A stretch of 33,219 nt of DNA from Bacteroidales bacterium (GTDB taxonomy: Bacteria > Bacteroidota > Bacteroidia > Bacteroidales > P3). The stretch lies in the NCBI GenBank assembly GCA_017960605.1, contig JAGCYV010000007.1, positions 1-33,219 of the forward strand, given 5' to 3'. Below are positions 1 through 33,219 of the stretch, piece by piece. The position numbers and the translations under genes were made by a program. Below the pieces are notes generated by a model, which worked only from the letters and a program-made list of their open reading frames with translations, was not told the origin of the DNA and did no database searches. Numbering within the stretch: the stretch's first letter is position 1; each line of letters opens with the position of its first letter.

Positions 1-1
1 A

Positions 2-697
2 AAACAAGACTGGCTTGTAATCTTGATTGTGGTGGTCGTACTGGCCCCATTCTTTATCCCTGCCACGGGATTCTTCGCCTGGTTCGAGGCTTCGACTAAG
101 GCTCACCCCTTCATCATGGCATTCTTCAAGTTTGCCATCCTCGCCACCTTTGGCGAGATGCTGGCCCTGCACATCCGCGAGGGCGTGTATAACAAGAAAG
201 GCTTCGGCATCGTGCCACGCATGATGGTGTGGGGATTTCTCGGCATGTGCATTGCCATGGCGATGATTATCTTCAAGAGCGGTGTCCCCGCCTTCCTGGG
301 CGTGATAGGCGGCTGCAGCTGCCCGGCTGCAGTATTTGCCGCCCCCGAACTCACAGGGGGTAAGGTGGGCGTGGCCTTTGCCGTCAGCGTGCTGATGAAC
401 ACCATCTTCGCACCCGTCATGATGACCTTCCACAAATGCACCGACATCCACATCCTGGAGAATGGCGGCACCGTGCGCGGACTGCTCCGACCCATGCACA
501 TGCGCGACATCTTCGCCAACAAGATTAACTGGGATGTACAGTGGAACGTGGTGTTCAAGAAGACCATCCCGCTCTTCTGGTTCCCCGCCCACACCATTAC
601 CTTCATCCTGCCCCCCACCTTCCAGGTGCTCTTTGCCGCCCTGCTGGGTGTCGCGCTGGGACTCATCTTAGCCCTTGCAGGAGGAAGTAAGAAATGA
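2..697 (+). CDS. Polytopic inner-membrane protein, 5' end cut off by window
   Basis: The reading frame is open from base 2, so the gene begins before the window. The TTG at 23 lies inside a hydrophobic run and is not a convincing start. About 231 residues are visible. There are at least four or five strongly hydrophobic segments: at the very N-terminal edge, around the FKFAILATFGEML region, the MCIAMAMIIF region, the VGVAFAVSVLMNTIFAPVMM region, and the last 30 residues, which end LGLILALAGGSKK. Conserved-looking WFPAHTITFILPP lies before the last helix. The overall look resembles Bacteroidales proteins annotated as Mpv17/PMP22-like, but I cannot confirm that family. Its stop overlaps the next start (ATGA at 694-697), so it is probably cotranscribed with the porin-like gene. 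Substrate unknown. Confidence 0.75.
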   Translation, partial: KQDWLVILIVVVVLAPFFIPATGFFAWFEASTKAHPFIMAFFKFAILATFGEMLALHIREGVYNKKGFGIVPRMMVWGFLGMCIAMAMIIFKSGVPAFLGVIGGCSCPAAVFAAPELTGGKVGVAFAVSVLMNTIFAPVMMTFHKCTDIHILENGGTVRGLLRPMHMRDIFANKINWDVQWNVVFKKTIPLFWFPAHTITFILPPTFQVLFAALLGVALGLILALAGGSKK

Positions 698-1872
698 AGA
701 AGATACTAGTTGTCCTAGTACTACTAGTAGTATCACTAGTTAGACTAGAAGCTCAAGAGGGCTTTCACTTCGACTTCCACGGCTTCGTCAACCCCCACTA
801 TTATGCCGACAGCCGCTCGGTAGTGGGCGGACGCGAGGACATGATGCTCTTCTACCCCAAGCCCATCGTGCGCGACAGTCTCGGCCACGACATCAACGAT
901 GGCTGGCAAGCCGATATGCTGGCCATCACCGCCCGCCTTGGCCTCCGCATCAACGGTCCCGAGATGCTGGGCGCCAAGACCTCGGGCTACATCGAAGGCG
1001 ACTTCACCGGCAGCACCAATGCTACCATCAACAACCTGCGCCTGCGGCATGCCTACATCGACATGAGCTGGGAGCACCACCGCCTGCTGGCCGGCCAGTA
1101 CTGGTACGCCATGGTGGTGCACGAGATTATGCCCATGACCAATCCCTTGAATATGGGTTCGCCCTTTCACTGCTACGCCCGTCAGCCGCAGGTGCGCTAC
1201 GAGTACCACCTCGGAGGCTTTGAGGCGGTGGCGGTGGCGCAGTGGCAGCTGGACAACATGAGCCAAGGACTCCTCAACGGCGACTCTGCCGCCAACACCT
1301 GTTTTGCCCGCCGTAGCTTGGTGCCCGAAATGAATGCCCAGCTGCGCTACCGTGCGGGTGGCCTCTTAGTCGGTGCCGCCGTCAACTCCAAGACCATCCA
1401 GCCTATGGTGAACACCACGGATGTGGCCTCCAACGGCACGCTGTACACCTCGTGGACTTACTCTTTCTTCGGCAGCCTGAAACTCGGAGGCATTACCCTC
1501 AAGGCTCAAACCCTGCTGAACAACAGCCTTTACGAAGGTTGCTCGCTGGGAGGTTACCTGATGCTGGCCGAGAACACCTATCGAGACTGGCACTTCAATA
1601 CCGTGTGGTTCGACGTGGAGCGCAACCGTGGCCATTGGCGTCCAGGCTTGTTCTTAGGTTATGCCCGTAACCTCGACTATGGTTATACCGCCTACCAGCA
1701 CTGCTTCGGACGAGGACACAACATGGAATACCTCTGGCGTGTGCAGCCCCGTCTCACCTACACCACCGGCAACGGACTCTCCTTCACCGGCGAGGCCGAA
1801 TACACCTGTGCCGGATACCAAGAACCGGTGGGCAACCTGCGCCTGTCACTCAGTATGGTCTATGCTTTCTAA
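694..1872 (+). CDS. Porin-like outer-membrane beta-barrel protein
   Basis: 392 aa. The N-terminus is MKK followed by a very hydrophobic Leu/Val stretch ending LEAQ, a classic Sec signal peptide cleaved near residue 20-21. The mature part is rich in aromatic residues and alternating polar/hydrophobic strands (for example YIEGDFTG, LRLRHAYIDMSW, LLAGQYWYAM, PQVRYEYHLGGFEAVAVAQWQ) and ends in SLSMVYAF, with the terminal phenylalanine expected of outer-membrane barrels. This supports a porin-like barrel; substrate is not indicated. It overlaps the preceding gene by 4 nt and the following phosphatase gene by 11 nt. All leucines of the signal peptide use the codon CTA, unlike the rest of the gene (see the repeat at 706-748). 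Confidence 0.8.
   Translation: MKKILVVLVLLVVSLVRLEAQEGFHFDFHGFVNPHYYADSRSVVGGREDMMLFYPKPIVRDSLGHDINDGWQADMLAITARLGLRINGPEMLGAKTSGYIEGDFTGSTNATINNLRLRHAYIDMSWEHHRLLAGQYWYAMVVHEIMPMTNPLNMGSPFHCYARQPQVRYEYHLGGFEAVAVAQWQLDNMSQGLLNGDSAANTCFARRSLVPEMNAQLRYRAGGLLVGAAVNSKTIQPMVNTTDVASNGTLYTSWTYSFFGSLKLGGITLKAQTLLNNSLYEGCSLGGYLMLAENTYRDWHFNTVWFDVERNRGHWRPGLFLGYARNLDYGYTAYQHCFGRGHNMEYLWRVQPRLTYTTGNGLSFTGEAEYTCAGYQEPVGNLRLSLSMVYAF
706..748 (+). repeat. CTAG-rich 9-bp-period block in signal-peptide codons
   Basis: CTAG occurs at 706, 715, 724, 736 and 745, a spacing of 9, 9, 12 and 9 nt. This encodes alternating CTA (Leu) and GTN (Val) codons of the signal peptide of the porin-like gene. CTA and CTAG are visibly scarce in the surrounding coding DNA. 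Confidence 0.8.
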
Positions 1873-2695
1873 CTTCCATACCCACAGCCACTACTGCGAC
1901 GGCCAAGGCGAACTTCGCGACTATGTCGAACTGGCTGTTGCCAACGGCTTCGACGCACTCGGATTCAGTGGCCATGGACCTGTGCCTTTCGAGAACAAGT
2001 TTTCCATCAAGGACGACCAATACCTGAACTACTGCAACGAAGTAAGGGCACTGAAGGAAGAGTACAAAGACCGCATCGACATCAGTTTGGGGTTGGAGAT
2101 TGACTATATCCCCGGCATGCTGGAGGATTTCGCCCAACTGATAGAAAAGGGTGGGTTGGAGTATGTCATCGGCAGTGTGCATCTGATACCCGCCAACGAC
2201 CGTCCGCAGAGCGTCACCGACCTGTGGTTCATCGACGGCCCACGGCAGGAGACCTACGACAACGGCTTGCGCATCCTCTTCGGAGGCGACATACGCCGTG
2301 GGGTGAAGGCCTACTTCCGTCAGCAGAACGAGATGATTGTCAGGAACCATCCCACCATCGTAGGCCATCCCGACAAGGTGGCCATGCACAACCGCGGACG
2401 CTACTTCTCGGAGGAGGAACCTTGGTATCTCAACCTGGCCATGGAAACCCTCTCACTCATCCATGAGCAAGGGCTTATCTGCGAACTCAACACCCGCGGC
2501 ATCTATAAAGGGCGGCATCCTGACTACTACCCCTCCAGACAGCTGATCAAGGCCATGGAACAATGGCGCATTCCTCTCTTGGTGAGTACCGATGCCCATT
2601 CTCCAGAAGACCTGCTGCGCACCGAAGGAGCTTACGAATACCTGCACGACATTGACTACCCTGTCGTGCTGCATTCCTGGAAACAACGAACCTAA
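1862..2695 (+). CDS. PHP-family phosphatase, probable histidinol-phosphatase (HisJ/HisK type)
   Basis: 277 aa starting MLSNFHTHSHYCDG. The upstream open frame is out-of-frame porin sequence, and this ATG puts the first metal motif right at the N-terminus, as usual in the family. PHP-type metal ligands are visible in order: HTHSHYCDG (residues 6-14), the GLEIDY acidic motif, GSVHLI, VGHPDK and STDAHSP near the C-terminus. In the HisJ family this set of ligands holds a trinuclear metal centre that hydrolyses L-histidinol phosphate to histidinol, the penultimate histidine-biosynthesis step. The family assignment is strong. The substrate is inferred, since other small phosphate esters are possible and no other his gene is nearby. 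It overlaps the upstream gene by 11 nt and lies 10 nt before the M1 peptidase gene. Confidence 0.8.
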   Translation: MLSNFHTHSHYCDGQGELRDYVELAVANGFDALGFSGHGPVPFENKFSIKDDQYLNYCNEVRALKEEYKDRIDISLGLEIDYIPGMLEDFAQLIEKGGLEYVIGSVHLIPANDRPQSVTDLWFIDGPRQETYDNGLRILFGGDIRRGVKAYFRQQNEMIVRNHPTIVGHPDKVAMHNRGRYFSEEEPWYLNLAMETLSLIHEQGLICELNTRGIYKGRHPDYYPSRQLIKAMEQWRIPLLVSTDAHSPEDLLRTEGAYEYLHDIDYPVVLHSWKQRT

Positions 2696-2705
2696 TCTGA
2701 ATGGT

Positions 2706-5024
2706 ATGAAAAGATATTTTTCACTGACTATCCTCTTTTTATTCTTCCTCCTACCACAGGCCGGACGAGCACAAAGCACCGACTCGGTCGATGTGTTGGA
2801 CTATGATGTCGCCCTCGACCTCAGCCACGGATCTCCCTACACGGGCGATGCCATGGTGACCCTGCGTCTACTGCGCGGCTGCGACACCATCGGTCTCGAA
2901 CTGATAGGCACCGTCGATTCCCTGTGGGTCAATGCCTCCGCCATTGCCAGTCCCCGCCTCTCGGCCATTCCCACCAGCGGCATCGCCGTGGGCGACACCT
3001 TCACAGTGCGTGTCTGCTACCACGGCACCGGATATGTGGAGGGTTACGGCTTCGGGGGGCTTCATTTCGACAACGGACTCACCTACAACCTCGGTGTGGG
3101 CTTCAACACCGCCCCCCACCCCATCGGACGTGCCATCATGCCCTGTCGCGACAACTTCCACGACAAAGCCACCTATACCCTGCGGATGCATACCAAAGCC
3201 GGATGGAGTGCCGAATGCAGTGGCATGCTGGTCAGCCGTGAGACCCTGGAAGACAACACCGAACGCTCGGTGTGGCGAGTCGGACACCCTGCCTCGACCT
3301 ACCTCATCGGCATCAGCCAAGCCAACTGGCACCGCTACCAACATGACATTGTTTCCGTCAATGGCACCTATCCCCTCACCGTCGGCTACCGCAACCAATC
3401 CAGCAACTCCATCACACGGGCCTTTGCCGAACTCGACTCCGTGGTGCCGATGTTCGAACGCTGCTTCGGTCCTTACCAATGGGGGCGTATCGGCTACGTC
3501 ATCACCCCGTTGGGTTCGATGGAACACGTGACCAACATTGCCTTGGCCGAGCAGGCCGCTACTCCCTCATCAGAACTGGGACAAAGCACCATCGCCCACG
3601 AACTGGGTCATGCCTGGTTCGGCAACCTTATCACCTGCGGCCATGAGGGCGACATGTGGATTAACGAAGGCGGAGCCTCGTTCACCAGCGAGGTAGCCAA
3701 AGAAAGCACTTCGGGACGCGCCGAATCGAACAAATACTATCAAAACAACCTCGAAAAGGTGATACGCGAGACCCACATCAAAGACGGAGGTCTCTATCCC
3801 CTCAGCGGTATGCCTCACAGCATCACCTATGGTTCCACCACCTACGACAAAGGCTGGATGGTTTGGCACTCACTGCGCGGATATCTGGGCGACTCGCTGT
3901 TCTATGCCTGTGTGCGGCGGCTGATGGAGAGTAAAGCCTTCGACACTGTCGATGCATACGATGTGCGCGACTCGCTGAGCCTCTACAGCGGTGTCGATCT
4001 CACCGACTTCTTCGACTTCCACGTCTTCAGCCCGGGCTTTGTTGATTACCATGTGGAACTCGACGAGCCGGGATGCCTACTGAATGAAATAGGAGTATTT
4101 GTCCGGCAGCAGAGCGTAGGCACCGTGAACACTTTGCGTTCCCATCGAGTACCCATTACTTTCTTTGCGGAGCCTGGCTTTGATTCTACAATGTGCAAGC
4201 GAGTGATTGAGTTTGAGGGAAGTGAAGGTTATGCTGTGCTCCATCTACCTTTTACACCCGCCTATTATGTACTCGACTACGACTGCGAGATTTCCGATGC
4301 CGCTATCGTGGCCGAAGTGAATATGAACGGTGCCGAGATCCGTACCGCCGGCGATGCCCACATGCGCATCCTCCGCACCGCCTCCCAACCCAACAACCTG
4401 CCTCTCATCCATGTGGAGCACCACTGGGGCCATCCTTGGGATGCCGACACGGTGAGCGGCGTGCGTCGCACCGCCAACCGCTACTGGATTGTACGCAGCT
4501 CGCAAACGGCGTTCCAGGGTCTGCAAGGACAGTTCCTTTTCGTGCGTGAGGCCTATACCAGTGGCAGTTACCCCCACCTCGACCCAGACCTCATTCCACA
4601 AACGGCCTCGCTCGACTCGCTGGCTCTACTCTACCGGAAAGATGCCAACCACCCCTGGGTGGCCCTCTCGCACCGACGCACCGGCGACAACGAAGGCTAT
4701 CTGCTTACCGACAACCTCCGCACAGGGGAATACACCTTAGCCATCATCGACACCTCCCTCATGGGTATCCCCACACCCACAACCCCTGACAACGGATGCC
4801 TGCTGACCCCCAACCCTGTCACCCGTGGCGAAGCCTTCTCCCTGCAAGCACCCACCAACGCCCCCTTCACGGTCTGCATTTTCAACACCGCAGGCCGTCG
4901 CGTATGGCAGAAACAAGGGTGTCGCAACGGCGAGAAAATCAAGCCACGTCTGGCTTCCGGAACTTATTTGGTGCTGATTGAAAATAAATTCGTATCTTTG
5001 CAGTCGAAATTGATAGTGCTATGA
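2706..5024 (+). CDS. Secreted M1-family metallopeptidase with T9SS sorting domain
   Basis: 772 aa. The start at 2706 is chosen because it opens directly into a signal peptide (MKRYFSLTILFLFFLLPQAGRAQ). The N-terminal region has the beta-rich fold expected of M1 aminopeptidases. The exopeptidase motif GAMEN is replaced by GSMEH at residues 270-274. The zinc site is complete: HELGH at 298-302 and the third ligand Glu321 in WINEG. The last ~80 residues (LTPNPVTRG ... SGTYLVLIENK ... SKLIVL) form a T9SS type A sorting domain, so the enzyme should be exported through the outer membrane and anchored or released there. Peptide degradation for nutrition is the likely role, inferred from family and location. 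It is followed with a 4-nt overlap (ATGA) by the barrel gene. Confidence 0.9.
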   Translation: MKRYFSLTILFLFFLLPQAGRAQSTDSVDVLDYDVALDLSHGSPYTGDAMVTLRLLRGCDTIGLELIGTVDSLWVNASAIASPRLSAIPTSGIAVGDTFTVRVCYHGTGYVEGYGFGGLHFDNGLTYNLGVGFNTAPHPIGRAIMPCRDNFHDKATYTLRMHTKAGWSAECSGMLVSRETLEDNTERSVWRVGHPASTYLIGISQANWHRYQHDIVSVNGTYPLTVGYRNQSSNSITRAFAELDSVVPMFERCFGPYQWGRIGYVITPLGSMEHVTNIALAEQAATPSSELGQSTIAHELGHAWFGNLITCGHEGDMWINEGGASFTSEVAKESTSGRAESNKYYQNNLEKVIRETHIKDGGLYPLSGMPHSITYGSTTYDKGWMVWHSLRGYLGDSLFYACVRRLMESKAFDTVDAYDVRDSLSLYSGVDLTDFFDFHVFSPGFVDYHVELDEPGCLLNEIGVFVRQQSVGTVNTLRSHRVPITFFAEPGFDSTMCKRVIEFEGSEGYAVLHLPFTPAYYVLDYDCEISDAAIVAEVNMNGAEIRTAGDAHMRILRTASQPNNLPLIHVEHHWGHPWDADTVSGVRRTANRYWIVRSSQTAFQGLQGQFLFVREAYTSGSYPHLDPDLIPQTASLDSLALLYRKDANHPWVALSHRRTGDNEGYLLTDNLRTGEYTLAIIDTSLMGIPTPTTPDNGCLLTPNPVTRGEAFSLQAPTNAPFTVCIFNTAGRRVWQKQGCRNGEKIKPRLASGTYLVLIENKFVSLQSKLIVL
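4967..5000 (+). promoter_or_regulatory. Bacteroidota-type promoter inside the end of the M1 gene
   Basis: TATCTTTG at 4993-5000 fits the TAnnTTTG -7 box and is followed by CA. TTTG at 4967-4970 lies 22 nt upstream as a possible -33 element. It would start transcription about 15 nt before the barrel gene at 5021, giving it and rbfA independent expression. It lies in codons for the T9SS tail. Confidence 0.5.
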
Positions 5025-5644
5025 ACAAAATCAAAATTATCATCGTCACCCTGTTGGTGACCGCTGTCGCAAGTGCTTCGGCACAGTATTCGCAGTTGGG
5101 CAAGCAGAATGAATTCATGCTCAAAGTGGAGTTTGGCTACGCGCCCTTCACAGGCAACATGGGACAAGCCGGTGAGCACGGCTACTACCTGAGCAAATAC
5201 CATCAGGCTGCCGGAGCCAACATCATTCTCGGTTCCAACGTAAGCCAAGACTGGTTCATCGGCGGCGGTATCGGAGCCAACTACTACCACAACTTCCAGC
5301 AGAGCCAGGCCGTCTCCATGTTTGGTGCCAACGTCTTTGCCGACATCGACTTCCGTCCTATCTGGCAAGGCAACATGGGTCTCGACTACCAGCCCTCCAC
5401 CATCAAGTGGGCTCCCCTGGTGGGCGCACGTCTGGGCGGCAGCATCCTGATGGGCCAGGCCGAACCCGAGGGTTACGGCACGACCATCACACCCTTGCTG
5501 GAGTTCTACGGCGGTGTCAACTGGTACTATCTGCACGGCCTCCGCAACATGGAGCACAACTGGCACTCTTTCTATGCCACCATCGGCGTGGCCTACATGC
5601 AGCAAACCGTCTTTCTGCCCGTCCGCATCGGTTGGCGCTGGTAA
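5021..5644 (+). CDS. Small outer-membrane beta-barrel protein
   Basis: 207 aa. The signal peptide is MNKIKIIIVTLLVTAVASASAQ. The rest is made of amphipathic aromatic strands with glycine-rich turns (EFMLKVEFGYAPFTG, NIILGSNVSQDWFIGGGIGANY, FGANVFADIDFRPIW, PLVGARLGGSIL, FYATIGVAYMQQ) and ends VRIGWRW, with the last residue aromatic. This is the pattern of an eight-stranded OmpA/OmpW-size barrel without a periplasmic domain. No specific function can be assigned. The start overlaps the M1 stop by 4 nt, and a promoter-like element lies just upstream. Confidence 0.75.
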   Translation: MNKIKIIIVTLLVTAVASASAQYSQLGKQNEFMLKVEFGYAPFTGNMGQAGEHGYYLSKYHQAAGANIILGSNVSQDWFIGGGIGANYYHNFQQSQAVSMFGANVFADIDFRPIWQGNMGLDYQPSTIKWAPLVGARLGGSILMGQAEPEGYGTTITPLLEFYGGVNWYYLHGLRNMEHNWHSFYATIGVAYMQQTVFLPVRIGWRW

Positions 5645-5688
5645 CCGACCCCTTACAGTGAGGGTTTTATCTTCCATTTCTTAGAATC

Positions 5689-6033
5689 ATGCAGAGTACC
5701 CGACAAAACAAGATATGCCGCCTCATCCAGCAGGATATGGGAGACATCTTCCTGCGTGAGATGAAGGCCACCCTCGGTCCTTCTCTTATCACCGTCACCG
5801 GCGTGCGCATCACTCCCGACCTCGCCATTGCCCGCATCTATGTCTCCATCATGGTCATCGGACAGGGCACTCAGGACAGCCTTCTGGCCCAGATTCGCGA
5901 GCTGACCCCCGACCTGCGGCGCCGTCTCGGCCTGCGCGAAGGCAAGCAACTGCGCATCATCCCCCAGCTGGAGTTCTATCTTGACGACACGCTGGACTAT
6001 ATGGAAAATATCGAGAGGCTTCTCAAACAATGA
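5689..6033 (+). CDS. rbfA: Ribosome-binding factor A
   Basis: 114 aa, the usual length for RbfA. The KH-like fold is recognisable: an N-terminal helix (STRQNKICRLIQQDMGDIF), the TVTGVRITPDLAIARIYVS strand pair characteristic of RbfA, and the C-terminal IPQLEFYLDDTLDYMENIERLL segment that matches the family signature (P.l.F..D.s......i..ll). RbfA binds the 30S subunit during late 16S rRNA 5'-end maturation. The next gene starts inside its stop (ATGA, 6030-6033), an arrangement with an FtsX-like permease that I believe is common in Bacteroidales. Confidence 0.93.
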   Translation: MQSTRQNKICRLIQQDMGDIFLREMKATLGPSLITVTGVRITPDLAIARIYVSIMVIGQGTQDSLLAQIRELTPDLRRRLGLREGKQLRIIPQLEFYLDDTLDYMENIERLLKQ

Positions 6034-7280
6034 AGCTCGAAGGGCTCATAGCCGTACGCTACCTGTTCGCCGGCCTTCGCAGGAATGCCGCCGCCAGGTC
6101 GCGGTCGGTGGTTACCGTCATCTCCTGGATTTCGCTCATCGGACTGCTGGTCAGCACTGCCGCCCTTATCGTCGTGCTCTCGGTCTATAATGGCATCGGC
6201 GACATCACCAAAGGCCTCTTCGGCACCTTCGACCCCGAACTGGTCATCGTCCCTTCCGAAGGAAAGACCTTCCACACCTCCACCCTTGACCTGCAGAACA
6301 TCACCGCCATGAAGGAAGTGGAATGCGTCTCGGAGATAGTCGATGAGACCGCCTGGGTTACCTATGGTCCCGATCAGTCCATCGTCCGCCTCCGTGGCGT
6401 GGATGACAACTACCGCCGCATCTCGGGCCTCGACACCCTTCTCTACGACGGCACCTACCTCCTCTCCGATGTCACCCCCGACCTTACGCCCATCCATTAC
6501 CTTATCTTGGGCGGCGAAGTCTATCATTCGCTGGGCATGCGGCTCCTCTCCACCACTCCCGCCGCCATCCATATCCCCCGTCGCGGCACCACCTCGATGG
6601 GCTTCTCCATGGACGAGGCCTTTGCCATCGCCTACGCCTATCCCGCCAGCTATTTCTTCATCCAGCAGGACATCGACCGACAGTATGCCGTCACCGACAT
6701 CGCCCTTGTCCGCCAGCTGATGAACTACGCTCCCGACGAAGTCACCGCTTTGGCCTTCAAACTCAAGCCCGGCACCAACGTCGCCAAAGTCAAGAAAACA
6801 ATCAACTTAACGCTGAGCACACACCACTTCACACTCTCTGTCAAGGATCGCTACGACCAGCAGCCGCTCTACTTCAAGATATTCCGCACCGAACGGCTTG
6901 GCATCTATCTCATCCTCTCGCTCATCGTCCTCATCTCCACCCTCAGCCTCGTGGCCTCGCTGTCGCTGCTCATCATCAACAAGCGCGACGACATCTTCAC
7001 CCTGCAAAGCCTCGGTCTGACACGCCGCCGTGTGCGTCGTGCCTTCCGCACCGAGGGTATCCTCATCTGCACCGTGGCCGTCGTGGCGGGACTGCTGCTG
7101 GGATTCATCGTATGCCTCTTGCAGCAGCAATTCGGCATCATCCGCATGGGCGACGGCAACTTCGTCGTCAGCGCTTTCCCTGTCTCCATGCGCGCCCTCG
7201 ACTTCCTGCTCACCTTCCTGCTTGTCACAGCCATTAGCGCCCTTTCCGTGACCCTCACCGTCCAACGCGCCAAGATATGA
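6030..7280 (+). CDS. LolC/LolE-type ABC permease (FtsX/MacB superfamily)
   Basis: 416 aa. There is one N-terminal transmembrane helix around residues 28-50 (VTVISWISLIGLLVSTAALIV), then a long extracytoplasmic domain of about 230 residues. Three C-terminal helices follow (LILSLIVLISTLSLVASLSLLII, CTVAVVAGLLLGFIVCLL and FLLTFLLVTAISALSVTLTV), with the cytoplasmic coupling stretch NKRDDIFTLQSLGLTRRRVRRAF. This 1+3 layout and the LQSLGLT motif are those of LolC/E permeases, which with LolD extract lipoproteins from the inner membrane. LolC/E proteins are usually of this length. No ATPase gene is adjacent, as is frequent in Bacteroidota, so the partner must lie elsewhere. It overlaps rbfA by 4 nt and the following small lipoprotein gene by 4 nt. 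Confidence 0.85.
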   Translation: MKLEGLIAVRYLFAGLRRNAAARSRSVVTVISWISLIGLLVSTAALIVVLSVYNGIGDITKGLFGTFDPELVIVPSEGKTFHTSTLDLQNITAMKEVECVSEIVDETAWVTYGPDQSIVRLRGVDDNYRRISGLDTLLYDGTYLLSDVTPDLTPIHYLILGGEVYHSLGMRLLSTTPAAIHIPRRGTTSMGFSMDEAFAIAYAYPASYFFIQQDIDRQYAVTDIALVRQLMNYAPDEVTALAFKLKPGTNVAKVKKTINLTLSTHHFTLSVKDRYDQQPLYFKIFRTERLGIYLILSLIVLISTLSLVASLSLLIINKRDDIFTLQSLGLTRRRVRRAFRTEGILICTVAVVAGLLLGFIVCLLQQQFGIIRMGDGNFVVSAFPVSMRALDFLLTFLLVTAISALSVTLTVQRAKI

Positions 7281-7447
7281 GAAAAATGAAAAATGAAAAC
7301 GGGAAGACAATCATATTCCGCCCTTGTTGCTGGCGTGGTCTTATTTTTATTCTTGCACTTTCCTCTCTCCTCTTAGCCACGTCCTGCACCTCGAGCGAAC
7401 ACATGTACCGCCACAACCGCAGCCACTGCGACTGCCCCACGTTTTGA
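7277..7447 (+). CDS. 56-residue lipoprotein ending in CDCPTF
   Basis: Starts at the ATG overlapping the permease stop (ATGA) and ends with TGA at 7445-7447. The product has a basic N-terminus, a hydrophobic core (LIFILALSSLLLATSC) with a lipobox ending at the cysteine, and a short tail reading MYRHNRSHCDCPTF. Short lipoproteins with a tail of the form YRHxR..CDCP(T)F occur widely in Bacteroidota; their function is unknown to me. This frame is better than the out-of-frame extension of the SprT-like gene over the same bases: it has a signal sequence, a lipobox and a perfect stop-start coupling at both ends. Confidence 0.8.
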   Translation: MRKMKNENGKTIIFRPCCWRGLIFILALSSLLLATSCTSSEHMYRHNRSHCDCPTF

Positions 7448-8073
7448 CCACCGAAGAAAAATACCGCCGCATCCTGGCCAACCACCTTCCCCCCGGGGCG
7501 GTCGCTCCCGTCTATGACTACCTCAACCGCCACCGGGTGCACTTCCATATCACCCGCCAGCGTACCTCCAAACTGGGCGACTACCGCTGGCCGCAGAAAG
7601 ACCACGACTTCCAAGAGATAAGCATCAACGGCGACCTCAACTCCTACCTCTTCCTGTGGGTGTTCCTCCACGAAGCCGGCCACCTCGAGACCCACCTGAA
7701 ATACCCTGACGCGACTCCCCACGGCCATGAGTGGCAGACCGAATACGCCCGACTCCTCATCGGCTACGCCCCCCTCTTCCCGACCGAGATCCAACCCCTG
7801 CTAAACCGTCTCACACGCCGCATCCCCCTCAGCCGCAAGCTCATCCGACAGATAGAGGAACTGCTGCACCACTATGACCCCGACTACCGTCCCGAGGGAC
7901 ATCTCACCCTCGACCGCTTGCAGCCCGGCACCCGATTCCGCCTGAAGAGCAAGCCCGGCATCCTCTTTGAAAGTGTCGAACGGCGCCGCACCCGCTGGCT
8001 CTGTCGCGACGTGGCCACCGGCCGCTCCTACACCGTCGCCGCCACCGCCGAAGTTCTCATAGAAACCGAATAA
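7444..8073 (+). CDS. SprT-like putative metalloprotease
   Basis: 209 aa if it starts at TTG 7444, which overlaps the lipoprotein stop as TTGA. The frame is open further upstream, but that part codes for the lipoprotein in another frame and reads as nonsense here. The zinc motif HEAGH (residues 76-80, FLHEAGH) and a downstream HGHEW (93-97) match the HExxH...HGxxW layout of SprT domains. Region 45-66 (DYRWPQKDHDFQEISING) is the typical strand before the zinc helix. The C-terminal 60 residues carry an LQPGTRFRLKSKPGILFE small beta domain. Bacterial SprT-like proteins are poorly characterised; the eukaryotic relative Spartan cleaves DNA-protein crosslinks. The role is inferred by family only. 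Confidence 0.82.
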   Translation: MTTEEKYRRILANHLPPGAVAPVYDYLNRHRVHFHITRQRTSKLGDYRWPQKDHDFQEISINGDLNSYLFLWVFLHEAGHLETHLKYPDATPHGHEWQTEYARLLIGYAPLFPTEIQPLLNRLTRRIPLSRKLIRQIEELLHHYDPDYRPEGHLTLDRLQPGTRFRLKSKPGILFESVERRRTRWLCRDVATGRSYTVAATAEVLIETE

Positions 8074-8084
8074 AACTCAACATC

Positions 8085-8414
8085 ATGCATTGGATCATAC
8101 TCCTCATTGCCGGATTCTGCGAAGTAGGCTTCGCGTTCTGCCTCGGAAAGGCCAAAGGACTTGTAGGGCTGCCCTGGTGGGAATGGATGGGCGGCTTCGT
8201 GCTGTTCTACATTCTCAGCGCCGTCCTTCTGGCCAAAGCCACCGAAGCCTTACCTATCGGCACCGCCTACCCCGTCTGGACCGGCATCGGCGCCCTCGGC
8301 TCGGTGCTGATAGGCATCTTCATCTTCCACGAGCCCGCCACCTTCTGGCGCCTCTTCTTCCTCACCACCCTGATTGTCTCCATCCTCGGCCTCAAAATGC
8401 TGTCGTCCGAATAG
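8085..8414 (+). CDS. sugE: Small multidrug resistance family exporter (SugE/Gdx-like)
   Basis: 109 aa with four transmembrane helices, the full length of SMR proteins. The essential membrane glutamate is at residue 13 (AGFCEVGFAF). The second-helix region WMGGFVLFYILSAVLLAKA, the GTAYPVWTGIGALGSVLIGIFIF third helix and the last helix LTTLIVSILGLKML fit the family. The signature is nearer to SugE/Gdx (guanidinium exporters) than to EmrE, but substrate cannot be proven by eye and no guanidine riboswitch is visible upstream. It follows the SprT-like gene by 11 nt and is probably the last gene of the string. Confidence 0.85.
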   Translation: MHWIILLIAGFCEVGFAFCLGKAKGLVGLPWWEWMGGFVLFYILSAVLLAKATEALPIGTAYPVWTGIGALGSVLIGIFIFHEPATFWRLFFLTTLIVSILGLKMLSSE

Positions 8415-8465
8415 CCCCTTTCCACGCCCCCGCTACTCCATTGATACTCAGCCTTGAGTCCCTTA

Positions 8466-8509
8466 TGACCTAGTATTGACCTAGTATTGACCTAGTAATG
8501 ACTATATAG
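8466..8509 (+). repeat. Tandem 11-bp repeat in intergenic region
   Basis: Three near-identical copies of TGACCTAGTAT at 8466-8476, 8477-8487 and 8488-8498 (last base differs), then a decayed copy to 8509. The array sits in the 229-nt gap between sugE and dpp11. The gap also carries an imperfect long-range inverted repeat: a CCCCTTTC...CCCC segment at 8415-8431 against GGGG...GAAAGGGG at 8526-8542. Confidence 0.85.
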
Positions 8510-8593
8510 AATCTATGGTGTCATAGGGGTGTGAGAAAGGGGTGAAAAGGGAGAGAGAAGGGAACCTAAGAGCCGGCATCTTTTTTTATTTAT

Positions 8594-8624
8594 TTTGCCA
8601 TGTCAATTATTCTTCGTATTTTTG
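8594..8624 (+). promoter_or_regulatory. Bacteroidota-type promoter of dpp11
   Basis: TTTG at 8594-8597 and TATTTTTG at 8617-8624 with a 19-nt spacer match the TTTG / TAnnTTTG consensus. The predicted transcription start, around 8631, is close to the ATG at 8644. Confidence 0.75.
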
Positions 8625-8643
8625 CATTTCAAATTATACCGTC

Positions 8644-10773
8644 ATGACGAAGAATAAGATACTGACTATTTTAGCCATTGTGCTGACGGCGATGCCTGTG
8701 GCAGTGCGCGCCGACGAGGGAATGTGGATACCGATGCTGCTGGGACGCAACGAGGCGGCCATGCAGAAAGCCGGCATGCACATCTCGGCACAGGACATCT
8801 ACGACATCAACAACGCCTCGCTGAAGGACGCCGTGTTGCTCTTCGGCGGCGGATGCACGGGCGAGTTTGTGAGCAACGAGGGCCTGGTGCTGACCAACCA
8901 TCACTGCGGCTACAGCTATATCATACGCCACTCGACGGTGGAGCACGACTACCTGACCAACGGCTTCTGGGCCATGAACCGCCAGGAGGAGATTCCCTGT
9001 CCGGGATTGACGGTTACACGCCTGGTGAGGATGGAGGACGTAACGGCGCTGGTGCTGGAAAGCGTGACCGACGACACCCCCGAGCAGGAGCGTGAGACCA
9101 TCATAGAGAACAACATACGCATCATCACCGAGGATGCCGTCAAGGGGACACACTACAAAGCCATCGTGAAGCCGTTCTATTATGGCAACCAATACTTTAT
9201 GTACATCAACGAGGTGTTCACCGACGTGCGTCTGGTGGGTGCTCCGCCAAGCAATATCGGCAAGTTCGGCGGCGACACGGACAACTGGATGTGGCCCCGC
9301 CACACGGGCGACTTTTCGATGTTCCGCGTCTATGTGAACAAAGACAACGAGCCTGCCGACTACAGCAAGGACAATGTGCCTTATGTCCCGATGAAGCATC
9401 TGGAAATCAGTCTTAAGGGCGTGGAAGAGGGCGACTTCACTTTCGTCTTCGGCTACCCCGGCACCACACGCCGCTATGTGACGCACGACCACGTGGATTT
9501 GGCTGCCAACCAGATGAATCCCATCTGCATCGCCCTGCGCGACATTCGTCTCGACCATTACAACGCCGCCATGCGCCAAAGCGTCGCCCAAAGGCTGAAA
9601 TACGCCTCGCGGGTGGCCAGCATCGCCAACGGCTGGAAGAAATGGCAGGGTGAGACGCTGGGCATCGAACGGCTGCACGGCGTGGAGCAGAAGATGGAGC
9701 AGGAAGCGGCGTTCCGCAAATGGGCCGAGGACAAACCACAGTATCGCGACGTGCTGGACGAGTTGGAGGTAAACTACAACCTGCTGCGCGAAGTGGAGCT
9801 GGAGCAGACCTACTTCAGCGAGGCCGTGCTGGCCAGCGACTTCATGCTGCGTGCCCGACAGCTGTGGCGCATCGCAGACAGGGACGACGAGACGCTGGCG
9901 GAGAAGATGCGGACGGCAAGTGAAAAATACTTCGAGGACTTCGACCTGCATTCGCCTGTCGATAAGGCCATCTTCACCGAGACCCTCGTCTATATGTGGA
10001 CCCACGGCTACGCCCAGTTCCTGAACAAGAAGCACAGCACCGCCGCCGAGGTGGAAAACCTGCTGAACAGCATCTATGACAAGTCGGTCCTGAACAATCC
10101 CCAAAAATTGGAGAAGCTGCTGTCGATGAAGCACGAGAAGATGGTGAAGGAAATCCTAAAGGACCCCGCCGTGGAACTCTATTCGCAGGCCTACCAGTAT
10201 TGCTACAGCCACGAGAAGAACTCCCAATATATCACCGCCTCCGACAACATCCAGCGCCTGATGCGCACCTATGTGAAAGGCATGATGGAACAGTATCCCG
10301 ACTCGAACTTCTTCCCCGACGCCAACCTGACGCTGCGCGTTGCCTATGGCCATGTGGAAGGCTTCAAGCCCAAGGACGCCACCTATTACACCGCCTACAG
10401 CACCATCGACGGCATCATGGAGAAGGAGAATCCCAACATCTATGACTACCGCGTCGAACCTCGCCTGAAAGAGCTCTGGCAGAAGAAAGACTATGGCCAG
10501 TATGCCAACAGCAAGGGTGAGTTGCCGGTGGCCTTCATCGCCACCAACCACACCACGGGTGGCAACTCGGGCAGCCCTGTACTCAATGCCGACGGCCAGC
10601 TGGTAGGCATCAACTTCGACCGCTGCTGGGAGGGTACAATGAGCGACCTGCTATTCGACCCCAACTACTGCCGCAACATCTCGCTCGACATCCGCTACTG
10701 CCTCTTCATCATCGACAAGTATGCTGGTGCACGCCATCTGGTGGATGAGATGACTTTGATTGATAAACGATAA
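8644..10773 (+). CDS. dpp11: S46 dipeptidyl peptidase, DPP11 type (Asp/Glu-specific)
   Basis: 709 aa. The ATG at 8644 is chosen because it lies 20 nt after the promoter and opens a signal peptide (MTKNKILTILAIVLTAMPVAVRA); the open frame further upstream lies before the promoter. The family motifs are complete: TNHHCGY with catalytic His86, the Asp region GGDTDNWMWPRHTGDF, and TGGNSGSP with catalytic Ser642. S46 enzymes release dipeptides from peptide N-termini in the periplasm. DPP7 and DPP11 are told apart by the residue 18 positions after the serine, Gly in DPP7 and Arg in DPP11 of Porphyromonas. Here it is Arg660 (INFDR), indicating acidic-residue specificity. This fits an amino-acid-fermenting life style. 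It is followed after 3 nt by a small lipoprotein gene. Confidence 0.93.
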   Translation: MTKNKILTILAIVLTAMPVAVRADEGMWIPMLLGRNEAAMQKAGMHISAQDIYDINNASLKDAVLLFGGGCTGEFVSNEGLVLTNHHCGYSYIIRHSTVEHDYLTNGFWAMNRQEEIPCPGLTVTRLVRMEDVTALVLESVTDDTPEQERETIIENNIRIITEDAVKGTHYKAIVKPFYYGNQYFMYINEVFTDVRLVGAPPSNIGKFGGDTDNWMWPRHTGDFSMFRVYVNKDNEPADYSKDNVPYVPMKHLEISLKGVEEGDFTFVFGYPGTTRRYVTHDHVDLAANQMNPICIALRDIRLDHYNAAMRQSVAQRLKYASRVASIANGWKKWQGETLGIERLHGVEQKMEQEAAFRKWAEDKPQYRDVLDELEVNYNLLREVELEQTYFSEAVLASDFMLRARQLWRIADRDDETLAEKMRTASEKYFEDFDLHSPVDKAIFTETLVYMWTHGYAQFLNKKHSTAAEVENLLNSIYDKSVLNNPQKLEKLLSMKHEKMVKEILKDPAVELYSQAYQYCYSHEKNSQYITASDNIQRLMRTYVKGMMEQYPDSNFFPDANLTLRVAYGHVEGFKPKDATYYTAYSTIDGIMEKENPNIYDYRVEPRLKELWQKKDYGQYANSKGELPVAFIATNHTTGGNSGSPVLNADGQLVGINFDRCWEGTMSDLLFDPNYCRNISLDIRYCLFIIDKYAGARHLVDEMTLIDKR

Positions 10774-10776
10774 AAC

Positions 10777-11007
10777 ATGAAGAATATGAGAAATCTGTTG
10801 AAAAAAAGCATGCCTGTTTTGCTGGGTCTCGCCGTGTTGGCCATGAGCGGAATGGCTGTTTCGTGCTCCAGTAGCAAGCAAGGCACCGAGCGCGGCAACG
10901 GCACCATGTATGAGCGCCACCAGTCGAACCGCGGCGTGAAGGTGAAATCGAACATCAAGGTGCAAGGAACCAACAAGGCCAACCGCCACACCACCCGTAG
11001 CTACTAA
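10777..11007 (+). CDS. Small basic lipoprotein of unknown function
   Basis: 76 aa. The N-terminus is basic (MKNMRNLLKK), with a hydrophobic core and a lipobox-like GMAVSC ending at Cys30. The mature tail of about 46 residues is hydrophilic and strongly basic (KVKSNIKVQGTNKANRHTTRSY), with no predicted fold. It sits 3 nt after dpp11 and 3 nt before manA, so it is surely cotranscribed. It resembles no family I can name. Confidence 0.75.
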   Translation: MKNMRNLLKKSMPVLLGLAVLAMSGMAVSCSSSKQGTERGNGTMYERHQSNRGVKVKSNIKVQGTNKANRHTTRSY

Positions 11008-11010
11008 TCC

Positions 11011-12147
11011 ATGGCATCAGCCCTCTACCCACTGAAATTCCTCCCGCTGTACAAGAACGTCATCTGGGGAGGCAACCGCTTGCGCGACTACGGCTTCAAC
11101 TACGACCCGCTGCCCAACTGCGGCGAGTTGTGGGCGCTGTCGAGCGTGAAAGACCACGAGAGCGTCATCAGCAACGGCTTCCTGGCCGACAATACCCTCA
11201 ACGAAGCCATCGAGATTTATATGGGTGATCTGGTGGGCGATAAGGTCTATAACCGCTACGGCACCGAATTCCCGCTGTTGGTGAAACTCATCGACGCTGC
11301 CCGTGACTTAAGCATCCAGGTACACCCCGACGACGAGTTGGCACAGCGGCGCGGTATGCCTTGGGGCAAGACCGAGATGTGGTATGTGATGCAGGCCGAC
11401 GAAGGGTCGAGGCTCATCAGCGGCTTCCGTCGCGACACCACTCCCGAGGAGTACAAGGCCGCCCTCGAGGCAGGCCATCTCACCGACTTGCTCCATGCCG
11501 AACAGCCCGAGGCAGGCGATGTCTATTTCATCCCCGCCGGACGTGTGCACGCCCTCGGTGCCGGCATCATGGTGGCCGAGATACAGCAGACCTCCGACTG
11601 CACCTACCGCATCTATGACTATGACCGTGTGGATAAAGACGGCAAGAAGCGCCAACTACATACCGCAGAAGCGATGGATGCCATTGACTTCAGCGGCATC
11701 CAAGGCCACGCCCATACCCATTACCACGCGCATATGAACGAGACCGTCACCCTTGCGGCCTGTCCTTATTTCAACACCCATCTTATTCCTTTCGATACTC
11801 CCATCCGCAAAAACCTCGAAGAGTTGGACACCTTCGTGCTCTATCTCTGCGTGGAAGGGCTGGCGGCGGTGAAGAGCATGGACACCATCGTGCCGATGCA
11901 CGTGGGCGAGTGCGTCCTCGTGCCTGCTGCGGCCGACTCGGTGGAGCTCTTCTGTGAAGGACCAGCCAAATTGCTGGAGGTCACCATCGACACCACCGAC
12001 TGGGACGACGCTCCCTCGATGGAGAATGACTGGGTGGCCCAGTTCATCGGCGGCTTACGAGATGAACATGAGCACTGCGGCTGTCACGACGACTGCGAGC
12101 ACGACCACCCCGATGACTGTGACTGCGGGCATCATCACCACGAATAA
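11011..12147 (+). CDS. manA: Mannose-6-phosphate isomerase, class I, with metal-binding-like tail
   Basis: 378 aa. Type I phosphomannose isomerase interconverts fructose-6-P and mannose-6-P in the cytoplasm. Signatures are the N-terminal YKNVIWGG, ELWALSS, the zinc site SIQVHPDDELA, KTEMWYVM and the second metal/active-site region FIPAGRVHALGAG followed by EIQQTSDCTYRIYDYDR. A C-terminal cupin half ends around residue 345. Residues 351-378 are an extra tail in which 25 of 28 residues are His (9), Cys (5) or Asp/Glu (11), ending CGHHHHE. That tail is not part of the enzyme family and may store or buffer zinc. The gene is the last of the dpp11 group. Confidence 0.93.
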   Translation: MASALYPLKFLPLYKNVIWGGNRLRDYGFNYDPLPNCGELWALSSVKDHESVISNGFLADNTLNEAIEIYMGDLVGDKVYNRYGTEFPLLVKLIDAARDLSIQVHPDDELAQRRGMPWGKTEMWYVMQADEGSRLISGFRRDTTPEEYKAALEAGHLTDLLHAEQPEAGDVYFIPAGRVHALGAGIMVAEIQQTSDCTYRIYDYDRVDKDGKKRQLHTAEAMDAIDFSGIQGHAHTHYHAHMNETVTLAACPYFNTHLIPFDTPIRKNLEELDTFVLYLCVEGLAAVKSMDTIVPMHVGECVLVPAAADSVELFCEGPAKLLEVTIDTTDWDDAPSMENDWVAQFIGGLRDEHEHCGCHDDCEHDHPDDCDCGHHHHE

Positions 12148-12151
12148 AAAA

Positions 12152-12186
12152 TAGAACGGCGGAACCTTGATGGTTCCGCCGTTCTA
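12152..12186. terminator. Strong 15-bp hairpin between convergent genes
   Basis: A perfect inverted repeat of 15 bp (12152-12166 and 12172-12186) with the loop TTGAT. An A-run on the plus strand just left of it (12146-12151) becomes a U-run after the hairpin on the minus strand. It therefore acts best as a terminator for the nitroreductase operon and may serve manA as well. Confidence 0.85.
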
Positions 12187-12200
12187 CTAATGAATCAAAA

Positions 12201-12836
12201 CTACCAGCGGTCGTAATGCACGCGGGCAGGGTCCCATTTGTCTTTGGGGGTGTTCTCGGTCGAGGGGTAGCCGATGGGTACGATGGCATAGGGCACCACC
12301 GATGCGGGCAGGCCGAGGGCTTCCTTCACCGGCTTCATGGTGTCGGGGAAGGGGTAGCAAGCCGTCCAGCAGGCACCCAGACCGTAGGCCTCTACAGCCA
12401 GCAGCAAGTTCTCCGTACAGGCACCCATGTCGTCACGCCAGATGGGGTCGTCCACGGTGACGGCAGGACCGTCGGGATTGTCTCTTGGGGGACGTGTGAC
12501 GGTGGTGTCGGCACAGATGACGACAACAGCGCCACTCTCCATGAACTTCTTCATATTGAAGTTGCCGGCGAAGATGGTCTCATACTGGCTTTTGTCGGTG
12601 AGTACCACGAAGCTCCACGGACGCACATCCATACCCGTAGGAGCCGACATAGCGGCCTTCAAGATGTTCTCCATCACCGCGGCGGGGATGGTATCACCGG
12701 TGTAGGAGCGGACGCTCTTGCGGTTGAGGATGTTCTGCATGACCACATCGGCGGGGTCGGTGGTGGCAGTCTCTTGCTTGTTGCAGCAGGCGGCCATGGT
12801 CAGTACGGCGGCCAGCATCAGGATGACTTTCTTCAT
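12201..12836 (-). CDS. Nitroreductase-family flavoprotein with lipoprotein signal
   Basis: 211 aa. The nitroreductase fold is clear: the FMN-phosphate-binding RKSVRSYTGD (about residues 39-48), SAPTGMDVRPWSFVVLTDK, and the second FMN contact region DDMGACTENLLLAVEAYGLGACW with the final VPYAIVPIGYP. Unusually, the N-terminus is a lipoprotein signal (MKKVILMLAAVLTMAACC, lipobox Cys17), so the enzyme should be anchored in the envelope, not cytosolic. Flavin and electron donor outside the cytoplasm are then open questions. It starts 1 nt after the namZ stop and is the last gene of the operon, closed by the hairpin at 12152-12186. Confidence 0.85.
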   Translation of the reverse strand: MKKVILMLAAVLTMAACCNKQETATTDPADVVMQNILNRKSVRSYTGDTIPAAVMENILKAAMSAPTGMDVRPWSFVVLTDKSQYETIFAGNFNMKKFMESGAVVVICADTTVTRPPRDNPDGPAVTVDDPIWRDDMGACTENLLLAVEAYGLGACWTACYPFPDTMKPVKEALGLPASVVPYAIVPIGYPSTENTPKDKWDPARVHYDRW

Positions 12837-12837
12837 A

Positions 12838-13980
12838 TTACTTATAAATTAAATATTTCTCTCGGATTCTCTTGAACTCGTCGAGGGCGGGCTGCCAGGT
12901 GGCGCGAATCTCCTCCTCGCTCATGCCGGACTCTATCTGACGGCGCAGGTCACCATTGCCGGACAGCTTCTCGAAGAAGTTGCTCTTCTGGAAGAACGGC
13001 TTGATTGCTTGATTGCTTGATTGCCTGATTGCTTGAGTACGGCGGTACATCTCCATCAGGTACTTAAGACTGAATGCTACAGGTGCCTCTTCTCGCCGCA
13101 AGTCGAGGATGTCGGTGCCATAGGTGACCCACTCAAAGGGGTAGTCGGTACCGCGTCCCACGCCGCAGTGGGTGCCCTCGAAGAGGCAGAGACTCGGGTA
13201 GAGGGCAATGGCGTGGGCGTTACGCAAGTTGGGTGACGGCGGCACGGGTAGTTCATATCCCACCGAGTCACGCTTGTAGCCCTGCATAGGAAATACCCCG
13301 AGGTTGCACTTGACGCCTCCCTTCAGCCATCCTTCACCGTTGATCATCTGGGCATACTCGCCTATCGTCATTCCATAAACGACAGGCACGGGGTGCATGC
13401 CAACGAAGGAACGGTAGTGCGCTGTATCGAGCACGGGACCATCAACGTAGTGGCCGTTGGGGTTGGGACGGTCGAGGACTGCGAGCGGTATGCCAGCCTC
13501 TGCACAGGCCTCCATCACATAGTGCAGCGTGCTGATATAGGTATAGAAGCGACAACCCACATCCTGCAAATCGAAGAGGACATAATCCACATCCTCAAGC
13601 TGCTCTTGTGTAGGTTTCTTGTTCTTACCATAGAGCGAGATGATGGGAATGCCTGTCTTGGGGTCGATACCGTTATCGACATGGGCACCTGCCGCCGCGG
13701 TGCCGCGGAAGCCGTGCTCGGGGCAGAATATCTTCCTTATATCAGCACCCAACGCCAACAGGGTATCCACAAGGTGGGTGTTTCCGACTATAGAGGTTTG
13801 GTTAGCTACCACCGCAAAGCGAGGAAGACCCCCCAGAGCATATTCATTGTCAAGGAATTCTTCGGCGCCCGTCCGCAGAGTCACCTCTTGTGACGGAGCC
13901 ATTGTCTGCGCATGGCAGGAGACAAGCAGCTGCGACAATATCGCAACAAGCAGAACCACCCTATGCGCCACCCGTTTCAA
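12838..13980 (-). CDS. namZ: Exo-beta-N-acetylmuramidase NamZ family (DUF1343) lipoprotein
   Basis: 380 aa with a TTG start at 13980-13978 that overlaps the dut stop (TTGA). The longer open frame upstream runs through dut in the wrong frame. The TTG choice gives a proper lipoprotein signal, [25 protein letters not shown]1343 hallmarks follow: [62 protein letters not shown], and [24 protein letters not shown]. NamZ-type enzymes remove terminal N-acetylmuramic acid from peptidoglycan fragments (glycoside hydrolase family GH171). With the M23 peptidase at the head of the same operon, a cell-wall turnover role is likely. A short tandem DNA repeat (13001-13040) encodes a Gln/Ile/Ser-rich insert late in the protein. 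Confidence 0.87.
13001..13040 (-). repeat. 8-bp tandem repeat inside namZ coding sequence
   Basis: On the plus strand TTGATTGC occurs three times (13001-13024), then CTGATTGC and a decayed TTGAGTAC. The period of 8 is not a multiple of 3, so copies are read in different frames on the minus strand, giving [14 protein letters not shown] change of one copy would shift the namZ frame about 55 codons before its stop. Confidence 0.85.
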
Positions 13981-14414
13981 CTCTTCCCCGTATGTCCGAA
14001 GCCGCCGGCGCCGCGCTCGGTGTCGGTGAGTTCCTCTACCTGGACGACCTCGGCCTGCTCGCACTTGGCTATCACCATCTGGGCGATGCGCTCGCCGTCG
14101 CCTATGACGAAGTCCTCCTGCGAGAGATTGATAAGTATTACGCATATCTCGCCGCGATAGTCGGCATCGATGGTACCAGGGCTGTTGAGGACGGTGATGC
14201 CCTTCTTCAGCGCCAATCCGCTTCGGGGACGCACCTGCGCCTCGTAGCCCTCGGGCAACTCCATGAAGAGGCCTGTCTTCACCAGGCCGCGCTGCATGGG
14301 CTTCAAGGTCACAGGTCCTTCGGGCAGGTAGGCCCGCAGGTCCATGCCCGCCGACTGCGCAGTCTCGTACTTCGGCAGCGGATGATGGCTGGTATTCTTT
14401 ATCTTGATTTTCAT
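13977..14414 (-). CDS. dut: Deoxyuridine 5'-triphosphate nucleotidohydrolase
   Basis: 145 aa, the size of trimeric dUTPases. All five motifs are present: AGMDLRA (motif 1), [12 protein letters not shown] (motif 2), [11 protein letters not shown] (motif 3, with the catalytic Asp), GERIAQMVI (motif 4) and [12 protein letters not shown] (motif 5, C-terminal lid). The enzyme converts dUTP to dUMP and keeps uracil out of DNA. It starts inside the clpP stop (4-nt overlap) and its own stop overlaps the TTG start of namZ. Confidence 0.95.
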
Positions 14415-15076
14415 TTCTTAGTCAGCACTTCGTCAATCATGCCGTACTTCAGCGCCTCGTCGGCGGTGAACCAGTGGTCGCGGTCGCTGTCTTTCTCCAC
14501 CTGCTCGAAGGGCTGACCGCTGTGGAGGGCGATAATCTCGTAGAGTTCCTTCTTGAGTTTCAGTATCTCGCGCACGGTAATCTCCATGTCGGTGGCCTGT
14601 CCGTCGGCGCCGCCCATGGGCTGGTGAATCATCACGCGGGCATGCGGCAGAGCGCAGCGGCGGCCTTTCTCGCCGGCGCAGAGCAGTACGCTGGCCATCG
14701 AGGCGGCGAGGCCGGTGCAGATGGTGCTCACCTTGGGCTGGATATACTGCATGGTGTCATAGATACCGAGGCCGGCATAGACAGATCCTCCCGGCGAGTT
14801 GATATAGATGCAGATGTCCTTGGTGGGGTCGTCGTTCTCCAGAAAGAGCAGCTGTGCCTGGATGACATTGGCCGTATAGTCGTCGATGGCGGTGCCGAGG
14901 AAGATAATGCGATCCATCATCAGGCGGCTGAAGACATCCATTTGGGCCACGTTGAGCTGACGCTCCTCCACGATATAGGGGGTAAGGGAATTATTAATGG
15001 CCGACGTGTATTTGGCCATCGTCGTGCTGCTGATGCCACGGTGCTTGGTGGCATATTTCTCGAATTCTGTCATCAT
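14411..15076 (-). CDS. clpP: ATP-dependent Clp protease proteolytic subunit
   Basis: 221 aa. The serine peptidase triad is visible: Ser126 in LAASMAS, His151 in VMIHQP and Asp200 in DSDRDHWF. The oxyanion strand [19 protein letters not shown] is canonical. ClpP forms a 14-mer chamber that works with ClpX or ClpA/C. Two ATG codons are adjacent at the start, so either could be used. In Bacteroidales clpP usually lies between tig and clpX; here it is between trmD and dut with neither partner in the window, so it may be a relocated or second copy. The 30-nt gap to trmD carries a short 8-bp tandem repeat. Confidence 0.95.
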
Positions 15077-15080
15077 GGTT

Positions 15081-15104
15081 GTTGATACGTTGATATGTTG
15101 ATAT
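15081..15104. repeat. 8-bp tandem repeat in the trmD-clpP gap
   Basis: GTTGATAC, GTTGATAT, GTTGATAT at 15081-15104, running into a decayed copy to 15112. It lies directly upstream of the clpP start on the minus strand, that is in its translation-initiation region. Confidence 0.75.
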
Positions 15105-15106
15105 GT

Positions 15107-15784
15107 TTACTTCTTTAGCAGGTCGGGGCGGCGCTCTTTGGTGCGAGCGATGGCCTGTTCCATGCGCCATTGTTCTATCTTGGCGTGGTTGCCGCTGAGC
15201 AGCACCTCGGGCACCTTCCATCCGCGGAACTCGGGCGGGCGGGTGTATTCGGGCGGAGCCACGAGGCCGTCCTGGAAGGAGTCGCCCAGGGCCGACTGCT
15301 CGTCGCCTATCACCCCCGGCACCAGCCGTATCACCGCGTCGCAGATGACCGCCGTAGCCAGTTCACCGCCGGTCAGCACGTAGTCGCCGATGCTTATCTC
15401 CTTGGTGATGAAATGCTCTCTCACACGCTCATCGACTCCCTTGTAGTGGCCACATAAGACCATCAAATTCTGTGCCAACGACAGTTGGTTGGCCATCGGC
15501 TGGCTGAACATCTCGCCGTCGGGGGCGGTATAGATGATGTCGTCGTAGGTACGTTCTTTCTGGAGGCCTTCTATGCAGTTGGCCAAGGGTTCCACGCCCA
15601 TCACCATGCCGGCGGCGCCGCCATATGGATAGTCATCCACCGAGCCGTACTTGGTCAAGGAATAGTCGTGCAAGTCATGGAACACCACCTCCACCAGGCC
15701 CTTCTTCTGGGCCCGCTTGAGGATGCTCTCCTCGAAGAACATGGTCATCATGTTCGGGAACAGGGTCAGGATGTCGATTCTCAT
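15107..15784 (-). CDS. trmD: tRNA (guanine-N1)-methyltransferase
   Basis: 225 aa, starting [12 protein letters not shown]. The open frame upstream of 15784 is only LysM-gene sequence out of frame. SPOUT-family knot motifs are visible: [12 protein letters not shown] and [15 protein letters not shown], with [13 protein letters not shown] in the N-terminal half. TrmD methylates G37 of tRNAs to prevent frameshifting. It is normally found near rimM/rplS; here it overlaps the stop of the M23/LysM gene (ATGA) and precedes clpP, so it is part of a mixed housekeeping operon. Confidence 0.95.
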
Positions 15785-16974
15785 TTCAGTTTCAGTTTCT
15801 GTCCCACACGGAGGGTGCTTTTCTCGCTGATGCCGTTGAGCTGGCAGATCCGTTTGACCGACGTGCCGTTGCGTTTGGCTATCTTGCCGAGGGTGTCGCC
15901 GCTGCGCACGGTATAGACCGCGGCACCCGAGACGGACCCACCTCCTTTGACCGTAGCCGGAGGGGTGGCGGTGGCACTGCCGGTCACCTTCAGCCGGTCG
16001 CCCGGATGGATGACCTTGCTCTGGCTGATGCCGTTGAGCTGGCACAGGCGCTTGAGCGAGATGCCGTTGCGGCGGGCTATCTTCTCCAGCGTGTCGCCGC
16101 TGCGCACACGGTACCAGCCGCCCGTGGCCTTGCCGGTACCCACGCTGCCACCCCCCTTGCCTTTCTTGCGGAACGACGACGAAGTCAGCTCCAGCCGTTG
16201 GTTAATCAGGTCGTGGATCTCGCAATCCATCACGTCCTCGGGGTTCATGGCGTTGCCCATGTAGCGTATCTCGAAATGCAAATGGCTGCCGAAACTGCGG
16301 CCGGTATTGCCGCAGAGGCCTATCAGGTCGCCGCTCTTCACCTGGTCGCCGGCCGACACCAGCCGCTTCGACATGTGGGCATAGTAGGTCTCCAGCCCGT
16401 TGGCATGATGTATGATGACCAGATTTCCATAGCTCTTGTTGCGCTTGGAGATACGGACCACTCCGTCAAAGGCGGCATAGATGGGTTCACCCGTGGGCTG
16501 GGCCAGATCGAGACCGTAATGGAAACGACGGCGGCGGGGGCCGAAATGGCTGGACGGCCGTGCCGACACCGGCGTGGGCCAGGAGAACTTGGGAAGATTC
16601 ACCACGATGGGGTCCGTAATACTCGACACATCGAGTTTCGGCAGGTGGATGGCGGCGGTGTCGAAGCCCTCCCACAAGATCTCGTCCTCACTCTCGGCAC
16701 CCTCGTCGTTGAGCGAGAAGGTCTGCTCCGACTCGTCCTCTTCCTCGTCCTCCCCTTCGTCCATCAGGAAAGGCACCTGGTACATATAGCTCTCGGTCTC
16801 TTTTTCCTGCTGCTGATCGACCACCACTCCTTTGTACTCTTCGTCCTCGTAGATGACATCCAGTTTGCCGAGCTTGATTTCCGACTTCTTCTGCGGGTCG
16901 TCGGTCTGTGCCGACATCGTCATCGGCCAAGCCAACAGCCCCAAAAACATGACTATAGGTCCTATATATCTCAT
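15781..16974 (-). CDS. M23 peptidoglycan endopeptidase with two LysM domains
   Basis: 397 aa. The start at 16974 is set by the signal peptide [23 protein letters not shown] and by the promoter just upstream. Residues 41-105 are a very acidic linker. The M23 (lysostaphin-type) domain spans about 140-250, with zinc ligands His152 and Asp156 (FHYGLDLA) and His233 of SHLHFEIR; His200 and His231 are probably catalytic. Two LysM peptidoglycan-binding repeats lie at about 287-331 and 353-397, each starting Y.VRSGDTL. All metal ligands are present, so it should be an active DD- or stem-peptide endopeptidase, not an EnvC/NlpD-like activator. First gene of the trmD-clpP-dut-namZ-nitroreductase operon. 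Confidence 0.92.
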
Positions 16975-17009
16975 TTCTGTATTTTCGACGTTTGAAATAA
17001 AATGCGTTG

Positions 17010-17040
17010 CAAAAATACGAATAATCTGCCACATGGCAAA
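17010..17040 (-). promoter_or_regulatory. Promoter of the M23-trmD-clpP-dut-namZ operon
   Basis: On the minus strand the -33 box TTTG (17040-17037) and the -7 box TATTTTTG (17017-17010) are separated by 19 nt, the same spacing as at dpp11. The predicted start near 17003 is about 30 nt before the ATG. Confidence 0.78.
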
Positions 17041-17057
17041 ATTAAATTCTGTTAAAT

Positions 17058-17071
17058 GCCCTTTGAAGGGC
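17058..17071 (-). terminator. Weak hairpin after the ABC ATPase gene
   Basis: The short palindrome GCCCTTTGAAGGGC just downstream of the ATPase stop forms a 5-6 bp stem. It is followed on the minus strand by an AU-rich but not T-only stretch. It may end the eno operon, but it is weak. Confidence 0.35.
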
Positions 17072-17078
17072 CGAGTGC

Positions 17079-17822
17079 TCAATAGTCGAAGAGGATACGT
17101 CCCTCGGCCATGTGGGCATCGACGCCATAGACACGGCGGATATTCTCCGGTGTCAGGCCGTCGGCGATGGGGCCGTGGTAGAGCAGGCCGCCTTCATGCA
17201 GCAGCAGCAGGTCGTCGCAGAAACGGAGGGCCAGATTGAGGTCGTGGATGACAATCAGGGTGGTCTTGCCCTCGCTGTCGCGCAGCAGGCGCATGATGTC
17301 GCGCTGGTGCGCGATGTCGAGATTCGAGACCGGCTCGTCCATCAGCAGCACCGGCGTCTGCTGAGCCAGCGCACGGGCAATCATCACCCGTTGCAGTTCG
17401 CCACCGCTCATCTCGGCGGGTTTGGCCAGTCGCAGCTCCCAGGTGCCTGTCTGACGCATGCAGCGTTCCACGATGTCCCAGTCCTCCTGGCTTTCGTTCT
17501 GCAGCCTGTGCTGGTAGGGGTTGCGGCCCATGAGGACCGTCTCGAAGGCCGAGAAGTCGAAGTCGGTCTGCTGGTGCTGACGCACAAAAGCCACCTTCCG
17601 GGCCAACGCACGGGCCCCGTAGGACTGCACCGCCTGCCCCTCGACGAGCACCTGGCCCTCCGTGGGTTCCAGCAGGCCGCCGATACAACGCAGCAGGGTG
17701 GTCTTACCGCAGCCGTTGGGTCCCATCACCGCCGTGATGCAGCCCTCCTTGAGGTCGGCACTGATGTCATTCAGTATCCGACGCTGACCATAGACGACCC
17801 CGATATGTTGCAGACCTATCAT
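17079..17822 (-). CDS. ABC transporter ATPase, siderophore/cobalamin/heme class (FecE/BtuD-like)
   Basis: 247 aa. Nucleotide-binding motifs are complete: Walker A GPNGCGKT (34-41), Q-loop Gln82, signature MSGGELQ (138-144), Walker B VLLMDEP (158-164) and H-loop His193. The stretch ETVLMGRNPYQ after the Q-loop is characteristic of ATPases that pair with FecCD-type permeases importing iron-siderophore, heme or vitamin B12. Its permease partner lies 12 nt upstream in the same operon. No substrate-binding protein or TonB receptor is in the window, so the substrate is open. Confidence 0.9.
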   Translation of the reverse strand: MIGLQHIGVVYGQRRILNDISADLKEGCITAVMGPNGCGKTTLLRCIGGLLEPTEGQVLVEGQAVQSYGARALARKVAFVRQHQQTDFDFSAFETVLMGRNPYQHRLQNESQEDWDIVERCMRQTGTWELRLAKPAEMSGGELQRVMIARALAQQTPVLLMDEPVSNLDIAHQRDIMRLLRDSEGKTTLIVIHDLNLALRFCDDLLLLHEGGLLYHGPIADGLTPENIRRVYGVDAHMAEGRILFDY

Positions 17823-17834
17823 TTGTCTTATCTC

Positions 17835-18796
17835 CTAATAACCCTTCTTGTTCTTGTACAGCAGGTAGATGAACAACGGCGCACCCACGATGGAGGTAAT
17901 CGAACCGACGGGCAACTCGCTGGGGCGCAGCATATAGCGTGCCAGCGTGTCGCACACCAGCACGAACAACGCGCCGCAGAGCATCGCGTAGGGCACCACC
18001 TTCCGGTTGTCGGGACCCGCTAACAGCCGCACGGCATGGGGCACGATGAGGCCCACAAAGCCTATCACGCCGCACGAACTCACCGCGAAGGCCACCATCA
18101 ACGTGGTGAACAGCAGCAGCACACGCTTCACCTTCTCCACCTCCACGCCCATGCTGCGTGCCGCCTCGCTGCCGGCCAGCAGCAGGTTCAGGTCGCGTCC
18201 GTACCACAGCACCACGCCGATACCCAAAACGGCCACCGGCGCCAGCACCGCCACGTCGGTCCACGAGGCGCTGCCGAAGGAACCCATCGTCCAGAAGATA
18301 ATCGTGTCCATCTTCTCCTGGTTCATCACCATCAGGAACGAGATGAGAGCCGAAATGAGCAGCGTCAGGCATACACCCGTCAGCAGCAGCGTGGTGGTGT
18401 GCATGCGGTTGCCTATGGAGGAGATGCGGTAGATGAAGACCACCGTGAGCAATGCCGCCGCCAAAGCCATGCCGCCCACCCCCCAGAGGAAAGCCTCCAA
18501 TCCCAGCAGGATGGCCACGGCGGCGCCCAACGAGGCGCCGCTGCTGACACCCAACACATAAGGGTCGGTCAGGGGGTTGCGGAAGATGCTCTGATAGGCC
18601 GCTCCGCAGACGCTCAGCACGGCACCCACCAGCACGCTCATCACCACCCGCGGCAGCCGCATCCGCCAGAAGATGGGCGAATGCCATATCTCCTGCAAGC
18701 TGAAATCCACGGCTCCCAAAAGGCAACTGCCCGCCATCGCCACTACCAGCAGCAGCGACAAGCCGACAATCACCCAGGGATTTGCGTGGTTCTTCT

Positions 18797-18800
<4 letters not shown>
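17835..18800 (-). CDS. FecCD-family ABC permease
   Basis: 321 aa, starting MKKNHANPWVIVG at 18800 where ATG overlaps the dapB stop (ATGA). The open frame further upstream is dapB out of frame. It has about nine or ten transmembrane helices. FecCD signatures are RLPRVVMSVLVGAVLSVCGAAYQSIFRNPLTDPYVLGVSSGASLG in the first third (positions about 43-90) and CGVIGFVGLIVPHAVRLLAGPDNR in the last third, ending with GSITSIVGAPLFIYLLYK. It forms a homodimeric channel for iron-chelate or cobalamin import with the adjacent ATPase. Confidence 0.92.
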
Positions 18801-20763
<1,963 letters not shown>

Positions 20764-20806
20764 TTAATTATTGATTTATTACTATTATACGTTTCGATTG
20801 AGAATG

Positions 20807-20814
20807 CAAAGGTA
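20807..20814 (-). promoter_or_regulatory. Probable -7 box upstream of eno
   Basis: The minus strand reads TACCTTTG, then CA, at 20814-20807, fitting TAnnTTTG. The -33 position is only T-rich (TTTTCG), without a clear TTTG. Transcription would start near 20800, about 42 nt before the eno ATG. Confidence 0.6.
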
Positions 20815-20847
20815 CATAAAAAAACACACATGGCGAAAACTTTTTGG

Positions 20848-20880
20848 AAAAAGGAACGCCGGCCCGGAGGGTCGGCGTTC
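20848..20880 (-). terminator. Terminator of the tRNA-Glu/rpsT unit
   Basis: An 11-bp stem with one A-C mismatch on the minus-strand RNA (20880-20870 with 20864-20854, arms GAACGCCGACC and GGCCGGCGTTC), followed by TTTTT. It lies just after the rpsT stop. Confidence 0.8.
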
Positions 20881-20903
20881 AAGGTCATTCGCGGGAGCGA
20901 GTC

Positions 20904-21155
20904 TTACATGGCGTTCACCTTGCGCATGCACTTCGACTTGAGGTTCGAAGCTTTGTTCTTGTGGATGACGCTGCGCTTGGCCAGCTTGTCGATGATGGAG
21001 ATCATCTTGGGCAGGCGCTCGGTGGCGACAGCCTTATCCTCGAGAGCACGGAAATCACGCAGGGCGTTACGCATCGTCTTGGCGTAGTAACGGTTCTCAA
21101 CTCTTCTCTTTTCGCTCGAGCGAATTCTTTTTTTTGCAGACTTGTGGTGTGCCAT
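20904..21155 (-). CDS. rpsT: 30S ribosomal protein S20
   Basis: 83 aa, highly basic and all-helical, starting [22 protein letters not shown], which is the S20 signature, with [27 protein letters not shown] in the C-terminal half. It binds 16S rRNA early in assembly. It lies downstream of tRNA-Glu on the same strand with a 76-nt spacer holding 7-bp repeats, and it has its own terminator. Confidence 0.95.
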
Positions 21156-21169
21156 ATCTTATATTATGA

Positions 21170-21219
21170 TTTCTAATTTCTAACTTCTAACTTCTAAGTC
21201 TTAGATTCCTAAGTTCTTA
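21170..21219. repeat. 7-bp degenerate tandem repeat between tRNA-Glu and rpsT
   Basis: TTTCTAA twice, CTTCTAA twice (21170-21197), then degenerate GTCTTAG, ATTCCTAA and GTTCTTA. It fills most of the 76-nt spacer. Confidence 0.75.
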
Positions 21220-21231
21220 GTTCTTTTTTTT

Positions 21232-21309
21232 TGGTACCGCGTGCGGGATTCGAACCCGCGATTTTGAGAATGAAAATCTCACGTCCTGGGCCTACTAGAC
21301 GAACGCGGC
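21232..21309 (-). tRNA. tRNA-Glu (anticodon UUC), CCA encoded
   Basis: Read from 21309 down: acceptor GCCGCGT pairs with ACGCGGT (one G-U at the end). The D arm is TCGTCTAGTAGGCCCAGGA. The anticodon stem TGAGA/TCTCA encloses the loop TTTTCAT with anticodon TTC. The T arm GCGGGTTCGAATCCCGC is canonical. The discriminator is A, and CCA is encoded at 21234-21232. Confidence 0.96.
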
Positions 21310-21351
21310 CTGCGCCTTTTCAACAGGTGACTTTTTGCCGAAAAGCGGGTG

Positions 21352-21383
21352 CAAAAGTACGAACATTTTTCGACATGGCCAAA
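21352..21383 (-). promoter_or_regulatory. Promoter of tRNA-Glu and rpsT
   Basis: The minus strand has -33 TTTG (21383-21380) and -7 TACTTTTG (21359-21352) with a 20-nt spacer, about 35-40 nt before the mature tRNA 5' end. Confidence 0.72.
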
Positions 21384-21419
21384 TTTTTTTCAACCGGCGC
21401 TGTTCACATCCGGCGCGGC

Positions 21420-22094
21420 CTACTCGCTATCTGCCTGGAAACGAAAACCTAACCGCTTGCCTGTGACGAGTGTTTTTTTGTCGAAATTGGTGCGCATCTC
21501 ACCCACCGAAACGAGCTTCACTTCGTCGTAAGGAGGGGTCAAAAGATCGAAATTGGTGGTGTATTCGATGGCGCTCTCCACTATGCCTAAGACCGACTCG
21601 CTGGTAATCAGCGAAGTACCGAAATTCGTGTAGAGCATGCCGAGCTCGCGCTTGCCTTCGATGAAGTAGTGTTTTTCGTTGTTAACAAACACGCGTCCAA
21701 TCATATAGCCGAGGTCGTTGTCGCGTTGGTAGGCGAAGCTGTCGGCGAGGAAGTTGTAGATGTGGATGACGCCGCAGTAGGAGCGCCGGGTGTCCTCGCG
21801 GATGTAGGGCGATTTCATGACCTGGTGGTCGCGCGAGAACTCGAAGACGTTGGTGTGCATCATGAAGAGGAGGATGTCGCCGGCGAACTTGACCTCGAAC
21901 TCGAAGTCGCCGCGGTCGGTGAACTCGAAGGCGACGTCGCGTCCCTCGAGGCGGCTGCGCTCCTTGAAGAGGCGGATGAGCTCGCGGGTTTCCTCGCGGA
22001 AGAGTTCGAAGGTGTCCTTAGTGGCCTGATAGACATCCTGTTTGAGGGCGCTCTTGGTGAAGACGAGGTCTTTGAGCGATTCTTTCAGTTCCAT
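21420..22094 (-). CDS. Conserved Bacteroidota protein of unknown function
   Basis: 224 aa starting MELKESLKDLVFTKSALK. The open frame upstream to 22256 is intergenic hairpin DNA and does not look coding. It has no signal peptide or membrane segment, so it is probably cytoplasmic. It is mixed alpha/beta, with a helical first 60 residues, then FEFTDRGDFEFEVKFAGDILLFMMHTNVFEF, SYCGVIHIYNFLADSFAYQR, IGRVFVNNEKHYFIEGKR and a C-terminal DLLTPPYDEVKLVSV. I recognise it as a protein widely kept in Bacteroidota, but know no function. No clear promoter is visible upstream. Confidence 0.8.
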   Translation of the reverse strand: MELKESLKDLVFTKSALKQDVYQATKDTFELFREETRELIRLFKERSRLEGRDVAFEFTDRGDFEFEVKFAGDILLFMMHTNVFEFSRDHQVMKSPYIREDTRRSYCGVIHIYNFLADSFAYQRDNDLGYMIGRVFVNNEKHYFIEGKRELGMLYTNFGTSLITSESVLGIVESAIEYTTNFDLLTPPYDEVKLVSVGEMRTNFDKKTLVTGKRLGFRFQADSE

Positions 22095-22189
22095 GATCGG
22101 GAGATTTGGTTTCGGAGAGATAACGAAGGAATGGGAGAAATAGTATCCGAGGGGTAAGTTTTTGGCATCTATATCGTGCACGACACTCT

Positions 22190-22257
22190 CTCCACAAGGC
22201 GTTTCACTTCTTGTGGAGTTACTGCACCCGAGGGGTGCGGGTCTTGCCGTCGGCAAG
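22190..22257. other. Three consecutive hairpins in intergenic DNA
   Basis: Three inverted repeats stand side by side: CTCCACAAG (22190-22198) with CTTGTGGAG (22210-22218); GCACCC (22224-22229) with GGGTGC (22233-22238); and CTTGCC (22243-22248) with GGCAAG (22252-22257). They lie 95-165 nt upstream of the minus-strand gene. A structured leader RNA or a REP-like element is possible. Nothing else is recognised between 22095 and 22340. Confidence 0.65.
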
Positions 22258-22340
22258 TAGAAAAGTAACGGATGGTTTTACAACATATTGGTGCAATGTG
22301 TGTTATAGTGATGAATTTTGCCTGATGGATAGGATGTGGC

Positions 22341-22432
22341 TTGTTAGTCCCTTGTTACTCCCTTGTTAGACTTATGTTAGACTTAAGGTAAACGGGTGTT
22401 AAACGGGAGGTAAACGGGAGGCAAACGGGTGG
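22341..22432. repeat. Two adjoining degenerate 11-bp tandem arrays
   Basis: Left array: TTGTTAGTCCC, TTGTTACTCCC, then TTGTTAGACT and TATGTTAGACT (22341-22383). Right array: TAAACGGGTGT, TAAACGGGAGG, TAAACGGGAGG, CAAACGGGTGG (22389-22432). Both have a unit close to 11 bp. They lie upstream of the tnaA promoter. Confidence 0.85.
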
Positions 22433-22507
22433 AGGGTCGGAAGGGAGGAAAAGTGGGATATAAATCGTGGGCGATGTTTATTTTTTTTACCATGTGATTT
22501 TTTTTTG

Positions 22508-22515
22508 TATTTTTG
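22508..22515 (+). promoter_or_regulatory. Probable -7 box of tnaA
   Basis: TATTTTTG followed by CA matches TAnnTTTG. The -33 region is a long T-run without a clean TTTG. Transcription would begin near 22522, leaving a leader of roughly 215 nt before tnaA. Confidence 0.65.
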
Positions 22516-22526
22516 CACCTCGGATT

Positions 22527-22604
22527 ATGACGTTGTTCAACCCCCATATGACGATTCACAAGCTCTTCTTGAATATCAAGAAGAGGGACGTTTATTTCAA
22601 TTGA
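22527..22604 (+). other. Candidate 25-codon leader ORF in the tnaA leader
   Basis: ATG at 22527, about 5 nt after the predicted transcript start, reads MTLFNPHMTIHKLFLNIKKR... and stops at TGA 22602-22604. A perfect 10-bp inverted repeat (CTCTTCTTGA 22563-22572, TCAAGAAGAG 22576-22585) lies inside it. The length resembles E. coli TnaC (24 aa), but there is no Trp codon. An ORF of this size could be chance. Confidence 0.25.
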
Positions 22605-22628
22605 AAACTGAAAGTTGAAAATTGAAAA
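22601..22628. repeat. 7-bp tandem repeat in tnaA leader
   Basis: TTGAAAA, CTGAAAG, TTGAAAA, TTGAAAA: four copies with period 7. This type of TTGAAAA/TTTTCAA array is, to my knowledge, frequent in intergenic DNA of Bacteroidales. Confidence 0.8.
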
Positions 22629-22666
22629 CAAGCGTTCTCGCCGTTTTTTCTTTTTCACCTCCCACC

Positions 22667-22686
22667 CCGACCTCAAGGCCGGTTTT
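22667..22686 (+). terminator. Weak terminator-like hairpin in tnaA leader
   Basis: CCGACC (22667-22672), loop TCAA, GGCCGG (22677-22682), then TTTT. There is one A-C mismatch in a 6-bp stem. It may be an attenuator 50 nt before the tnaA start; alone it is weak. Confidence 0.3.
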
Positions 22687-22737
22687 GCCGCATCGAATCC
22701 AAACAAACAAGAATAAACAATCAAAACATTAAAAATT

Positions 22738-24114
22738 ATGGAATTACCCTTTGCAGAAGCCTGGAAAATCAAAATGGTTGAGCCGATCAAGAAGAGCACC
22801 CGCGAGCAGCGCGAGAAATGGCTCAACGAGGCTCATCAGAATGTCTTCATGCTGAAGAGCGACTATGTCTATATCGACCTGCTGACCGACAGCGGCACCG
22901 GCGCCATGAGCGACCGCCAGTGGGCGGCCATGATGATGGGCGACGAGAGCTACGGCGGCGCCCGTTCGTTCTACCACATGAAAGACACCATCACGGAGCT
23001 GACGGGCTTCGAGTATGTGATCCCCACCCACCAGGGCCGTGCCGCCGAGAACGTGCTGTTCAGCTACCTGGTGAAGCCCGGCAACATCATCCCCGGCAAC
23101 GCCCACTTCGACACCACCAAGGGCCACATCGAGAGCCGCAAGGCCTTCGCCATCGACGTGACGGTGCCCGAGGCCTACGACACCCAGCTGGAGGTGCCGT
23201 TCAAGGGCAACGTGAGCCTCGAGAAGCTCGAGAAGGTGCTGAAAGAGAACCAGGGCAACGTGCCCTTCATGGTGCTCACCGTCACCAACAACACCGTGGG
23301 CGGCCAGCCCGTCTCGATGCAGAACATCCGCGAGACCTGCGAGCTCTGCCACAAGTACGGTGTGCCGGTGAACGTCGATAGCGCCCGCTTCATCGAGAAC
23401 GCCTACTTCATCAAGACCCGCGAGAAAGGCTACGAGAACAAGACCCTGCGCGAGATCTGCAAGGAGATGTTCAGCTATGCCGACAGCATGACCATGAGCG
23501 CCAAGAAGGACGGCCTGGTGAATATGGGCGGCTTCATCGCCACCAACAAGCAGGAGTGGTACGAAGGCGCCAAGATGTTCTGCATCCCCTTCGAGGGCTT
23601 CCTGACCTACGGCGGCATGAACGGCCGCGACATGGACGCCCTGGCCGTCGGTCTGAAGGAGAACATCGAGTTCGAGATGGTGGAGACCCGCATCAAGCAG
23701 GTGCACTACCTGGCCCAGAAGCTCGACGAGTACGGCATCCCCTACCAGCGTCCCGCCGGCGGCCACGCCATCTTCGTCGATGCCGACAAGGTGCTGACCA
23801 ACATCCCGAAGGAGGAGTTCCCCGCCCAGACGCTGACCTGCGAGCTGTACCTCGAGGCCGGTATCCGCGCCTGCGAGATCGGCTATGTGTTGGCCGACCG
23901 CGACCCCGTGACCCGCGAGAACCGCTTCGGAGGCAACGACTTCGTGCGCCTCTGCATCCCGCGCCGCGTCTATACGAACAACCACATGGACGTCATCGCC
24001 GCCGCCCTGAAGAATGTCTATGACCGTCGCGACACCATCAAGCGCGGTCTTGAGATTACCTGGGAGGCCGAGCTGATGCGCCACTTCACCTGCCAGTTCA
24101 AGCGTCTCGGTTAA
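22738..24114 (+). CDS. tnaA: Tryptophanase
   Basis: 458 aa, a PLP-dependent beta-eliminating lyase that cleaves tryptophan to indole, pyruvate and ammonia. The N-terminus MELPFAEAWKIKMVEPI is that of Bacteroidales tryptophanases. DLLTDSGTGAMSD, IPTHQGRAAENV and the PLP lysine in MSAKKDGLVNMGG are visible. The close relative tyrosine phenol-lyase is disfavoured at three discriminating places: Asp in HFDTTKGH (Thr in tyrosine phenol-lyase), Ile in CEIGY where that enzyme has Arg, and His in LMRHFT where it has Phe. Codon use is strongly biased to C-ending codons, suggesting high expression. It has its own promoter, a long leader and a strong terminator, so it is probably monocistronic. Confidence 0.94.
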   Translation: MELPFAEAWKIKMVEPIKKSTREQREKWLNEAHQNVFMLKSDYVYIDLLTDSGTGAMSDRQWAAMMMGDESYGGARSFYHMKDTITELTGFEYVIPTHQGRAAENVLFSYLVKPGNIIPGNAHFDTTKGHIESRKAFAIDVTVPEAYDTQLEVPFKGNVSLEKLEKVLKENQGNVPFMVLTVTNNTVGGQPVSMQNIRETCELCHKYGVPVNVDSARFIENAYFIKTREKGYENKTLREICKEMFSYADSMTMSAKKDGLVNMGGFIATNKQEWYEGAKMFCIPFEGFLTYGGMNGRDMDALAVGLKENIEFEMVETRIKQVHYLAQKLDEYGIPYQRPAGGHAIFVDADKVLTNIPKEEFPAQTLTCELYLEAGIRACEIGYVLADRDPVTRENRFGGNDFVRLCIPRRVYTNNHMDVIAAALKNVYDRRDTIKRGLEITWEAELMRHFTCQFKRLG

Positions 24115-24116
24115 AC

Positions 24117-24188
24117 TGGGTGACTAAGTTACTGAGTGACTGGGTGACTAAGTGACTGGGTGACTGGGTTGCTGAGTGACTGAGTATC
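24117..24188. repeat. Nine-copy 8-bp tandem repeat after tnaA
   Basis: Nine units in strict 8-bp register, consensus TGAGTGAC/TGGGTGAC: TGGGTGAC, TAAGTTAC, TGAGTGAC, TGGGTGAC, TAAGTGAC, TGGGTGAC, TGGGTTGC, TGAGTGAC, TGAGTATC. It begins 2 nt after the tnaA stop codon and ends 15 nt before its terminator. Confidence 0.92.
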
Positions 24189-24203
24189 ACTAGCCAAAAA
24201 TGG

Positions 24204-24235
24204 GGCTCTGCCGGATTCGGCGGAGCCTTTGTTTT
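24204..24235 (+). terminator. tnaA terminator
   Basis: GGCTCTGCCG, loop GATT, CGGCGGAGCC (10-bp stem with one G-U pair), followed by TTTGTTTT. Confidence 0.88.
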
Positions 24236-24279
24236 AACTTTAATTAACACCCGCGCATGCGTATATATATTTTTTTTCG

Positions 24280-24287
24280 TATATTTG
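24280..24287 (+). promoter_or_regulatory. Probable -7 box of the Bro-N gene
   Basis: TATATTTG followed by CA, in a very AT-rich stretch after the tnaA terminator. No clear -33 TTTG is visible. The implied leader is about 110 nt. Confidence 0.6.
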
Positions 24288-24308
24288 CAGATTGGCAAAG
24301 GACTGACG

Positions 24309-24341
24309 ACCTCTCCGCAACCCGCTGGTTGTGAGCGAGGT
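24309..24341 (+). promoter_or_regulatory. Structured element in the Bro-N leader
   Basis: Nested complementarity: ACCTC (24309-24313) with GAGGT (24337-24341), and inside it CAACC (24318-24322) with GGTTG (24327-24331) closed by CGCT. It resembles no riboswitch class I know. Confidence 0.4.
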
Positions 24342-24404
24342 GCATAATATAAGTAGGACAAGAGGCTGAAAAACTATAGCAGATTGGGAATAAACTAATA
24401 ACGC

Positions 24405-25256
24405 ATGACGAAGAAACAAACCATACAACTCTTTGAGGAACACAAGGTGCGCACCGCATGGGACAGCGACACTGAGAAGTGGTTTTTTTCTGTGATTGAC
24501 GTTGTTGCCGTATTGACCGACAGTGACTATCAGACCGCCCGAAAATATTGGAAAGTACTGAAGGGCAGATTGATAAAGGAAGGAAATGAACTGGTAACAA
24601 ATTGTTACCAGTTGAAATTCTTGGCTCCTGACGGCAAACGGAGACTTACTGATGTAGCTGACACCCAACAACTTTTCCGTATCATCCAAACCATTCCATC
24701 TCCTAAGGCAGAGCCCTTTAAACAATGGATGGCACGTGTGGCCGCCTTGCGTCTCGACCAAATGCAAGACCCCGAACTCTCTATTGACCAAGCTATGGCC
24801 GATTACCGACGTCTCGGTTATAGTGAAGCCTGGATTAACCAACGCATCAAATCAATAGAGGTTCGCAAACACCTCACCGACGAGTGGAAACGGGCCGGAT
24901 TGGAGGAAGGCCCACAATTTGCCACCCTTACCGACATCATCTATCGCGGGTGGAGCGGACTGACGGCAAAAGAGTACAAACAATACAAGGGCTTGAAGAA
25001 AGAGAACCTACGCGACAATATGACCGACCTTGAGATAGCTATCAACATGCTGGCCGAAGCCACCACCACGCAGATATCCAAGAACGAGAATCCACGGGGG
25101 ATGTCCGAGAGTATCGGCATCGCGCGACGAGGTGGACACACGGCCCGCACGGCGCGAGAAGCGGCAGAGCGGGAAATTGGACAATCTGTCGTCTCCCGCG
25201 AAAACGCCAAGAGTCTTATTGCACCAGAAGAAAAGAAATTACTGAAAAACCAATAA
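24405..25256 (+). CDS. Bro-N / DinD-like protein (phage antirepressor family)
   Basis: 283 aa. Residues about 8-105 fit a Bro-N domain, a DNA-binding domain of phage and virus antirepressors: KVRTAWDSDTEKWFFSVIDVVAVLTDS, ARKYWKVLKGRL, LKFLAPDGKRRLTDVADTQQLFRII. The C-terminal part (about 170-275) resembles DinD (GWSGLTAKEYKQYKGLKKENLRDNMTDLEIAINMLAEATTTQI, GGHTARTAREAAE). Such Bro-N plus DinD proteins are common in Bacteroidales outside prophages; their function is unproven, with DinD itself reported to inhibit RecA filaments. Base composition is lower in GC than tnaA, which suggests acquisition. It has its own promoter and lies 21 nt before the giant repeat protein gene, so cotranscription is possible. 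No phage genes are nearby. Confidence 0.85.
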   Translation: MTKKQTIQLFEEHKVRTAWDSDTEKWFFSVIDVVAVLTDSDYQTARKYWKVLKGRLIKEGNELVTNCYQLKFLAPDGKRRLTDVADTQQLFRIIQTIPSPKAEPFKQWMARVAALRLDQMQDPELSIDQAMADYRRLGYSEAWINQRIKSIEVRKHLTDEWKRAGLEEGPQFATLTDIIYRGWSGLTAKEYKQYKGLKKENLRDNMTDLEIAINMLAEATTTQISKNENPRGMSESIGIARRGGHTARTAREAAEREIGQSVVSRENAKSLIAPEEKKLLKNQ

Positions 25257-25277
25257 CCAACCATTGGGTTGAAATGA

Positions 25278-28200
25278 ATGAATAAAAAACTACATGATAT
25301 GGACCATCTGAAAGGATTCACTACGAATGGAAAGAGTAACAAGCGAGGGGGCCTGAAGGGGCTTCTGGTGCGGGGCGGAGCCCTGGTGCTGATGCTGTGG
25401 GCGGCACTGCCGGCAATGGGGCAAAGCTATGTGTTCCTGTACAAGAATGGGAATACCGTCTATTTCTTGTACAATAACAACAGGGCTGTTGGTCGGACCG
25501 AGACGTTCAATACTTCCACCTGTATTTTCACTGGCACAGGGACCTCGTCATCCACATTTTACAACGGAGACCGATACCTACAGAGAAACACCAACACTTT
25601 AAGATTCTATACCACTTCCACCACATGGACGATTACAACATACGGAAGGGTTCAAAACAGCAACCGATATATCCGCTACTACAATAACGGCTGGACATCG
25701 CTGAACAACACAAATGGAGGTGACCCCGGTACATCCACTGACTATACCGTCCTGTTCACCTACAGCAACCCGACATTGATTACCATTACCTCTATCACTG
25801 GCGACGAGGTGCTAACCACTACGGGTAGCCATAATTACAGCGCCACCGGAAAAGCGATTCAATTCCACCAGTTCGACGGTTATAGCGGCACCACACCGAC
25901 ATCCTATTACTGGTATAGCGATGCTTTACAAACAGAACTTCCGACTCCTACTTCTTCTGACGGTGTATCCTATTCATGGAGCCTCAATGCCAACGGTGCC
26001 AATGCCAGCGTAAATAGCAGCAATGGTACTATTACCGTCAATGCATTGCCGGCCTCTGACGTCGCTATGACGCTCACATGTACTGCCAGCAAAAACGGAG
26101 AATCCGCCACCACTACCAAGACGGTGTATCTATTGGCGGAGAATCCATCAGCACCTGTCATTTCACTATACGGGAGCAGCCAGGCTCAGATTACCTGCCC
26201 GTCGCCGAATGTCACTATCTATTACACCACCGACGGCAACACGCCCACCAATGGGGACACCGAATACAGTGACCCGTTTGCTATCGACTGCCCCACCACC
26301 ACGGTGAAGGCCATCGCTGTCCGTAATGGACACAGTTCGACTGTCGCCAACACGACGCTGACCTGCAAGGTGCCTACGCCCGTCATCACCATGGACGGCG
26401 CCAATGCCACCATCGCCCTTGGTGCAGGTTCGCCCAACGGTACCGCGCTCTATTACACCACCGACGGCACCACGCCCTCCGATGCAAGCACCCCGTACAA
26501 CGGCAGCCCGGTGACCCTCACCAACACACAGACCATCAAGGTCATCGCCGTCAAGAGCGGCTATACCAACTCCGATATTGCTTCTGCCGATTATATTGTT
26601 GAAGGTGTAAATGGCGGTTATGTCGTCCTTGACGACCGCGAGGAGCACAGCTGGAGTTACTATAGCGACACGCGGCTGCCACAGATGATGCGCAGCCTCA
26701 ACCCAGCCGATGTGAAGATTACCTATAATGGCAATGGAACAGGTACTGTGCAGACAAACAATAGTGATACTCCAGAAACATGGGGCGCTGATGCTTCCGG
26801 TGTAAAAGTGGGCATCGATGCCAATGCCAGCACATTCATATACTACAAAACGCTGGAGCGCACCGATGGCAGTTCGTCGGACAATCCCACCGGACGCTGC
26901 TCATATACCACCATACCCAATCCTTTCAGTGTACGTCCCACCTACGACAGCGACGGCACCTCGAAATACCGCGGCTTCTATGCCTGGCGTGTCAAAAGCC
27001 TCAGCGGCGGCACCATCCATAGCGCAGCCTCTGGCGGTACCAGCTATGGTGTAGGCAGCACCATCAATGCGGAAACCGAGATATTCTTTGCCCCTTCAAA
27101 CGAGTATGGCATGGAGGTGGAATTCGAAGCCTTATGGGCCAGAGCGTATGTCAGCACTACCGGTGTTCCCAATTACAGCCTCGGCGTGGAGCGCAACTTC
27201 TACGTCATCACGGCCAGTGCCAACAGCAATATCACCGCAGGAAACAACCCCTGCACCTATACTTCCATCTACCCCAACGGTACCACCAACGGCACATCTG
27301 CCGCCAGTTCAGTAACTGTTTACAAATATGGCACCTTCTCAGCTAGTGCCGACAGCAAGATTGAGTACATTATTCTGCGAAACAACAACAGTACAATCAG
27401 CGCTGCTGGTAATAATTTTACAATAGGCCGCGGTGTGACGGGATACAACAGCGGAGTATGTGCGACAACTTTTAATGGCCTCTCGGGAACCAAAACGTCA
27501 AATTTCAAGCTCCGTATTGAAAGTGGCACCTATACAGATTTCTATTTCATGGGAACAAGCAGTATGACAAGCGGGCTTTTGACTGCCACTCTGGGTTGTG
27601 ACTATGACCGAGCCAATAACAAGGACAACACGAAACTCCGTATCACTCATGATATTTGTGCCTCCAACGGAGGAACTATCGGCGCTGATGGAAGCATCGG
27701 TACGGAGATTTTCAAATGTACGGTTAAAAGCGGTAACTTCGACCTCGGAGTATATGGTGGCGCATATCAATTCTACATTTCCTCTCCTGGTGGAAATGCT
27801 TGGGGAAAACGAACCCTTATTATTGAGGGTGGTTATTTTTCAGATATTGCCGGAGGTATTGACAGAAACGGACAAAACAATCTAGCCAATATCAACGCCA
27901 CACTTGTTGACATCAGAATTAAAGGAGGAGAGAGTGTCGGAGCTGTCTTCGGAGCTGCGCAAAGGTCTGCTTCGTATGGCGACCGACGTATAGTAATTAC
28001 CGGCGGCACCTTCTCCGGATGGATTGCAGGAGGTGCCAACGGAACCGACAATTCGGGCGGACAGATGGGCGGTGCCTCTTATGTGTATGTAGGTGGTACA
28101 GCAAGGGTTGATAGCGATAGTTCCACATCCCTCATCAACCGTGCAGTTGGCGGCAATGTGTTCGCTGCAGGTTGTGGCTTTGGCGATGGGACTTCTTCTG

Positions 28201-29468
28201 GACAAGTGAAAGTAGGAACTAATATAGCTATTGCTGACGATGCCTATATAGAACGTGGTGTCTATGGCGGCGGCTCGTTTGGCTACACCACAACCTACTC
28301 CAATATCTACTTGATGGGTGGCACGGTAGATTGCATCGGTGGTGGCGTCACTTCTGCCGGCACCGGCTATAGCAACACAGTCAAGGGCGGCATCTATGGC
28401 GGAGCCTGCCAGAACGATGCCGGCCAAACCAATGTCTATGTCTATGGAGGCTCGGTGAACGGCGGCGTCTATGGTGGCGGCAATGTCAGCGGTGACGTTG
28501 CTGGGCCTATCAATGTCGATGTGTATGGCACCGACCCGCAGCCGGGCAGCGGCTACGCCATCAACCAGGTGTTCGGCGGCGGCAACGCGGCCAACTACAG
28601 CGGCACACCGGTGGTGACCGTGCACGACGACAACGGCTGCGACATCAGCATCGGCGAGCTCTATGGTGGCGGCAACGCCGCCACCGTCACGGGTACCAAC
28701 GTCACCGTCAGCGGTGGCAACCGCATCGGCAACGTCTATGGCGGCTGCTACGGCGCCGACGTCACCACCAACGGCACCAAGGTGAACATCAAGGGCGGCA
28801 CCATCGAGCACGTCTATGGCGGCAACAACTACAGAGGCACCATCACGGGCGCCATCAGGGTGCGTGCCCACAAGGACAGCGACTGCCCGATGAAAATCGG
28901 CGAGCTCTACGGCGGCGGCAACCGGGCCGGCAGCGCGGCCGGCAGCATCGACATCGGCTGCACCGGCACCTATGTGGAGGGCGTTGGCGGCCACGCCGAC
29001 TGCAACGAGACCGACAACCGCATCGGCTATGAGCTGGAGGGTATCCATGAGGTCTATGGCGGCGCCAACCAGGCCAACATCACCGGCGACATCAGCCTGA
29101 CCATCGACAGCGGCATGGTGTATCGCGTGTTCGGCGGCAACAACAACAGCGGCTCCATCAGCGGCACCATCACGGTGAATATCCAGAAGACCAACCCCAA
29201 CACCTGCGGCTGGTACGTGGGCTATGTGTATGGCGGTGGCTTCAACGCGCCCTACAGTAAAGAGGGCACCGCCAACAACCCGTCGGTGAACGTCAGTGCC
29301 GGCCTGGTGAGCCACAGCGTCTTCGGCGGCGGCAAGGGCGACGATGCCGACATCACCGGCAACCCGCGGGTGACCCTCAGCGGCACGGCCCAGGTGGGCG
29401 AGAACGTCTATGGCGGCGGCGACGCGGCCGACGTGATTGGCAACACCAGCGTGATCCTCAAGGATTAA
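25278..29468 (+). CDS. Giant secreted repeat protein 1, beta-solenoid-like
   Basis: 1396 aa. A basic extended N-terminus precedes a signal peptide (core GGALVLMLWAALPAMGQ, cleavage near 48). Residues 49-165 are Tyr/Asn/Thr-rich and unrecognised. About 170-285 looks like an Ig-like fold. About 288-368 and 365-442 are two repeats of a chitobiase C-terminal-like module, each with YYTTDG(N/T)TP. A unique region follows. From about 890 to the end come roughly 14 units centred on [V/L/I]-[Y/F]-G-G-[G/N/A], usually with a GN or G.(V/I) strand between, suggesting stacked rungs of a parallel beta-helix. The protein stops inside such a unit (NVYGGGDAADVIGNTSV) and lacks a T9SS tail or any cell-wall anchor. 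The last third is much more GC-rich than the first two thirds. The role may be a surface or adhesin-like protein; this is inference. Confidence 0.8.
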   Translation: MNKKLHDMDHLKGFTTNGKSNKRGGLKGLLVRGGALVLMLWAALPAMGQSYVFLYKNGNTVYFLYNNNRAVGRTETFNTSTCIFTGTGTSSSTFYNGDRYLQRNTNTLRFYTTSTTWTITTYGRVQNSNRYIRYYNNGWTSLNNTNGGDPGTSTDYTVLFTYSNPTLITITSITGDEVLTTTGSHNYSATGKAIQFHQFDGYSGTTPTSYYWYSDALQTELPTPTSSDGVSYSWSLNANGANASVNSSNGTITVNALPASDVAMTLTCTASKNGESATTTKTVYLLAENPSAPVISLYGSSQAQITCPSPNVTIYYTTDGNTPTNGDTEYSDPFAIDCPTTTVKAIAVRNGHSSTVANTTLTCKVPTPVITMDGANATIALGAGSPNGTALYYTTDGTTPSDASTPYNGSPVTLTNTQTIKVIAVKSGYTNSDIASADYIVEGVNGGYVVLDDREEHSWSYYSDTRLPQMMRSLNPADVKITYNGNGTGTVQTNNSDTPETWGADASGVKVGIDANASTFIYYKTLERTDGSSSDNPTGRCSYTTIPNPFSVRPTYDSDGTSKYRGFYAWRVKSLSGGTIHSAASGGTSYGVGSTINAETEIFFAPSNEYGMEVEFEALWARAYVSTTGVPNYSLGVERNFYVITASANSNITAGNNPCTYTSIYPNGTTNGTSAASSVTVYKYGTFSASADSKIEYIILRNNNSTISAAGNNFTIGRGVTGYNSGVCATTFNGLSGTKTSNFKLRIESGTYTDFYFMGTSSMTSGLLTATLGCDYDRANNKDNTKLRITHDICASNGGTIGADGSIGTEIFKCTVKSGNFDLGVYGGAYQFYISSPGGNAWGKRTLIIEGGYFSDIAGGIDRNGQNNLANINATLVDIRIKGGESVGAVFGAAQRSASYGDRRIVITGGTFSGWIAGGANGTDNSGGQMGGASYVYVGGTARVDSDSSTSLINRAVGGNVFAAGCGFGDGTSSGQVKVGTNIAIADDAYIERGVYGGGSFGYTTTYSNIYLMGGTVDCIGGGVTSAGTGYSNTVKGGIYGGACQNDAGQTNVYVYGGSVNGGVYGGGNVSGDVAGPINVDVYGTDPQPGSGYAINQVFGGGNAANYSGTPVVTVHDDNGCDISIGELYGGGNAATVTGTNVTVSGGNRIGNVYGGCYGADVTTNGTKVNIKGGTIEHVYGGNNYRGTITGAIRVRAHKDSDCPMKIGELYGGGNRAGSAAGSIDIGCTGTYVEGVGGHADCNETDNRIGYELEGIHEVYGGANQANITGDISLTIDSGMVYRVFGGNNNSGSISGTITVNIQKTNPNTCGWYVGYVYGGGFNAPYSKEGTANNPSVNVSAGLVSHSVFGGGKGDDADITGNPRVTLSGTAQVGENVYGGGDAADVIGNTSVILKD

Positions 29469-29512
29469 TAAGAAATACATCGACAGACTAAATTAAGGAA
29501 GAAAAACAATAT

Positions 29513-32500
29513 ATGGTTATGAACAATAATAGACTAAGTAGCTTTTTGAAACGATTCTGCACCGGCGTGGTGCTGGCGGGCATGATGGCCTTCTGCACCT
29601 CGCAGGCGGCGGCACAGAGCCATGTCGTGGTGAACGGCAGCGTCTTTGGCGGCGGCAACGCGGCTGAAGTCAGCGGCAACACCTCGGTGCTGATGCAGCA
29701 AAACGCCACCGTCGTGACGGCCGTCTATGGCGGCGGTGCCTTCGCCAGTACCGGCACCTACGGGACCACCACCACCACCGTCACCATTGAGGGCGGCACG
29801 GTGGGCGACGGCACCCCAGGCAACGGCAATGTGTTCGGCGGCGCCCTGGGCGACGGCAGCCACAGCCCCTTGGTGAACGGCAAGGTGACGGTGAACATCG
29901 GCACCGCAAACCAGACCTCCCCCACCCAGGTGGATGAAGTGGATAACTACAACAACGTGGTGATCACAGGAGCCGTGTTCGGTTGCAACAACAGCGCCGG
30001 CACGCCGATGGACAGTGTGAAGGTGAACATCTATCACACGGCCCATACGGCGGCCAATGCCGTCAGCGGGAGCACCTATGCGCTGAGCCAGGTGTTCGGC
30101 GGTGGCAACCAGGCCTCCTACACCCCCACGGCGGCGAACAAAGCGATTGTTTTGCATGTCCATAACTGCGACAACACCATTGGCTACCTCTACGGCGGCG
30201 GCAACGCGGCCAACGCAGGTACCAGCGGAGGGGTCGAGGTCGATGTGAAGACCGAGATTGATGGCGGCCGCCACGACTGGATTTTCGGCGGCGGTAACGG
30301 CGCCGGTCCTACCAACCCGGGCGCCAACATCTATGGCGACGTGACGCTGACGGTGCATGCCGGCAGCTATCAGCACCTCTTCGGCGGCAGCAACGAGAAG
30401 GGTGTCATCTCGGGTTCCACCAACGTGCAGCTGCTGGGCGACGGCTCCTGCGGCCTGCGTACCATCACCGAGCTCTACGGCGGCAACAACCTGGCGCCGG
30501 GAACCGATGCCTCGCTGACCGTGAGCTGTAACGCTGATCCGGCAAAGCGGTGGACGGTAGGCTCCATCTATGGCGGCTCGAGGAACGCAAAGCTCACGGG
30601 CGACGTGGAACTCACTATCGAGGGCGGCACCTTCACCAATGTCTTCGGCGGCAACAACGCCGGCGACACCATTAGAGGAGACGTGACGCTCAACCTCTAT
30701 GGCGGCACCATCACCAATGCCTTCGGCGGCAACAACGCCGGCGGCAACATCCTGGGCGACATCACCCTGAACGTGACCGACGCCGGCAACGACTGCCCGC
30801 TGAACGTGGATTACATCTATGGCGGCGGCAACGAGGCAGCCTATACTCCCGCCAATGCCAGCACCCTCCATCCGGAGGTGAACATCAACCACCTGCGCAG
30901 CGGCTACAAAGTGAACTACGACGTCTATGGCGGCGGCCTGGGCGCCACGGCCACGGTGACGGCCAACCCGGTGGTGAACATCGGCGACGACAATGCCAAC
31001 CACTATGCCACCGTGGGCCACAACGTCTATGGCGGCGGCTCGCTGGCCGACGTCATCGGCAACACCAATGTGAATATCACGGGCAACGGCCATGTGGGAG
31101 CTACCGACCCCTCGCAGACCGACGGTTTCGTGTTCGGCGGCGGCAAGGGTAGCATCACCGATCCCCAATACGCCAACGTCAAGGGCAACACCCACGTCGT
31201 CATGACCGACGGCTATGTGCACAACACCCTCTTCGGCGGCGGCGAGCTGGCCCTGGTGGGCGACTTCAAGCTTGCCGACGCTGACTATGCGACGGCCCAT
31301 CCTACTTTCGTTGAAGGGGAGCCCTACTCACTTAAGACGGCCAACACCGGCCGCTGCCTGGTGGAGATCAGCGGTGGCCAGATAGGCCACAAGGACGCCA
31401 CCCTGAAACAGGATATCGGCTATGTGTTCGGCGCCGGCATGGGCGTCTATACCGACCCCCATGCAGCCCACGAACCCGCCCCCTCGGCCATGAACGCCCG
31501 CTTCGGCTACGTCAACACCGCCGAGGTGCAGATCAGCGGCACGGCCTTCATCGTGGGCGCCGTATGGGGCGGCAGCGAGAACGGCCAGGTGCTCGACAGC
31601 TGCGGCGTCAAAGTGAGCGGCGGCCAGATAGGCACCGGCTATGACTGGAAGAACAAAGTGGGTAAAGGTCTCTATACCACCCTCCAATGGGATGAAGCCG
31701 TTGCAGCCGTCAAGGCCCAAGATGCCTCGCGCATCAACGACATCGCCGCTGCCATGCCGGAGTGCTACCACTGGCCCTTCGGCCGCGAAGAGAATGGTGT
31801 GACCCACTATCTGCCCTACGACCCCTACGCCTCCCTCTACGGCGCCACCGACGCCAGCGAGAACGCCGGCGACGGACATACCTTCTTCGGCAATGTGTTC
31901 GGCGGCGGCTCGGGCTACTACGCCTACAAGTCGGGCACCGAGGCCCCCTATACCATCGACTGGTATGACTTCCAAGGCCGTGTGCGCGGCAACACCTATG
32001 TGGAGATCAGCGGCGGACATATCCTGACCTCGGTCTATGGCGGCTGCGAGTATGCCGACGTGGTGGGCGACTGCCGCGTGGTGATGACCGGCGGCACCCT
32101 CGGCCTGCCGCGAACCCTCGACTCCATCACCGACCACCCCGTGACCAGCTACCTCTTCGGCGCCGGCAAGGGTGACCAGCGCACCGAGTTCAACATGCGC
32201 ACCAATGTGCAGAATGTCAACGTAAAAGTCAGCGGCGGCCTCATCTTCGGCTCCGTCTTCGGCGGCGGTGAGGACGGCCACGTGCTGGGCAACGCCAAGG
32301 TGACCATCGACAGCGCTGCCTGGATCGGCACCTGGGGCACCTCGTATGTCGATGGCAACATCTTCGGCGGCGGCCGCGGCTTCGGCGGCACGGCCTACAC
32401 GGCCGGCTCCATCGGCGGCAACGTCACAGTCAATATCAACAACGATACCGTGGCGGGCACTCCTGTGAGGCCCATCATGCTCGGCTCCGTCTACGGCGGC

Positions 32501-33219
32501 GGCCGTCTGGCCTCGGTGGGTACCCATTTCGTGGAGACCACCGACCCGCGCTACAGCATGCTGCAGGGATCCTTCACCGACAACACCGGGCATACTGATA
32601 TCCCTGTCGACACGGCACAGGCCCAGTACCACGGCAATATCACCATCAACATCACCGGCGGCACCATCGGCAACCTCAGCGAGCTCACCCACCCCGCCTT
32701 CGACCCCGCCGCGAGTTACAGCGTGGGCGACGTGGTGGCCTACCAGAACCAGATGTACCGTTTCACCAGCGCACATCCCGCCGGCGCATGGAACCAGGCT
32801 CATGTCACCGACATCGTGCACACCACCGGCGGCAACGTCTTCGGCTCGAGCATGGGACGCCTGTTCAAGCTCGGCGCCACCGACGAGACCGACCCCAACA
32901 GCTTCCTGCGCATCTGGCCCGGCATGGCCAAATGCCGTAACACCCAGATTAACATCAGCGGCGACGCCACTATCTATAGTAATGTATATGGCGGCGGCGA
33001 GCTGGGCTATGTGATGAAGGACACCAAGGTGACCATCGACGGCAGCGAGGTGACCATCGGCCACGGCGTGGCCACGGGCACCACCGACGCCTGCTACCTG
33101 GGCTCCGTCTATGGCGGCGGCTACGGCAGCGACAACATCACCGAGCACACCAACGACACGATAAGCATCACCACCACCAACGGCTTTGTGACGGCGGCCA
33201 TGCATGCCGGCCGTGTCTA
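29513..33219 (+). CDS. Giant secreted repeat protein 2, beta-solenoid-like, 3' end outside window
   Basis: At least 1235 codons without a stop, running off the right edge. Start ATG 29513 (or 29519), 44 nt after gene 1. The signal peptide has core CTGVVLAGMMAFCTSQAAAQ. Repeat units begin only about 8 residues later (GSVFGGGNAAEVSGNTSV), so there is no N-terminal head as in protein 1. About 28 [Y/F/W]-G-[G/A/C/S] units are visible. Some are preceded by Cys at fixed distance (C-x7-YGG), shared with protein 1. Around residues 1066-1103 there is an insertion resembling a small carbohydrate-binding module (YSVGDVVAYQNQMYRF ... AGAW). A 26-residue unit is duplicated in tandem at 30623-30778. Function unknown; surface display is inferred from the signal peptide and repeats. 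Long open frames on the opposite strand are a by-product of GGC/GCC-rich repeats. Confidence 0.82.
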   Translation, partial: MVMNNNRLSSFLKRFCTGVVLAGMMAFCTSQAAAQSHVVVNGSVFGGGNAAEVSGNTSVLMQQNATVVTAVYGGGAFASTGTYGTTTTTVTIEGGTVGDGTPGNGNVFGGALGDGSHSPLVNGKVTVNIGTANQTSPTQVDEVDNYNNVVITGAVFGCNNSAGTPMDSVKVNIYHTAHTAANAVSGSTYALSQVFGGGNQASYTPTAANKAIVLHVHNCDNTIGYLYGGGNAANAGTSGGVEVDVKTEIDGGRHDWIFGGGNGAGPTNPGANIYGDVTLTVHAGSYQHLFGGSNEKGVISGSTNVQLLGDGSCGLRTITELYGGNNLAPGTDASLTVSCNADPAKRWTVGSIYGGSRNAKLTGDVELTIEGGTFTNVFGGNNAGDTIRGDVTLNLYGGTITNAFGGNNAGGNILGDITLNVTDAGNDCPLNVDYIYGGGNEAAYTPANASTLHPEVNINHLRSGYKVNYDVYGGGLGATATVTANPVVNIGDDNANHYATVGHNVYGGGSLADVIGNTNVNITGNGHVGATDPSQTDGFVFGGGKGSITDPQYANVKGNTHVVMTDGYVHNTLFGGGELALVGDFKLADADYATAHPTFVEGEPYSLKTANTGRCLVEISGGQIGHKDATLKQDIGYVFGAGMGVYTDPHAAHEPAPSAMNARFGYVNTAEVQISGTAFIVGAVWGGSENGQVLDSCGVKVSGGQIGTGYDWKNKVGKGLYTTLQWDEAVAAVKAQDASRINDIAAAMPECYHWPFGREENGVTHYLPYDPYASLYGATDASENAGDGHTFFGNVFGGGSGYYAYKSGTEAPYTIDWYDFQGRVRGNTYVEISGGHILTSVYGGCEYADVVGDCRVVMTGGTLGLPRTLDSITDHPVTSYLFGAGKGDQRTEFNMRTNVQNVNVKVSGGLIFGSVFGGGEDGHVLGNAKVTIDSAAWIGTWGTSYVDGNIFGGGRGFGGTAYTAGSIGGNVTVNINNDTVAGTPVRPIMLGSVYGGGRLASVGTHFVETTDPRYSMLQGSFTDNTGHTDIPVDTAQAQYHGNITINITGGTIGNLSELTHPAFDPAASYSVGDVVAYQNQMYRFTSAHPAGAWNQAHVTDIVHTTGGNVFGSSMGRLFKLGATDETDPNSFLRIWPGMAKCRNTQINISGDATIYSNVYGGGELGYVMKDTKVTIDGSEVTIGHGVATGTTDACYLGSVYGGGYGSDNITEHTNDTISITTTNGFVTAAMHAGRV
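30623..30778 (+). repeat. 78-bp tandem duplication within giant gene 2
   Basis: Copy one 30623-30700 and copy two 30701-30778 encode 26-residue units of the form GGT(F/I)TN(V/A)FGGNNAG followed by a GD(V/I)TLN strand. DNA identity is highest over the first ~43 bp of each copy. Confidence 0.8.

Follow-up and report, generated by a model that had tools for sequence, protein, structure and literature searches.

The window, the 33,219-nt stretch of DNA analysed here, is an entire contig (C34) that holds two adjacent, repeat-bearing open reading frames, p1 and p2; the contig end falls inside p2. As the earlier note had described, both frames lie in tandem and both N-termini read by eye as signal peptides. 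Relatives of the source bacterium inhabit ruminant guts.

25278..29468, plus strand: p1, an open reading frame of 1396 aa in which a signal-like N-terminus is followed by head domains and then, at the C-terminus, by a predicted repeat solenoid that ends on a bare unit.
29513..33217, plus strand: p2, an open reading frame of which 1235 aa can be read, with a signal-like N-terminus followed by repeats and an open 3' end.

The repeats in both proteins were confirmed as real. The strict motif [VLI][YF]GG[GN] occurs 10 times in p1 and 18 times in p2 (28 in all), whereas 200 residue shuffles for each protein yielded the same motif 0.16 times on average in p1 (maximum 3) and 0.10 times in p2 (maximum 1), ruling out a chance origin. 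Relaxing the motif to [VLIA][YF]G[GACS] raised the counts to 17 and 30, and it is in this loose form (47 units), but not in the strict one, that the proposed number of more than 40 units holds. Of the loose matches in p1, 16 lie from aa 825 onward and a single one sits at aa 297, the first half of the protein being mostly head domains, and the repeats of p2 begin almost at the start of the mature protein. The units are irregularly spaced, with the commonest distance in p2 (32) accounting for four of 29 gaps. The possibility of a single gene split by a frameshift was rejected because p2 starts independently, with a signal-like segment of its own, in a different frame from p1 and 44 bases past the p1 stop.

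Rather than forming the single uniform array suggested by the earlier note, the repeats are arranged as ordered modules, A and B:

29606..31261, plus strand: module A of p2 (aa 32-583; profile match, ordered units).
30923..33217, plus strand: module B region of p2 (aa 471-1235; profile match, overlapping the end of module A).
28134..29462, plus strand: copy of module A in p1 (aa 953-1395; profile match to model positions 8-487 of 532).
26595..29465, plus strand: middle domain and solenoid of p1, modelled as one chain (aa 440-1396).
29406..29465, plus strand: terminal unit of p1, read from the sequence (the last GGG lies 15 residues before the stop).
29618..29656, plus strand: first unit of p2, read from the sequence, directly after a putative AQ cleavage site (relatives show the same pattern).

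Profile matches revealed module A to recur across the family, whose open frames reach more than 7000 residues, and an alignment of 38 copies (A2) contains four invariant cysteine columns. Module B of p2 shares 48-81% identity with six relatives (alignment A1, made without L021). A stacked beta-solenoid fold for the repeat module is well supported by structure prediction. AF2 modelled module A of p2 (aa 36-588) as all-beta stacked units (pLDDT 93.7, pTM 0.93), that is, as an ordered structure and not as disorder; the idea of stacked beta-helix rungs is thereby retained in altered form, as each regular unit of ~31 residues contributes two predicted strands. For p1 aa 440-1396 (alignment A3, 17 rows), AF2 returned a pLDDT of 84.1 and a pTM of 0.86, with the final predicted strand formed by residues 952-956 of the 957-residue model. 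Foldseek gave no significant PDB match for module A, nor for p1 among the best 50 of 76 rows.

Profile scans placed no Pfam (E up to 1) or NCBIfam model over the repeats of p1 and p2, in agreement with the earlier remark that no named repeat family is known to have this signature; judged by these profiles, the family is unnamed in the libraries searched. Likewise, no description of the motif or the family was found in the literature covered, which took in few subscription papers and preprints. Proteins of far greater length have been reported elsewhere (PMC13104272). The Pfam matches listed for p1 and p2 include no classical beta-helix family and those for p1 neither a TPS domain nor a translocator barrel of type V secretion, while the Pfam and NCBIfam scans listed neither an export domain nor a fimbrillin domain (Mfa/Fim) on either protein. 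Matches of other kinds mark the following stretches:

26187..26357, plus strand: best Fn3_assoc stretch of p1 (aa 304-360; PF13287 at 86.3 bits, cut-off 23; PF13290 at 75.8 bits, cut-off 22).
32696..32803, plus strand: CBM_5_12-like stretch of p2 (aa 1062-1097; PF02839 at 25.9 bits, just below the cut-off of 26.2).

PF13287 and PF13290 were each reported at two stretches of p1, and a 4573-aa relative encoded by the same genome carries a ricin-type lectin domain. Fn3_assoc/CHB_HEX and ricin-type lectin heads are usual in secreted carbohydrate-active proteins. Several further candidates were discarded: NF042962 scored 20 bits on p1 against a cut-off of 1200 and falls on the Fn3_assoc part; a phage family received one PHROGs match in p1 (E 0.058) and none in p2; PDB sequence matches of p1 to MetB (E 0.0047, aa 892-990) and to an F5/8-type protein (E 0.059, aa 303-368) were put down to chance or to the head domains; and Peptidase_M26_N matches in relatives fall, by eye, on GLUG-type stretches and not on a peptidase.

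The family sample comprised 80 matches at 77 loci, the best of the 196 that were confirmed. Inspecting the protein ends revealed that 80 of 110 distinct C-termini stop 12-22 residues past the last unit, compared with a mean of 24.9 and a maximum of 41 when proteins were cut at random (1000 rounds). Among 57 adjacent repeat-gene pairs, the upstream protein ends on a unit in 45, the downstream protein starts on one in 33 and both do so in 29, counts among relatives that are not independent of one another. Joining the facing ends of 22 filtered pairs gave GGG-to-GGG spacings of 26-39 (median 29); inside the proteins, the 10-90% range of this spacing is 26-91, which includes all of these values. 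The filters had set bounds on the spacing beforehand, and their base conditions were those that gave the 57 pairs.

Tandem pairing proved frequent but not invariable: 31 of 50 distinct module-B bodies (plus-strand, with an intact start and at least 1.5 kb visible upstream) have a repeat gene no more than 1.5 kb upstream, whereas five are fused to a p1-type domain and 14 show neither arrangement. All eight same-genus clusters with a module-B body and readable surroundings also encode a third repeat protein, which carries a type A sorting domain of the T9SS above the TIGR04183 and PF18962 cut-offs; these eight third genes were selected on the visibility of their starts at the edges of the retrieved stretches. 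A gene that reads as a lipoprotein, its copies related to one another, is found in the same eight genomes. The earlier interpretation is supported in part: repeat genes are often adjacent, but in these clusters the components exceed the two that it proposed. Seven same-genus loci with repeat proteins lacking module B (L046, L047, L048, L055, L056, L057 and L136) showed no tail-bearing third repeat protein, and at L066 it is the third repeat gene that terminates in a bare unit. Upstream partners were looked for at 16 loci: 12 of these have a large open reading frame whose tail resembles the others by eye, and at four no tail-bearing partner was seen. All 12 align to a 4053-aa repeat protein from the window's own genome, the tail of which matched no family; of five such upstream tails compared with TIGR04183, three passed, one fell below the cut-off and one had no match.

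The last 150 aa of p1 matched no Pfam or NCBIfam family at E up to 0.1, a T9SS sorting domain included, and p1 was therefore rejected as a direct T9SS substrate. The end of p2 itself lies off the contig; in its orthologue from G009, the last 150 aa contain no T9SS sorting domain and no Pfam or NCBIfam family. The window's own assembly, which is 78% complete, yielded 36 TIGR04183 matches over the cut-off, and neither the third gene nor the rest of p2 was found in it.

We tentatively propose, at somewhat below an even chance, that these are uncapped solenoid proteins that dock end to end in a surface fibre-like system held by a T9SS partner. Each regular repeat would form one two-strand coil of the beta-solenoid, with coils grouped into the ordered modules A and B and a protein starting or stopping on a coil that bears no cap. 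Where such open ends match in register, the bare C-terminus of p1 could dock onto the bare N-terminus of p2, which might dock in turn onto further repeat proteins. The co-encoded repeat protein with the T9SS sorting domain may bring the assembly to the outer surface or keep it in place, the lipoprotein-like partner may help to anchor it, and the heads (Fn3_assoc/CHB_HEX in p1, the ricin-type lectin in the 4573-aa relative) might bind carbohydrate or other surfaces. Large surface fibres are possible because the stacked rods would be uncapped and a partner with a surface-export signal is frequent. The analysis itself establishes the repeats and their module order, the bare ends, the predicted fold, the linkage of the genes and the sorting domains that relatives carry on third genes; we infer the surface location, docking, export route and ligand, as well as the third gene in the window's own cluster. 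The AF2 fold, the C-terminal phase, the unit ends of adjacent pairs, the junction spacing, the five fusions, the linkage to third and lipoprotein-like genes, the 36 TIGR04183 matches in the window's own genome and the 12 upstream frames with a similar tail argue for this model; the p1 tail devoid of a sorting domain, the missing end of p2, the third gene not found in the window's own assembly, the seven loci without a partner, the bare-ended third gene of L066, the four loci of 16 without a tail-bearing partner, the unmatched tail of the 4053-aa protein, the two of five upstream tails that did not pass TIGR04183 and the count of no more than 33 of 57 downstream starts on a unit argue against it. 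A more specific version, in which several giant proteins dock in register into one fibre and members without a CTD are exported or held via a single T9SS-signal member (piggyback), appears unlikely.

Alternatively, the proteins could be independent giant beta-solenoid adhesins or stalks, with bare ends and adjacency arising from gene duplication and whole-unit recombination and not from docking. We regard this as almost as likely as the docking model: array growth by duplication of units could be another source of whole-unit ends, the 14 bodies with neither an upstream repeat gene nor a fused p1-type domain fit proteins acting alone, and several p2-type proteins end, by eye, in an Fn3_assoc/CHB_HEX-like domain. 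However, the tight phase of the C-termini, the existence of fusions to the p1-type domain and the clustering of the genus's module-B bodies with a sorting-domain partner speak against this explanation. Doubtful is a scaffold or store in the periplasm or in outer-membrane vesicles, with the linked T9SS protein secreted on its own; it would account for a signal-like N-terminus in p1 combined with a tail that lacks a sorting domain and with the want of a listed export domain, yet it fits poorly with heads of a secreted, carbohydrate-active kind and with the recurrent linkage to sorting-domain repeat proteins. Least probable is a role like that of Mfa5, as accessory proteins at the tip of type V (Mfa/Fim-like) pili. 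On contig C43 of the same genome, the 4053-aa repeat protein is preceded by several lipoprotein-like genes in a run, by a DUF3575 gene and by a DUF5119 gene below threshold, but those lipoprotein-like genes have no family match over a cut-off, and no such genes were seen by eye beside p1 and p2 among the window's open reading frames read.

One of the closest known systems is curli, in which beta-arch repeats of CsgA (Pontibacter korlensis, PDB 8c50) stack into an open-ended solenoid. Ranked by E-value, this entry headed the Foldseek rows for module A, without reaching significance (E 0.08, TMq 0.18), and the Pfam scan of p1 and p2 listed no curlin family at E up to 1. In contrast to CsgA, the present family has ordered modules with invariant cysteine columns and spans 1396 to more than 7000 aa, as opposed to 355 aa in 8c50; its units are also longer than curlin repeats. 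A published study describes CsgA subunits as stacking head to tail so that the solenoid runs on without a break, their tails being full or half repeats (PMC10192328). The long beta-solenoids of Hap (3syj), Ag43 (7koh) and HMW1 (2odl) appeared as weak Foldseek rows for module A (E 1.1 or more), as did IgA1 protease (3h09, E 0.68), with TMq values of 0.12-0.22, but the Pfam matches listed for the two proteins include no domain of autotransporter or two-partner-secretion proteins. The likeness to T9SS type A substrates (TIGR04183, PF18962) resides in the third repeat protein of the eight clusters, from which p1 and the G009 orthologue of p2 differ in their tails. The Mfa5-related structure 6to1 was a weak Foldseek row for p1 (E 1.1, best 50 of 76 rows), and we know of no repeat array of the p1/p2 kind in Mfa5. 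P. gingivalis Mfa5 is described as a large accessory (ancillary) tip protein encoded in a fimbrial operon, with a T9SS-targeting domain, which counts in favour of the type V pilus explanation; it differs in having a von Willebrand factor domain (PMC7835359).

If the open-end reading is true, the family would supply naturally occurring solenoid modules able to join at their ends, and would offer a direct test of T9SS export or display of partners that lack a sorting domain. Two family records are titled as isolates, Prevotella sp. tc2-28 (L107) and P. lacticifex (L126); since isolates carry family members, the open-end reading is testable.

The window makes up all of contig C34 in a genome of 1.91 Mb (78 contigs, 78% complete), and its 3' end holds two adjacent repeat-protein ORFs:

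25278-29468, p1, an ORF of 1396 aa
29513-33217, p2, an ORF of 1235 aa, truncated where the contig stops

The earlier note had claimed more than 40 YGGG-type units in these proteins and no named repeat family for them. The repeats are real, the strict motif [VLI][YF]GG[GN] occurring 10 times in p1 and 18 times in p2, where shuffled sequences averaged 0.16 and 0.10. The count needs correcting: more than 40 is reached only with the looser [VLIA][YF]G[GACS], which occurs 17 and 30 times. The absence of a named family was borne out in Pfam and NCBIfam: p1 carries Fn3_assoc and CHB_HEX_C_1 (two stretches each) and p2 a CBM_5_12 match slightly below cut-off, with no listed Pfam family spanning the repeats, and the NCBIfam search returned a single match for p1, scoring 20 bits where the cut-off is 1200, and none for p2. 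Sequence searches of the PDB yielded nothing with p2 itself or with a profile built from the second part of p2; two weak matches of p1 were judged to be chance or head-domain matches. Literature searches on the motif and family, with scant coverage of subscription papers and preprints, found no paper on the repeat family.

Residues 1-600 of p2 gave 371 matches in other repeat proteins, along nearly all of this p2 segment (each covering at least 480 query residues, with a mutual overlap of at most 100). The units form two ordered groups, modules A and B. Across 38 aligned copies of module A, unit order is kept and four cysteine columns are invariant. Profile mapping showed that p1-type proteins carry module A C-terminally (aa 953-1395 in p1). 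Many p2-type proteins have it N-terminally and again close to their end, the copies being separated by stretches of module B.

Structure prediction upheld the stacked beta fold proposed earlier. AlphaFold2 returned a confident, almost all-beta model of module A (38 copies; pLDDT 93.7, pTM 0.93), in whose regular units the strands come in pairs (e.g., 242-246/249-255, 268-272/281-287 and 298-302/313-318). The model of p1 aa 440-1396 (17 rows; pLDDT 84.1, pTM 0.86) has its final strand at 952-956 of 957 residues. Foldseek against the PDB (E up to 10) gave 46 rows for module A and 76 for the p1 segment, none at E ≤ 0.001. The best row for module A was curli CsgA (8c50; E 0.08, TMq 0.18), with maxima over its rows of TMq 0.24 and TMt 0.35, and many further rows, among the matches listed, were beta-solenoid proteins (RsaA, PL6 lyases, autotransporters). 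Against viral models, no match reached E ≤ 0.001 (best 0.0029 among the matches listed). Given the beta models and the weak Foldseek rows to solenoid proteins, the repeat modules are likely beta-solenoids. Their exact predicted geometry is unmatched among the structures searched; weak matches do not establish that a fold is new.

Many proteins of the family begin or end close to a repeat unit. In many p2-type proteins the first unit begins a few residues past a putative AQ cleavage site. Among 110 distinct C-termini (complete ORFs of at least 300 aa carrying four or more loose motifs, collapsed on their last 25 residues), the distance from the last motif to the end is at most 35 residues in 85 and 12-22 residues in 80. 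Random cuts (1000 rounds) placed on average 24.9, and never more than 41, in the 12-22 range; 64 of the 110 match a stricter terminal-unit pattern. In 57 adjacent repeat-gene pairs, the upstream protein ends on a unit in 45, the downstream one starts on a unit in 33, and both hold in 29. Joined end to end, the 22 pairs passing filters on tail and lead length have a spacing of 26-39 (median 29), internal unit spacings having a median of 41, with modes at 34, 26 and 25; the p1/p2 junction measures 33 with an early Q as mature start and would measure 28 with the AQ site. Tandem pairing, raised earlier as a possibly constant feature, proved common and not constant: of 50 bodies (p2-type proteins containing module B), 31 lie at most 1.5 kb downstream of a repeat gene, five form a fusion with a p1-type domain and the other 14 show neither arrangement.

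In the same genus, eight module-B clusters continue with a third large repeat protein (divergent in genome G016), followed by a gene that by eye is lipoprotein-like, the latter products being mutually related (33-46% identity, pairwise BLASTP). All eight third proteins carry a type A sorting domain of type IX secretion (T9SS), scoring 36.7-54.6 bits with TIGR04183 (cut-off 23) and 37.2-51.8 bits with PF18962 (cut-off 27). Neither the p1 tail nor that of the p2 orthologue in G009 matched a Pfam or NCBIfam family, and no third protein of this sort was seen at seven same-genus loci that have repeat proteins without module B. At one further locus (L066), the third repeat gene itself has a bare unit at its end. 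The contig stops within the body in both the G002 cluster and the window, and neither the third gene nor the remainder of p2 was found in the window's 78% complete assembly. That genome has 36 TIGR04183 matches above cut-off, which suggests, at the level of sequence, a working T9SS.

A second arrangement lies in the same genome on C43, a contig with no TIGR04183 match. Its repeat ORF of 4573 aa contains a ricin-type lectin domain above cut-off and three CHB_HEX/Fn3_assoc stretches near the start, and is preceded by a further repeat protein:

C43 38355-50516, minus strand, repeat protein of 4053 aa, upstream of the 4573-aa ORF with three smaller ORFs between

The tail of the 4053-aa protein is sorting-domain-like by eye and matched by no model. 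An upstream large ORF that has a similar tail by eye and aligns with this protein at 41-64% identity, adjoining the body or with one gene between, was present at 12 of 16 loci inspected, the other four having no such partner in view; of five of these tails, three pass TIGR04183, one falls below cut-off and one has no match. Ahead of the 4053-aa gene (C43; loci L162 and L163) are a DUF3575 gene over cut-off and a sub-threshold DUF5119 gene, after which comes a run of lipoprotein-like genes, fimbrillin-like in our reading, that ends in the 4053-aa protein. The gene run resembles a type V fimbrial operon; on C43, the lipoprotein-like genes matched no fimbrillin model and no model above cut-off.

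The best-supported model, which we hold tentatively, is that several uncapped proteins assemble into a surface solenoid, held by the sorting-domain partner where one is present. Curli offers a precedent for repeats that stack across subunits and for ends made of full or half repeats (PMC10192328). In a T9SS study, the SprA pore is where the sorting domain binds, and a fusion without that domain was used as a control for secretion (PMC10994853); Mfa5 is described as a T9SS-targeted ancillary tip protein of a fimbrial operon (PMC7835359).

Of 61 genomes, 37 belonging to the window's genus (its own among them) and 24 to the rest of the order, 17 contain matches to p2, every one of these within the genus. 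The module A profile matched seven of 295 genomes, own included, in a sample drawn evenly over the order. A contig scan gave 196 confirmed matches, the best 80 of which define 77 loci whose titles are all Bacteroidetes, Bacteroidia, Bacteroidales or lower groups thereof. Read by eye, 57 of these 77 titles name a ruminant, part of a ruminant's gut such as the rumen, or a RUG isolate, RUG denoting a rumen genome; two name isolates, Prevotella sp. tc2-28 (L107) and P. lacticifex (L126). Open frames of more than 7000 residues exist in the family, all still open at the locus end.

Several smaller observations mainly concern the window and its genome. Another repeat ORF, of 1283 aa (locus L136 on contig C16, 7389-11240, minus strand), also has a bare unit at its end. 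In the window, 2592-5024 encodes an 810-aa protein, aminopeptidase-like by eye, with a C-terminal T9SS type A sorting domain:

C34:4806-5018, sorting domain of the 810-aa protein, 36.9 bits, over cut-off

A short tandem repeat with 8- and 24-base periods (24115-24185) begins straight after a gene that is tryptophanase-like by eye (22738-24114). Directly before p1 lies a Bro-N domain gene (24405-25256; PF02498, 36.4 bits, cut-off 25.6) with a weak likeness to DinD (27 bits versus a cut-off of 242); at L065, L091 and L107, other small genes precede the repeat gene.
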